From an uncultured Desulfosporosinus sp. (GTDB taxonomy: Bacteria; Bacillota; Desulfitobacteriia; Desulfitobacteriales; Desulfitobacteriaceae): DNA of 51,678 nucleotides. The position numbers and the translations under genes are program-made. Each line of letters begins with the position of its first letter. Position 1 is the first letter of the stretch. The notes beneath the pieces were generated by a model. The model had not been told where the DNA came from and did no database searches. It worked only from the letters and a program-made list of their open reading frames with translations. The DNA lies in the NCBI GenBank assembly GCA_927405585.1, contig CAKMJS010000004.1:1-51678 (forward strand). Reading direction: 5' to 3'. Of the stretch, positions 1-51,678 are shown piece after piece.

Positions 1-1
1 T

Positions 2-118
2 GTAGCAGGGGATGTGGTTTATATTCCGAAGGGAAGCAAGGTAGTCTTTTCTTCTCCAACCTTTTGCAAGGTGTTTTATGCAACCTATCCTGCCAACTGG
101 GCGGATTTTTGCGAGTAA
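2..118 (+). CDS. C-terminal end of a cupin (EutQ-like/Cupin_3) protein, cut by window edge
   Basis: An open frame enters from the left edge and stops with TAA at 116-118, giving 38 residues. The residues run GDVVYIPKGSKV, then FYATYPANW, which is the last beta-strand pair and tail of Cupin_3/EutQ-like small cupins. Only the C-terminus is visible, so start, length and metal site cannot be judged. A hairpin terminator follows at 182. The family assignment rests on the GD-x-IPKGSKV and TYPANW motifs alone. The physiological role (ethanolamine utilisation or other) is not decidable here. Confidence 0.6.
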   Translation, partial: VAGDVVYIPKGSKVVFSSPTFCKVFYATYPANWADFCE

Positions 119-181
119 GATCAATAAGTCGGATAGGGAGATGTCGAGATTACAGGAACATCGCATGAAATTTATACGTAT

Positions 182-220
182 GCCCCAGCAAAATAGTATT
201 AGCTGGGGCGTTTAATATTT
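182..220 (+). terminator. Rho-independent terminator after the cupin gene
   Basis: GCCCCAGC at 182-189 pairs with GCTGGGGC at 202-209. A T-rich tail follows. It lies 64 bases after the cupin stop. Confidence 0.75.
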
Positions 221-398
221 TACTCAATAGCAAAGGGACACTAACAAAGTCATTGAAGTGGTATTATAAGAGTAAACTGCATATTGGCGATCTAATTAAT
301 AATTAGTATAATATAAAATAATTAAAGGTATTCTTATAAGCTATTGCATATCTAAGAGAGGTAAACAGTAAGAGAAAAGAGAGGAGAATGTACAGTAA

Positions 399-602
399 AT
401 GGATGAACTAATATTATCTAGAATACAATTTGCGGCGATTACTTCTTATCATTTCTTGTTCGTGCCGTTGACACTGGGGCTAGGTGTTTTAGTTGCCATA
501 AATGTGTTAGTCTATTCGCTACTAGCTATATCATTAAGCACAAAAGCGGCTGAAAGTTCTTCCCAGCTAAGGGATGATTTTCAGCCGCTTTATTGTCCCT
601 AA
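399..602 (+). pseudogene. cydA: 5' stub of cydA (cytochrome bd oxidase subunit I)
   Basis: The first 35-38 residues match the N-terminus of CydA, the quinol-oxidising subunit of cytochrome bd: MD-ILSRIQFA, TSYHFLFVPLT, then GLGVLVAI. CydA is normally about 440-520 residues. Here the similarity stops near base 510, and the frame runs through the terminator of the opposing rmuC gene to a stop at 600-602. The early His of the first helix is present, but all other heme ligands and the Q-loop are gone. A purine-rich GAGGAG lies about 12 bases before the ATG. I read it as a deletion remnant. No cydB is in the window. Confidence 0.7.
543..591 (-). terminator. Terminator of rmuC
   Basis: A 13-bp perfect stem: AAAGCGGCTGAAA at 543-555 pairs with TTTCAGCCGCTTT at 579-591. 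On the minus strand a TTTT tract follows. It sits just beyond the rmuC stop and inside the tail of the cydA stub. Confidence 0.75.
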
Positions 603-607
603 TCGTT

Positions 608-1942
608 CTAGCATGCATTATCTTCGTGCTCCGTCTCCTGTTCCAGTAGTAATTCGGCTTCTGTGGCCGGGAGTGTCTGCACGTCTTTAAGCTTTCGTGC
701 GATGGTTCGAGATTTTCTCGTTGCAGTTTCTATAGTGTTACTTGCTTCTTGAAGTTTCTTCTGAGTTTTTTCAAGAACTTCAACGAACTTACCAAATTCT
801 GTTTTTACGGCACTAAGTAAGGTCCATACTTCGCTGGAGCGCTTCTCAATGGCTAGAGTTCTAAAGCCCATCTGTAGACTGTTTAGTAAAGCCGCCAGTG
901 TCGTTGGACCAGTGATGACAACCTTGTACTCCCGTTGGAGGAGTTCACAAAGGCCGGGACGGCGCAACACCTCTGCATACAAGCCTTCGACTGGTAAGAA
1001 TAATATACCAAAATCCGTTGTGTTGGGAGGATCGATGTATTTGTCACGAATCGTTTTACCCTCTAACTTGATACAGTTTTCTAGCGATTTACCAAGCTCT
1101 TCTATGCGTGGGAGGTTGGCTTGATCCTGCGCTTCGATGAGGCGTTCATAATCCTCAATGGGGAATTTCGCATCGATGGGGAGCCAAATGACACTGTCAT
1201 GACCGTCCCGGGCTGGGAGCTTGATCGCAAATTCAACGCGATCGTTGCTGCCTGCCTTGGTTACAACATTTGTGGCATATTGCTCGGGGGTTAGGATTTG
1301 CTCTAAGAGATTTCCCAGTTGAATTTCCCCCCAAATTCCTCGGGTTTTAACATTTGTTAGGACTTTCTTTAAATCACCCACGCCGGATGCCAGGGTTTGC
1401 ATTTCCCCAAGCCCTTTGTGTACCGCTTCTAAACGTTCGCTGACCAACTTAAAGGATTCTCCTAAGCGTTGCTCAAGAGTAACGCTTAGTTTTTCGTCGA
1501 CAGTGGCACGCATTTGATCAAGTCTTTGCCCATTATCTTGTTGAATGAGCAAGAGTCGTTCCTCCACAGTTTTGCGTAACTGTTCTAATTTCTGATCATT
1601 TGTTTTGGTAAGGGACCCTAATTGATTGGAAAAAATATCTAATTGGTTTCGTTGTAGGTTAGCGATTTCTGCCATACGCGCTAGAATAGACTCGTTAAAG
1701 GAATGGACAGACTGTTGAAGCTCTTCTCGTACTTGTCTGGCGTTGGAATTAGCTTCCTCCCGGTTCTTGGAGATTTCACCATTAACAAATCGTTCGTTTC
1801 GATCAAAACACTTCTCTAAAGAAACGAACCGACTCTCGAAGCGAATAAACGGAGTATGTGAGGAACGGATTAATAAGATAACAAGTAGCATGATAGCTAT
1901 GAGGACAAGAATAATTAGTCCGATTTGTAATTGTTCTGTCAT
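608..1942 (-). CDS. rmuC: RmuC-family DNA recombination protein
   Basis: The 444-residue protein has the RmuC layout. A membrane helix lies at about residues 8-26. A long coiled coil follows, rich in Gln, Glu and Arg, to about residue 190. The conserved RmuC domain comes next, with GIWGEIQLGNLLEQILTPEQY, IWLPIDAKFP and a TTLAALLNSLQMG block. RmuC limits inversions at short inverted repeats and is predicted to carry a nuclease-like fold; the membrane anchor is typical. The ATG start is supported by AGGAGG eight bases upstream. It appears monocistronic, with its own terminator at 543-591 and a repeat element upstream at 2028. Length is normal for the family. Confidence 0.9.
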   Translation of the reverse strand: MTEQLQIGLIILVLIAIMLLVILLIRSSHTPFIRFESRFVSLEKCFDRNERFVNGEISKNREEANSNARQVREELQQSVHSFNESILARMAEIANLQRNQLDIFSNQLGSLTKTNDQKLEQLRKTVEERLLLIQQDNGQRLDQMRATVDEKLSVTLEQRLGESFKLVSERLEAVHKGLGEMQTLASGVGDLKKVLTNVKTRGIWGEIQLGNLLEQILTPEQYATNVVTKAGSNDRVEFAIKLPARDGHDSVIWLPIDAKFPIEDYERLIEAQDQANLPRIEELGKSLENCIKLEGKTIRDKYIDPPNTTDFGILFLPVEGLYAEVLRRPGLCELLQREYKVVITGPTTLAALLNSLQMGFRTLAIEKRSSEVWTLLSAVKTEFGKFVEVLEKTQKKLQEASNTIETATRKSRTIARKLKDVQTLPATEAELLLEQETEHEDNAC

Positions 1943-2027
1943 AATTACCTCCTGAGATAATGAATTTTGCTTCCGTTTAATACTTTATCATACAACATGG
2001 ACAAACTTCTGTTTTTGGCTAAATTTA

Positions 2028-2138
2028 ATCCAATCATGAGACTCCCACTTCAAGTGGGAGTGGTACAAGTACTCCGCTCCGGTGGGGGTAGACTCCCACC
2101 TGAGTCTAGATGTTCAACTTTAGTTGGACAAGCTCACT
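2028..2138 (+). repeat. Interspersed hairpin repeat, full copy 1
   Basis: About 111 bp, highly similar to 9393-9505. It starts at ATCCAATC and ends in AGCTCACT. Inside are the hairpin ACTCCCACTT/AAGTGGGAGT, a second G-rich/C-rich segment, and GTTCAAC-TTTA-GTTGGAC near the 3' end. It lies in the 361-base gap between rmuC and the GGDEF gene. The rest of that gap (2139-2303) is AT-rich leader without a visible gene. The form resembles orphan ends of IS200/IS605-type elements; that link is an inference. Confidence 0.8.
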
Positions 2139-2303
2139 AGATAAGACCGTTAAGTTTATTTAACGGCATAAAAATTAATTAAAGATCATTATAAATTTAG
2201 AATATTAAAAATTTGCTAATGATATAAAATATTTGGAGGTTTTTAGAATAATAAAGAGAACATAATATAGTGTTGGACCAGTTCACAAACATTGGAGGAT
2301 AAA

Positions 2304-4943
2304 ATGAAACATTTCAAGATAAATGTCACTTTACTAATTATTTTGGCTCTGATATTTGGCCTAGGGGGATTATCTTTTTTTAGCTTTAATAAGACGAAAG
2401 AACTTTTAACAGGTAATTTTGAAATGCATATCTCCTCGTTAACAGTTTCTTCAAGTTCTGAGGTCGGGATGTGGTTAAACGCTCATAAAAAAGAAGTAGA
2501 AGCTATGGCATGTACCCCACTTGCTGAAAGCGGTGATCGGACGGACATTGTTTCGTATATGAACAAAGAAGCTCAACGTAATCCAGAATATGAGGAATTT
2601 TTTATAGCGGATAGTCAAGGGAATTTCATCTTAAATTCGGGTAAGACAGGAAGTATTGCTGACCGTGACTACTTTAAAAGGGTTATGTCTTCAGGCAAAA
2701 CCGTGGTGTCAGACCCCCTAATTTCCAGGGGAAGTGGCAACCAAATTATTGCTGTTGCTGCACCGATTATGAAAGGAAGCCAAGTCATAGGAATCCTTGG
2801 CGGTACTGTTAGCCTCACTGAACTAGTACAAATTGTAACATCAGAAAGTGTTGGAGAAATCGGACATGCTTTTGTAGTTCAAGAAGACGGCCTAATTATT
2901 ACCCACCCGGAAGAAAGCTATATCATGACGTACAATGTTCTGAAGGATAATAATGTTTCGAAAAATTATAGAGAAGCTATCCAGAACATGGTTCAAGGAA
3001 AAACCGGATTCACCAAGTATTCTATTCAGAATGAAGTCAAATATCTGGCTTATGCTCCTGTGCCAAGCGTTGAATGGGCTCTGGGAGTTATGGTTCCTGA
3101 AACCTATGTAGCAAATCAACTTCGTTTCTTGCCCATTTACTTTATTGTGATGACAGTATTATTTGGCATTATTTTAGCGTTCGTATTAAATCGATGGCTA
3201 GTTAACCCCCTTACAGATCTTGAAAAGTTCTCCTCGGAACTTAATGACAATTTACATAAAAGAGTAGATCATTATCAACTTTATAGCCCAGTAATCGAAG
3301 TGGAATCTTTAGCAATTAACTTTCGGAAGATGGTGACTGCCCTACAGGAAAACTTTGCAGAACTGGAAAGCTCGAAATCCAACCTCAAGGACGAAATAAT
3401 TGAGAGAACTATGATTCAGGTAGACTTGGAGAGAAGCTACGAAGAACTTGGGGCATCAGAGGAAGAACTTAGGTTCAACTACGAAAAACTACAATCAAAA
3501 GAAAGATTACTGAGAGAATCAGAGCGCCGATTTCGTTCGTTACTTGAGAATGTTAAATTAATTACTGGAATTATGGATAAAGACGGTCGCGTAATATTTA
3601 TTAATGACTTTGCCTTGCGGTTAACTGGCTACAAGAAAGAAGAAGTGCTAGGTCAAAGTTATTTTGAAATTTTTATTCCTGATAAAATAAGGGCGAGCAC
3701 AATGAAATGGTTTAGAAAGTTGATAAATAACAAAACAATTATTAATCATGATTACGATCCCATTCTTACTAAAAACGGACAAATACTATTTGTTAATTGG
3801 AGCCTCACCCTCTTGTTTGACTCTGAGGGTAAGGTCTCAGGTGTGGCTAGTATAGGAGAAGATATTACAGAACGCAAGCAATTCGAAGAAAGGCTACAAC
3901 ATATGAGTTTCCACGATTCCTTAACAGGCCTTTATAATCGCACCTTTTTTGAAGAAGAAATGCGTCTTCTTGATGAGGAGTGTTACGCTCCAGTAGGAAT
4001 GATTGTATGTGATGTCGATGGGTTAAAACTAGTCAATGATACTCTTGGACACAGTACCGGTGATAAATTACTCTGGCTAACCTCTAGTATAATCAAAAAG
4101 TGTTTTCGCGAAGAGGACAAGGTGTGTAGGATTGGTGGCGATGAGTTTGCAATTATTTTACCAAAAAGCGAATTATCCTCAGTAGAGCAAGCCTGTCATA
4201 GGATCCGAAAGGCAGTCGAGAAGTACAACTTAGAAAATGAAGAGTTTCCTCTTAGCTTATCTGTGGGCTTTGCTGTGAGCGGGAAAACTACGGAAGATAT
4301 TCGCTATGTTTTTAAAGAAGCGGATAATAACATGTACCAAGAAAAACTGCATCGCAGTAAAAGTAGTCGTAGCTCCATCGTGCAAGCCCTTATGAAAACA
4401 CTAGAGGCCAGAGATTTTATCACGGAAGGGCATGCAGAAAGATTACAAGACATTGTGATTTCTCTTGGGGTAGTCCTTGGCCTATCGGATCGGAACCTTG
4501 CCAATTTACGACTTTTGGCTCAATTTCATGACATCGGAAAAGTAGGAATTCCTGATCGTATACTCTTTAAACCTGGACGTTTAACGGATGATGAGTTCCA
4601 GGAAATGAAACGACATAGTGAGATCGGTCATCGGATTGCTCAATCCGCTCCTGACCTTCAAACGATTGCTGATTACATTTTGCAACACCATGAGTGGTGG
4701 AACGGAGGGGGCTATCCCTTAGGACTAAAAGCAGAGAGCATTCCTTTGGAGTGTCGTATTTTGGCCATTGCTGATGCTTATGATGCCATGACAAGCGATC
4801 GTCCTTATCGGAAAGCCTTGAGTCAAAAACAAGCCTTCGAAGAATTGACCAAAAATAGTGGGATCCAATTTGACCCCAGACTAGTCCCGATTTTTATTAA
4901 AGTAAATACTTCTGATCAAGTTTCAATTCACGCAGGGCGCTAA
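2304..4943 (+). CDS. Membrane Cache-PAS-GGDEF-HD-GYP c-di-GMP turnover protein
   Basis: This 879-residue protein joins a sensor to both c-di-GMP activities. Membrane helix 1 is at about 7-27, an extracytoplasmic Cache-like domain reaches about 270, and helix 2 is at about 275-297. A HAMP-like linker and coiled coil follow, then PAS (about 405-525), GGDEF and HD-GYP. The diguanylate cyclase signature GGDEF is intact near residue 612, with the RxxD inhibition site (REED) five residues before it. The phosphodiesterase keeps FHDIGK near 741 and HHEWWNGGGYP near 795. Both halves therefore look catalytically competent. An in-frame TTG exists at 2292, but GGAGG at 2294-2298 fits the ATG at 2304. Its ligand is unknown. 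It appears monocistronic. Confidence 0.9.
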   Translation: MKHFKINVTLLIILALIFGLGGLSFFSFNKTKELLTGNFEMHISSLTVSSSSEVGMWLNAHKKEVEAMACTPLAESGDRTDIVSYMNKEAQRNPEYEEFFIADSQGNFILNSGKTGSIADRDYFKRVMSSGKTVVSDPLISRGSGNQIIAVAAPIMKGSQVIGILGGTVSLTELVQIVTSESVGEIGHAFVVQEDGLIITHPEESYIMTYNVLKDNNVSKNYREAIQNMVQGKTGFTKYSIQNEVKYLAYAPVPSVEWALGVMVPETYVANQLRFLPIYFIVMTVLFGIILAFVLNRWLVNPLTDLEKFSSELNDNLHKRVDHYQLYSPVIEVESLAINFRKMVTALQENFAELESSKSNLKDEIIERTMIQVDLERSYEELGASEEELRFNYEKLQSKERLLRESERRFRSLLENVKLITGIMDKDGRVIFINDFALRLTGYKKEEVLGQSYFEIFIPDKIRASTMKWFRKLINNKTIINHDYDPILTKNGQILFVNWSLTLLFDSEGKVSGVASIGEDITERKQFEERLQHMSFHDSLTGLYNRTFFEEEMRLLDEECYAPVGMIVCDVDGLKLVNDTLGHSTGDKLLWLTSSIIKKCFREEDKVCRIGGDEFAIILPKSELSSVEQACHRIRKAVEKYNLENEEFPLSLSVGFAVSGKTTEDIRYVFKEADNNMYQEKLHRSKSSRSSIVQALMKTLEARDFITEGHAERLQDIVISLGVVLGLSDRNLANLRLLAQFHDIGKVGIPDRILFKPGRLTDDEFQEMKRHSEIGHRIAQSAPDLQTIADYILQHHEWWNGGGYPLGLKAESIPLECRILAIADAYDAMTSDRPYRKALSQKQAFEELTKNSGIQFDPRLVPIFIKVNTSDQVSIHAGR

Positions 4944-5040
4944 TATTGGGAAATAAATATTCTTCTGAGGTAGACACCAGTTGAGCCGTAAGTGTTCCTT
5001 TTAGTGCTCGAAGAAACATTTAGTAATCACCCTACAATTC

Positions 5041-5069
5041 TTGTCGTTGAGACTAGTGTGAGTTATACT
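5041..5069 (+). promoter_or_regulatory. Sigma-A promoter for the SDR/LarA-like operon
   Basis: TTGTCG at 5041-5046 and TATACT at 5064-5069 are 17 bases apart. They lie 49 bases before the SDR start. CTAGT and ACTAG arms bracket the spacer and could form an operator. Confidence 0.5.
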
Positions 5070-5117
5070 AGAAAAAATAATGACTAAGTAAGGGAAAACC
5101 AAGGAGGAATTTGGGTA

Positions 5118-5852
5118 ATGCAAGGGAAAATCGCACTGATTACTGGCGGAGGGACTGGGATAGGACGAGCAATCGCCTTAATATTAGCTCGATCAGGTGC
5201 TCATATCGCTATTAACTATTCTCGTTCGGAAGAAGATGCTTTAAATACATGTCATGAGATCGAGCATTTAGGCGTTCGCTGTTTGACCTATAAAGCAGAT
5301 GTATCAAAGGATGCAGAGGTTCGATTGATGGTCAATCAGGTAGTAGCTGATTATGGAAAACTTGATATCTTAATTAATAACGCTGGAATGACTCATTACG
5401 TAGAGCATGCCGATCTAGAGGGAATGAAAGAGGAGTATTGGGACGATATTATGGGTGTTAATGTTAAGGGTATGTTCTTTTGTTGCAGGGCTGCGGCCTC
5501 TGAACTGAAGAAAACTAAAGGGTGCATAGTTAACCTTACTTCAATCGCGGGCTTGACTGGATTAGGCAGTTCTATCGCGTATGCTGCATCAAAGGCAGCA
5601 GGTATAAGTGTCACAAAATCGTTAGCCAGAGTTCTTGCCCCGGAGGTAAGGGTTAATGGAGTTGCACCGGGAATTGTCCAAACTCGTTGGGTGGAAGGGA
5701 AGGAGGACCATATCGCGCGGCTCGCTGCTGGTACCCCACTCGGTAGAGTTGCAGGACCAGAAGATATTGCTGAAGTTGTATTTTCATTAATTGCTCATGC
5801 GGGGTTTGTCACGGGGCAAACTATAGTGGTCGACGGAGGTAATTTTATTTAG
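5118..5852 (+). CDS. SDR-family NAD(P)-dependent oxidoreductase (FabG-like)
   Basis: The 244-residue protein is a classical short-chain dehydrogenase. It has the nucleotide-binding TGGGTGIG motif at about 9-16, NNAG near 89, a catalytic Ser in NLTSIAG, YAASK (Tyr near 155) and a C-terminal GQTIVVDGG. AAGGAGG sits about 10 bases before the ATG. It reads into the LarA-family gene 87 bases downstream, probably as one operon. That pairing suggests oxidation or reduction of a 2-hydroxyacid or related compound rather than fatty-acid synthesis, since no acyl carrier or fab genes are nearby. Its TAG stop overlaps the edge of a repeat element. Substrate is unknown. Confidence 0.85.
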   Translation: MQGKIALITGGGTGIGRAIALILARSGAHIAINYSRSEEDALNTCHEIEHLGVRCLTYKADVSKDAEVRLMVNQVVADYGKLDILINNAGMTHYVEHADLEGMKEEYWDDIMGVNVKGMFFCCRAAASELKKTKGCIVNLTSIAGLTGLGSSIAYAASKAAGISVTKSLARVLAPEVRVNGVAPGIVQTRWVEGKEDHIARLAAGTPLGRVAGPEDIAEVVFSLIAHAGFVTGQTIVVDGGNFI

Positions 5853-5918
5853 TGAACTCACCGAAGCGGAATACGAGGACCACTCCCACTCGTAGAAAGG
5901 GGAGTCTCCCAATTGGAT
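5851..5918 (-). repeat. Interspersed hairpin repeat, internally deleted copy
   Basis: Read on the minus strand it begins ATCCAATT, carries GGGAGACTCCC and GAGTGGGAGTGG, and ends CTTCGGTGAGTTCACT. Relative to 9393-9505 about 45 internal bases are missing between CTTCGGTG and AGTTCACT. The element edge coincides with the SDR stop codon. Confidence 0.7.
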
Positions 5919-5939
5919 GAATAGCAAGGAGAATTAAGG

Positions 5940-7238
5940 ATGAATCGTTTTGAACTACCCTACGGGAGAGTAACATTGCCCTTTGAGCTACCTTACTCTA
6001 TGAAAGTTACGAAAATTATAGCAAAGGATAGTCAGCCAATTGTTGATGTCGAACGAGCTATTCGTCAAGCAGTGGCTAATCCAATTGGAACTTTCCCTTT
6101 AAATGAAGTGGTAAATGCAGGAGACAAAGTAGTTATCGTTGTGAGTGACGTTACTCGACTTTGGGTTCAGACCGATGTTCTTTTACCAGTCTTGCTGGAT
6201 GTTTTAAATGAGGCCGGAGTACCAGATAAAGACATATCAATTGTCACATCGACGGGGGACCATAGACTGCAGACTTTAGCTGAACATACGGCAATTTGTG
6301 GTGATAAGGTCTTAGCGAGAGTTCCAATTTTTGATCATGAGTGTCATGCGACAGATTTGGTGAATCTAGGCGAATCCTCGCAGGGCACACCCATTAGAGT
6401 AAATCGCCGGGTATGGGAAGCAGATAAAGTGATTCTTACCGGAGGGATTGCTTATCACATGTTGGCAGGGTTTGGTGGTGGCCGTAAATCAATTGCTCCT
6501 GGGGTTTGTGGTTATGAGACAATCCAAAAAAACCATGCATTAGCGCTTAAAGGAGGTGGACTTTCGGGAGTTAATCTTAACATTGAGACAGGGAAAATGG
6601 TGGGGAATCCAGTTGCAGAGGATTTGTTAGAAATTACTCGAATCATTGGTGTGGATTTTATCCTGAATGTCGTTGTCAACGAAAAGAAGGAATTTGTCTA
6701 TCTCGCAGCAGGAGAATTGCACGAGGCCCATTTAGCAGGTTGTAAGATTATCGAAGAAATCTTCGGAATTAATATTGAAGAAAAAGCCGAACTTGTTATC
6801 GTATCCAGCGGTGGTTATCCTAAAGACATTCAGCTTTACCAGGCGATTAAGGCTCTAGATAATTCTTCATATGCTGTTCGAGAGGGTGGAGTGATTATCT
6901 TGCTTAGTGAATGCTCAGATGGCATAGGCTCTGAAGCATTTCATGATTTTTTCAAACATGGCGAGGTTGAGGATATGAATGCAATACTTCATGTTGACTT
7001 TGTAATGCCAGGATTTATAAGCCTGAGGGCGGCGAGTATCTGCAGAAGAACACCGGTAATACTTATCAGTTCACTATCGGACGAAGTCGTGAAAAGTGTA
7101 AAGATGATTCCTGCCCATTCCCCAGCAGAGGCCTTACAGCTAGCTAGTCAAATTCTAGGTCATCAACCGGAATCGGTCAATATTATGCCACAGGGTGGAA
7201 GCACATTTCCTATCCATAGAGTTTCCTATCATACTTGA
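5940..7238 (+). CDS. LarA-family nickel-pincer 2-hydroxyacid racemase/epimerase
   Basis: The 432-residue protein matches the lactate racemase LarA in length (about 425) and key positions. His108 is in STGDHRLQT, His173 in GGIAYHML, Lys183 in GGRKSIAPG and His199 in QKNHA. These correspond almost position for position to the substrate and nickel-pincer cofactor residues of Lactobacillus LarA. LarA enzymes racemise or epimerise 2-hydroxyacids by a hydride-transfer mechanism. The maturation genes larB, larC and larE are not in the window, so they must lie elsewhere. An SDR is directly upstream. Many LarA paralogs act on substrates other than lactate, so no gene name is given. The start is fixed by AAGGAG before the ATG. 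Confidence 0.85.
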   Translation: MNRFELPYGRVTLPFELPYSMKVTKIIAKDSQPIVDVERAIRQAVANPIGTFPLNEVVNAGDKVVIVVSDVTRLWVQTDVLLPVLLDVLNEAGVPDKDISIVTSTGDHRLQTLAEHTAICGDKVLARVPIFDHECHATDLVNLGESSQGTPIRVNRRVWEADKVILTGGIAYHMLAGFGGGRKSIAPGVCGYETIQKNHALALKGGGLSGVNLNIETGKMVGNPVAEDLLEITRIIGVDFILNVVVNEKKEFVYLAAGELHEAHLAGCKIIEEIFGINIEEKAELVIVSSGGYPKDIQLYQAIKALDNSSYAVREGGVIILLSECSDGIGSEAFHDFFKHGEVEDMNAILHVDFVMPGFISLRAASICRRTPVILISSLSDEVVKSVKMIPAHSPAEALQLASQILGHQPESVNIMPQGGSTFPIHRVSYHT

Positions 7239-7256
7239 TAAGTCACTGCAAAGGCC

Positions 7257-7284
7257 TTGACAATGGTCAAATCTTAGCTATAAT
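7257..7284 (+). promoter_or_regulatory. Strong sigma-A promoter of an intergenic transcript
   Basis: A perfect TTGACA at 7257-7262 and a perfect TATAAT at 7279-7284 are 16 bases apart. It starts 19 bases after the LarA-like stop, with no open frame behind it before a terminator near 7445. Confidence 0.75.
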
Positions 7285-7290
7285 AAAGGT

Positions 7291-7445
7291 AGAACCACTA
7301 AAACATGAAAGATTCAGTTATCAAAAACTTGTTGGTCGCGTGCTAGGTAAAGTTTCGATTACTTCGAAGGTTTAGGCATTGCAATCAGATGAGCCAATGC
7401 TGAATTTCCGAAGAATTGGAACCACCTAGAGGGTGGTTTTTTGTC
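7291..7445 (+). ncRNA. Putative structured small RNA, about 150 nt
   Basis: A consensus promoter lies just upstream. The transcript would end at AACCACC-TAGA-GGGTGG followed by six or more T (7420-7442), a clear terminator. No reading frame with a ribosome site is seen. Matching arms are nested: AAGATTCAG (7309-7317) with CTGAATTT (7400-7407), TTGG (7332-7335) with CCAA (7394-7397), and TTCGA with TCGAA around a loop near 7360. This gives one long, imperfect rod. A rod-shaped RNA of 150-200 nt with its own promoter recalls 6S RNA, but I do not recognise conserved 6S sequence. A leader riboswitch is unlikely because no gene starts soon after the terminator. Confidence 0.5.
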
Positions 7446-7823
7446 GTAAGAAAGAAAGATTTCCCGCAAGGTTCCTCACAATCAATCTATCTGAGTTAAG
7501 TCTTCCTTAGCGGTGGTCGGTTTATTAAGCTGGGAAATTGAGTTCAGTATTTCAGGTGATTTGCACCATAACCCTTCTCATTAATTTGAATGGGCTGTTT
7601 TCAGATTGACCCCAGTTGGTTGTCATTAGAACTAGTGGAGGATTTGTCCAGATTAGTTACCTTAGCTGAAGTTGCTTTTGATGGTTTATTATCTTAGTCT
7701 AGGAGGTCAAAAAACCTTTTTCACTCCGGTATATGACTGTTCGGTAATGCTTAGTTTTAAGATTAATCTAGTACCTTATATCCATTAATTCTTGAGGAAC
7801 TTTGCGGGATTCATTTAGATTTT
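7446..7823 (+). other. Intergenic stretch, no gene seen
   Basis: No open frame with a plausible ribosome site or recognisable family occurs on either strand. The stretch ends in the strong terminator at 7824, so a second transcript may end there. A decayed gene is possible. Confidence 0.4.
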
Positions 7824-7852
7824 AAGGCCACTCATGGAGTGGCCTTTTCTTT
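7824..7852 (+). terminator. Rho-independent terminator
   Basis: AAGGCCACTC (7824-7833) and GAGTGGCCTT (7837-7846) flank a three-base loop, followed by TTCTTT. It ends whatever is transcribed from the 7.3-7.8 kb gap. Confidence 0.75.
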
Positions 7853-7927
7853 GGTAGACTTATCCATTAGAATAAAATCCAAAGTTCTTTATCGTTACAA
7901 TAAATCCCTAAAAAAGGAGTCCTATAC

Positions 7928-9112
7928 ATGATTGGAAACTTGAATTTCAAAGTAGATTCTATAAAGGATCAAGTAATTACCTGGAGGCATCTTCTACACC
8001 AGAATCCGGAATTATCATATCAGGAGGGAGAAACCTCTCAGTTTGTCTATAATACACTCTTGACCTTTGGAAATTTAGAGGTAACCCGGCCTACAAAAAC
8101 GAGCGTGATGGCACGAATGATTGGAAAGAAACCAGGTAAAGTGATTGCCCTTAGAGCTGATATGGACGCTTTGCCAATTCAAGAGGAAACAACGTTTGAG
8201 TATGCTTCCCAAAATCCTGGGGTGATGCATGCCTGCGGGCACGATGCTCATATTGCCATTCTATTGGGAGTAGCAAAGATTTTCAGTAGTCTGCAAGAAG
8301 ATATTACAGGAGAACTACGCTTCATCTTTCAGCATGCTGAGGAATTATTCCCGCCTGGAGGGGCAGAAGAACTTGTTGAAGCCGGAGTAATGGAAGGCGT
8401 AGACACTATACTTGGTGGACATGTATGGACACCTTTAGAAGTTGGTAAGATTGGCCTAACTCATGGTCCAATGATGGCATCGCCCGACTCGTTTTATCTC
8501 ACGATTAAGGGGAGAGGTGGACACGGGGCAATGCCCCATCAAACGATTGATGCGATTTTAATAGGTGCTGAAGTCGTGGTTAACTTGCAACATATCGTTT
8601 CGAGAAGCATTGATCCTTTAGATCATGTAGTGATCTCTGTGTGTCGATTTGACGGTGGCACAACTAATAACATTCTTCCGAACAACGTACAAATAGATGG
8701 CACGATCCGCACCTTAGATCCTAAACTACGTCAAGAAGTTCCGCTTTTGCTCGAACGAATTATCAAAGGCATTACCTCTGCACATGGAGCAGAATATGAT
8801 CTGAAAATAGTTCTAGGTTACAGACAAGTGATTAATGACGAGCGTATCGTTCGAGTTTTAGAAGAGACCGTACGTGATGTGATGGGTGCTTCAGCAATTG
8901 AGTTTGTACGACCCAGTATGGGCGCAGAGGATTTTTCCGCCTATCTACAAAAAGCTCCAGGTGCATTTTTCTTCTTAGGTGGAGGGAACAAAGAGAAAGG
9001 ATATAATTATCCTCATCATCACCCTTGTTTTATGATTGATGAAGAAGCTTTACACTATGGTATGATGATCTTTATTAATGCGACGTTAAAACTGCTAGCA
9101 GGAAAAGCTTAA
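7928..9112 (+). CDS. M20-family amidohydrolase (N-acyl-amino-acid deacylase type)
   Basis: The 394-residue protein is a complete M20D zinc amidohydrolase. HACGHDAH near residues 101-108 carries the metal-binding Cys/His/Asp pattern. HAEE near 139 gives the catalytic and bridging Glu. GGHVW, the lid-domain GGHGAMPHQTIDAI, GTIRT and SMGAEDFSAYL follow. The family removes acyl groups from N-acyl amino acids such as hippurate. There is no signal peptide, so it is cytoplasmic. AAAGGAG lies upstream of the ATG at normal spacing. It appears monocistronic. The exact acyl or amino-acid preference cannot be told. Confidence 0.88.
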   Translation: MIGNLNFKVDSIKDQVITWRHLLHQNPELSYQEGETSQFVYNTLLTFGNLEVTRPTKTSVMARMIGKKPGKVIALRADMDALPIQEETTFEYASQNPGVMHACGHDAHIAILLGVAKIFSSLQEDITGELRFIFQHAEELFPPGGAEELVEAGVMEGVDTILGGHVWTPLEVGKIGLTHGPMMASPDSFYLTIKGRGGHGAMPHQTIDAILIGAEVVVNLQHIVSRSIDPLDHVVISVCRFDGGTTNNILPNNVQIDGTIRTLDPKLRQEVPLLLERIIKGITSAHGAEYDLKIVLGYRQVINDERIVRVLEETVRDVMGASAIEFVRPSMGAEDFSAYLQKAPGAFFFLGGGNKEKGYNYPHHHPCFMIDEEALHYGMMIFINATLKLLAGKA

Positions 9113-9199
9113 TCATCAACTTGATGATTAAGTTCCAATAATTAAGTTAAACAAAAACTCGACGCTAAAAAGTAATGGGGGCAGATTGTGGAGGAAATG

Positions 9200-9382
9200 A
9201 TGGTTGAAGAGAGACAAGAAATGTGTTCGACAGTCAGCAAGATTGTAAGGATTAAGATTATACGAAGAAGAATCATCAATGCCAGGCCTCAAGAAGGGGA
9301 GATATCCGGTTTCGAGTGCGCCTCCTCAAGTTCGACTTGTGAGTCGAAGTGTAGCTATAGGCTATTAATGGAAGACTTTTGA
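9200..9382 (+). CDS. Small hypothetical ORF, doubtful
   Basis: A 60-codon frame. An in-frame GTG lies at 9188, but GGAGG at 9190-9194 best serves the ATG at 9200. The product is basic in the middle (IKIIRRRI) and Cys/Ser-rich later, and matches nothing I know. It ends 11 bases before a hairpin repeat and contains a palindrome (TTCGACT/AGTCGAA near 9332-9349). It could be spurious or part of a repeat-associated remnant. Confidence 0.3.
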   Translation: MVEERQEMCSTVSKIVRIKIIRRRIINARPQEGEISGFECASSSSTCESKCSYRLLMEDF

Positions 9383-9392
9383 CTATACTTTC

Positions 9393-9505
9393 ATCCAATC
9401 GTGAGACTCCCACTTCTACAAGTGGGAGTGGTACACCGTACTCCCTTCGGTGGGGGTAGACTCCCCCGAAGTCTCGATGTTCAACTTTAGTTGGACGAGT
9501 TCACT
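9393..9505 (+). repeat. Interspersed hairpin repeat, full copy 2
   Basis: About 113 bp and close to 85-90% similar by eye to 2028-2138. It begins ATCCAATC, has the hairpin ACTCCCACTT-CTAC-AAGTGGGAGT, then GTGGGGGTAGACTCCCCC, and ends GATGTTCAACTTTAGTTGG and GAGTTCACT. It lies between a doubtful ORF and the terminator of the beta-propeller gene. Confidence 0.8.
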
Positions 9506-9517
9506 CAAATATTGAAA

Positions 9518-9567
9518 ACAAATCAGGGCCTAGATATGCATTGAAGCAGGTCTAAGCCCTGATTTGT
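9518..9567 (-). terminator. Terminator of the beta-propeller gene
   Basis: ACAAATCAGGGCCTAGA (9518-9534) pairs, with one mismatch, with TCTAAGCCCTGATTTGT (9551-9567). On the minus strand a TTTT run follows. It is 20 bases past the stop. Confidence 0.75.
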
Positions 9568-9588
9568 GTATTAAGAAATCCTTCATTC

Positions 9589-11682
9589 TTAAGGATTTAA
9601 ACCTAATGAATTTCTCTCCACGAGAGACTCAAGGTCATTTGCTTTAATCATGGCTTTGGAAACAGTATAGAGAGTGTCCTTAATATAAATAATCCGTTCG
9701 ACCGTATTCGATGCGTTCTGATAATGCTGCCCAGCCTTTAATAGATCAGAATTCTTAAGATGTGTTATTTTTCCTCTAAGCGAAAAGCCCTTAATTAGAT
9801 CAAATTGATAAACATAAGCTCCCTGGAACATAAACTGCCCATAATCTAAGAGTCCACTTTTAGAATTACTGACAGGATAATTAACTTCCATTAGGGTAAC
9901 TGGGAACGACAAAATACCTTTCTCCTTATTAAAAAGTAAAGATTTGTGATTGCGTAGTACTTCAGAATCTGTCCCCCGATCACCAACTATCGTTTTAAAC
10001 ATCTCTACAGGATGGCTAACATCCGTTACATCAAAGACAGCAAGTTTCAGACCTTGGTAATAAGCATTTGTAACGCCATTTTGACTTAACTCTATGGTTT
10101 CTTTACCGAATCCAATGATATGATTTTCGTCGTAGGGGTGGAGATAATCACTGAAGCCCGGAATTTTTAAAGCTCCTAAAATTAGGGGTGAAGTCGGGTC
10201 TTTTAGATCTATAACAAAGAAAGGGTCGACATTTTTAAAAGTAACCATATAGCCACGATCACCCATAAACCGCACCGAATAGATCTTTTCTCCAGGTGCT
10301 ATATCTTCAATCTTCCCAGACAACTGGAGGTCTTCATCCATAATATAAACATTATTTTTAGTTGTAAAACTATCCGTTCGCCAAATTTCGCCTGTTGTTG
10401 TAGCGATCCTAAATAAACCGTTATGTTCATCCATAGCAAATTGGTTAAGAATAGTACCTGGTACTTCCCCTTTTGTTTTATAAGTGGTTTCACCCTTATC
10501 CAGACCAAATTTATAGAGAGCTGTCGTTGTTTTATACGGTCTTGGGTAAATCTGATCAGGGGGTGTTAAAGAAGAGGAAGAGGAAGAGGAAGCGGGATCA
10601 GGTGTAGGCTGTGGCATTGGAACAGGTTGCTCAATCGGCTGATGTTGGGTTACTGCAATATAAAGATTTGATGCGGAAGCATAAACCGTTTGAGAAGAGC
10701 CAAGATACGATTCAACCTGCATTTCCTTATCTTTTAGGTCAAGATCAAGACCAGCGATTAATAAATAATTTGGTTCGAGAAAGTTGGGAAAGTAATGAAT
10801 ATCGTTATAGTCAATTTTCACAAATTCTTCTTTGCTAACGGTATCTCGATAACTTGGCTGTGGTGGGTCAGATTCTTGTTGCATAATATGATAAGTATCT
10901 AAATATTTATTAGCAATTAAATATAGGTTTGACCCGATCTTGCGCGAAGAAACGTAGTTCCCGTCAAGTTCAACTTCCCGTATCTTTTTCAGATTAGTTT
11001 TGTCCTCTATGTCGTAGATGATCGCTCTCGTCGTTAATTTATTGTAAATCGGTGGATATATCAGTGCTTGGTCGCGAAGCTTTTGTTGAATAGCGCTGGG
11101 TTCTGGTTTAATTGGTTGAATATCTCCTGGAGGAGGATTTATTGCATAATAAGCACTTCCTATCACCACAAGGTACTTATCATCGACATATAGCTCCTGG
11201 GGCGTAAATTCACCCTCTTTAAAAGCAATACGGCTCAAAACTGTCATTGAGTCGGAAGGAAATATTTGAGCAACGATGAGCTCCTGATTGTTCACTTGGT
11301 AGATATAATGATCATCATTTTTTATGATATCCCCTTCGTCAACTCCGTCGACTTGAAGATTCGTAGTCGAATGATCTGAGCTTCCTTCGGCTGAAAAACT
11401 TTGAGTAGTAGATGCTTGAGGGACAGAACTTGGAACGGCAGACTTTTCTAACCCATTTCTCATGGTTGCTCCGTTTGCCCCATCCATTGCCATTCCAAAG
11501 GTGACCAGGGGTCTGGACCTTTCAGCCTCCGCTAAAATACTGCGTAACTTTTCAACCGTACCCACTGTAGGTAAGCCTTCCACTGGAGTTGACTTTTGGC
11601 TTTCGGCTCTATTCACGCTAGACAATGAGATTACAAGTGTGAATAACGAGAGCAGGGCAAGGGAGTACCAAACTTTCTTCAT
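9589..11682 (-). CDS. Secreted protein with C-terminal beta-propeller domain
   Basis: The 697-residue protein has a Sec signal peptide: MKK, a hydrophobic stretch to about residue 22, then a polar region. The mature part resembles the Beta_propel family (COG4880): TTNLQVDGVDEGDIIKNDDHYIY, YLVVIGS, and repeated blades with GEKIYSVRFMGDRGYMVTFK and DPFFVIDLKDPTSP. Function is unknown in the family, and it is exported in clostridia and archaea. A run of seven Ser, encoded by a hexanucleotide repeat near 10571-10592, lies in a Pro-rich linker. The start is fixed by AAGGAGGG before the ATG. It stands alone with its own terminator. Confidence 0.85.
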   Translation of the reverse strand: MKKVWYSLALLSLFTLVISLSSVNRAESQKSTPVEGLPTVGTVEKLRSILAEAERSRPLVTFGMAMDGANGATMRNGLEKSAVPSSVPQASTTQSFSAEGSSDHSTTNLQVDGVDEGDIIKNDDHYIYQVNNQELIVAQIFPSDSMTVLSRIAFKEGEFTPQELYVDDKYLVVIGSAYYAINPPPGDIQPIKPEPSAIQQKLRDQALIYPPIYNKLTTRAIIYDIEDKTNLKKIREVELDGNYVSSRKIGSNLYLIANKYLDTYHIMQQESDPPQPSYRDTVSKEEFVKIDYNDIHYFPNFLEPNYLLIAGLDLDLKDKEMQVESYLGSSQTVYASASNLYIAVTQHQPIEQPVPMPQPTPDPASSSSSSSLTPPDQIYPRPYKTTTALYKFGLDKGETTYKTKGEVPGTILNQFAMDEHNGLFRIATTTGEIWRTDSFTTKNNVYIMDEDLQLSGKIEDIAPGEKIYSVRFMGDRGYMVTFKNVDPFFVIDLKDPTSPLILGALKIPGFSDYLHPYDENHIIGFGKETIELSQNGVTNAYYQGLKLAVFDVTDVSHPVEMFKTIVGDRGTDSEVLRNHKSLLFNKEKGILSFPVTLMEVNYPVSNSKSGLLDYGQFMFQGAYVYQFDLIKGFSLRGKITHLKNSDLLKAGQHYQNASNTVERIIYIKDTLYTVSKAMIKANDLESLVERNSLGLNP

Positions 11683-11852
11683 ATCTAAGAAACCCTCCTT
11701 AATTCTCTGCCATTATTCTTGTATATTATCCTTACTCCTATAGACGCATATAAAAGTAGTAAACTGACGAACGATCATTTCCACCTACAGGCGTTTGAAG
11801 GCCTGTAACGCTCTGAGCTTAAGGAACCTTGGTGAGATCATCACACCCAGAC

Positions 11853-12038
11853 TCAGATCTGTTCTTCTTTCTTCTTAAAACTTGACCAAGGTGTATCCAC
11901 GACTAAACCTTTATTTAACAATTTTTCTACGGTTCCTTTCGCCCAAAACCCTGCACCCTCAGTTTTTTCTAAGCACTCAGCTAGGGTGATTTCTTCCCAA
12001 GTGTCTTCGCCTTTAAGTTGACTCAAAATTATTAACAT
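11853..12038 (-). CDS. Small hypothetical protein (61 aa)
   Basis: MLIILSQLKGEDTWEEI begins the 61-residue product, which is charged and has a Lys/Glu-rich tail. GGAGG lies nine bases before the ATG, which supports translation. It has no membrane segment or Cys motif. The middle (TVEKLLNKGLVVDTPW) could be a short winged-helix-like fold, but I do not recognise a family. It lies between the beta-propeller gene and the ferredoxin-like membrane gene on the same strand and may be independent. Confidence 0.55.
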   Translation of the reverse strand: MLIILSQLKGEDTWEEITLAECLEKTEGAGFWAKGTVEKLLNKGLVVDTPWSSFKKKEEQI

Positions 12039-12125
12039 AACATCAAACCTCCACTAATATTTGATTTCCCAAACTATTATAGCAGGAAACACCTCTTAGA
12101 TAAACTTCATTTAAATCCGCCTTGC

Positions 12126-12734
12126 TTAAGGTGTTACGGAATTTGTCTCGATGTTTTCAGGAACCATAGTATTTTGCTTTCGTAAAGCAAGACTAGATAA
12201 AGTACCCATTGGACATATAACGCACCAGGTTCTTGGTCGGTAAAAGTAACCGATTACAAGGCCAATAATCGTTGTTGTAAACATCATAGAATAAACTCTA
12301 AATCCTAAATGTACTACCCAATCAGGCATGATTCCAATATTAAGAAGATTAGGCATTGTCCAAGGAAGTTGAAACGCCATTAAAAATCTTACTTTTTCAA
12401 TAGGGTCTCTATTATCGAGAAATACCATTAAAGTGGAAAGACATATCATGAAGAAGTTAATAGAAAAGTAGGTCAGCATAATTCGCTTTCCTCTTCCGTT
12501 TATTAACCATTTTGGGGCAGTTCGTTTGGATGGAATATTATTAAACAGTCGGTTAAAGAGATTTGAGCGGGGACAATAGCTTTGACACCAAGTTCGTTTA
12601 TTATCCTTTATTACGAAAACAAACGGCATAATGAGACAGAAGAAACCGATCCAAGCAAAGACAATGTTAAAAAAGCCCAAGCAAAAAAAAAGGATCGTAA
12701 ACAGATACGAGTATTGAATCCAAACTTTTTTCAT
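12126..12734 (-). CDS. NapH-like membrane protein with two Cys-rich iron-sulfur motifs
   Basis: The 202-residue protein has about five hydrophobic segments and two Cys motifs, WCQSYCPR near residue 49 and WCVICPMG near 170. This is the Fer4_5 pattern seen in NapH/NosR-like and related membrane ferredoxin-like proteins that pass electrons across or at the membrane. Each motif has only two Cys, so cluster content is uncertain. A GGAG site precedes the ATG. It is monocistronic, with a promoter and palindromic operator candidate upstream at 12799-12827, so it may be repressor-controlled. The partner of this electron carrier is not visible. Confidence 0.75.
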   Translation of the reverse strand: MKKVWIQYSYLFTILFFCLGFFNIVFAWIGFFCLIMPFVFVIKDNKRTWCQSYCPRSNLFNRLFNNIPSKRTAPKWLINGRGKRIMLTYFSINFFMICLSTLMVFLDNRDPIEKVRFLMAFQLPWTMPNLLNIGIMPDWVVHLGFRVYSMMFTTTIIGLVIGYFYRPRTWCVICPMGTLSSLALRKQNTMVPENIETNSVTP

Positions 12735-12798
12735 TTATTAAAGCTCCATTCATTAAATTATTTCATGTTATACATCGGGGGGGTTAGGGGGCTATATT

Positions 12799-12827
12799 AT
12801 TATAGTATTAATACTACTTTTGAGCAA
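12799..12827 (-). promoter_or_regulatory. Promoter with palindromic operator for the NapH-like gene
   Basis: On the minus strand TTGCTC (12827-12822) and a perfect TATAAT (12804-12799) are 17 bases apart. The perfect palindrome TAGTATTAATACTA (12803-12816) fills the spacer and touches the -10 box, a classic repressor position. A run of seven C follows in the leader (12777-12783 on the plus strand as G). Confidence 0.55.
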
Positions 12828-12904
12828 TAGGGTTTACTATCTTTCTGAAACTACTTATAAGTACGGATGACCCTTATCAGGAGGATGAGTAAGTCTCCCT
12901 AAAC

Positions 12905-12946
12905 AACCAAACACGTTCAGCTAATAGCTAGTGAACGTGTTTGGTT
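12905..12946 (-). terminator. Terminator of the CapA-like gene
   Basis: AACCAAACACGTTCA (12905-12919) and TGAACGTGTTTGGTT (12932-12946) form a perfect 15-bp stem just past the stop of the minus-strand gene. On that strand GTTTAGGG follows. Confidence 0.7.
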
Positions 12947-12953
12947 TAGGTTA

Positions 12954-14159
12954 TTAACTGTTTGAATGTGTTGATAACTGGATGATATCTTTACCTAATA
13001 GATTTCTAGTCTGCTCTAAGACCTTTTCCAATACATCTAGGTCTTGTGTTGTGAGAAACGGCTCGGTCCCGGCTTTGATTTGTTGAATTGTATCCAAGAC
13101 AGGCACAACTCTGTATTGAAGTCTGCCGTTACTTCGATAGGGATGAGAGTAAGTAGGCACATAAGAAACTTGCGTCAAGATTGTATTATTTGCATCAAAG
13201 TCTTTTTCGAACTCAAGATTTAACACAATCCCGCTGTTTCTTTCCATGCCATTTTGGGCACTTATGAAGTTGCCCATGGAATAGATTACAAATTTCTTTT
13301 TGTCATTAATATTGATAACTTCCAATGGGTTGAGGACATGAGGATGGCTTCCTAAAATTGCATCTGCGCCAGCTTCTAAGAATTTCCTGGCGAGGTCTTT
13401 TTGTTGAATAGTAGGATGTTGGCTATACTCTTCCCCCCAATGTAAGACTAAGATTAGAATATCTACTTCAGGTCTGAGACTGGAGATGTCGGCAATGACC
13501 TTGTCAGGATTCAGGATATTCACTAGATATGGAGCGTTCTTAGGAAGTGGAATACCGTTGACGCCGTATGTATAGGCTATATATCCAACTTTAATGCCCC
13601 GAATAGTTTTAATAAATGGGGTATTTTGGGCTTCAGGGCTTGAAAAGCAACCGGTTGTATCTAATGAAGCTTTCTTCAGGACTTCTAAGGTTCGTAGCGC
13701 TCCCTTGTACCCTTGATCTAAGATATGGTTATTAGCCGTTACTACTAAATCAAAACCGCTGTTTTTAAACGCATCCGCTATGGCATCTGGACTATTAAAT
13801 AAGGGGTAACTCGAATACCCAGCTTCAGGTCCAGCCATAGGTGCTTCGAAATTAGTCGACGCATAGTCACCGGCCTTAATCAAGTGTTCCACAGGTGTGA
13901 AGAAGGAATTAAAGTTGTAGGAACCATCGTTTTGTTGTGCACCCCAATACTGGGTGTTGTGCATTAAATTGTCACCAGTTGCAGTAAGAATAATTGTTTC
14001 TATGTGCGGAATTTTTTGTTCCGGTGCGACTATGGTTTTCTGCACGGCTTCTTTTCCGTCAACTTGAGCTGAAGGAGACAAAATGCTAGGGGTGGTTGTG
14101 CATCCGGTTAATAATTGAAACAGGATTAATATTATGAGATTAGTTACTTTTCGTTTCAT
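12954..14159 (-). CDS. CapA/PgsA-family lipoprotein (metallophosphatase fold)
   Basis: The 401-residue protein starts with a lipoprotein signal whose lipobox is LTGC at about residues 17-20. The body is a CapA-type domain: TATGDNLMHN, NFEAPMAG, TANNHILDQGYKGALRTL, LHWGEEY, LGSHPHVLNP and SMGNFISAQ. These are the metal-ligand blocks of the PGA_cap family. The family includes PgsA of poly-gamma-glutamate capsule synthesis, but no pgsB or pgsC is nearby, so capsule synthesis is not supported. It is probably an anchored phosphatase of unknown substrate. It is monocistronic, with a terminator at 12905. Confidence 0.85.
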   Translation of the reverse strand: MKRKVTNLIILILFQLLTGCTTTPSILSPSAQVDGKEAVQKTIVAPEQKIPHIETIILTATGDNLMHNTQYWGAQQNDGSYNFNSFFTPVEHLIKAGDYASTNFEAPMAGPEAGYSSYPLFNSPDAIADAFKNSGFDLVVTANNHILDQGYKGALRTLEVLKKASLDTTGCFSSPEAQNTPFIKTIRGIKVGYIAYTYGVNGIPLPKNAPYLVNILNPDKVIADISSLRPEVDILILVLHWGEEYSQHPTIQQKDLARKFLEAGADAILGSHPHVLNPLEVININDKKKFVIYSMGNFISAQNGMERNSGIVLNLEFEKDFDANNTILTQVSYVPTYSHPYRSNGRLQYRVVPVLDTIQQIKAGTEPFLTTQDLDVLEKVLEQTRNLLGKDIIQLSTHSNS

Positions 14160-14360
14160 AAAAACCTCTTATTCCTCAATACTCTCTAATCTTTCATCTC
14201 TGAGTAGAATTACTAAATTTTCCTCTTATTTTAACAGAGCTCTTCTTAGAAATCTAGACTAATACTAATCACAAATTACTGTTTTCAACCTTCCTTCTGG
14301 TATAATACTATTGTCGGGATAACGATGCCTGTCAATTCGCTGGGTAAGGAGGATTTTGTA

Positions 14361-14615
14361 ATGCAAAAACTTTATCAAATTCTATGGTCCCTAGCTATTC
14401 TAATAATCATCGTTTCTACTATAATATTTTCCTTCGGGTTTATTTTAGTAGCAGCAGCAGTTGTGAGTTTAGTAGGAATTTACCGTCATTTCTTAATGAA
14501 AAAGAGAACTAGGGAATTTAAAACGAAACCATACATCTATGGCGAAATTATCGATTTGCAAAGCGAAGTGATTAAAGAAACGATTCAAACTAGAAAACCT
14601 GATGAATTTGAATAG
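14361..14615 (+). CDS. Small membrane protein of unknown function
   Basis: The 84-residue product has two closely spaced hydrophobic segments (about residues 7-43), then a basic stretch (KKRTREFK) and an acidic tail. An upstream in-frame ATG at 14325 would add 12 residues, but AAGGAGG at 14346-14352 points to the ATG at 14361. TATAAT at about 14301 could serve as a -10 box. No family is recognised. It is transcribed divergently from the CapA-like gene. Confidence 0.6.
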   Translation: MQKLYQILWSLAILIIIVSTIIFSFGFILVAAAVVSLVGIYRHFLMKKRTREFKTKPYIYGEIIDLQSEVIKETIQTRKPDEFE

Positions 14616-14619
14616 GAAA

Positions 14620-14646
14620 GTCTCTTTAGTTGAAACGAGTCCACTC
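14620..14646 (+). repeat. Remnant of the interspersed hairpin repeat
   Basis: GTCTC, then TTTAGTTGAAACGAGTCCACTC, match the 3' end of the full copies with GATGTTCAAC deleted between them. It lies in the short gap between two convergent genes. Confidence 0.45.
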
Positions 14647-14667
14647 CCAATAAAATATAATATTATA

Positions 14668-15474
14668 TTATAGGCGTTTAGTATTTCTTAGATAAGTGAA
14701 AATCTGCTCTATGGGGAGTTTTTCCCTAACGTGATAATCCACCCCAACCATCGTCTCGGCCTGTAACAAAGCGTTTAGGCAGGCCTCCTCGGAAGCCTCA
14801 ACCACTGCCTCGATAAAGGGGTCCAGAAACTTTGCACTATCAATTATCTGAGGCTTAGAATGGGGATGGATCCAAAGATAGTTGGAAAAGGCCATATCAA
14901 TATCTCCGCTCCCCCAGCGGCTAATACTTCCCACTCTGCTTAAACCTAGCGAAGGCCTTTTAGCAAGGCGTTTTAACTGGGGATAGCTCAAGGGGGCATC
15001 GGTGGCAATAATGGTAATATTTGAGTTGCGGTTCGACGGCGCTGCGTTGATAGGAAACATACGGCCAAAGGGGATGCCCTTTATTATCAAATCCTCTCGT
15101 TCACCAAAATTGCAGACCATTAATACTCCTATAGTCCAGGTTCCAAGGCTGTTCTTGACAATACGGGAAGAGGTGCCTACCCCGGATTTGTAGGAAAAGC
15201 TGCTCATGCCTACCCCTGCTCCGACGTTGCCCTCAGGAACCTGTCCACTCGTGGATGTGGTGATGGCTTGCCAAACATGCTCTTTTTGCACATGCCTGCC
15301 TCTAATATCATTTAAATACCCATCGTCACATTCAAATACCGTAATATTTGGTGTCCGTTCCACGATTCCTACCCCAGGGTTGTGTTTGAGAACCCAGTCA
15401 ATTCCGCCCTCTAGAGCTGCCCCGACGCTCAGAGTATTTGTGTTTACATTAGAAGCACCAATCATATTCATCAT
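14668..15474 (-). pseudogene. 5'-truncated P1 (DmpA/S58) family peptidase
   Basis: The 268-residue frame matches the P1 family from the NTLSVG block on: DGYLNDIRGRHV, EGNVGAGVGM, GVGTSSR, and a C-terminal ATDAPLSYPQLKRLAKR. P1 peptidases are about 330-370 residues and start with an ITDVPGV-x-VGH region that is missing here. The frame opens with MMNMIGASNVNT directly after an in-frame TAA and has no Shine-Dalgarno site. In this family the chain self-cleaves just before the nucleophile in the G-S/N-VG-G-TG region; here the residue is Asn. I read it as a gene that lost about 90 N-terminal codons, though a rearranged but functional start cannot be excluded. A repeat remnant lies about 95 bases upstream. 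Confidence 0.7.
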
Positions 15475-15568
15475 TTATTACTTTGTTCGACAAAATAAAC
15501 TAATAAATACATATCTTCTACGGCCAAGTTTGACAAAAATCGCGATGCTCATGTTATACCATAGAAGG

Positions 15569-15600
15569 GAACTCGTTCAACTAAGTTGAACATCAGACTT
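15569..15600 (-). repeat. Remnant of the interspersed hairpin repeat
   Basis: On the minus strand it reads AAGTCTGATGTTCAAC, then TTAGTTGAACGAGTTC, the 3' end of the full copies. It lies upstream of the truncated P1 peptidase. The rest of the gap to 15674 shows no gene. Confidence 0.5.
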
Positions 15601-15674
15601 TAGGTCTTTGGCTTCACTGATTCAACGAAACAATTATAGAAACATCACAAAATCTCGTAGTGTCAATTGTGGCG

Positions 15675-15761
15675 ATGCTCCCTTTCCTATTGGTATTGAG
15701 TGTGCTAGTATTCGTAGCGATATATCTCAGAAAAAAATATAAGGCTTGGAAAGCAGAATAA
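15675..15761 (+). CDS. Possible single-helix microprotein (28 aa)
   Basis: The frame encodes MLPFLLVLSVLVFVAIYL followed by RKKYKAWKAE and TAA: one hydrophobic helix and a basic tail, a positive-inside membrane peptide. A GTG at 15660 would extend it by five residues. No good ribosome site is seen, so it may be the tail of a lost membrane gene. Confidence 0.35.
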   Translation: MLPFLLVLSVLVFVAIYLRKKYKAWKAE

Positions 15762-15831
15762 TATTTCACTACAATTCAAAAGCTATACACGAAACAAGAA
15801 ACTGTTTTGAGTAATAGCGGAGGTGTTTGCC

Positions 15832-16011
15832 GTGCGAGAGTGGAAAGATTTAACCAAAGATGAAAAAGAGATCATATCAACTATGAAGACCCAGGGTATT
15901 ACCCCTGAAGAACTTCTCCAAAGGATGCGTAGCTCTGGAAGAATGAATGAACAAGCCATTGAAGGCTTAAAAAAAGCACTTGAAGACGTTAAACCTTTTC
16001 TAGTACACTAG
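15832..16011 (+). CDS. Small hypothetical protein (59 aa)
   Basis: GCGGAGG at 15817-15823 is eight bases before the GTG at 15832, which I take as the start. The in-frame GTG at 15823 overlaps the site itself. The product is charged and helical (REWKDLTKDEKEII, EELLQRMRSSGR), with no membrane segment. A strong terminator follows at 16038, so this is a complete small transcription unit. No family recognised. Confidence 0.6.
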   Translation: MREWKDLTKDEKEIISTMKTQGITPEELLQRMRSSGRMNEQAIEGLKKALEDVKPFLVH

Positions 16012-16037
16012 GAATCACTTGACGTAGTGAAGCTTTG

Positions 16038-16085
16038 AAACAAAAGTTTGCTTTAAAAATAGAGTTAGCAAACTTTTGTTTTTCT
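16038..16085 (+). terminator. Terminator of the 59-aa gene
   Basis: AAACAAAAGTTTGCT (16038-16052) and AGCAAACTTTTGTTT (16067-16081) form a 15-bp stem with T-rich tail. Confidence 0.8.
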
Positions 16086-16107
16086 GTGTATTGGGTATTA
16101 CCACTTA

Positions 16108-16136
16108 TTGTGAATCCATGAAATATCATTTATAAT
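16108..16136 (+). promoter_or_regulatory. Sigma-A promoter for the YbjQ gene
   Basis: TTGTGA (16108-16113) and TATAAT (16131-16136) are 17 bases apart, 41 bases before the ATG. Confidence 0.6.
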
Positions 16137-16177
16137 CGTAAGTGGATTCTAGATTAAGACACTAGGAGGGTTAGATA

Positions 16178-16498
16178 ATGATTTTGACAACAACACCATC
16201 AATAGATGGCCATAAAATCACTTCGTATTTGGGCGTTATTACTGGGGAAGCCATCATGGGCGCCAATATCATGAGGGATCTATTTGCTAGCATTACCGAT
16301 GTTATTGGTGGACGTTCTGGTGCTTATGAAGAAAAGTTACAGGAGGCTCGTCAAATTGCCTTTCATGAATTAGAGGAACGTGCGGCACGATTAGGTGCTA
16401 ATGCTGTGGTGGGTATTGATTTGGATTATGAAGTGGTAGGACAAAGTGGCAGTATGTTAATGGTCAGTGCCTCGGGTACAGCAGTTCGAGTAGAATAG
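16178..16498 (+). CDS. YbjQ/UPF0145 family protein
   Basis: The 106-residue protein is a full-length member of the YbjQ (DUF74, putative heavy-metal-binding) family. It shows [16 protein letters not shown] near residues 20-35, GGRSGAYEE, and [16 protein letters not shown] near the end. Proteins of this fold form pentamers; the metal role is not established. GGAGGG lies nine bases before the ATG. It has its own promoter at 16108 and terminator at 16530, so it is monocistronic. Confidence 0.9.
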
Positions 16499-16529
16499 AT
16501 GCAGGTACTCTGGATGAACCACTTAATGT

Positions 16530-16575
16530 AAAAGGGATAGGATAAACCCCTTTTGGGTTTTATCTTATCCCTTTT
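16530..16575 (+). terminator. Terminator of the YbjQ gene
   Basis: AAAAGGGATA and GATAAACCC on the left pair with GGGTTTATC and ATCCCTTTT on the right, with small internal mismatches. Confidence 0.75.
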
Positions 16576-16626
16576 GATCGTCATTGAAGCGTGAATTTGA
16601 GCACACCTTAGCGAGGGAGGTCTAAT

Positions 16627-17508
16627 ATGATTGACACAAATAGTTTGAAGATTTCGAGAGAAAGACCTCGAGCAATCCTATTACTAGCAATTACATCGAC
16701 TATGTGGAGTCTAGGAGGTTTACTCATAAAGTCTGTAAATTCAAATCCCCTCGCTATTGCAGGTTCAAGAAGTGCCATTGCGGTGGTTTTATTACTGCTA
16801 GTTCTAAAAAAACCAAAGTTAACATGGTCTTTTGCACAAATCGGAGCTGCCTTGGCCTATGCCGCTACTTCAATTTTGTTTGTTACAGCGACCAAAACAA
16901 CGACTGCTGCAAACGCAATTCTGCTTCAATTTACCGCCCCAATCTATGTTGCCTTATTAAGCGCGTGGCTCTTAAAAGAAAAGACAAAGTTAATGGACTG
17001 GATAACTATTTCCCTAGTTATGGGTGGGATGGTCTTATTTTTCTTAGATAATCTAAGTACCAAGAGCATTCTAGGAAATGGAATTGCCGCTGCGAGCGGT
17101 GTAACCTTTGCATTTTTTATCATTTTCATGCGAATGCAAAAGGATGGCTCTCCCTTAGAATCAATTTTATTAGGGAATATTCTCACTGCTGTAATCGGGA
17201 TCCCTTTTTTGACACAATCCGTTCCTGATGCAACCGGTTGGCTATACTTGGTTATCCTGGGGATCGTTCAACTTGGGATACCTTATATTTTGTTTGCACG
17301 GGCGATTAAGCATTTAACAGCATTGGAAGCAATCCTGATACCAGTTATTGAACCTCTCTTGAACCCAGTCTGGGTATTTTTGATGTTAGGAGAAGCTCCT
17401 GGACTATTAGCCATAGTAGGTGGGATTATTGTGCTCTCAACGATTACTATACGGTGTGTCCTTTCAGCACTACCATCCTCAACAAAAGAAGTAATGCGTA
17501 GTATTTAA
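16627..17508 (+). CDS. EamA/DMT-family membrane transporter
   Basis: The 293-residue protein has about ten hydrophobic segments in two EamA repeats: TSTMWSLGGLLIKSVN at the start, FTAPIYVALLSAWLLKEK closing the first repeat, and LEAILIPVIEPLLNPVWVFLMLGE closing the second. DMT proteins export amino acids, metabolites or drugs; the substrate is unknown. GGGAGG precedes the ATG. It stands alone, with a terminator at 17544. Confidence 0.88.
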   Translation: MIDTNSLKISRERPRAILLLAITSTMWSLGGLLIKSVNSNPLAIAGSRSAIAVVLLLLVLKKPKLTWSFAQIGAALAYAATSILFVTATKTTTAANAILLQFTAPIYVALLSAWLLKEKTKLMDWITISLVMGGMVLFFLDNLSTKSILGNGIAAASGVTFAFFIIFMRMQKDGSPLESILLGNILTAVIGIPFLTQSVPDATGWLYLVILGIVQLGIPYILFARAIKHLTALEAILIPVIEPLLNPVWVFLMLGEAPGLLAIVGGIIVLSTITIRCVLSALPSSTKEVMRSI

Positions 17509-17543
17509 AGAGAGAAAAGAATATTTATTTAATTCACCAGGTT

Positions 17544-17569
17544 AAGCCCCGAAGGATAGGGGCTTTTTC
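17544..17569 (+). terminator. Terminator of the EamA transporter gene
   Basis: AAGCCCC (17544-17550) and GGGGCTT (17559-17565) with a TTT tail. Confidence 0.75.
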
Positions 17570-17608
17570 AGTTATCTATACAATCCATACTGCATATGCA
17601 AAGTTGCT

Positions 17609-17649
17609 TTGACAAAGTTAAGTCATTATATATATAATGAACTTTGTCA
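17609..17649 (+). promoter_or_regulatory. Promoter and long palindromic operator of the TetR operon
   Basis: TTGACA (17609-17614) and TATAAT (17633-17638) are 18 bases apart. The arms TGACAAAGTT (17610-17619) and AACTTTGTCA (17640-17649) are perfectly inverted, with CATTATATATATAATG nested between them. The operator therefore covers both promoter boxes. Autoregulation by the adjacent TetR protein is the simplest reading. Confidence 0.7.
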
Positions 17650-17727
17650 TTATATATATAGAGTACATTAAATTGCGAACTCATAAATCTATGCAAATCA
17701 TATTTAGAACTACAAGGTGGTGAAGAC

Positions 17728-18327
17728 TTGGTAAAGTTGAGAGATAAACAAAAAGCGGAAGTGAAGTCAGCAATTCTTCGAGCAGGTGAGGGACTCTTTG
17801 AAACTAAAGGTTACATTGAAACTACGATAGAGGAAATCACGACGACGGCTGGAATAGCTAGGGGAACTTTCTATAATTATTTCCAGACTAAAGAAGATTT
17901 AGCACTAGAATTGATCTATCAAACTGAAAGTGCAAACACAGAGAAGGCCTATGAGTTTTTTGAAACAATTACTAATACTGAGAACCAAATAAGAGCCATT
18001 TTAAATTTTACAACGGAATGGACTCAATGTCGCCCCGAACTCGTTTGGGTTGCGATGATGGAAAAAGTGAAGCGTGGAGCGACTCCTCAGGGTTACAAAG
18101 TGTCTCTATTCAGGAAGATGATAACTGAAGCGTTTTTCCGCGGGCAGAAGACTGGAGCAGTAACTATCGACCGAAGTCCTGAGGATTTAGCGAACGACAT
18201 AGATGGCTTATATATGATCCACATGGCGAGGTGGTACCATTCAGGCAGTCAGGGACAGCTTATATCAGTACTCCTGCCAGCTATAAACACTTATTTATCA
18301 GGTGCGATCATAAAACCAGGAGGGTGA
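17728..18327 (+). CDS. TetR/AcrR-family regulator
   Basis: The 199-residue protein has an N-terminal TetR helix-turn-helix at about residues 10-55: AILRAGEGLFETKGY, TTIEEITTTAGIARGTFYNYFQTKEDL. The C-terminal ligand domain is divergent. It starts at TTG (17728), seven bases after AAGGTGG; no better start exists. A palindromic operator covers its promoter. The PEP-utilising gene follows four bases after its stop, so it probably represses the whole three-gene operon. The inducer is unknown. Confidence 0.85.
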   Translation: MVKLRDKQKAEVKSAILRAGEGLFETKGYIETTIEEITTTAGIARGTFYNYFQTKEDLALELIYQTESANTEKAYEFFETITNTENQIRAILNFTTEWTQCRPELVWVAMMEKVKRGATPQGYKVSLFRKMITEAFFRGQKTGAVTIDRSPEDLANDIDGLYMIHMARWYHSGSQGQLISVLLPAINTYLSGAIIKPGG

Positions 18328-18331
18328 TTTT

Positions 18332-20029
18332 ATGACTATTTGGCAAGCAGATGGTTTCTGGATGCGTGATACTATTCATTGGCCGAGACCCGTACTCCCA
18401 CTTTTCGTCTCTTATGGACTAGAGCCCATTGGAATAGGGTCCGAGCGTGCTTATGAGGAATGGTCCATTCCTTCAAAAAAGAATGCTTATATTGTACTTC
18501 ATGGCTATGTATATCAAAGATCTGAGCCTATAGGGGGAGATACTCCCGCCATCATGGAACGGTTTCCCTTTCTATTTCATTTGTGGCGGTTTGATCCGAA
18601 GCTCCGCAAACGAATCAAAGGATTTGAACGTTTTTTAAAAGATAAAGGGTTTGAAGGGTACGTTCATGAGTGGAGAGATCAATGGGCAATAGAAGCTAAC
18701 AATCGTCTTAAACCGATTAGAGATTTTGATCGTACTAACGCTAGCCTCGCTGATCTCGCTGATCATTTAGATCAGTGTTATGAGTACATGTGTTGGTCTT
18801 GGAATCCACATGTTAAAATTGTTATGATAAGTATGCTGATTCGTGAGCGCTGGGTGGAACTTTGTAAAAAACTCTTTAATTTCACTGACTTTGAGGCCTA
18901 CGAATTAGTTCAAAAAAGTGATTCACCAGTTTTTAATACAACGAATCGCCTATTGTCGATAGCTCAACGAGCTGCTTTAGACCCTGCAATAAACAAGCTA
19001 TTATCATTACCCTCTGAAGAGGCACTTGCCAAACTCACTGACACATGGTTCCATCAGGAACTTGAAAAGTTTCTTGACGATGAAGGAGATCGACCCGTCG
19101 ATAGTTTTGAAATGGATCCTACTTGGCGAGAGATGCCAGGGATGGTCGTAAGTATTATTAAGGGATTTATGGATTCTGATTATGATCCCTCAGTGGAAGA
19201 GTTCGATTTTCAAGACTACAGGAATGAACGCATCAAGGAAATTCGCAGGGATCTCACAAGAAAAGATCAAGAAGACTTTGACTACTGGCTTCAATTAGCA
19301 GAACAAGGTCTACCATTGACAGAAATTCATGATTATTCCTTGGCCAATATTCCACTATGTAATGCCCGATATGATGCTATTGAAGCTGGGAAACGTTTTG
19401 TGAAGAAGCAAGTACTAGATAGTCCTGAGGACATGTTTTATCTATACCGAGAAGAATTATCTAATCTTCTAAGGGGAACGACAGACCTAGAAGGAATTAA
19501 AGAGCTTGTAGCTCAGAGAAAAGTAGAGCATAGCTTGAATTTCACGCTCATACCCCCTCAAACGATAGGGAAACCCCCAATTGAGCCACCCTGGAATGTG
19601 TTTCCACCCGTAGTAGCTGATGCGATGAAAATCCTTTTAAGACAAGTGTCTGCCATAGAAGCTCAGCAGAAAGTTAATGAAGGCGTTTCCAAAGAGGGAG
19701 AGATATTTGGAACGCCAGGTTCTTCAGGAATTGCGGAGGGTAACGTGAGGATAATCCATACAGCCGATGAGTTCGACCTTGTTAAAGCGGGAGAAATATT
19801 GGTTTGTCCGTTCACCACTCCGACTTGGACTGTGCTTTTTCCCCATGTGGTTGGATTAGTAACAGACTCTGGTGGAGCTTTGTCCCATGCCGCTATAGTT
19901 GCTCGAGAATACGGACTTCCTTCGGTTGTTGGTACTATTAATGGAACAAAGGTTTTACAAAACGGTCAAAGGATACGCATTGATGGAGCTGAGGGTAAGA
20001 TTCAAATTCTAAGTCTAAGTAAGGAGTAG
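18332..20029 (+). CDS. PEP-utilising (phosphohistidine-domain) subunit of a split dikinase-like enzyme
   Basis: The 565-residue protein ends in a PEP-utiliser mobile domain: GTPGSSGIAEG, LVCPFTTPTWT, then GGALSHAAIVAREYGLPSVVG, with the phosphorylatable His at 519. The first about 450 residues are a helical region of a kind seen in PEP-utilising proteins and in the central part of rifampin phosphotransferase, which I cannot assign more closely. It lacks the ATP-grasp half, which is encoded by the next gene four bases later. Size and division of domains resemble phenylphosphate synthase protein 1 of anaerobic phenol degraders. No UbiD-type carboxylase is nearby, so the phosphoryl acceptor is open. 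Confidence 0.75.
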   Translation: MTIWQADGFWMRDTIHWPRPVLPLFVSYGLEPIGIGSERAYEEWSIPSKKNAYIVLHGYVYQRSEPIGGDTPAIMERFPFLFHLWRFDPKLRKRIKGFERFLKDKGFEGYVHEWRDQWAIEANNRLKPIRDFDRTNASLADLADHLDQCYEYMCWSWNPHVKIVMISMLIRERWVELCKKLFNFTDFEAYELVQKSDSPVFNTTNRLLSIAQRAALDPAINKLLSLPSEEALAKLTDTWFHQELEKFLDDEGDRPVDSFEMDPTWREMPGMVVSIIKGFMDSDYDPSVEEFDFQDYRNERIKEIRRDLTRKDQEDFDYWLQLAEQGLPLTEIHDYSLANIPLCNARYDAIEAGKRFVKKQVLDSPEDMFYLYREELSNLLRGTTDLEGIKELVAQRKVEHSLNFTLIPPQTIGKPPIEPPWNVFPPVVADAMKILLRQVSAIEAQQKVNEGVSKEGEIFGTPGSSGIAEGNVRIIHTADEFDLVKAGEILVCPFTTPTWTVLFPHVVGLVTDSGGALSHAAIVAREYGLPSVVGTINGTKVLQNGQRIRIDGAEGKIQILSLSKE

Positions 20030-20033
20030 CGAG

Positions 20034-20948
20034 ATGGACTATGTTCAATTTCTTCAAGATCTCAGAAGTACGGATCTCGCATTAGCAGGGGGTAAGGGCG
20101 CGAACCTTGGTGAGCTGATGCTTGCAGGGATGATGGTTCCATCAGGGTTTGTTCTCAGCACCAAGGGATATCGACGTTGTGTACCATTGGTCAATCTGTC
20201 GGACCTAGACACAGAAAACCTAGATTCTTTAGCACAGCAAACCAAAGAGATTCAAAAACAGATCGAAAACATCTCTGTCTCAGAGGACGTCGAGTTGGAA
20301 CTAATGGAGGCGTACAGAAGGATGGGCAGTCCATTCGTTGCAGTTCGTTCATCGGCAACCGCAGAAGATTTACCAACTGCTAGCTTTGCTGGTCAACAGG
20401 AAACCTATCTTAACATACAGGGCGAGGGTGCTGTTCTAAATGCGGTGAAAAAGTGCTGGGCTTCACTCTGGTCTTCCCGGGCTGTGCAATACCGTTCTTT
20501 TCGAGGATTTGGGGCAAGTGATGTTGCACTTGCCGTGGTCATTCAAGAAATGGCCCCGCACGATATTTCTGGAGTAGTTTTTACAGTTAATCCACTTTCG
20601 AAGGACGCTATGGAGCTGATTATTAATGCTGCTCCAGGTTTAGGAGAAGCTTTGGTCCAGGGAGAGATTATTCCTGATCAGTGGATAGCCAGACGTTCTG
20701 ATGGTGCCGTCCTAAAATTCACCCCAGCACCTAGAAGAGGACAAGCACCTTCGGCTATATTTCGTTCTCGTCGTCCAGGCAGAGGATGTTTAACCTCTCA
20801 ACAAGTTAAGGAGCTAGCTCAGCAATGCTTAAGGATTGAAGAGCATTTCCATTCAATACCACAGGATATTGAGTGGAGTTATGGCTCAGGAACTTTTTAC
20901 ATGCTTCAAAGCAGGCCAATAACAACTCTTGTAGAGGGTTTATTGTAA
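20034..20948 (+). CDS. PEP-synthase-like ATP-grasp (PPDK_N) subunit
   Basis: The 304-residue protein is the N-terminal ATP-binding half of PEP synthase/PPDK: GGKGANLGELMLAG near 19-32, AVRSSATAEDLPTASFAGQ near 103-121, VIQEMAPHDISGVVFTVNP, and a closing DIEWSYGSG, MLQSRPIT. It ends where the ATP-grasp domain ends and has no His domain. With the upstream gene it makes one complete ATP-to-phosphohistidine module in reversed gene order compared with fused enzymes. It resembles protein 2 of phenylphosphate synthase in domain content. A terminator follows at 20974. Confidence 0.82.
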   Translation: MDYVQFLQDLRSTDLALAGGKGANLGELMLAGMMVPSGFVLSTKGYRRCVPLVNLSDLDTENLDSLAQQTKEIQKQIENISVSEDVELELMEAYRRMGSPFVAVRSSATAEDLPTASFAGQQETYLNIQGEGAVLNAVKKCWASLWSSRAVQYRSFRGFGASDVALAVVIQEMAPHDISGVVFTVNPLSKDAMELIINAAPGLGEALVQGEIIPDQWIARRSDGAVLKFTPAPRRGQAPSAIFRSRRPGRGCLTSQQVKELAQQCLRIEEHFHSIPQDIEWSYGSGTFYMLQSRPITTLVEGLL

Positions 20949-20973
20949 ATTTGCCCTAGTATTTAGCAACAAA

Positions 20974-21006
20974 AAAGAAGCGGCATCCTAAAACGCTACT
21001 TCTTTC
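20974..21006 (+). terminator. Terminator between convergent genes
   Basis: AGAAGCG and CGCTACTTCT form an imperfect stem, with A-rich and T-rich flanks that can serve both directions. Confidence 0.6.
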
Positions 21007-21039
21007 TTGCTCACGGTGAAATGACTCTGTTACGGATGC

Positions 21040-21384
21040 TTAACTAATAGTCTCTTGATTTTTTGTTTCAGATTCAATTAATCTTAAATTCGCTTCATTG
21101 AGCTTAGAGGCTGTGTTTTCTTTATTTAATTCATTAATTTTTTGTTCTAAACTTTTTACCGTAAGAGTTAATTCTCTTAATTTTAATGAAGATTTAATTT
21201 TGCCAAAAATACCCAAAAATGTAGCAATTAATGCACCAAGAAAAGCCGATAAGATTATAACTAAAGATTGTGAGAGTTGATAATCAACCCAATATAGTTT
21301 TATAAGTACAACATTAGAGTTTAATACTGCAAAAACTGCGACTAAAACTGAGAATAATAATGAAAATATAAACCAAATTCGCAT
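21040..21384 (-). CDS. LapA-domain (DUF1049) membrane protein
   Basis: The 114-residue protein has two membrane helices (about residues 4-22 and 38-62) and a C-terminal coiled coil rich in Glu, Lys and Asn. VFAVLNSNVVLIKLYWVDYQLSQSLVIILSAFLGALIA-type spacing is typical of LapA-domain proteins. In Gram-negatives LapA relates to LPS assembly; here in a Firmicute its role is unknown. It is monocistronic. Confidence 0.8.
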   Translation of the reverse strand: MRIWFIFSLLFSVLVAVFAVLNSNVVLIKLYWVDYQLSQSLVIILSAFLGALIATFLGIFGKIKSSLKLRELTLTVKSLEQKINELNKENTASKLNEANLRLIESETKNQETIS

Positions 21385-21500
21385 AATTTCCCTACCTTTC
21401 TATTTGTGGTAATATATTCTTGTTTAATTATAACACAAAAAATAGAATTTTGGCGGATGGACGATAAAGTAGTAGCTCATTATGAGCTCATAAGTGGATA

Positions 21501-21548
21501 AAAAATAAGGATAATTCACCAGTTATCAGGTGAATTATCCTTATTTTT
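21501..21548 (-). terminator. Strong terminator, probably of the 56-aa gene
   Basis: A 20-bp perfect stem (21501-21520 with 21529-21548) around an eight-base loop, with A and T runs at the base. It lies 46 bases beyond the stop of the minus-strand gene at 21594. Confidence 0.75.
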
Positions 21549-21593
21549 TAGTTTAGTCATAGTTATGTAGTCTTGGCAGCTTATATCTAATAG

Positions 21594-21764
21594 TTAGGTA
21601 ATTGGTCTGAAGTTAAAGGCAAATGACCATTTCCATCCCTCAGTTGTATAGATTAGAAACTTGGAATCCTCTCCAAAAATATGTGGTTCAACTCCAAATA
21701 CCTCAAAGGTTTCCCCTATGGTTGCAACCCCTGGTATTTCTCGTATAACGATTACTTTTGCCAT
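21594..21764 (-). CDS. Small hypothetical protein (56 aa)
   Basis: The minus-strand frame encodes MAKVIVIREIPGVATIGETFEV and ends FAFNFRPIT. AAGGGGTG lies 6-7 bases before the ATG and a strong terminator follows, so it looks like a real gene. It is beta-rich and Trp-containing (TEGWKWSF), with no membrane segment or Cys. I recognise no family. Confidence 0.6.
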   Translation of the reverse strand: MAKVIVIREIPGVATIGETFEVFGVEPHIFGEDSKFLIYTTEGWKWSFAFNFRPIT

Positions 21765-21928
21765 ATTTCTCACCCCTTTGAGGAACTATTATATCATAGT
21801 GATAGTTAACTTGGTAATTGCATATTTGCTCTGATTATGGGTTATCTATTACTTCTAATACTGCGTAAGTTTAGCTTAATAGTGATATAATAATATAAGC
21901 TAACAAACCACCACAAAGGAGGTATTTT

Positions 21929-22993
21929 ATGAAAAAGGTTATCTTAATCATTAGTTTACTCTTCTCACTTGTTCTTCTAAGCAGTTGCTCAAATAAGGAT
22001 CCTGTAAAGCCTGGTGAGGATAATAAACCAACTCCCCCAGAACCAAAGACTGAACTTCTCACGATTAAGGACTATTATTCTTATAAAGAAAACACTAAGT
22101 ATGTATATGAGGGTGAAGGAAATGAGTACGCCTCATACACAGTCTTCATTGATTATAAATCCGGAAACCGTGTTCAACTTAGATCTAATAACGGTGGCAC
22201 GGAAATGGTGAAGGTTCTAGATAATAATAATGGCGAGCTCAGAGTACTTTTCTCAAGAGGGGAATGTTATTACAGGGAAAATCTAACCCAAGTAGAAAGT
22301 AGTCCTGTGGATATTCTACTAAAAGAACCCTTAGAGACTGGAACCAACTGGACCTTGTCAGACGGTAGAAAACGCTCTATTTCGAATCTGAAAGTTGATG
22401 TAACTACCCCTATGGGCACGTATCAAACGCTAGAGGTTAAAACAGAGGGTAAAGATGACATGATACTCGACTATTATGCACCCGACATTGGTCTTGTTAG
22501 ATCGGTTTTCACTTCAAATGGAACTGAGGTTACTTCAACCTTAAGGGAACTCAAGACTAATGTACCCCTTACTCAAACTGTTAGCTTTTATTATCCAAAT
22601 GCAAATGTTGATAAACTTGTGTTTGTGAATAAGCAACTTTCCTTCAAAACGAATGATATTACTAAAATCATTTTTGAGAATGCCTTTAAAGATTTACCAC
22701 AAGGCAATATCGCAAAGGTATTGGGTCCAAACGTAAAAATTAAAAGTTTGTATTTGAATAAGGACAATAGGGCTTATATAGATTTCTCAAAAGAGTTGTT
22801 GAGCGAAATGAATGCGGGTTCTGGCTATGAAAACTTAATTTTACAAAGTATTACCAACACGATCGGAACTTATTACGGAGTTAATATGGTTTATTTAACG
22901 ATCGAAGGTAATCCATACGTTTCTGGACATATTGAGATGAAAAAAGGTGAGTTCTTCACAGTGAATTTAGCAAATAGTGTAGAACTAAAATAG
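21929..22993 (+). CDS. GerMN-domain lipoprotein
   Basis: The 354-residue protein has a lipoprotein signal with lipobox LSSC near residues 17-20 and a Pro-rich spacer. A middle beta-rich region follows (KDYYSYKENTKYVYEGEGNEY), then a C-terminal GerMN domain: VSFYYPNANVDKLV, LYLNKDNRAYIDFS, LQSITNTIGTYYGV, VYLTIEGN. GerMN domains occur in GerM of sporulation and germination and in other Gram-positive envelope lipoproteins. AAAGGAGG precedes the ATG. The SbcD-like gene starts 16 bases after its stop, so the three genes may be one operon. Confidence 0.85.
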   Translation: MKKVILIISLLFSLVLLSSCSNKDPVKPGEDNKPTPPEPKTELLTIKDYYSYKENTKYVYEGEGNEYASYTVFIDYKSGNRVQLRSNNGGTEMVKVLDNNNGELRVLFSRGECYYRENLTQVESSPVDILLKEPLETGTNWTLSDGRKRSISNLKVDVTTPMGTYQTLEVKTEGKDDMILDYYAPDIGLVRSVFTSNGTEVTSTLRELKTNVPLTQTVSFYYPNANVDKLVFVNKQLSFKTNDITKIIFENAFKDLPQGNIAKVLGPNVKIKSLYLNKDNRAYIDFSKELLSEMNAGSGYENLILQSITNTIGTYYGVNMVYLTIEGNPYVSGHIEMKKGEFFTVNLANSVELK

Positions 22994-23009
22994 AGTTGAA
23001 GGTGAAGGA

Positions 23010-24173
23010 ATGGCTCCGTGCGTACGATTTTTACAGTGTGCGGGCTGTCGTTTTGACAGCCCTTCTTGGGATGGGCCAGACGACTGGACAACTCAGAGAA
23101 ATAAAGATTTGTGGCAGACCTTTGAAGTAGCCCTCTCGATGTGCCAAGCAGAGAAGGTTGATTTTCTGTTTCTGACGGGAGATTTATTCGAACAGGAGTA
23201 TGTACGTAAGGAAACCGTGGAGCGAGTTGCGAAATCGTTAGCTATGTTGAAGAACACGAAGGTATTTATTACTCCCGGTGAAAGAGACCCACTTGTTATG
23301 ACATCCGCCTACCGACTAGCTGTATGGCCGAATAATGTGCATATATTCTCAGGTGGAATCAGCAGCGTAATAATTCCTTCCCAAAATGTCACAATATATG
23401 GTGCGGGTTGGACAGCTTATCATCAAGAAGCTGCATTTCTTGACGGGTTTGAGTTGACCCGGGATGGAACAATTCCGATTATGCTTCTCCATGCTGAGCT
23501 GAAATCTATAAAAAACACCGAAGGGTTTATCCCTATTCTACCAGAGCATATTGAATCTAGTGGTTTGGCCTACTTAGCCTTGGGACATAGGGAAGAATGG
23601 AGTGGCCTCCAGAAAGCCGGAGAAACAGTTTGGACTGATAGTGGTTTTCTCGAGGCTAGAAGTTTTTGCGAAAGCGGTCCCCATGGTGTGATTATAGGAG
23701 AGGTTGAGCAAGATACTGCTCGGATTGAATTTCGAGAGCTGGGGAAACGTCATTACATTGAAAAGAGTTTCGCGATCCAAACCCCAGAAGTTCTTATTTC
23801 TAAATTATTATCAGAAACAAGCCAAGAAGAACGGCAAAGAGATTTATTTAGGGTTAAGTTGGAGGGGCCAATTCGAAATGTAGAATCGGTTGTTCTTCCG
23901 TTGCAAAAGCTATTAGCTGATAAGTTCCGCTTCGTTGAGGTTGTTCTATCTGAAGGAGAGACGAACTCACGATTTAAACTGGACTTAGATACGCCTTTAA
24001 AGACAATGGCTGGAAATGGGTACGGGTTTCCTACTTTCAACGAAATACTAATCAATAAGCTTGAAGAACGACAGATTAGTGAATTAAGTACAGAAAACAG
24101 TAGATACTGGGAGCTTGTGATGAAAATCGGACTGTCAGCGCTTGCACAGGGACGGATTGATGATGAGAATTGA
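23010..24173 (+). CDS. SbcD/YhaO-like metallophosphoesterase with degenerate active site
   Basis: The 387-residue protein keeps the outline of the Mre11/SbcD/YhaO exonuclease family: FLQCAGCRFDSPSW, AEKVDFLFLTGDLFE, VFITPGERDP, MLLHAELK and YLALGHREEW. The metal ligands are largely replaced. The expected D-x-H of motif I is G12 and R14. The GNHD motif reads GERD. The final GH-x-H reads GHRE. Only Asp58, His161 and His193 remain. The C-terminal capping region appears full length and the frame is intact, so this looks like a maintained pseudoenzyme, not a decaying gene. It overlaps the SbcC-like gene. Confidence 0.75.
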   Translation: MAPCVRFLQCAGCRFDSPSWDGPDDWTTQRNKDLWQTFEVALSMCQAEKVDFLFLTGDLFEQEYVRKETVERVAKSLAMLKNTKVFITPGERDPLVMTSAYRLAVWPNNVHIFSGGISSVIIPSQNVTIYGAGWTAYHQEAAFLDGFELTRDGTIPIMLLHAELKSIKNTEGFIPILPEHIESSGLAYLALGHREEWSGLQKAGETVWTDSGFLEARSFCESGPHGVIIGEVEQDTARIEFRELGKRHYIEKSFAIQTPEVLISKLLSETSQEERQRDLFRVKLEGPIRNVESVVLPLQKLLADKFRFVEVVLSEGETNSRFKLDLDTPLKTMAGNGYGFPTFNEILINKLEERQISELSTENSRYWELVMKIGLSALAQGRIDDEN

Positions 24174-26604
24174 ACGAATTATTAGTAGTAAATTGAAAGG
24201 CATAGGGGATGTTGATTGGACATTTCCCAATGGCCCCGTTTTTATCTTTTGTGAAGATAGAAACAATCTAAAAACGTTAGGTACTTTACTTTATGATTTA
24301 TTTTATGAACAAATAACATCCCTTACTTTAAAAACTCAAAACAGCAAGGGTTTATTAGAGGTGTGGATAGCTGGAGATAAGTCTAGCTATCACATACGTC
24401 GAAACTACGATCAGCAGAGCAATGAATCAGTTAGCCCTTCAACTCTAGTAACTGATGAGGGGACGGGAGAGAAGGTGTCCTTGCCAGAAGATTTGACACT
24501 TGGAGAATACATATTTCAGCTTAATCAACTGACCTTTCGTCAGGGAGTGGTCGTTAACTGGCCGGTTAATAATCATCTGGATCATCTCAGACTACAGGTC
24601 AACAACCTTCGACAAGGGGGAGATGAAGGATTTTCGCTCATGAAAGTGAGAGCATCGCTGGCGGGAGCAAAAAAGCGAGTAAGCGAACAAAAAGGAAGTA
24701 TGGAACTAGTTAAGGCTGAGTTTGATGCACGGCGGAGTGATTGGGAAGCTGCACATCGACAGCAAGACGAGGAACGGTTGCTTCTCATTGAGATCAAGAA
24801 TCTGCAAGAAAATGAAGGGATTTTATCCGAGAGGATTGCATTAGGCCAAAGAATTCAGGAACGCTTAACGTTGCTTACCCTAAATCCTGACTATAGGGAG
24901 TTACGCCAGCTCCGTGAGGAGATATACCAACTAGAAGAGCGGCTTCGAGCTGTTGAGTCGAATTTGAGGACGCTTACGAATGAGTCAAAAGTTGATTGGA
25001 CATTGATTGAAACCCTGCGGGAAGAGTGTATTGAATGGGCAAGTCTTCAAGATCAGGTTGAACGTTTAGGTGCCCAAGCACAAATGCAGTCGGAACAAAT
25101 TGCTGAGCTAAAAGGTTCTTTACAAACGTCAGGATTCGAGGGATTGACGAATGGCGAAGACAAACGCTTGCTCACGGCGGAAACGGAAAGAGCTGAGGCT
25201 CAGGATGAACTTAATGAACTCACAATCTCCAAAAAGGATCTCGAGAATACTGAACGCATGTATTTAGAAGAGAAAGCCATTCTTTTAAATTTTGGAGATA
25301 TAGCAAGAGTAACTGAAACCGATAAAGTCAAGATTGAGCAACGAGAGAGGCACTTGAAGCAATGGCAAAGCTCAAAAATCGGAGGCTCGCTAGACCGAAA
25401 ACTTCGAAAACATTTTAAAGGAATTTGTATTGAAGAAAAGCTAGCGGATCGACTAAGCCAATACTACAAAGGCTATCAGACCTCAAATTTCGAGGAATTC
25501 ACGAGCCGACTTAAGGAGTTTCGCGACCAGCAAATGTTAGTTGAAAAACTACAAATCCAGATTGAGCGACTGCAAGAGAGAATAGTACGGGAAGATATGC
25601 TTCTCAAGACAGTGCTTTACCGCTCTGAAATCTTAAAACAAGCGTTTGCTGCGTCCAAGGTGTCAGATTTTCCTGAATGGTTAAACGGTTGGGAAGCATT
25701 CCAGATAAAAAAACAGCAATTGGGTCTTATGCTAAAGGAACAGCAGCTTTTACTGGAACAGTCCACCATGGCAGAGAAAAAGTTGTATATGTGCTCAGAA
25801 CAATTACGAGAAAAGTTGGAGACTTGGAACACACTTGGCACCGATAGAGACACAGTGCTAGTTACATTGTTTAAGGTTGCTAGCCATCTGCGGGCGAAAG
25901 GCGAGTCGGAGAGGGAAATCGCAGCGCATTCAAAGAAGTATAATAGCTTACTCGGCGATCGAAATATGGAACACCTTGTTAATAAATTGGAGCCTCTAGC
26001 CGATTTGGAGCGCGAATTACGGGTTTTCGATGACGAACGCTTGCTAGAACTAACCGCTTGGCAAGACGAACGCCTAGAAATTCGTAAGCAACGAGAAAAG
26101 TTAGAACAATGCCTTAAGGATAGCCATAAATTTATCTCGTTGACCACCTTAGAGAAAAAAATTGAAACTCTAAAACAACAATGGAAGGCCTACGAGAACT
26201 TGCACCGCGCTATAGATGATGCTCAACTCTTATTAGAATTATCCTGGCAAGAATGGGATACTAAGTACGGAAAGGTACTCAACAATGAAATGAAGTGGAT
26301 ATTGAGTAATATATCTTTCTCTATTGACCATGGAGCAATTCAAAGAGATCTGGCAAAGGTAAAGTGTGATTATTTTGCTTATCGTATGGCCCTTGCACAG
26401 TTAACCCTCGGCGGATACTTAGAAGCACCCTTGTTATTCTCAATAGGAGATTATGATGAGGGAGAAAGGTTCTGGGTAGATATTATTGAGTATTTCCGTA
26501 AACTCTCCCATACGAGGCAGATAATTTTTATCACCTCGGATCCTCAACTGGGGGAGAAACTTATTGGTTCCGGTTGGTCTTCCTTAAATATGAGACAAAA
26601 GTAA
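24163..26604 (+). CDS. SbcC/YhaN-like coiled-coil protein lacking ATPase motifs
   Basis: The 813-residue protein starts MRIERIISSKLKGIGDVDW, like the N-terminus of YhaN/SbcC ATPases. Two long coiled-coil stretches (about 150-330 and 400-700) and a C-terminal block follow. The P-loop site, expected as GPNEAGKST, reads CEDRNNLKT at residues 30-38. The Walker B region, expected as LILDD, reads LLFSIGDYD near 757-765. The LSxG signature reads DLAKVK. ATP binding therefore looks lost, although the IIFITSDP strand after Walker B survives. ATG at 24160 or 24163 overlaps the end of the SbcD-like gene; a TTG at 24142 is less likely. It is the partner of the upstream gene. Confidence 0.75.
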   Translation: MRIERIISSKLKGIGDVDWTFPNGPVFIFCEDRNNLKTLGTLLYDLFYEQITSLTLKTQNSKGLLEVWIAGDKSSYHIRRNYDQQSNESVSPSTLVTDEGTGEKVSLPEDLTLGEYIFQLNQLTFRQGVVVNWPVNNHLDHLRLQVNNLRQGGDEGFSLMKVRASLAGAKKRVSEQKGSMELVKAEFDARRSDWEAAHRQQDEERLLLIEIKNLQENEGILSERIALGQRIQERLTLLTLNPDYRELRQLREEIYQLEERLRAVESNLRTLTNESKVDWTLIETLREECIEWASLQDQVERLGAQAQMQSEQIAELKGSLQTSGFEGLTNGEDKRLLTAETERAEAQDELNELTISKKDLENTERMYLEEKAILLNFGDIARVTETDKVKIEQRERHLKQWQSSKIGGSLDRKLRKHFKGICIEEKLADRLSQYYKGYQTSNFEEFTSRLKEFRDQQMLVEKLQIQIERLQERIVREDMLLKTVLYRSEILKQAFAASKVSDFPEWLNGWEAFQIKKQQLGLMLKEQQLLLEQSTMAEKKLYMCSEQLREKLETWNTLGTDRDTVLVTLFKVASHLRAKGESEREIAAHSKKYNSLLGDRNMEHLVNKLEPLADLERELRVFDDERLLELTAWQDERLEIRKQREKLEQCLKDSHKFISLTTLEKKIETLKQQWKAYENLHRAIDDAQLLLELSWQEWDTKYGKVLNNEMKWILSNISFSIDHGAIQRDLAKVKCDYFAYRMALAQLTLGGYLEAPLLFSIGDYDEGERFWVDIIEYFRKLSHTRQIIFITSDPQLGEKLIGSGWSSLNMRQK

Positions 26605-26669
26605 ATATAGCCCATATATTTACCATAATATACTATTAAATGGCTTGTAAATGATTATACTTAGAATGT

Positions 26670-26706
26670 AAAAGTTCGGATAGAAGCAATACTATCCGAA
26701 CTTTTA
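26670..26706 (+). terminator. Terminator of the SbcCD-like operon
   Basis: AAAAGTTCGGATAG (from 26670) pairs with CTATCCGAACTTTT around an eight-base loop. Confidence 0.75.
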
Positions 26707-26733
26707 TGATTGGTTAATTTGATACTCTGTACC

Positions 26734-26766
26734 GAGGTCGCATGTTCAAACCTGAACGAGTGCACT
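26734..26766 (+). repeat. Degenerate remnant of the interspersed hairpin repeat
   Basis: GAGGTCGCATGTTCAAA, then TGAACGAGTGCACT, resemble the 3' end of the full copies (GATGTTCAAC, GAGTTCACT). It lies between two convergent genes. Confidence 0.35.
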
Positions 26767-26802
26767 GGTGAATATCTAATAATGTTATTTTAGAGGTTGA
26801 TT

Positions 26803-27465
26803 TCAACTGACAAGACTTTGATTATCTTTTAAATCTTGGTAAAAGTTTGCCTTTGCAGTATTATAGTAGGGTAGAACCCACAAAAACCCAATGCCCAAGG
26901 TTAGAATTCCGACAAGGAACCAGCCTAAAAAACTTAACCATAATCGAAACAGTTTTCCTTTATAGCCCGCCATCATGAATTTGCTTTGGTTTAAGGCTTC
27001 AAACGCGCTGAGCTGGGGGTTATCAGTCATAATATAATAGGACATAGAATACCGGAGATAAGCAATGATACCTGGAATGATTAAAAGTAGCGTCCATAAA
27101 AGCGTAAAAATTGTAATCATGATATTAAGGACAAAGGCTTTAATAAAAAACTTAAAGCCTCCAAATAAATCCTCAATAATTGGTCCTTCTTGTCGGATCA
27201 GTTTAAGGAAGTACCCAGCAACCCCCAGAGCGATTGGTCCTCCTAAAACTATGCTTAAGAGGTTTGAAATGCCATTGAAGGATGAAGGGGCAGCGGGGAC
27301 ACTTACTAATACACCATTTTGCCAAACATATTGGACTGTCTCGACAACCCCTCCACCCGCTGTCGTAAGAAGCCAAGCAATAAGACTCAGAATTGCAGCT
27401 TCAAGCCATTTGCCTTGTAGCTGTTTCTTAGCTCTACGTTTAAATTCACTGTTTGCTAGTAACAT
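26803..27465 (-). CDS. DUF975 family membrane protein
   Basis: The 220-residue protein opens with FKRRAKKQLQGKWLEAAI and has four to five hydrophobic segments with a Gly-rich hinge (IALGVAGYFLKLIRQ). EDLFGGFKFFIKAF and the helix near YLRYSMSYYIMTDNP are characteristic of DUF975. Family function is unknown. GGAG lies nine bases before the ATG. It is monocistronic. Confidence 0.85.
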   Translation of the reverse strand: MLLANSEFKRRAKKQLQGKWLEAAILSLIAWLLTTAGGGVVETVQYVWQNGVLVSVPAAPSSFNGISNLLSIVLGGPIALGVAGYFLKLIRQEGPIIEDLFGGFKFFIKAFVLNIMITIFTLLWTLLLIIPGIIAYLRYSMSYYIMTDNPQLSAFEALNQSKFMMAGYKGKLFRLWLSFLGWFLVGILTLGIGFLWVLPYYNTAKANFYQDLKDNQSLVS

Positions 27466-27574
27466 GGTTATTTCTCCTTTCCAACAATTTTCCCATTGTT
27501 GAGTACAGTATATTATCCCACTTTAGCTGTTAATACTCAACGATAATACTGAGTGTTGATATAGTTATTAGTTA

Positions 27575-28558
27575 TTAACGAGGTAGTACCCAAGTCTCTC
27601 CAGTTTCTTGGATAGCTACCTTTTCTGTTTGACCAGATGCAGCTTGGCGGAACCGAGCCATTGGTTCTTCCATAGGCTCTTGAGATAGTTTGAATGATCC
27701 CCAATGCATCGGTATAATCCATTTCGACGAGATTTCCTCGGCCATTTTCCAGGCCTGTTCCGGTGTAGCATGTCTTGCCTCAAAAGATTTTGGGGAGTAA
27801 GCTCCAATACCCATGATTGCTAGCTCAATCGGTATTCCAGCCAGTTGTTGTTTAATGAGTTCAGTGTACCCTGTATCTGCACCGAAAAAAAGACTTATAC
27901 CATTTTTAGATATGAGGAAACTGTTTGCTTCCATGCCTTTTCTCCAGGGTATTCTGGCTCCCCAGTGCTTGCCTTCAATCGCTTTGACGTTGACACCTGC
28001 AAAAGTCTTACTCTTTCTCCAGTGGAGTTCTTCAATAGTTTGATAGTTCATACCCTTCCACAAGGGAAGTGTATTTTCGGCAGTGACAGCAATCGTGTTG
28101 GCTGATTGAAGCTTGCGTAACGTCGGATAATCAAAGTGATCTGTATGAGCATGCGAAACAAGCAATAGATCAATTGGCCCCACTTCGTCGCTATTCAAAG
28201 CCGAAGCTATATACCGACTAGGTCCAATGGTAAAATTGCCAACAGGAGTAATCCCGATATTTGAAGTTAAGGCAGGATCAATGAGGATTCTAGTACCAAA
28301 GAAATTAAGTAAAAAACTGGCATGCCCGAGCCAAGCGATCGTGACTTCCCTGTCTGACCACTTTACAGGAGTTGGGGAAAAGTTAGGTTTAACCAATTTG
28401 ATTTTATCGTTAGCTTGGTCACCAAATACTTTATCTATAGCACTAATACCTCCGGTCAATCCCAGAGCCCCAAGCAGCCCTAATCCTATAAATTTCCGTC
28501 GGGAGTATAGTTTTATGGATTGGCGAATGGAATCTGCGGCTTGGTCTTGATTCTCCAA
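27575..28558 (-). CDS. Tat-targeted MBL-fold metal-dependent hydrolase
   Basis: The protein has a twin-arginine signal (YSRRKFIGLGLLGALG near residues 18-33) and an MBL fold: WLGHASFLLNF, SHAHTDHFDYPT, the later GADTGY and a final MHWGSFKLS. The layout is that of UlaG/NAPE-PLD-like hydrolases. An in-frame GTG at 28567 is the longest start, but AGGAG lies eight bases before the TTG at 28558, which I prefer (327 residues). Tat export suggests folding with metal before secretion. Substrate is unknown. It is not clearly in an operon. Confidence 0.82.
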   Translation of the reverse strand: MENQDQAADSIRQSIKLYSRRKFIGLGLLGALGLTGGISAIDKVFGDQANDKIKLVKPNFSPTPVKWSDREVTIAWLGHASFLLNFFGTRILIDPALTSNIGITPVGNFTIGPSRYIASALNSDEVGPIDLLLVSHAHTDHFDYPTLRKLQSANTIAVTAENTLPLWKGMNYQTIEELHWRKSKTFAGVNVKAIEGKHWGARIPWRKGMEANSFLISKNGISLFFGADTGYTELIKQQLAGIPIELAIMGIGAYSPKSFEARHATPEQAWKMAEEISSKWIIPMHWGSFKLSQEPMEEPMARFRQAASGQTEKVAIQETGETWVLPR

Positions 28559-28621
28559 GGAAATCACTCCTGTTTTAGGTTTGACAGTCTAAGCAATTTT
28601 AAAACCATTTAATAATCAATA

Positions 28622-29404
28622 CTATCTTCCCTTGAAAACAGGACTTCTTTTTTCGAGAAAGGCGGTAACCCCTTCCCGCAAATCTTCAGTACCGCAACAA
28701 TAAGTTGATTGAGCCTGTTCAAAGAGTAATCCTGTCGCGACACTGCTTTCATTAGCCAGATTAATTCCTTGTTTGGCAAATCGTATGGCAGCTGGCGGAA
28801 AATTCGCCATTTTATTGGCCAACTTCATCGCCCGCTTATTAAGATCTTCTTGTTTTACTAATATTTCAATTAGGCCAATCCTCAAGGCTTCCTCAGCATC
28901 AATCTCTTCACACCCCATGATAAGACGTTTTGCTTGACCAATGCCTACCAGATGTGTTAAGCGAGTCGTCCCTCCCATATCAGGAGATAAACCAAAACGT
29001 ACTTCAGGAAGAGAAAATTTTGCGTTATCTGCAGCAATTCGAATATCACATCCCAGAATAAGTTCAGTCGCCGAACCATAGCAAAAGCCGTGAACTGCTG
29101 CAATCACAGGTATAGGAAGTTCTTGCCAATAGGAATATAGTTTCTGCAACCACTCTAAATTATCCATAATAAACTTTGAGCTGACACCCTTCAGGAACTT
29201 AAGGTCTATACCAGCAGAGAAGTGATCACCATTAGCATTGATAACGATTCCTCCAAGGTCGCGGTCCGCACTAATCTCTTTTTGGATCTCCTCTAATTCA
29301 TAAAGGAAATCAGTGCCTACAAGATTAAATCCTTTGGCATTATCCAGAGTAATTATTCCGATTTTTCCTTCCTTGTTAAAGGCCAGATGTTTTCCATAGC
29401 TCAT
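28622..29404 (-). CDS. Enoyl-CoA hydratase/isomerase (crotonase) family protein
   Basis: The 260-residue protein has the crotonase fold: GIITLDNAKGFNLVG, oxyanion-hole blocks GDHFSAGIDLKFLKG and HGFCYGSATELILGCDIRIA, LPEVRFGLSPDMGGTTRL, and a C-terminal EGVTAFLEKRSPVFKG. The first catalytic Glu position is kept (PEVRFG). The second is Asp (SPDMGG), which is more common in isomerase-type members than in hydratases. The acyl substrate is unknown and no other beta-oxidation genes are near. GGGGGA precedes the ATG. Confidence 0.85.
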   Translation of the reverse strand: MSYGKHLAFNKEGKIGIITLDNAKGFNLVGTDFLYELEEIQKEISADRDLGGIVINANGDHFSAGIDLKFLKGVSSKFIMDNLEWLQKLYSYWQELPIPVIAAVHGFCYGSATELILGCDIRIAADNAKFSLPEVRFGLSPDMGGTTRLTHLVGIGQAKRLIMGCEEIDAEEALRIGLIEILVKQEDLNKRAMKLANKMANFPPAAIRFAKQGINLANESSVATGLLFEQAQSTYCCGTEDLREGVTAFLEKRSPVFKGR

Positions 29405-29658
29405 TTTATTTCCCCCATCCCTAATCTAATGTATTAGTTGTACTGTAATATACTTTACTGCGAAAATCTATGTCTTTTGACAATATGTAAAAAAATAAAT
29501 GAACAACAATTCACATCTACACTTGATTCGTTGTACTAAAGCTAAATTCAAATTAAATTCAAGACAATGAATGTTTGTTGATAAAGGTACAAAAAAAGAA
29601 TATTTTTGTTGCTAAGGGTAGAGGCTAAAGACAAAGAGCTAATAGATGGCTAGAAAGT

Positions 29659-30012
29659 ATGGATATAATAATGGGTAGAGTAATTATAGTTGAAGGAAAA
29701 ACCGATAAACAACGCTTATTGGAGATCTTGGCTGAACCAGTGGAGATCGTCTGTACCCATGGAACCTTGGGGCTGGATAAGCTAGAAGAGCTAATTGTTG
29801 AGTTTAGTGATGATGAGGTTTGCGTCCTCCTAGATGCAGATGATGCTGGCAATAAGGCTCGGCGATTATTTAAACAAGAGTTTCCCAACGTGCGTCACTT
29901 GTACACCCACAGGATGTACCGCGAGGTTGCGACTACACCATTAAATGTTTTGGTAAAGATCCTGGAAGGTGCCTACTTTGCTGTGAGGCTACCGGACAGT
30001 GAATACTTGTAG
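29659..30012 (+). CDS. Stand-alone Toprim-domain protein
   Basis: The 117-residue protein is a minimal Toprim fold: GRVIIVEGKTDK supplies the catalytic Glu, and VCVLLDADDAGNKARRLFKQ supplies the D-x-D metal site. RNase M5, DnaG and topoisomerases share this domain, but no other domain is attached. It is close to small RNase M5-like proteins of clostridia. The start may be ATG 29659 or ATG 29671; neither has a strong ribosome site. Upstream (29405-29658) holds no gene. A terminator follows at 30071. Confidence 0.75.
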   Translation: MDIIMGRVIIVEGKTDKQRLLEILAEPVEIVCTHGTLGLDKLEELIVEFSDDEVCVLLDADDAGNKARRLFKQEFPNVRHLYTHRMYREVATTPLNVLVKILEGAYFAVRLPDSEYL

Positions 30013-30070
30013 TATTACGCAATTTCATAAAGAAGCACTTCGCCCACAATTAACTCGAACAGTGAAAACT

Positions 30071-30118
30071 ATACCCACTAAGGTAGAATGAATGAAGCAT
30101 CTATCATAGTGGGTATTT
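30071..30118 (+). terminator. Hairpin terminator after the Toprim gene
   Basis: ATACCCACTA (30071-30080) pairs with TAGTGGGTAT (30107-30116), followed by TT. Confidence 0.5.
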
Positions 30119-30145
30119 GCTACCTATGATACGCATTTTTTAAAA

Positions 30146-30164
30146 GTCACAAATATGTCACAAA
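30146..30164 (+). promoter_or_regulatory. Direct repeat, candidate response-regulator box
   Basis: GTCACAAA occurs at 30146-30153 and again at 30157-30164, an 11-base period. That is one helical turn, as expected for OmpR/PhoB dimers. It lies 50 bases before the response-regulator start, so autoregulation is plausible. Confidence 0.5.
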
Positions 30165-30213
30165 AAATATATGGATTAGTGGTAATATTAGAGCCATGAG
30201 AGGGGGCAAAATT

Positions 30214-30906
30214 TTGAGTAAGTATCTATTGATTGCAGATGACAACGATGGCATTATCGATATACTAAAAACCTATGTTATGAAAGAAGGCTTTTCACCG
30301 CTTATTGCACATGATGGGGAAGAGGCACTCAAAATGTTTGCGGAATATAATCCACTGCTAATATTACTTGATGTCATGATGCCGAAAAAGGATGGTTTTG
30401 AGGTGTGCAAGCTGATTCGCCAAAATTCTACAGTACCCATTATCATGATTACTGCCAAAGGAGAAGATCGAGATCGCATCTTGGGACTTGATATCGGTGC
30501 AGATGACTATATTGTTAAGCCCTTCAGCCCCGGAGAGGTCATGGCTAGGATCCGTGCTGTCTTAAGGCGCCTCGATATTTCAGAGGAGCAAAGCGAAGAT
30601 ATTATCTACCACCCCGGCCTAAAAATTAACCTGTCTGATTATGAAGTGATGATAAATGGGCAGCCAATCAATCTTACAAAGAAAGAAATCGAGATTTTAT
30701 GGATTTTGGCTTCTAACCCTGGAAAAGTATTCTCACGGGATAACCTTTTAAGCAGCGTGTGGGGTTATGAGTACTTTGGCGATGCACGTACTGTAGATAC
30801 CCATATCAAGAGACTTAGATCAAAAATAAACCTTCCTGAAGACTTTAGCTGGGACATCAAAACCATCTGGGGTGTTGGGTATAAATTTGAGGTAAAGAAT
30901 GTTTAA
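30214..30906 (+). CDS. OmpR/PhoB-family response regulator
   Basis: The receiver domain has ADDND, the phospho-acceptor Asp near residue 53 (LLDVMMPKKDG), MITAKGED and DYIVKPFSP. A winged-helix DNA-binding domain follows: LTKKEIEILWILASNPGKVFSRDNLLSSVWGY and RTVDTHIKRLR. An ATG at 30196 gives a longer frame, but GAGGGGG at 30199-30206 lies eight bases before the TTG at 30214 (230 residues). It overlaps the histidine kinase by eight bases, so they are translationally coupled. Confidence 0.9.
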   Translation: MSKYLLIADDNDGIIDILKTYVMKEGFSPLIAHDGEEALKMFAEYNPLLILLDVMMPKKDGFEVCKLIRQNSTVPIIMITAKGEDRDRILGLDIGADDYIVKPFSPGEVMARIRAVLRRLDISEEQSEDIIYHPGLKINLSDYEVMINGQPINLTKKEIEILWILASNPGKVFSRDNLLSSVWGYEYFGDARTVDTHIKRLRSKINLPEDFSWDIKTIWGVGYKFEVKNV

Positions 30907-32692
30907 AAAAAGGATTGCTTTCAAATTAACAGCAGGCTTTGTAGTCATTGTGCTTGTATCCATGATGACCCTAGGAATATTCTTTATTCAAATGTTTCGA
31001 GAATATGCCTTTGATAGCCGTGAAAAATCTATGCTGGCATATGCCCATAGTATAGCTGAGGTCGTCGCGGAGTACTCTCAAAGTAATAGCCAGATGCCGG
31101 GTTTCGGTGGATATATGCGCTCTCTTGACACACTAACTGAGTCAAAAGTCTGGATTACAGACAGCAAAGGGAATCTTTCCCTAATGTCGGGTATGGGGAA
31201 TGGCATGGGACAAGGACGTTCAAATAATTCTGTGCCATTACCGAGCGAAGCAGAATACGTAATTCGAGAGGTTCTAACGGGTAAGGAATCCGTCAGTGAA
31301 AGTTTTAGCAGTGTCTACAACGAAGCTACAATAACCGTGGGAGTTCCTATCGTTGCTACCAACCAAACAATCATTGGCTCGGTACTACTTCATTCGCCTG
31401 TAACAGGGGTGACAGAAACACTGAATAAAGCGGTGAGTATTCTGGCGGTGAGTATTCTTGCCGCGCTGATGCTTGCTATAGGTTTGGGAATATTCTATTC
31501 GCTACTCTTTACCCGTCCCTTGAAAGCTATGAACCAAACCGCTCTTGAAATAGCAAGGGGTAACTATTCAGCAAGAACTGGTGTAAACCGCTTGGATGAA
31601 TTGGGTCAGCTTGGGAATTCCCTGGACGCCCTCGCTTCTAAGCTTGGCTCAACCATTAATCAGCTTTTTCAAGAAAAAGGAAAACTCAACGACATCATAT
31701 CGAGTATTTCGGAAGGAATCGTTGCTTTTGACACGAATCTCAATCCAGTGAGTGTCAACTCCGCGCTCTCGGAAATCATGAACAAACCTATTCCATACTT
31801 ACTGGAAGACTTAGAGAAAGACCTTAATAAGTTAGACATTAAGACAATGGTTAATAAAACGATAGAAGACAAGAAGTCCTTGCAAGTCCTCAAAGACTGG
31901 AGAGGAAAAAAGCTCATGTTTACCTTCTCACCGATCATTGACAACTCTGGAACTGTGACGGGGAGCGTTGCACTGGTTCAAGATATTAGCGAAAGTGAGC
32001 GACTGGAACAATTACGACGCGATTTTGTGGCCAATGTGTCTCATGAATTCAGAACTCCATTGACCGTAATTCGTGGTTCCCTGGAAGCTATGGTAGATGG
32101 TACAGTCGAAAACAGTGAGGATATTGAACGTTATCATCAAAGAATGCTCTCAGAAACCCGAGTTTTAGAACGACTGGTAGGAGACCTACTGGAACTTTCC
32201 CGCCTCCAGACCGGCAAAATTTCTATGAATAAAGAAAGGATTCATATCCCCAGCCTTTTTGCAGATGCGCTTAGGAGTCTTCAAATAATTGCCGAAAAAA
32301 AAGGTATTACCTTAGAGCATCTGTCCGAACAAAATATACCACCGTTTCTGGGTGATTATGACCGTTTAAGGCAATTGTTTGTAATATTCTTGGATAATGC
32401 AGTTCAGTATTCCCCCGAAAACAGCAAGGTGACTGTGGAAACATGTCTTACTGAGTTCAATACACTATCTATCATCATTCGGGATCAAGGGTATGGTATC
32501 GCTGCAGAAGAACTGACCCACATCTGGGATCGCTTTTACAAGGTTGATGCTTCACGCAAAGGCAAAGGGACTGGGTTGGGTCTTGCTATCGCAAAACACT
32601 TAATTGAACTTCATGAGGGTTTAGTAACAGTACAGAGCGAGCTGAATAGGGGGACTGTAATAGCGATTAAATTGCCAATCATACCATGTTAA
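30899..32692 (+). CDS. PhoR/WalK-type membrane histidine kinase
   Basis: The 597-residue kinase has helix 1 at about 10-33, an extracytoplasmic sensor region to about 175, helix 2 at about 178-205, HAMP, and PAS near 260-370. HisKA follows with the phospho-acceptor His382 in NVSHEFRTPLT, then HATPase_c with FLDNAVQYSPE, DQGYGIA, RFYKVDASRKGKGTGLGLAI. The sensor part has a Met/Gly-rich stretch (MSGMGNGMGQG), which might bind metal; that is a guess. It is co-transcribed with the upstream response regulator. The stimulus is unknown. Confidence 0.9.
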   Translation: MFKKRIAFKLTAGFVVIVLVSMMTLGIFFIQMFREYAFDSREKSMLAYAHSIAEVVAEYSQSNSQMPGFGGYMRSLDTLTESKVWITDSKGNLSLMSGMGNGMGQGRSNNSVPLPSEAEYVIREVLTGKESVSESFSSVYNEATITVGVPIVATNQTIIGSVLLHSPVTGVTETLNKAVSILAVSILAALMLAIGLGIFYSLLFTRPLKAMNQTALEIARGNYSARTGVNRLDELGQLGNSLDALASKLGSTINQLFQEKGKLNDIISSISEGIVAFDTNLNPVSVNSALSEIMNKPIPYLLEDLEKDLNKLDIKTMVNKTIEDKKSLQVLKDWRGKKLMFTFSPIIDNSGTVTGSVALVQDISESERLEQLRRDFVANVSHEFRTPLTVIRGSLEAMVDGTVENSEDIERYHQRMLSETRVLERLVGDLLELSRLQTGKISMNKERIHIPSLFADALRSLQIIAEKKGITLEHLSEQNIPPFLGDYDRLRQLFVIFLDNAVQYSPENSKVTVETCLTEFNTLSIIIRDQGYGIAAEELTHIWDRFYKVDASRKGKGTGLGLAIAKHLIELHEGLVTVQSELNRGTVIAIKLPIIPC

Positions 32693-32794
32693 ACTATTCA
32701 TTATTTGATTAAAGATGATAATAATCGTATATTAATATTGGTAGTTCAATTCTTTAGAAATACATTGATCCGCTGAGAAATGGAGAGGGGTACA

Positions 32795-34477
32795 ATGAAA
32801 CTGATTCAAAAAGATAAGCCCCTGAGTAAAATAGTCGTAACTTCAGCATACCCGGAACTAACTGCCTTGGTGAGAGAAATGGCTCGCAAACTCAAGATAG
32901 ACCTAACGGTAGTTGAAGCTGTTTTAGAAGATGCCTTGGAAGAGGTGCGAAAACTAAACGAGCAAAACCAAGTTGAGGTAATAGTCAGTAGGGGAGCCAC
33001 CGCGGAGCTATTACGCAGTCAATTTACGTTGCCTATTGTTTCGATCGCTCCGAATGAATTCGATATTTTGCAGGCTTTAGCTCGAGCTAAAGAGTTTAGT
33101 TCCACGATCGGTTACATTAGTTATCCTAGTCCTACTGATGTTGAATTTTTGCTACAGGTGCAATCAATCCTTGAAGTAGGTATAAAACATTATACTTATA
33201 GAAATATGATGGAACTAACCGCACAGATGGAACACGCTTATCATGATGGGTGTGAGGTAGTTGTCGGGGGCGGACACCGAGGGGTCCGACTAGCTAAAGC
33301 CTACGGAATGGAAGGCTTCTTAATCTATTCTAGCCATAGCAGTGTCGCTGGGGCTTTGGCTAGGGCAGGGGAGATGGTTGCTTTACGCTCCCAAAAACGA
33401 GAAGAGGACGAACGTCAACGCAGGGCGAGTCAAGCCAAAGGTCTCGTAGCCCACTATTCATTCAGAGATTTAGTAGGTCCAGCGTTACAGGAGACAATCC
33501 TTACAGCAGAGCGTTTTAGTAAAGTGGATGCAACCGTTTTGATTTGGGGAGAAAGTGGCACGGGGAAGGAACTGTTTGCTCAAAGTATCCATAATAATAG
33601 CACGCGTTGTCACGGCCCCTTTGTTGCTTTGAACTGTGCCTCTTTGCCGGAAAGTTTACTTGAAAGTGAATTATTTGGGTATGAAGAAGGGGCATTTACA
33701 GGCGCTAAAAAGGGTGGCAAAATCGGCCTTTTTGAGCTAGCCAATGGAGGAACTATTTTTTTTGACGAGATTGGTAAAATGTCCTTAAATTTACAGGCCG
33801 GGTTATTAAGAGTACTTCAAACAAAGGAAGTAAGGCGGGTAGGTGGAGGCCGAATTATTTCAATAGATGCAAGGGTAATTGCAGCTAGTAACCAAAACCT
33901 CCAAGCAGAAGTCGAAAAAGGAACCTTTAGGGATGACCTTTTCTACCGACTTAATGTCTTGAATTTATACCTTCTTCCTGTCCGATCTAGGCGTGAAGAC
34001 ATACCTTTTCTTATCGACAATATTATGGGTCGTTTGGAGAAGAAACTAGGTTTTCGCTCCACAATCAGCCCACAATTTAGAAAACTTTTATTGGCTTATA
34101 ATTGGCCAGGTAATGTCCGAGAACTAGAGAATATCTTAGAGCGCTATACCGTTTTAGTAGGTGAAGGTGATCAGACTCTTTACTGCGAATTAATTATTTC
34201 TTTTCCGGAGCTACAGCCATTTGAAGCTGAAGTGTTAGACGATCTTGCGACTATTGGTACTCAGTTCGATGAGAAAACTACTATACAAGAAGAATTTATT
34301 GAGTCGATCTCTATTCGGCCCGGTACTTTAGCCGAGATGGAGAGACAACTCATCCGTGAATTATTAAAGAATTACAACGGTAACAAGACTAGAGTGGCGG
34401 CAACCCTTGGTATCAGTCGAACTACCTTATGGAAGAGGCTTAATTTGCTACAAATTGAACAAACAATTAAGAAGTAA
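32795..34477 (+). CDS. PrpR-type sigma-54-dependent activator
   Basis: The 560-residue protein has an N-terminal PrpR_N sensor domain (about 12-190: VIVSRGATAELLR, VVVGGGHRGVRLAKAYGM), a AAA+ domain and a Fis helix-turn-helix. GESGTGK lies at 252-258, the sigma-54 contact GAFTGA at 299-304, IFFDE near 321, and RVAATLGISRTTLWKRL at the end. PrpR_N domains sense small carboxylates such as 2-methylcitrate. An in-frame ATG at 32780 is less likely, because GGAGAGGGG fits the ATG at 32795. It probably drives the sigma-54 promoter at 34809. It stands alone with a terminator at 34638. Confidence 0.9.
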   Translation: MKLIQKDKPLSKIVVTSAYPELTALVREMARKLKIDLTVVEAVLEDALEEVRKLNEQNQVEVIVSRGATAELLRSQFTLPIVSIAPNEFDILQALARAKEFSSTIGYISYPSPTDVEFLLQVQSILEVGIKHYTYRNMMELTAQMEHAYHDGCEVVVGGGHRGVRLAKAYGMEGFLIYSSHSSVAGALARAGEMVALRSQKREEDERQRRASQAKGLVAHYSFRDLVGPALQETILTAERFSKVDATVLIWGESGTGKELFAQSIHNNSTRCHGPFVALNCASLPESLLESELFGYEEGAFTGAKKGGKIGLFELANGGTIFFDEIGKMSLNLQAGLLRVLQTKEVRRVGGGRIISIDARVIAASNQNLQAEVEKGTFRDDLFYRLNVLNLYLLPVRSRREDIPFLIDNIMGRLEKKLGFRSTISPQFRKLLLAYNWPGNVRELENILERYTVLVGEGDQTLYCELIISFPELQPFEAEVLDDLATIGTQFDEKTTIQEEFIESISIRPGTLAEMERQLIRELLKNYNGNKTRVAATLGISRTTLWKRLNLLQIEQTIKK

Positions 34478-34581
34478 TATAGAATTAGTATATTAATAGT
34501 AGTAATATTAAAAGGGTTTGGATGCCAAAATACCAAAGTTGTTCAGATATTGAACTATTGATTAACTAAATGGCGTCATAT

Positions 34582-34626
34582 GTTAAATATATGAACATAT
34601 TATTTTGTTTAGTTCATATATTTAAC
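34582..34626. promoter_or_regulatory. Long inverted repeat, candidate activator site
   Basis: GTTAAATATATGAAC (34582-34596) and GTTCATATATTTAAC (34612-34626) are a perfect 15-bp inverted repeat with a 15-base spacer. It lies about 190-230 bases upstream of the -24/-12 promoter, a usual distance for a sigma-54 enhancer. It is not a typical terminator because no T run follows and a proper one lies just after it. Confidence 0.5.
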
Positions 34627-34637
34627 AAAATATTCTG

Positions 34638-34670
34638 AAAGACTGCTTTTTACTTAGCGGTCTTTTTTAT
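34638..34670 (+). terminator. Terminator of the PrpR-like regulator gene
   Basis: AAAGAC-T-GC and GC-G-GTCTTT form a stem with one mismatch, followed by TTTTA. The remaining gap, 34671-34926, holds only the sigma-54 promoter and an AT-rich leader. Confidence 0.65.
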
Positions 34671-34808
34671 ATTTGACCTAATAATTGACTTGAGAAAGCC
34701 TATTGTTGAAACTTGTATTAAGCTAGTAGCTAAGATTAGAGGTATTTTTGGGATCTTTTCTATTCTTTTTAACCATTAACTGAAGCTAGCTACCTTTATT
34801 ATGAGAAA

Positions 34809-34824
34809 TGGCATGGAACTTGCA
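34809..34824 (+). promoter_or_regulatory. Sigma-54 (-24/-12) promoter of the carboxylate operon
   Basis: TGGCAT-GGAAC-TTGCA matches the consensus TGGCAC-N5-TTGCA with one change. The invariant GG (34810-34811) and GC (34822-34823) are exactly ten bases apart. Transcription would start near 34835, about 90 bases before the first gene. The PrpR-type activator lies next door. Confidence 0.8.
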
Positions 34825-34926
34825 TTGTGTATAATAATATGAATATTTAAAATATTAATTTTAAGGATATCTCATGATGATCTAAGGGATGCCATAATTT
34901 TATACGTTGAATGAGGGTGGTATAGA

Positions 34927-36525
34927 GTGGATATTTCGCGAATTCAGACAGATGTTCTGATAATTGGTGGAGGTTTAGCAGGGTTGTGTGCCGCTATAGA
35001 ACTAAGAAAAAACGGTTGGGAGGTAACTATAGTTTCTAAAGGTAGGGTAGGTTTAAGTGGCAACACAGTTATGACACGCAACGGTATAGCTGCAGTCCTA
35101 GATGAGGGAGCAGATTCTGGTACGATAAGGGAACATATTGAGGATACTTTAAAGGGTGGATTATACTTAAATGATCAGAAGCTTGTCACACAATTAGCAA
35201 CAAAAGCGCGTGAGGGCATCAAGCAACTTGAGAAGTGGGGAGTGCCATTTATTAAACAAGATGGGCGAATTATTGTAAAGGGATCGCCCGGTCACCTCCG
35301 TCGGCGTATCGTTACTGTCGAATCAAGCCATTTGCGATCTACGTATACTGCAGGCCTAGCTATTAGTAAACCTCTCCTTGAGAGTGTTATCGAATCCGGA
35401 GTGAAATTGCTCAATGGTATCCTTATTATTCGACTACTTAAAAAAAATGGTCAAGTTTGTGGAGCATGTGGTTTAGACCGGAATAGCTTTAAGGCTTGGA
35501 GCTTTGAAGCTAAAGCCGTTATTTTAGCCGGTGGAGGGGCTGGGCAGCTATACCCCTTAACGACAAATGCCGGTGATGTCAGTGGGGATGGCTATGCAAT
35601 CGCTCATTATGCAGGGGCAAGCGTACGAGATATGGAGTTCATGCAATTTCATCCCACGGTCACTTTGGGTCCAGGTAAAGAAGTATTGTCAACTGCCCCA
35701 TTTGGTGATGGTGCAGTATTGCGCAACAATTTAGGAGAGACCTTTATGCTCCGTTACTCCCCTAAAGGCGATATGGCAACACGTGATGTCATGGCACGCG
35801 CCATTTACGAGGAGATAAAAGCTGGACATGCTACTGAGCGAGGCGGTGTTTTTGTGGACTACGGCGCTGTGGATAAAGAAAAAATGATTAAGGAGTATGC
35901 GCCTATTCACAGTAGCCTTAAAGGAGCAACAACCATCGAAGTAGGAATTGCTGCACACTTTATGATGGGCGGAGTTGTCATTAATGAGAAGTGCCAGACC
36001 GGTATTCCTGGACTCCTAGCCTGTGGAGAAGTGGTTGGGGGATTGCACGGTGCGAACCGTCTGGCAGGAAACGCATTGATGGAAGCTGTTGTTTTTGGTC
36101 TCGAAGCAGGACGTCAGGCTATGCAAAATCTTCCCTCTCAGGTTAGTTTTTTAACGGCACATGAACAGAAGACTGTTTTTCAGGAAAACGGGATTTACTT
36201 AGACCAAGAATTCTCTAAGGAACAACAATATATAAAAGACAGTATTGCTGGAAATGTGAGTGGAGAGCTTATGCCATTTAAGAAGGAACTGCGCACCCTC
36301 ATGGGGCAATACGTGGGACTAGTACGTAGCGAACGAGGACTGAATGTGGCCAAAATGAGGATAGCAGAGATCCAAGGATATTTAGAGGATTATCAGGCCC
36401 CCACTTATACTGAACTTCTAGCTTGTCAGCAGTTAAACCTAATGGTTAAAACGGCTTCTCTAATTATTGAAGCTGCCTTGGCTCGCAAAGAAAGCCTTGG
36501 TGCCCATTGCCGTTCAGATGACTAA
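34927..36525 (+). CDS. Fumarate-reductase-like FAD flavoprotein with non-covalent FAD
   Basis: The 532-residue protein has a FAD-binding GGGLAGL at 14-20 and the fumarate reductase/succinate dehydrogenase/aspartate oxidase fold. Catalytic residues of the family are present: His242 (FHPT), Arg286 (TRDVMAR), His344 (AHFMMGG) and Arg378 (GANRLAGNAL). The His that binds FAD covalently in SdhA/FrdA is absent: the segment reads SGNTVMTRNGIAAV. There is no heme or FMN domain. It should act on an unsaturated or saturated dicarboxylate of succinate/fumarate type, with an unknown electron partner. The start is GTG after GAGGGTGG. It is first in the sigma-54 operon. An aspartate-oxidase-like role is the alternative, but no nadA or nadC is near. 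Confidence 0.82.
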   Translation: MDISRIQTDVLIIGGGLAGLCAAIELRKNGWEVTIVSKGRVGLSGNTVMTRNGIAAVLDEGADSGTIREHIEDTLKGGLYLNDQKLVTQLATKAREGIKQLEKWGVPFIKQDGRIIVKGSPGHLRRRIVTVESSHLRSTYTAGLAISKPLLESVIESGVKLLNGILIIRLLKKNGQVCGACGLDRNSFKAWSFEAKAVILAGGGAGQLYPLTTNAGDVSGDGYAIAHYAGASVRDMEFMQFHPTVTLGPGKEVLSTAPFGDGAVLRNNLGETFMLRYSPKGDMATRDVMARAIYEEIKAGHATERGGVFVDYGAVDKEKMIKEYAPIHSSLKGATTIEVGIAAHFMMGGVVINEKCQTGIPGLLACGEVVGGLHGANRLAGNALMEAVVFGLEAGRQAMQNLPSQVSFLTAHEQKTVFQENGIYLDQEFSKEQQYIKDSIAGNVSGELMPFKKELRTLMGQYVGLVRSERGLNVAKMRIAEIQGYLEDYQAPTYTELLACQQLNLMVKTASLIIEAALARKESLGAHCRSDD

Positions 36526-36576
36526 TCAGGACGTTTATGAAGTGGATCAATTGAAAACGCATTGGAGGGGAACGAA

Positions 36577-37167
36577 TTGGATTGTGCTAATTGTAAACTG
36601 GACCATGTTTGTTACCAAGGTAAAAGCTGTTATGATCAAGGCTTCACTCAACCCGAATATGCTGACGAGGAAAACAGGCGTATCCTAACAATTGCTAGCA
36701 AATTAGAAGCTGAGTACTATATGCAGATAACCAGACTTGAGGAAGTCATTCGATTCAGCAGAGAAATGGGCTATAAGCGACTGGGAATTGCTTTTTGTGT
36801 GGGTTTAAGTCAAGAAGCTAAAAGCATTGTAGCGATCTTAAGCAAGTATTTCAAGGTTGATTCGGTATGTTGTAAAGTTTGCGGAGTGAGTAAAAAAGAG
36901 TTTGATATTCCGAACGTTAAGCCGGAACGGTATGAAGCAGCCTGTAATCCGGTCGGCCAGGCTAATTATCTTAAAAAAGCTGGAACTGAACTCAATATTA
37001 TCGTGGGTCTATGTGTGGGGCATGATATTTTGTTTACCAAGAGTTCAGCTGCACCTGTGACAACGTTCGTGGTCAAAGATCGGATTTTAGCCCATAATCC
37101 ATTAGGCGCAGTCTATTCAAACTATTGGTGGAGGAAGCTGGATAATTTAGAAATCCCATCGGGATAA
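36577..37167 (+). CDS. DUF1847 Cys-rich protein
   Basis: The protein begins MDCANCKLDHVCYQGKSC, with Cys at residues 3, 6, 12 and 18, and has more Cys at VCCKVCGVSK, EAACNP and VGLCVGHD. This is the DUF1847 family, presumed metal- or cluster-binding, of unknown function. The longest frame starts at TTG 36562, but that TTG is part of the ribosome site GGAGGGG; I prefer the TTG at 36577 (196 residues). Its place between a flavoprotein and MmgE/PrpD suggests a role in electron supply or regulation; that is inference. Confidence 0.8.
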   Translation: MDCANCKLDHVCYQGKSCYDQGFTQPEYADEENRRILTIASKLEAEYYMQITRLEEVIRFSREMGYKRLGIAFCVGLSQEAKSIVAILSKYFKVDSVCCKVCGVSKKEFDIPNVKPERYEAACNPVGQANYLKKAGTELNIIVGLCVGHDILFTKSSAAPVTTFVVKDRILAHNPLGAVYSNYWWRKLDNLEIPSG

Positions 37168-37241
37168 AACAGACCACTTCAGATAGGGATTCAGGCACAA
37201 AATTATAGAAAATTGTTTCATGAATACAGGGAGGGTCGATA

Positions 37242-38597
37242 ATGACAATTTCCAGACAGTTAAGCCAATACATTCTAAAGGTTAAGTTCGAAGACCTACC
37301 GGCTTCCGTTGTTCAAGCTGCCAAAGATGCTTTTCTGGACTGGCTGGGTTCCGCTGCTGCAGGGGCAGACAAAGAACCTGCTCAGATAATGCTCTCGATC
37401 GTTAACGAACTGGGAGGAAACGCACAGTCAACGTTAATTAGTACTGGTGAGAAAACGTCCGGGATTATGGCTGCTTTACTAAATGGAACAATTTCTCATA
37501 TTGTCGAACTTGATGACGTACACAAGGCTTCGATTCTCCATGCTGGATCTGCTGTGATTCCTGCAGCTCTGGCAGCTGCCGAAATGATCGGTGCGGATGG
37601 GAAGAGCTTAATTGAAGGAATCGTAGTGGGATATGAAACAGCTATCAGAATTGGAGAAGCAGTAACTCCAGCTCACTATTATTATTGGCATACTACCGGC
37701 ACTGTTGGAACTTTTGGAGCGGCTGCTGCTGCAGGTAAGATTCTGGGTTTGTCAGAGACGCAAATGGTTCATGCTTTGGGTACTGCAGGAACTCAGGCAG
37801 CAGGTCTATGGGAGTTCTTAGCTGACGGTGCGATGAGCAAGCACATGCATCCAGGCAAATCCTGTATGAACGGTCTATTGGCAACTATGCTTGCCCAAAA
37901 AGGCTTTACCGGAGCGTCCAGTATACTGGAAGGGGAAAAAGGCTTTATTCGTGCAACGGCACAAGAGTTCGACTTATCTAAAATCACAAATGGGTTAGGG
38001 CAAGGGTATAAAATCGTTGAAAATTCAATTAAGATCCATGCTTCTTGTCGACATACTCACCATGCAATCGATATCGTTCTTGATTTAGTGCAAAAGCACG
38101 ACTTGACTCCAGAGCAAATTGATAAGATTGTGGTCAAGACTTATCCCATTGCTATCGATCTTACGGGAAACTACCACCCTGATTCCCTCTACGCGGCGAA
38201 ATTTAGCCTGCCGTTCTGTACTGCCATGGCAATCAAGGAGACGAAGGCTGGAATCAATGAATTCAATCCTACAAATCTTAATGACCCTTTAATCCGTGAT
38301 TTAATGTCCAAAGTAGTGTTGATGGAGGATCCTGAAGTCAGTGCTCTTTATCCAGAAAAGTGGCCAGCTATTGTTCATATAACGGACAAGCGGGGACGAG
38401 AATATTCTGGAAGGACGGATTACCCGCAAGGTGATCCGGAAAATCCCGTCTCCCAAGAGCAGTTACAACAGAAATTTAGGCAATTAGCTGGGCTGCACTA
38501 TGATCTTGAAACGGTAGAGGGACTAATTGACTCAATTAGTGAATTGGAAAAGGTTACAGATTTATCGGGATTTTTGGCAAAACGAAAAGGGGTGTGA
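37242..38597 (+). CDS. MmgE/PrpD-family protein
   Basis: The 451-residue protein is a full-length MmgE/PrpD member: FLDWLGSAAAGADKEPA, LLNGTISHIVELDDVHKASILHAGSAVIPAALA, GYETAIRIGEAV, HTTGTVGTFGAAAAAGKILGL, MSKHMHPGKS and HASCRHTHHAIDIVL. The family includes 2-methylcitrate dehydratase, cis-aconitate decarboxylase and iminodisuccinate epimerase, all acting on di- or tricarboxylates. Prp companions (prpB, prpC) are absent, so methylcitrate cycling is not supported. GGGAGG precedes the ATG. SdhC follows three bases after the stop. Confidence 0.88.
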   Translation: MTISRQLSQYILKVKFEDLPASVVQAAKDAFLDWLGSAAAGADKEPAQIMLSIVNELGGNAQSTLISTGEKTSGIMAALLNGTISHIVELDDVHKASILHAGSAVIPAALAAAEMIGADGKSLIEGIVVGYETAIRIGEAVTPAHYYYWHTTGTVGTFGAAAAAGKILGLSETQMVHALGTAGTQAAGLWEFLADGAMSKHMHPGKSCMNGLLATMLAQKGFTGASSILEGEKGFIRATAQEFDLSKITNGLGQGYKIVENSIKIHASCRHTHHAIDIVLDLVQKHDLTPEQIDKIVVKTYPIAIDLTGNYHPDSLYAAKFSLPFCTAMAIKETKAGINEFNPTNLNDPLIRDLMSKVVLMEDPEVSALYPEKWPAIVHITDKRGREYSGRTDYPQGDPENPVSQEQLQQKFRQLAGLHYDLETVEGLIDSISELEKVTDLSGFLAKRKGV

Positions 38598-38600
38598 CCT

Positions 38601-39206
38601 GTGGGTAGTCCATTTTTCTGGCGTAAAGTACATTCTTTATCGGGCCTTTTGCCGATTGGAATTTTTCTTTGTGTGCATTTGTTTATTAATTCTTTAGCCC
38701 TTAAAGGAGAAATAGCCTTTAATCAAGGAGTTTCCTTGTTACACAGTGTTCCATATTTATGGGTTTTGGAGCTATTGATCATTTTTATTCCTCTAATCTT
38801 TCACGCGCTATATGGAATCTGGGTTGTGTACCTGACAAGAAATAATGTTCTTACCTATTCGTATTTTCGCAATTGGCTTTTTTACCTGCAAAGAGTCACT
38901 GCCCTGATTACGTTAGTTTTTGTGGTTTGGCATGTTTACGTACTTCGCTTCGCAAATGGTATTTTCGGAAATGAGATCAGTTTCACGTTTGTAAGTCAAG
39001 CTCTTAGCCATCCACTGGTCACTGTGTTATATGTGGTTGGGCTCCTAGCGACGTTTGCTCACTTTGCCAACGGTTTATGGTCCTTGCTAATATCGTGGGG
39101 AATCACCATCGGGGCTAGAGCGCAACGTTCAGCTGCTTATGTTTGTTTGGGCGTGTTTGTCATACTTATGATCGTGGGGATGAATGCCCTGAGAGTCTTT
39201 ATCTAA
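38601..39206 (+). CDS. sdhC: Succinate dehydrogenase/fumarate reductase cytochrome b subunit (type B)
   Basis: The 201-residue protein has five membrane helices and His at 11, 26, 68, about 109 and about 152. His 26, 68, 109 and 152 match the spacing of the four heme ligands in the single-subunit di-heme SdhC of Bacillus (28, 70, 113, 155). KVHSLSGLLPIGIFLCVHL near the start is typical. It anchors SdhAB and exchanges electrons with menaquinone. The start is GTG at 38601, with GGGGTG just upstream. Confidence 0.9.
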   Translation: MGSPFFWRKVHSLSGLLPIGIFLCVHLFINSLALKGEIAFNQGVSLLHSVPYLWVLELLIIFIPLIFHALYGIWVVYLTRNNVLTYSYFRNWLFYLQRVTALITLVFVVWHVYVLRFANGIFGNEISFTFVSQALSHPLVTVLYVVGLLATFAHFANGLWSLLISWGITIGARAQRSAAYVCLGVFVILMIVGMNALRVFI

Positions 39207-39236
39207 ACTATTTTACTAGCGATAGGAGGTTTTGAC

Positions 39237-41000
39237 GTGGACGGAAAAGTAATTGTCATCGGCGGAGGATTGGCGGGGCTGATGGCCACGATTAAATTAG
39301 CTGAAGGCGGGCAGAAAGTTGATCTATTTTCCCTTGTTCCTTGTAAAAGATCCCACTCCGTATGTGCCCAAGGAGGGATAAATGCCGCTGTTAATACCAA
39401 AGGAGAAGGGGATTCTACATGGGAACACTTTGATGACACAATCTACGGTGGAGATTTCCTGGCAAACCAGCCTCCTGTCAAAGCCATGATAGAAGCAGCT
39501 CCAAGTATTATCTATTTGATGGATCGCATGGGTGTTACCTTTAATCGCACACCAGAGGGTTTTATTGATGTACGTCGTTTAGGGGGAGCTAAGTATTCGC
39601 GAACGGTCTTTGCCGGCGCGACGACTGGGCAACAGTTGATATACGCTTTAGACGAACAGGTTAGACGATTTGAAGCTCAAGGGCTGGTCAAGCGTTTTGA
39701 AGAGTGGGAGTTTCTTTCACTCGTTTTGGATGACGAAGGCCGATGTCGTGGCATTACTGTGCAGGATCTCAAAAGCTTAGAGATCGAAGTTTTTCCTGCT
39801 GATGCGGTTATCCTGGCCACAGGCGGTCCCGGTATGATTTTCGGCCGTAGCACGAATTCTACAATTAATACAGGAAATGCTGCTGCCATCGCCTATATGC
39901 AGGGCGCAACCTTTGCTAACGGTGAGTTTATACAGATTCACCCCTCGGCAATCCCGGGCAGGGATAAACTGCGTTTGATGTCAGAGTCAATTCGAGGGGA
40001 CGGCGGCAGGGTCTGGGTGTATAAAGACGGCAAGCCGTGGTACTTTCTTGAAGAATGGTATCCCGCCTATGGCAATATGGTACCACGCGATATCGCCACC
40101 CGTGCAATTTTTAAAGTCTGCGTTGACATGAAGTTGGGTGTGGATGGAGAAAATAAGGTTTACTTAGACATATCCCATTTAGATCCCCATGAGATTGACC
40201 GTAAATTAGCTGGAGTTGTGGATATTTACGAAAAGTTTGTCGGAGATGACCCACGTAAAGTTCCGATGCAGACCTTTCCAGCTGTTCACTATTCCATGGG
40301 TGGACTCTGGGTGGACTATAACCAAATGACAAGTATCCCAGGATTATTTGCCGCGGGTGAGTGTGAGTATCAGTATCATGGGGCTAACCGTCTGGGCGGT
40401 AATTCGTTAGTAGCAGCCCTTTATGCAGGAATGGTCGCCGGACCCAAAGCTATTGAATACACAGCCAGCTTGACAAGAAGTCACGCCGAGCTACCGTTGG
40501 AGTTATATGAATCTGCCAAAAAGGAAACACAGGCCAAGAACGCGGCACTTTTTGACATGCAAGGGACAGAGAATCCTTACCGCCTGCACGAAGAACTAGG
40601 CGAATGGATGGTGGATAATGTAACGATTGTGCGTGAAAATGACCGCCTGAAAGCGACGGATGAAAAGATCCAAGAGTTGATGGAGCGCTATAAAAATATT
40701 GGCGTTGGATCCGGGGAGGCTTGGGGAAATCAGATTGTACCGTTTACTCGACGATTATGGGGAATGATGACGCTGGCTCGGGTTATAACTCTCGGTGCCA
40801 TGTTGAGAAATGAAAGCCGTGGCGGGCATTATAAACCGGAATTTCCTGAAAGAGATGACGAAAACTGGCTGAAAACCACGAGAGCAGATTATTCGCCCAG
40901 CGGTCCACGCTTCAGTTACGAACCCGTGGATATCAGTAGTATTAAGCCGCGCAAGCGTCGGTACGACGTGGCAAAAGAGGGGTCGAAACAAAATGGATAA
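39237..41000 (+). CDS. sdhA: Succinate dehydrogenase/fumarate reductase flavoprotein subunit
   Basis: The 587-residue protein has GGGLAGL at the N-terminus and the covalent-FAD site His40 in KRSHSVCAQGGIN. The family blocks TGQQLIYALDEQ, FIQIHPSAIPG, PRDIATRAIF, HYSMGGLWVDY, and GECEYQYHGANRLGGNSL follow. Length and order fit the type-B enzyme of Firmicutes and epsilon-proteobacteria, which can run as fumarate reductase or succinate dehydrogenase. GTG start after AGGAGG. It overlaps sdhB by eight bases. This is the second flavoprotein of this fold in the operon. Confidence 0.9.
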   Translation: MDGKVIVIGGGLAGLMATIKLAEGGQKVDLFSLVPCKRSHSVCAQGGINAAVNTKGEGDSTWEHFDDTIYGGDFLANQPPVKAMIEAAPSIIYLMDRMGVTFNRTPEGFIDVRRLGGAKYSRTVFAGATTGQQLIYALDEQVRRFEAQGLVKRFEEWEFLSLVLDDEGRCRGITVQDLKSLEIEVFPADAVILATGGPGMIFGRSTNSTINTGNAAAIAYMQGATFANGEFIQIHPSAIPGRDKLRLMSESIRGDGGRVWVYKDGKPWYFLEEWYPAYGNMVPRDIATRAIFKVCVDMKLGVDGENKVYLDISHLDPHEIDRKLAGVVDIYEKFVGDDPRKVPMQTFPAVHYSMGGLWVDYNQMTSIPGLFAAGECEYQYHGANRLGGNSLVAALYAGMVAGPKAIEYTASLTRSHAELPLELYESAKKETQAKNAALFDMQGTENPYRLHEELGEWMVDNVTIVRENDRLKATDEKIQELMERYKNIGVGSGEAWGNQIVPFTRRLWGMMTLARVITLGAMLRNESRGGHYKPEFPERDDENWLKTTRADYSPSGPRFSYEPVDISSIKPRKRRYDVAKEGSKQNG

Positions 41001-41739
41001 AGAAATTACGTTTATTATCAAACGCTGTAAAGACCCTAACGCCACGTCATATTGGGAAGAGTTTAAAGTACCATATTTTTCTAAAATGAATGTTGTTTCT
41101 GCCCTCATGGAAATCCAAAAGAATCCAGTTAATGCTAGGGGAGAAGTGACAACTCCAGTAGCCTGGGACTGTAATTGTCTTGAGGAAGTATGTGGAGCTT
41201 GTACCATGCTGATTAATGGGAAAGTCCGTCAATCGTGTTCCGCACTGATTGATAAGCTTGAACAACCTATCCGACTTGCACCGTTGACCAAATTTCCATT
41301 GGTAAGAGACTTAGTCGTCGATCGTCAAGTAATGTTTGCAAACTTGAGTAAAGTGAGTGCCTGGATCGAAATTGATGGAACCCATGATATGGGGCCAGGA
41401 CCGAAAATCCCCCAAAAAGTACAAGAACTTGCTTATGAATTATCAAAATGTATGACCTGTGGTAGTTGTATGGAAGCATGTCCGAATGTCAATAGTAATT
41501 CTAAATTTATTGGACCGGCTGCGATTGCCCAGGTTGACCTGATCAACTCTCACCCCACTGGGGCGTTACAAAAAGAAAAGCGTTTACTGGCTTTGATGGG
41601 TGAAGGGGGTATTGCTGATTGTGGTAATGCCCAAAACTGTGAAAAAGTTTGTCCAAAAGAAATACCATTAACCCGTTCCATTGCGAAATTGAATAGGGCT
41701 ACCACGCTTCAAGGTATTTTTGGTTGGTTAGGAAAATAG
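40993..41739 (+). CDS. sdhB: Succinate dehydrogenase/fumarate reductase iron-sulfur subunit
   Basis: The 248-residue protein carries the plant-type [2Fe-2S] ligands (Cys 62, 67, 70, 82 in CNCLEEVCGAC ... SC). CMTCGSCMEACP and NCEKVCPKEIP, plus an additional Cys, supply the [4Fe-4S] and [3Fe-4S] clusters. It links the flavoprotein to the cytochrome. It overlaps sdhA by eight bases; sucC-like follows 12 bases later. Length is normal. Confidence 0.9.
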   Translation: MDKEITFIIKRCKDPNATSYWEEFKVPYFSKMNVVSALMEIQKNPVNARGEVTTPVAWDCNCLEEVCGACTMLINGKVRQSCSALIDKLEQPIRLAPLTKFPLVRDLVVDRQVMFANLSKVSAWIEIDGTHDMGPGPKIPQKVQELAYELSKCMTCGSCMEACPNVNSNSKFIGPAAIAQVDLINSHPTGALQKEKRLLALMGEGGIADCGNAQNCEKVCPKEIPLTRSIAKLNRATTLQGIFGWLGK

Positions 41740-41751
41740 GGAGGTAAAATA

Positions 41752-42978
41752 ATGGGCAAGCTTTTGGAAAATTATAGTAAGAAAATTATTGGTGAGGCTG
41801 GGGTGGCAGTTCCGAAAAATGCTGTCGCTCGCACACCAGAAGAAGCTATGGAAAAAGCAGAAGAGATCGGTTTTCCGATCGTTTTAAAAGCCTTAGTGCC
41901 CGTGGGGAAACGTGGTAAAGCTGGGGCTATCAAATTTGCCAATAATGTTCAAGAGGTAGCCCAGCTATCTAAGGAACTTCTAGAAATGACTGTAAGACAT
42001 TTTCCAGTAGAAAAGGTATTGGTTGAAGAGAAAATCTCAATCGCTCAGGAATGGTATCTTTCAATTGCAATAGACAAACAAGCTAAGGCTCCTGTGATTA
42101 TTGCCAGTTTAGATGGTGGGGTGGATGTGGAGCAGCTGAACAGAGAACACCCAGAAAAAGTTCTGACTAGGCATATAGATCCGATCTTAGGTCTGGCTGA
42201 ATTTGAAATCAAAGAAATCTGGTCAGAGCTTGGCTTAACAGGCAAACCGTTAATCTTAGCAACACAAGCTCTCGTCCGTTTAGTTAAGGTCTTCCTCGAG
42301 AACGATGCCACCATCCTAGAGATTAACCCCCTTGTGCTCACTGAGGCTGGTGAAGTCATGGCTGCTGCCTCGGTCATGAGTGTGGATGACAGTGCGATGT
42401 ACAGACATACGGAGTTATCCACTATGGTCCAACTCGGGAGTGAACGAAGCTGGCGACCACTTACTGAACTGGAAAAGCAAATGGTAGAGGTCAATGAATT
42501 AGATCCTTATCGGGGAACTGCTCGCTATACTGAGATGGACGGTGGGGATATCGGATTTCTATGCGGAGGAGGAGGAGGGAGTCTCCTATCCTTCGATGCT
42601 CTGGTCTCATTCGGTGGTAAACCAGCCAACTACAGTGAAGTGGGTGGGAATCCACCCGAACGGAAGGTTTATGGTATCACCAAAGGAATTCTTTCCAAAC
42701 CTGGTGTTCGAGGGCTATTTGTCGCTCACAATATCACCAATAATACCCAAGTGGATGTCATGGCCAAAGGGGTAGTACAAGCCCTTCAGGATATGGGTAA
42801 GGACCCGCTCACCTTTCCAGTGATTGTGCGTGAAGCAGGAGTCAATGAGAAAGATGCTAAAGAAATCTTTATGGCAGCTGGGATTGAATACTACGGAGAT
42901 GATGCTACGATCACAGAAGCTGCTCAACGTATGGTGGAGCGCTTGAAAGCCTTGGATGTTGATGAGAGGGGGAAATAA
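41752..42978 (+). CDS. ATP-grasp acid-CoA ligase beta subunit (SucC-like)
   Basis: The 408-residue protein has the SucC layout: N-terminal LLENYSKKIIGEAGVAVPKN, ATP-grasp domain with PIVLKALVPVGKRGKAGAIKFA and VLVEEKI, metal-binding ATILEINPLVLTEAGEVMAA, and a C-terminal CoA-ligase domain. The last domain diverges from succinyl-CoA synthetase: the usual G-x-G-A stretch and GGGAS loop read FLCGGGGGSLLSFDAL and EVGGNPPERKVYG. This may mean a different acid, such as malate or another dicarboxylate, instead of succinate. GGGAGG precedes the ATG. SucD-like follows three bases later. Confidence 0.82.
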   Translation: MGKLLENYSKKIIGEAGVAVPKNAVARTPEEAMEKAEEIGFPIVLKALVPVGKRGKAGAIKFANNVQEVAQLSKELLEMTVRHFPVEKVLVEEKISIAQEWYLSIAIDKQAKAPVIIASLDGGVDVEQLNREHPEKVLTRHIDPILGLAEFEIKEIWSELGLTGKPLILATQALVRLVKVFLENDATILEINPLVLTEAGEVMAAASVMSVDDSAMYRHTELSTMVQLGSERSWRPLTELEKQMVEVNELDPYRGTARYTEMDGGDIGFLCGGGGGSLLSFDALVSFGGKPANYSEVGGNPPERKVYGITKGILSKPGVRGLFVAHNITNNTQVDVMAKGVVQALQDMGKDPLTFPVIVREAGVNEKDAKEIFMAAGIEYYGDDATITEAAQRMVERLKALDVDERGK

Positions 42979-42981
42979 TAG

Positions 42982-43878
42982 ATGTCAATACTTTTGGATA
43001 AAAACTCTCGGATTGTTATTCAAGGAATCACCGGTCGGGAAGCAGCGATGGTAACTAAACACAGTCTCGATTATGGAACAACGATTCTAGCAGGTGTTAC
43101 TCCTGGTAAATCTGGACAGGATGTCCATGGTGTCCCGGTTTATGACACTCTAAAAAAAGCGATTCAAATTCACGAGGTCAATACCTCTGTCGTCTATGTT
43201 CCGCCAGCCTTTGTCTATGATGCAGTTCTAGAAGCTATCGCGGCAAATATTGAGTTAATCCTGATTGCTACGGAAAATGTACCCCAATTAGATGCTCTGA
43301 AATTTTTGGCTCGTGCCAAACAGGCTGGCGTATGCGTGATAGGGCCTAATTCCGTCGGTATGATTACTCCCAAAGACAGAGTCAAGGTTGGTGCTATTGG
43401 TGGTGACAATGTTGAACGTTGCTTTGCTCCTGGCCGAGTAGGTGTTATTTCACGCAGTGGGGGAATGACTGCCGAAACGTCCTGGATGGTTAAAAGGGCA
43501 GGGTATGGGGTTAGTACTTCAGTCAGTATTGGTGGAGATGGTCTGATTGGTAGCTCCATCAAAGATCTGCTTCAGCTCTTCGAGCAAGATTCAGAAACCG
43601 ATGCAGTCGTTACCTTTTCTGAACCAGGGACTCATTTCGAAGAGGAGGCTGCTGAAATGCTTTTGGCAGGTGAGTTCACAAAGCCATTATTCAGCTTTAT
43701 TGCTGGGAGATTTACAGAATCTTTACCGGAGGGCACTGTATTCGGTCATGCTGGGGCCATGATTTCCGGTGGCACAGGCAAACCTTCCCAGAAAATTTTT
43801 AAACTTCAGGCGGCCGGAGCACATGTTTTAGAACGATTTGATGATCTAATACCACTATTAAAACAGAAATTGGATTAA
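42982..43878 (+). CDS. Acid-CoA ligase alpha subunit (SucD-like)
   Basis: The 298-residue protein has the CoA-binding Rossmann part (VIQGITGREAAMVTKHSLDYGT) and VYVPPAFVYDAVLEAI. The ligase part has GRVGVISRSGGMT, SIGGDGLIGSS, and the phosphohistidine motif FGHAGA with His256. The loop after it reads MISGGTGKPSQK instead of the usual ISGGKGTAEDK, again suggesting a non-standard acid. It forms an ADP-forming ligase with the upstream subunit. It is last in the operon; a bidirectional terminator follows at 43892. Confidence 0.85.
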   Translation: MSILLDKNSRIVIQGITGREAAMVTKHSLDYGTTILAGVTPGKSGQDVHGVPVYDTLKKAIQIHEVNTSVVYVPPAFVYDAVLEAIAANIELILIATENVPQLDALKFLARAKQAGVCVIGPNSVGMITPKDRVKVGAIGGDNVERCFAPGRVGVISRSGGMTAETSWMVKRAGYGVSTSVSIGGDGLIGSSIKDLLQLFEQDSETDAVVTFSEPGTHFEEEAAEMLLAGEFTKPLFSFIAGRFTESLPEGTVFGHAGAMISGGTGKPSQKIFKLQAAGAHVLERFDDLIPLLKQKLD

Positions 43879-43891
43879 TACCATCCGAACC

Positions 43892-43922
43892 AAGAACGCG
43901 CGAAGTAATATCGCGCGTTCTT
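43892..43922. terminator. Bidirectional terminator
   Basis: AAGAACGCGCGA (43892-43903) and TCGCGCGTTCTT (43911-43922) form a 12-bp perfect stem. It separates the convergent sucD-like and sensor-kinase genes. Confidence 0.8.
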
Positions 43923-43928
43923 GATATT

Positions 43929-45500
43929 TCAGAGAGGAATCTTGACCAGAAATCTTGTCCCCCAAGCTCCGGTTTCTATTTCGATGGTTCCTTTGAGGCT
44001 TACTATTGCTTTCTTCACTAAGGAAAGTCCGATTCCATGATTAAGTACTTCTTTCGTAGTAAATCCCCAATCATATAATTGATTAATTATTACATCGCTA
44101 ATTCCAGGTCCGGTATCTTCGACACTAATGACAAGGTCATCGCCTTGGAAAACATAACAATGAACTTCGGCGAGATCTCTGCCACTAAGTGCTTCAAAAG
44201 CGTTGTCTAATAAATTACCAAGAATTAAAACTAACTTACTGACTTCAATATGCGCTGGCAAATCGCCCAAATAACAATCGGGATCAAAAAATAACTTAAG
44301 ATGAAGTTCATTAGCTCGGTTGTATTTGCCAAGGAGTAGTCCCGCTACACTAGCATTCTTAATCTTTTTGCTAACAAATCCAATGATCTCCTGTTGTTCT
44401 TCGGCTACTGAAAAAACATAATCTAAGGCTTGCTGATCATTTCCCAATTGTAGTAAACCAGCGATAGTGTGAAGTTTATTTTGAAACTCATGATTCTGAG
44501 CCCTTAGAGCTTCGATAAATGATTTTACTCCAGTTAATTCCTCGGCCATCTTCTTGACTTCTGTTTTATCTCTGAAGGTTAGTACGGCGCCTACAATTTT
44601 GTCTTTGATCCGTACGGGAAGAATATTAGCTAGGACTAACGTATTATTAATGATCAATTCCCAGTTTTCCCGCACATTCCCACTTAACATTGTTGTTACC
44701 AATCCAGGTACACGAACAACTTCATCTAAGGGCAATCCAATGTTGTAGGTATCATTGCCAGTTATTCGACGTCCTTCATAATTGATTAAGGTTACGATGC
44801 CTGACGTGTCAATGGCGATGATTCCTTCTCCTAGGGCTTGAAAAATAGCGACTCTTTCTTCAACGAGCTTTGCAATCTCTCGAGGTTCCATACTTAACAT
44901 GTTCTTTTTTATGTTTCTAGCCAAATAAAGAGATCCCAAGCTGCCTAAAAGTACGCCTAATAGCAAGGAAATATATAGCTCAAAACGCAGATCACTAATA
45001 ATTTCCTTAATTGTTGGGGTTAGGATACCTATGCACACCACTCCGACCTGCCTAGTTCCCTCATCCGTTTTGATCGGAACAAAGGCTCGGACTGCAGGAC
45101 CAAGGACCCCAATAGAGGGCGATAGGAATTCTTGATTTTTTAAGGAAGGTCCTTCATCTCCATCAGAGAAAAGTGTACCAATTCTATCCTGTAGGGGATG
45201 GGAGAAGCGGATTCGGTTCATATCAAAAATGACTATATAATCCACGCCGGTGGCTAAGCGAATTTTTTCTGCGATCGGTTGAATGAGTTTAGACCCGTTC
45301 AAGTGATCAAGATTTTCTTGAACATCTTCTAACTGTGCTACAGTCCGAGCAATCGCCATGGCCCGCATGCCGATTTCTTGCTCCATAGAACGAGAAATAC
45401 GTTCTATTATGACAATGCCAACCAGCAATACAGAAATAAGGACTAACGCAAAGGATAGCAAGGCAATTTTTGTTCGCAGTTTAAAATGAGGCCTTTTCAA
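43929..45500 (-). CDS. CitA/DcuS-type carboxylate sensor histidine kinase
   Basis: The 523-residue kinase has helix 1 at about 12-32 and an extracytoplasmic PAS-like domain with the carboxylate-binding blocks IRFSHPLQDRIG and VRAFVPI. Helix 2 is at about 172-195, then a cytoplasmic PAS, and the DcuS-type H-box NHEFQNKLHTIAGLLQLG. The HATPase keeps LGNLLDNAFEAL and DTGPGI. It likely senses a C4-C6 carboxylate and controls the adjacent TRAP genes. The start is TTG (45500) after GGGGTGAG. No CitB/DcuR response regulator is in the window. Confidence 0.88.
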   Translation of the reverse strand: MKRPHFKLRTKIALLSFALVLISVLLVGIVIIERISRSMEQEIGMRAMAIARTVAQLEDVQENLDHLNGSKLIQPIAEKIRLATGVDYIVIFDMNRIRFSHPLQDRIGTLFSDGDEGPSLKNQEFLSPSIGVLGPAVRAFVPIKTDEGTRQVGVVCIGILTPTIKEIISDLRFELYISLLLGVLLGSLGSLYLARNIKKNMLSMEPREIAKLVEERVAIFQALGEGIIAIDTSGIVTLINYEGRRITGNDTYNIGLPLDEVVRVPGLVTTMLSGNVRENWELIINNTLVLANILPVRIKDKIVGAVLTFRDKTEVKKMAEELTGVKSFIEALRAQNHEFQNKLHTIAGLLQLGNDQQALDYVFSVAEEQQEIIGFVSKKIKNASVAGLLLGKYNRANELHLKLFFDPDCYLGDLPAHIEVSKLVLILGNLLDNAFEALSGRDLAEVHCYVFQGDDLVISVEDTGPGISDVIINQLYDWGFTTKEVLNHGIGLSLVKKAIVSLKGTIEIETGAWGTRFLVKIPL

Positions 45501-45847
45501 AATCTCACCCCTTTTTGAGACTCAACTCTGTGAAGAGGAGAATGTCCAGTCCTATATGATAATAACATAATTTTACTTAACTTAAAATTTCGAATTAAGC
45601 ATTAGTTCTGTCCTAAATGACCAAAAACATCAATATGATCTAAATATTGCTCTATTCAGTAAATACTGATATTTTAGAAATATCAGAAAATAATAAAATA
45701 GTTAGACACTAATGGACGCCAAATCTACTCAAAAAGCGGACCAAGAGGGAACAATAAAAAAGGAGGTTAAGTTCCAGGACACAGGACATAAACCCCAAAA
45801 TGTTCAGAATGAATTTTAGTTAATTATGAAGGGGAGAAGGATATAAA
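45501..45847 (+). other. Regulatory gap before the first TRAP block
   Basis: No gene is seen. The region is AT-rich and carries the palindrome CTGATATTT-TAG-AAATATCAG at 45666-45686, a candidate operator. Pieces such as AAATATTGCT and TTCTGT recur in similar order at 47920-47975, before the second block. The last part, from 45790, resembles the leader of dctP at 49380. No GG-N10-GC sigma-54 element is present. Confidence 0.5.
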
Positions 45848-45913
45848 GTGTCATTAGCAAAAAAAATTCTTGATGCTGCCAAAAATGCTTCTAAATATGT
45901 AATTCAGGATTAA
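45848..45913 (+). pseudogene. dctP relic: leader fused to last codons
   Basis: GTG-started 21-codon frame ending AKKILDAAKNASKYVIQD. It matches the C-terminus of the DctP at 49380 (SKEVMDAAKNASK). The bases before it (GGGGAGAAGGATA) match that gene's ribosome-site region. About 980 bases between are missing. The original gene order dctP-dctQ-dctM is thus still readable. Confidence 0.75.
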
Positions 45914-45914
45914 T

Positions 45915-45945
45915 AAGGCCTTCTTACAGGGGAGGCCATCTTTTT
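45915..45945 (+). promoter_or_regulatory. Stem-loop between dctP relic and dctQ
   Basis: GGCCT (45917-45921) and AGGCC (45933-45937) form a short stem with a TTTTT tail, at the same place as the hairpin at 50438 in the second block. Such hairpins often raise binding-protein mRNA over the membrane subunits. Confidence 0.5.
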
Positions 45946-45999
45946 AAAAATCTTCAATATCATCATTTTGAATTACTTAAAAAGATTGAGGTGAAGAGC

Positions 46000-46518
46000 A
46001 TGAAAAAATTTTGGAAGGCTTTTAACTTTGTTGAGGATATGACATCCGGTGGTTTACTGTTTCTCGGAGTCACGGTTATTTTTTACGGAGTGGTCATGCG
46101 CTATGTCTTTAACGATGCACGTTCCTGGGTCGATGAAATATCGCAATACATGATTATATGGGGAACCTTGATCGGAACTAGCGTGGCTCTGCGCAATAAT
46201 CATCACATTAAAGTCGATATGCTATTTGATAGTTTACCAAATAAAGCTAAGTATTTTGTGACTCTATTTGCTCATTCTGTAGGATTATGCTTTAGCGTAT
46301 TTTTAATTTATTACGGTGGAGGTTTAGTTAAGTTTACTTATATCTCTGGTCAGTTATCGACTGATGTCGGCATCCCTCTTTTTAAGGTTTACAGCATCTT
46401 GCCACTGATGGGATTTCTTTTAACTTTCCGCTTTTTAGTAAAACTATATGAGGCGTTTAAGGATAAAGGCCGTGATTGGAAAGCTCTTGAGGCAGAAAGG
46501 AAGGTGGATCTGGGATGA
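46000..46518 (+). CDS. dctQ: TRAP transporter small membrane subunit, copy 1
   Basis: The 172-residue DctQ has four membrane helices with the conserved RSWVDEISQYMIIWGTLIG block and NNHHIKVDML. It links the solute-binding protein to DctM in sodium- or proton-driven uptake of carboxylates. A GTG at 45991 lengthens the frame, but GAGGTG lies six bases before the ATG at 46000. It overlaps dctM by four bases (ATGA). It is highly similar to the copy at 50511; the first half is nearly identical. Confidence 0.9.
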   Translation: MKKFWKAFNFVEDMTSGGLLFLGVTVIFYGVVMRYVFNDARSWVDEISQYMIIWGTLIGTSVALRNNHHIKVDMLFDSLPNKAKYFVTLFAHSVGLCFSVFLIYYGGGLVKFTYISGQLSTDVGIPLFKVYSILPLMGFLLTFRFLVKLYEAFKDKGRDWKALEAERKVDLG

Positions 46519-47795
46519 CAGTAATTCTTCTGTTCGGCTTATTTGTTGCCTTCTTTCTATTAAATATTCCAATTGCCATTAGTCTCGCGATATCCACAAT
46601 TGCCGTGATTGCGACAACTGAAAATTTTAATATGATTATGCTAACCCAAAGAATGTTTGCTGGTCTAAACTCAGCACCTTTGATGGCTATCCCGGGATTT
46701 GTCCTGGCGGGAGTCTTGATGGCGCGTGGTGGAGTCTCTAAATACCTTATTGAAAGTTTACGAGCCTGGATTGGACACTTACCAGGTGGTTTATCGGTTG
46801 TGACGATTCTCGCGTGCATGATCTTTGCAGCGATTTCGGGTTCAAGTCCGGCCACCGCTGCTGCCATTGGAGCGATCATGTTACCTGCACTAATAGAAGG
46901 CGGTTATCCTAAACGTTATGCTATGGGACTAATTGCGGCGGCTGGTACCTTAGGTATCTTAATTCCTCCGAGCATACCGTTAATCGTTTTTGGAGTGACC
47001 TCAGATGTATCGATCGGCAAACTTTTTATGGCCGGTATTATTCCTGGTCTTTTACTTGGTGGAGTTCTTCTAGTCTCGGCAATAATTTACGCTAAGAAGA
47101 ACAATTATGGAAAGGGTAGGAAGTATTCCATGTCCGAGCGTTGGAAAGCTAGTCTCAAAGCTGTTCCAGCGGCCTTCATGCCATTTCTAATTTTAGGCAG
47201 TATCTATACAGGCGTTTGTACGCCGACAGAATCTGCGGTTATTGCGGTTTTTTACACTATTATAGTCTCAATCTTCATATACAAGGAATTAGGCTGGAAA
47301 GACATTCGACCGGTTTTAGTAGATACTATTAACACTACTTCGATGATCTTCCTAATCATCGCGGCAGCCATGCTGTTTGCCTTGTTCCTTACGAACAATC
47401 AGGTTCCTAATCATGTAGCTGCTTGGATTTCAGATAGCAATCTTAATAAATGGGCATTCTTTTTAGTTGTCAACATTATGTTTTTCATCATGGGGACGTT
47501 TCTCGAAGCAGTATCGATCATCCTTATCACCCTACCCATTTTGCTTCCCATCATCAGGCATCTCGGGATCGATCCGATCCACTTTGCCATTGTTATGACG
47601 GTAAATATGGAACTGGCGATGATTACACCCCCGGTTGGTTTGAACCTCTTTGTTGTAAGCTCTATGGCCAAAGAACCTTTGGGAGAAGTAGTAAGAGGGG
47701 TACTACCTTTTATCTTGCTCATGATCGCCATGATGGTAGTCTTTGTCCTTTTCCCGGATATATCTCTTTTCCTTCCTAATGAGGTCATGAAATAG
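46515..47795 (+). CDS. dctM: TRAP transporter large membrane subunit, copy 1
   Basis: The 426-residue DctM has about 12 membrane segments and the family blocks PGFVLAGVLMARGGVSKYL, AISGSSPATAAAIGAIM, LIPPSIPLIVFGV and ELAMITPPVGLNLFV. It forms the translocation channel of the TRAP system. The visible part of the second copy (51026 on) is almost identical. A terminator follows at 47831. Confidence 0.92.
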   Translation: MTVILLFGLFVAFFLLNIPIAISLAISTIAVIATTENFNMIMLTQRMFAGLNSAPLMAIPGFVLAGVLMARGGVSKYLIESLRAWIGHLPGGLSVVTILACMIFAAISGSSPATAAAIGAIMLPALIEGGYPKRYAMGLIAAAGTLGILIPPSIPLIVFGVTSDVSIGKLFMAGIIPGLLLGGVLLVSAIIYAKKNNYGKGRKYSMSERWKASLKAVPAAFMPFLILGSIYTGVCTPTESAVIAVFYTIIVSIFIYKELGWKDIRPVLVDTINTTSMIFLIIAAAMLFALFLTNNQVPNHVAAWISDSNLNKWAFFLVVNIMFFIMGTFLEAVSIILITLPILLPIIRHLGIDPIHFAIVMTVNMELAMITPPVGLNLFVVSSMAKEPLGEVVRGVLPFILLMIAMMVVFVLFPDISLFLPNEVMK

Positions 47796-47830
47796 TCATT
47801 GGCAATAGACGAAAAGCGAGTTTACTATAG

Positions 47831-47876
47831 GATAGTGGTTGAAGATGAGGGTTCTTGGCCACTATCTGAATTTTTT
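47831..47876 (+). terminator. Terminator of the first dctQM block
   Basis: GATAGTGG (47831-47838) and CCACTATC (47859-47866), followed by TTTTTT. Confidence 0.7.
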
Positions 47877-48281
47877 CATAGCGAGAATGTATATTCTAAT
47901 CTGATTAATTATTAGTTTTGTTTCTGTGACCAATAAGACCATAATAACTAAAATGAACAAAATATTGCTAATAGTCAGAATATATAATAAAATAAAAATA
48001 TTCAAATATATAGTCAAGAAGCTTACAAAATAAATTATTGCAGTTTATCGTGTTGGACGGATCTCCGGATTCGTTTTCAAGGACTGACTTTTGGGGTGGA
48101 AAGTCGAATTGCTTTGCTATTCGACTTTCCACTTCTATTAATTTGTATAAGTTTAATTATTTTGTTAAGGAGGTGAGGAAGAAAAAGGGAAACTTTTATT
48201 GTATGAGAACTTGAGTGGTAAGGATGAGAATCTTTAAGTGCTATGATCTAAGACCTTAAATTGCAGATCAAGAGGTAACAT
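47877..48281 (+). other. Leader of the second TRAP block
   Basis: No gene is seen. The stretch holds a 14-bp perfect stem (48096-48109 with 48119-48132), then at 48167 a perfect AAGGAGGTGA ribosome-binding sequence about 105 bases before the dctP ATG. The only frame it could serve is a GTG-led 13-codon peptide rich in Lys/Arg at the start. A terminator-like stem plus a possible leader peptide could mean attenuation; the evidence is thin. The 5' part resembles the region before the first block. Confidence 0.45.
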
Positions 48282-49307
48282 ATGGGAATAAAAAAACTTA
48301 CCATCCTTTTTTTAGGATTATTATTACTTGGAGGGTGTAGTCCTAGGGTCATTGATGAGCAACAAGTGGACAAAAACGAGAAAATTGTAATCAAATTTTC
48401 ACATGTAGTCTCCGAAAATACTCCGAAAGGGCTTGCTGCTAAACGATTTGCTGATTTAGTAAGGGAGAGAACAGGCGGGTACGTTGAAGTTCAAGTCTTT
48501 CCTGACTCCATGCTTTATAAAGATGGCGAAGAGTTCGAAGCCCTAAAAAGTGGTGCAGTTCAGATGTTAGCTCCAGCTACTTCCAAATTATCGACCATGT
48601 TTCCAGAATGGCAATTGTTTGATTTACCCTATGCCTTTTCGGATATGACAACTGCACACAATCTAATGGATGGCCCGCTCGTTAAAGAATTGTTTACCGA
48701 CCTTCAAGAACAAAACTTTTTAGGCTTGGCAATGTGGGATAGTGGTTTTAAGCAGTTTACAAATAATATTCGTCCCTTGCGCAAACCTGAGGATTTTCAA
48801 GGATTACACTTTCGAATTATGACTTCTCAAGTTTTAAAGGCTCAATTTAATGAACTTGGAGCTCAAGCATCACCGATGCCATTTAACGATGTCTACGAAG
48901 CCTTGAAGAATGGAACTGTAGATGCTGAAGAAAACACGATCTCGAATATTTATACTCAGAATTTTGATCACAATCAAAAGTTTTTAACTCTCAGCAATCA
49001 CGGCTATATTGGGTATGTTGTACTCACTAATGCTGACTTTTGGGAAAGCTTGACTCCTGAAGTTACAAAAATTCTGGAAGATACAATGCGAGATGTGACG
49101 ATCTGGGAACGAGAAAGAGCAGGGAATATGGATCAAAATCATCTTGCCGAGCTAGAGCGAGAGGGTAAGATGGAAATTACCCACTTAAGCCAAGAAGAAC
49201 AGGCCCAGTTACAAAAGGCCTTAAATCCTGTCTATGACCTGCTTTCAGCGGAAATAGGTAAGGATTTGGTAAATAAAGTAAAGGAATTTTCAAAAGAAGG
49301 AGCGTAG
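48282..49307 (+). CDS. dctP: TRAP solute-binding lipoprotein, copy 1
   Basis: The 341-residue DctP is a lipoprotein (lipobox LGGC near 16-19), as usual for Gram-positive binding proteins. It has FSHVVSENTPKG, VQVFPDSMLYKDGEEFEAL, FRIMTSQVLKAQFNELGAQ with the carboxylate-binding Arg, and NGTVDAEENTISNI. The last block in carboxylate-type DctP normally reads DGQENP. The gene is followed by a second dctP 72 bases later, with no terminator between. It is only moderately similar to that copy, so the two may bind different carboxylates. Confidence 0.9.
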   Translation: MGIKKLTILFLGLLLLGGCSPRVIDEQQVDKNEKIVIKFSHVVSENTPKGLAAKRFADLVRERTGGYVEVQVFPDSMLYKDGEEFEALKSGAVQMLAPATSKLSTMFPEWQLFDLPYAFSDMTTAHNLMDGPLVKELFTDLQEQNFLGLAMWDSGFKQFTNNIRPLRKPEDFQGLHFRIMTSQVLKAQFNELGAQASPMPFNDVYEALKNGTVDAEENTISNIYTQNFDHNQKFLTLSNHGYIGYVVLTNADFWESLTPEVTKILEDTMRDVTIWERERAGNMDQNHLAELEREGKMEITHLSQEEQAQLQKALNPVYDLLSAEIGKDLVNKVKEFSKEGA

Positions 49308-49379
49308 TTATTCTTAAAGATCATCTACCCAGAACGATTCAGAGTGAACTATATTAAATTAAGAGGGGGAAAAGGATAA

Positions 49380-50420
49380 ATGTTTAATAAGAAGAGATTA
49401 TCAGTCCTTTTAAGTATTACCTTGGCTTTATCCCTAACTGCTGTGGGTTGCGGAAGCAAACCAAGTCCCGCTACTCCAGATAAGCCTGCGGAAGTTGTCG
49501 CCCCAATTATTGTGAAGTTTGCCCATGTGGTAACCGCTGAAACACCTAAAGGAAAAGCGGCCAATAAATTCAAAGAATTACTCGAACAGAAAACCGCTGG
49601 AAAAATGAAAGTAGAAGTGTATCCTTCTTCTCAGCTTTATGGAGATAAAGAAGAGCTGGAACAAGCCCAGGCTGGTAATGTACAAATTATTGCTCCTTCC
49701 ATCACCAAATTGGTTGGCTTGAATCCTAAGGTACAATATGTTGACTTGCCTTTCTTATTCCCGAATAATGCGGCAGTCTATAAATTCTGGGAGTCAGAAG
49801 CCAATAAGACCTTGATGAACAGCTTCGATAAGTTCTCTCTCAAAGGTCTAGCAATGTGGCCGAATGGCTTTAAGCAATTCACAGATAATAAACGCCCTTT
49901 GCTCACACCTGAAGACTTCAAAGGTTTGAAATTCCGTACTCAGGCAGGCAAGGTTTTAGAAGCTCAGTTTAAAGGCCTTGGCGCTGGATCCGCTACAATC
50001 GCATTTGGCGAGACTTATGCAGCCTTACAACAAGGTACTGTAGACGGTCAAGAAAACACCTATAACAATATCGATACTCAAAAATATCAAGAAGTACAAA
50101 AATATCTTTCCGTTACCAATCACGGACGTATTGATTACATTGTTCTAATCAACAGTACCTTCTTTAATGGTTTAGCTCCGGATCTACAAAAGGCTGTATT
50201 AGAATCAATGAAGGAAGCCACTAAATTTGCTGTTGAACAAGCAGAACTGTTAGACAAAACAAGTCTTGATAACATTAAAAAAGGTGGCAAAATGGAAATT
50301 ACCGAGTTAACACCTGCACAACTTGGGGTTTTCCAGAAGCAAATGGAACCAATCTATGCTCAGTTTGAAAGTGTTATCAGCAAAGAAGTTATGGATGCTG
50401 CCAAAAACGCTTCAAAATAA
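49380..50420 (+). CDS. dctP: TRAP solute-binding lipoprotein, copy 2
   Basis: The 346-residue DctP has the lipobox AVGC near 21-24 and FAHVVTAETPKG, VEVYPSSQLYGDKEELEQ, LKFRTQAGKVLEAQFKGLGA, and QQGTVDGQENTYNNI. The canonical Arg and Gln-Glu-Asn positions are intact. The C-terminus DAAKNASK matches the relic at 45848, so this copy is the template of the lost gene. GGGGG then AAGG precede the ATG. A hairpin at 50438 separates it from dctQ. Confidence 0.9.
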   Translation: MFNKKRLSVLLSITLALSLTAVGCGSKPSPATPDKPAEVVAPIIVKFAHVVTAETPKGKAANKFKELLEQKTAGKMKVEVYPSSQLYGDKEELEQAQAGNVQIIAPSITKLVGLNPKVQYVDLPFLFPNNAAVYKFWESEANKTLMNSFDKFSLKGLAMWPNGFKQFTDNKRPLLTPEDFKGLKFRTQAGKVLEAQFKGLGAGSATIAFGETYAALQQGTVDGQENTYNNIDTQKYQEVQKYLSVTNHGRIDYIVLINSTFFNGLAPDLQKAVLESMKEATKFAVEQAELLDKTSLDNIKKGGKMEITELTPAQLGVFQKQMEPIYAQFESVISKEVMDAAKNASK

Positions 50421-50437
50421 TCTACTAGGATAAAAAG

Positions 50438-50462
50438 AAGGCCTTCTTCCAGGGAAGGCCTT
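50438..50462 (+). promoter_or_regulatory. Intercistronic stem-loop between dctP and dctQ
   Basis: AAGGCCTTC (50438-50446) pairs with GAAGGCCTT (50454-50462). It lacks a clean T tail, so it may stabilise the dctP message or act as a partial terminator. Confidence 0.55.
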
Positions 50463-50510
50463 CCCTATTAAAACTTTTATGAATTTACTTAAAAGACTGA
50501 GGTGAAGAGT

Positions 50511-51029
50511 TTGAAAAAATTCTGGAAGGTATTTAATTTTTTAGAGGACTTTGCTTCCGGCGGTTTACTGTTTGCTGGAGTCTCAATCATATTCTATGGT
50601 GTGATTATGCGCTATGTCTTTAATGATGCACGTTCATGGGTCGATGAAATATCACAATACATGATAATCTGGGGTACCTTGATAGGAACAAGCGTGGCCC
50701 TACGCAATAATCATCACATTAAAGTCGATATGTTATTTAACGTATTTCCAAATCGAGTTAAGTATTTTATTACCTTATTTGCACATGCTGTAGGGGTTGG
50801 CTTTGGAGGATTTCTAATTTACTACGGTGGAGGTTTAGTTAAATTTACCCATACGTCTGGTCAGTTATCGACAGATGTTGGTATCCCACTTTTTCAAGTT
50901 TACAGCATCCTGCCAATGATGGGAGTCCTATTAACCTTCCGCTTTATAGTAAAAATATATGAGACAATCAAAAGCAAGGGCAGTAATAGCGATACTATAC
51001 CAGCCGAAGGGAAGGTGGATCTGGTATGA
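50511..51029 (+). CDS. dctQ: TRAP transporter small membrane subunit, copy 2
   Basis: A DctQ nearly the same as the copy at 46000, with RSWVDEISQYMIIWGTLIG and NNHHIKVDML. The differences cluster in helix three (VGVGFGGFLIYYGG) and the C-terminal tail. The equivalent start codon is TTG at 50511, after GAGGTG; an in-frame GTG at 50502 is part of the ribosome site. It overlaps dctM by four bases. Confidence 0.88.
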   Translation: MKKFWKVFNFLEDFASGGLLFAGVSIIFYGVIMRYVFNDARSWVDEISQYMIIWGTLIGTSVALRNNHHIKVDMLFNVFPNRVKYFITLFAHAVGVGFGGFLIYYGGGLVKFTHTSGQLSTDVGIPLFQVYSILPMMGVLLTFRFIVKIYETIKSKGSNSDTIPAEGKVDLV

Positions 51030-51678
51030 CAGTAATTCTTCTGTTCGGTTTATTCGTAGCTTTCTTTCTTCTAAATATTCCAATTGCCATTAGCCTTGCT
51101 ATATCAACCATTGTCGTGATAGCGACAACCGAAAACTTCAACATGATTATGCTAACCCAAAGAATGTTTGCTGGTTTAAACTCAGCGCCCTTAATGGCCA
51201 TACCAGGATTTGTCCTGGCCGGAGTCTTGATGGCACGTGGTGGAGTTTCTAAATACCTCATTGAGAGTTTACGCTCTTGGATTGGGCACTTACCAGGTGG
51301 GTTGTCAGTCGTGACGATTCTCGCATGCATGATCTTTGCAGCTATTTCGGGGTCTAGCCCGGCCACTGCAGCTGCCATCGGAGCAATCATGCTACCCGCT
51401 CTAATAGAAGGTGGTTATCCTAAACGTTATGCTATGGGCCTGATCGCTGCATCAGGAACTTTAGGCATCTTGATTCCCCCAAGTATACCCTTAATCGTTT
51501 TTGGGGTGACCTCGGATGTATCAATTGGGAAATTATTTATGGCCGGAATTATTCCGGGTCTCTTACTAGGCGGTGTGCTCCTGGTCTCGGCTATAATTTA
51601 TGCTAAGAAGAATAATTATGGGATGGGAAAGAAATATACCATGGCCGAGCGGTGGAAGGCCAGTCTCAAAGCTATTCC
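51026..51678 (+). CDS. dctM: TRAP transporter large membrane subunit, copy 2, cut by window edge
   Basis: The first 217 codons of a DctM almost identical to the copy at 46515: FVLAGVLMARGGVSKYL, AISGSSPATAAAIGAIM and LIPPSIPLIVFGV. It continues past the window end without a stop. The near-identity with copy 1 suggests a recent duplication or gene conversion. Confidence 0.92.
   Translation, partial: MTVILLFGLFVAFFLLNIPIAISLAISTIVVIATTENFNMIMLTQRMFAGLNSAPLMAIPGFVLAGVLMARGGVSKYLIESLRSWIGHLPGGLSVVTILACMIFAAISGSSPATAAAIGAIMLPALIEGGYPKRYAMGLIAASGTLGILIPPSIPLIVFGVTSDVSIGKLFMAGIIPGLLLGGVLLVSAIIYAKKNNYGMGKKYTMAERWKASLKAI

Follow-up and report, generated by a model that had tools for sequence, protein, structure and literature searches.

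A pair of adjacent genes in an uncultured Desulfosporosinus sp., which we call D and C, encodes relatives of Mre11 and Rad50 in which the catalytic motifs of both partners have been lost. We put at slightly better than even (roughly 55%) the chance that the two proteins form a conserved pseudo-enzyme complex, namely a soluble, non-enzymatic scaffold of Mre11–Rad50 shape derived from an SbcEF-type complex, and sequence comparisons indicate that selection retains the pair in certain sulfate-reducing and dechlorinating bacteria. The genes lie in a stretch of 51,678 nucleotides, referred to here as the window; both frames are uninterrupted and overlap by 11 bases, with the lengths of 387 and 813 codons that the original prediction had given them. 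The features are as follows, in window coordinates.

21929..22993, + strand: GerMN-domain lipoprotein gene (Germane domain, E 8.4e-14), which stops 16 bases before D
23010..24173, + strand: gene D, Mre11/SbcD-like pseudonuclease, 387 aa (alignment; fused ortholog modelled as Mre11)
23043..23051, + strand: former motif I (DxH) of D, now G12-C13-R14, with Gly at the Asp place in 39/39 dead orthologs
23277..23288, + strand: former GNHD of D, now G90-E91-R92-D93, with N and H missing in 39/39 dead orthologs
23583..23594, + strand: former GHxH of D, now G192-H193-R194-E195, with the second His missing in 39/39 dead orthologs
24108..24140, + strand: conserved C-terminal helix of D, W367..A377, at the place of the Rad50-binding domain of Mre11 proteins (I373, G374 and A377 invariant in 25 aligned orthologs)
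24163..26604, + strand: gene C, Rad50/SbcC-like pseudo-ATPase with long coiled coils, 813 aa (alignment, profiles, model)
24250..24276, + strand: former P-loop of C, CEDRNNLKT, residues 30-38, with the Lys missing in 34/34 C orthologs, 5 of them being fusions that lack this part
26362..26373, + strand: place of the deleted ABC signature (LSNGxxDQ) of C, around residues 734-737, with a gap at Ser and Gly in 33/33 C rows
26440..26445, + strand: former Walker B DD of C, now S760-I761; in 33/33 rows the first position lacks Asp and the second lacks Asp or Glu

Loss of catalytic motifs in both partners

In a Pfam search D matches Metallophos only below the cut-off, and C has no match to any relevant family. 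Profile comparison by hhalign, the kind of check that the original prediction had proposed, aligns the C family with intact Rad50/YhaN-like proteins over the whole length (99.9%, E 1.7e-36, 793 columns) and so ties C to that family. The genes had been described as an SbcCD-like pair; the kinship with Mre11 and Rad50 stands, but judging from hhalign and the tree described below D and C appear to descend from a pair of the YhaO/YhaN (SbcEF) type and not from SbcCD itself. AlphaFold models predict that the folds are kept, as the phosphoesterase-plus-cap fold of Mre11 for D and as the Rad50/SMC ABC head and coiled coil for C. The fold of D was modelled on an ortholog in which the two genes are fused, not on D of the window alone; this model, of moderate quality (pLDDT 74.6, pTM 0.41), matches archaeal Mre11 with a best Z of 19.5 over 286 residues. 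The head of C from the window matches archaeal Rad50 with a Z of 18.4 over 316 residues (best range 18.4-18.9) and SMC heads with a Z of ~16-19. The fused-ortholog model also has helices at the place equivalent to the C-terminal helix of D, for which we infer a role of the Rad50-binding type.

Aligned with its intact relatives, D has AGCR for ADFH, GERD for GNHD and GHRE for GHxH. The Asp of DxH is found in none of the 39 dead D orthologs and in 51 of the 52 intact relatives, the remaining one having a gap, and the His of DxH is kept in 1/39 of the dead orthologs. The N and H of GNHD and the second His of GHxH likewise occur in 0/39 dead and 52/52 intact proteins, the intact set in each comparison being drawn from the 80 best among 339 confirmed loci. 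The 39 leave out two partial, dead-looking frames (L147 and L161) as well as fragments of D from G004 and G009; three extra dead D fragments (G064, G070, G004) agree with the shared losses.

In C the P-loop GENEAGKST has become CEDRNNLKT and the LDD of Walker B has become FSI, and the signature LSNGxxDQ of the intact relatives falls in a gap. Counts for the C-lobe cover 33 of the 34 C rows, as L097 stops at a contig end before it. Among the partners of the intact loci, again from the best 80 of 339, 22 were chosen by a GxNExGKS/T P-loop and a length >850 aa, and the P-loop Lys, the signature and the Walker B Asp are all present in 22/22. Thirteen other partner frames were found. In 11 of these the P-loop is a variant that begins with PNE or SNE, goes on with xGKST and lacks the first Gly, and Walker B is LDD; L154 is truncated, with its P-loop retained, and L189 is an unrelated frame; at 17/52 intact loci a partner frame was not found. 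The alignment with intact relatives places the motifs of both proteins where the original prediction had placed them, and we therefore reject the reading that they had been misplaced; the losses that it listed for the SbcD-like and SbcC-like proteins are correct.

The C proteins differ from the intact partners in one further respect. By hydropathy, a hydrophobic stretch is present in 24/24 and a further 12/12 intact partner frames (36/36; best 80 of 339 loci), where it probably forms a membrane hairpin at the apex of the coil, and no apex hydrophobic stretch is seen in any of the 34 C proteins, from which the hairpin has been lost. A CxxC zinc hook occurs in 0/34 C rows. Dead and intact proteins show no difference in mean pI and no charge shift.

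Descent, distribution and constraint

All 39 D orthologs and all 34 C orthologs (33 where the C-lobe is concerned) share the losses, intact motifs were seen in none of the orthologs examined, and a recent loss within one genome is rejected. In a tree that left out L139, L147 and L161 (dead-looking) and L163, L168, L171 and L176 (intact-looking), a single branch separates all 33 dead rows from the other 48 (support 100/100, 200/200 bootstrap trees). The sequences thus place the dead proteins in a clade of single origin that adjoins intact YhaO/YhaN-like (SbcEF-type) pairs. Orthologs of the pair span two families, their long frames open in nearly all, and the losses most simply predate the split between Desulfosporosinus and the Dehalobacter-type family. 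D and C occur together, and in six genomes they are fused as a single frame of 1,063-1,187 aa, and five of the six fusions are without the N-terminal ATPase lobe of C.

A search for a second, active YhaO-like copy found none in this genome; in genomes with D, the matches other than D itself were all weak and partial (E 1.3e-7 or worse). Complete intact YhaO-like genes are present in G038 and G040 only; the fragments inspected in G064, G070 and G004 are dead.

Across the closest dead pairs, dN/dS is 0.15-0.29 for D (21 pairs) and 0.16-0.31 for C (22 pairs), so both genes are constrained. With values far from one, the view that selection keeps them both is borne out. The SbcD control gave 0.08-0.17 (5 usable pairs of 8), and the value for D exceeds that for SbcD in 5/5 pairs measured for both. 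As the whole group of orthologs is fixed for the losses, and purifying selection keeps the frames open, we do not attribute the losses to chance. Among D positions at least 90% conserved, 31 have the same residue in the dead and intact groups and 18 are newly conserved in the dead group.

Possible roles of the pair

As the parts that cut DNA and burn ATP have both disappeared, the pair most likely works by holding and not by chemistry. In a membrane-anchored ancestor of the YhaO/YhaN (SbcEF) type, the metal site of the nuclease, the ATPase and the hydrophobic hairpin would have been lost, leaving an architecture in which the coiled coil of C carries the Mre11-shaped D. The C-terminal helices of D may bind the base of that coiled coil, and D, probably as a dimer, could together with the coils bind independently of ATP and tether DNA or repair proteins. 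The probable arena would be DNA maintenance, beside a separate SbcCD. A viral origin was rejected, viral contigs having given one pattern match and zero relatives. Compared with the PADLOC models of anti-phage defence, D gave partial matches only (E 0.002 and 0.0062), which are not convincing, and C gave none.

It is possible, if rather doubtful, that the SbcEF scaffold, once nuclease, ATPase and membrane anchor were lost, came to act as an architectural complex in strict anaerobes, passively clamping or bridging so as to organise the base-excision repair (Fpg, MutY) of oxidised DNA; in some genera it would have turned into one fused chain that lacks the ATPase N-lobe. Fpg or MutY genes lie close to the pair in 3 lineages (some of the genomes hand-picked), none of them at the window, and these neighbours hint at a link to the repair of oxidised DNA. 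We note that the link is a post hoc observation involving at most three independent arrangements.

Of similar, low probability is the idea that the pair regulates active SbcCD or serves as its decoy, tempering end-processing through mixed complexes or competition for DNA ends. Many pseudoenzymes control active relatives, and 53/60 genomes, this one included, have an SbcD-family match above the cut-off; the original prediction had suggested looking for a canonical SbcCD here, and one is present, separate from the pair, with intact motifs in SbcD (at G000:C13) and with P-loop, LSGG and CxxC in SbcC. However, the parent of D and C resembles the YhaO/YhaN type and not SbcCD, and G029 (91% complete) has the pair but no SbcD-family match. 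The SbcD type also varies within the genus, that of the window genome being complete only in G039 among 16 other, hand-picked genomes, with a short fragment in G007, and a conserved specific partner surface is therefore unlikely.

The GerMN gene upstream had been taken as a hint of a sporulation or envelope link, and we regard as improbable an envelope or sporulation scaffold that acts with this lipoprotein. The 16-base spacing is as described, and the gene may possibly be co-transcribed with D and C here, to judge from the spacing; a scan for promoters and terminators gave a result not above shuffles. Of 37 dead-pair loci, 13 have a GerMN homolog; these 13 all belong to the genus of the window, and one has the homolog at another offset. 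An M23 peptidase-type gene lies downstream of the pair at 11 loci (domain checked in one). Nevertheless, no GerMN homolog was found in the fetched stretch of the other 24 loci (L076 being without upstream sequence), which puts the gene outside the conserved unit. The pair is also present in a genome taken as Dehalobacter restrictus, a species for which we know of no report of spore formation, and hydropathy of C shows no membrane segment, the ancestral hairpin being lost. Thus, of the original interpretation, the matched loss of nuclease and ATPase kept by selection is supported, but the envelope or sporulation link is not.

Equally hard to credit is a changed enzyme, in which D58, H161, H193 and D93, together with the newly conserved D210, H225 and Trp residues, would carry out other chemistry. 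D93 is present in 39/39 orthologs, His161 in 33/39, His193 in 30/39 and Asp58 in 24/39, and at 5 positions a near-invariant residue has been swapped for another, including Y to D210 and K to H225. As part of the metal ligands remains, D may bind metal weakly. Against this, position 58 is Asn in 15/39 orthologs, H193 is gone in 9/39 and H161 in 6/39, and the ATPase motifs of the partner C are lost too.

Least probable are functionless, decaying genes: no match to the C profile turned up in 34/73 genomes from this order, not all of them complete, dN/dS lies above that of SbcD, and G048 and G052, with shortened genes, and G037, with a split C, may be able to dispense with the function or be losing it, but the dN/dS of 0.15-0.31, the long frames open in nearly all orthologs of two families, and the shared and newly conserved positions of D argue against decay.

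Mre11–Rad50 complexes are defined by an ATP-driven clamp coupled to a nuclease. If D and C form a non-enzymatic scaffold, as we favour, a shape kept under selection with both activities discarded suggests that such a scaffold can be of use by itself. The dead pair would then be a natural separation-of-function system, in which it becomes testable which roles, such as tethering, end-bridging or recruiting, need no chemistry.

Comparison with known systems

SbcE is YhaN of Bacillus subtilis. The intact clostridial relatives are given the name YhaO/YhaN here as a putative assignment; in NCBIfam they give sub-threshold Mre11/Rad50 matches only. Work on B. pumilus presents yhaONM as a cluster with a putative function in double-strand-break repair and lists yhaO and yhaN under lexA/SOS and as induced by H2O2 (PMC3896406), and a second paper describes SbcEF as implicated in break repair and its role as poorly characterised (PMC6452273). 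LexA regulation of D and C was rejected: the window has 14 LexA-like matches against 12.5 expected, a number that 36/100 shuffles reach, two of them sit within D and C, and none lies between 21400 and 23010. Elsewhere, the only LexA-like matches, each with 2 mismatches, lie 5' of D at 6 dead loci (L074, L087, L089, L090, L099, L100) and one intact locus, counts that carry no shuffle control. In the titles and abstracts listed from open-licence literature we found no description of a doubly inactive Mre11–Rad50-like pair.

Like YhaO/YhaN (SbcEF), D and C are adjacent genes, and they are full-length homologs of the intact metallophosphoesterase and long-coil ABC-ATPase; unlike that pair, they are without the nuclease motifs, P-loop, signature, Walker B and hydrophobic hairpin. 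The head of the C model is also like that of SMC-type coiled-coil ATPases, whose partner is a kleisin, whereas C lacks the nucleotide site and its partner is Mre11-like. Finally, although D and C lack the metal site, the ATPase motifs and the CxxC zinc hook (34 C rows) of active SbcCD and Mre11–Rad50, they share with these complexes the predicted fold of D (on the fused ortholog), the predicted fold of the C head and the pairing of the genes.

Loss of catalytic motifs in both partners

The pair comprises two genes, whose open, overlapping frames, along with a GerMN lipoprotein ORF ending 16 bases before D, are as originally predicted:

23010-24173, + strand: D, Mre11/SbcD-like, uninterrupted frame of 387 aa
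24163-26604, + strand: C, Rad50/SbcC-like, uninterrupted frame of 813 aa, overlapping D

D gives weak Mre11/SbcD matches in NCBIfam (best E 4e-06) and a sub-threshold Metallophos match in Pfam; C has no match in NCBIfam. A profile of the D ortholog set finds solved Mre11 (E 3e-06), and that of the C set finds solved Rad50 weakly (E 0.004), matching across its first 114 positions. Structure prediction is consistent with these assignments. The window's C gives a good model (pLDDT 84.6, pTM 0.43), which is best matched by Rad50 and SMC heads (Z 18.9-18.4), and in a moderate model of a fused D. metallidurans protein (pLDDT 74.6, pTM 0.41) residues 1-321 resemble Mre11 (best Z 19.5, rmsd 3.6, 286 residues), with other phosphoesterases scoring lower (Z 14.7 and below).

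The loss of nuclease motifs first noticed in D is common to all 39 orthologs aligned, which we refer to as dead. For comparison we used 52 relatives with intact motifs, which come from Geosporobacter, Anaerosolibacter, Clostridium, Oscillospiraceae and two genomes within the window's own order. Metal-ligand roles were assigned on the assumption that they follow Pyrococcus furiosus Mre11. The Asp of DxH is Gly in all 39 dead proteins and is present in 51 of the 52 intact ones, the remaining one having a gap; its His is kept in a single dead D. The Asn and His of GNHD and the second His of GHxH occur in no dead D and in every intact relative. Other positions are retained more often: D58 in 24/39 (Asn in the rest), H161 in 33/39 and H193 in 30/39. 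Fragments of D from genomes G064, G070 and G004 are likewise dead, with Ala at the Asp place in G004.

The ATPase-motif losses originally described for C are also shared across its orthologs. The P-loop Lys is found in none of 34 (five being fusions without this stretch), and the signature and Walker B Asp in none of the 33 that reach the C-lobe, since L097 stops at a contig end before it; all three features are present in 22/22 intact partners. Close to the coil apex, 24/24 intact partners and 12/12 further intact frames carry a strongly hydrophobic stretch, which all 34 members of the C family lack there (the C of L077 has a borderline stretch, but at the N-terminus), and none of the 34 C proteins has a CxxC motif. 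We note separately that in some intact Oscillospiraceae/Clostridiales partners (L165, L173, L175, L177, L178, L181, L184-L186, L191 and L193) the first Gly of the P-loop is replaced (mostly APNExGKST) while Lys and Walker B are kept.

Constraint, distribution and fusion

Both D and C are constrained, less so than the active enzyme. By the Nei-Gojobori method over closest pairs, dN/dS is 0.15-0.29 for D (21 dead pairs) and 0.16-0.31 for C (22 pairs), values that bear out the original view that selection maintains the frames; it is 0.10 for the one intact D-type pair listed and 0.08-0.17 for SbcD (5 usable of 8 pairs), and D exceeds SbcD in all five pairs with both values.

In profile searches C was detected in 39/73 genomes of the order (27/46 of the better assemblies; 7/22 genera) and was absent from nine further genomes of the class. 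Among 28 relatives in the genus besides the window's genome, D is found in 25 and C in 24. Named loci with the pair belong to Desulfosporosinus species, Peptococcaceae and Gracilibacter MAGs, and Candidatus Dichloromethanomonas.

At six loci (L083, L099, L100, L101, L104 and L135) D and C form a single frame of 1,063-1,187 aa (REARRANGEMENTS). The match to C starts at residue 124-133 in five of them, which therefore lack the N-terminal ATPase lobe, and at 42 in L083. G070 carries, on another contig, the end of D and the coils of C in one frame. In Dehalobacter-type C the N-lobe is trimmed (the match covers profile positions 1-79 and resumes at 117), and in G037, taken as Dehalobacter restrictus, C lies in two overlapping frames (L107:7953-10224), unlike in the other genomes examined of that genus. 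Shortened fusions in G048 (L108, 565 aa) and G052 (L109, 573 aa) retain two coil pieces besides the dead nuclease domain; as both end near contig ends, their shortness possibly reflects decay or assembly effects. Fused, trimmed, short and split forms all keep the dead nuclease domain and the base-proximal coil.

Possible function and gene neighbourhood

We show that the loss of the nuclease motifs, the ATPase motifs and the hydrophobic hairpin is shared, and that the pair has one origin, is constrained and becomes fused; from this we infer that D and C form a binding-only complex. That some fusions have discarded the ATPase N-lobe speaks against any use of nucleotide, and that even the shortest forms still contain the dead nuclease domain points to binding by D as the core of the function.

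Neighbourhoods were counted at 37 dead-pair loci, with flanks incomplete in some. A GerMN homolog occurs at 13, in 12 cases about 1.1 kb upstream of D and in the thirteenth at another offset. A LapA-like gene, named by reading, is present at 11, and an M23 peptidase-type gene downstream at 11 (Pfam on one). An Fpg-type glycosylase gene lies 1.1-2.4 kb upstream on the same strand at 12 Desulfosporosinus loci (L082-L091, L093 and L096; domains checked in one), and MutY follows the pair at four Dehalobacter-type loci (L102, L103, L105 and L107) and overlaps its start in L098 (G029). No glycosylase gene adjoins the window's own locus. Because genomes carry 1-3 Fpg-type genes (24 searched) and 1-3 HhH-GPD genes (14 searched), chance would probably seldom place such genes beside the pair in as many as three lineages, but the theme was picked post hoc. 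The pair is possibly linked to 8-oxoguanine repair.

The weakest step is to favour DNA maintenance over an envelope role. We do so on account of the parent family's link to break repair, the loss of the hydrophobic hairpin and the repeated presence of glycosylase genes in the neighbourhood, and on these grounds the envelope link originally suggested is disfavoured.

Elsewhere in the window, at 18332-20948 and downstream of a TetR-type regulator, a PEP-synthase-like enzyme is split over two adjacent ORFs with its domain order reversed, the PEP-utilising mobile domain first and the ATP-binding PPDK_N domain second.

Relation to SbcCD and YhaO/YhaN

A separate canonical sbcCD, whose presence the original prediction had left to be checked, is found in the window's genome: SbcD exceeds the family cut-off there, as in 53/60 genomes overall, and SbcC has the P-loop, LSGG and CxxC. 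This SbcD (L204/L113, G000:C13:9471-10628) is 72% identical to that of the Dehalobacter-type genome G039, and a G007 fragment is 75% identical to it; other Desulfosporosinus with an SbcD match have an SbcD-like frame of another type, 425-497 aa long. Exchange of the sbcCD operon is a possibility. The second Fpg-type gene of the window's genome lies about 15 kb from its SbcD on the same contig. Further SbcD-like phosphoesterase matches fall within frames that are very long (1,034-1,309 aa) and may represent additional phosphoesterase fusions:

G011:C1:98749-99531, SbcD-like match in a long frame
G041:C13:265715-266485, SbcD-like match in a long frame
G002:C11:9684-9986, SbcD-like match in a long frame
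G015:C1:2593473-2593694, SbcD-like match in a long frame

The intact pairs, for which NCBIfam gives only sub-threshold Mre11/SbcD and Rad50/SMC-like matches, are presumably of the YhaO/YhaN kind. The C family aligns with the intact partner over 793 columns (hhalign probability 99.9, E 1.7e-36), and a midpoint-rooted tree of 81 rows places the 33 dead D proteins together on one side of a single branch (stem 0.88), with support of 100/100 and recovery in all 200 bootstrap trees. Within the order, full intact YhaO-like genes were found in G038 and G040 only, neither of which has a C-family match, and the dead pair thus looks like the degenerate ortholog itself rather than a spare copy.
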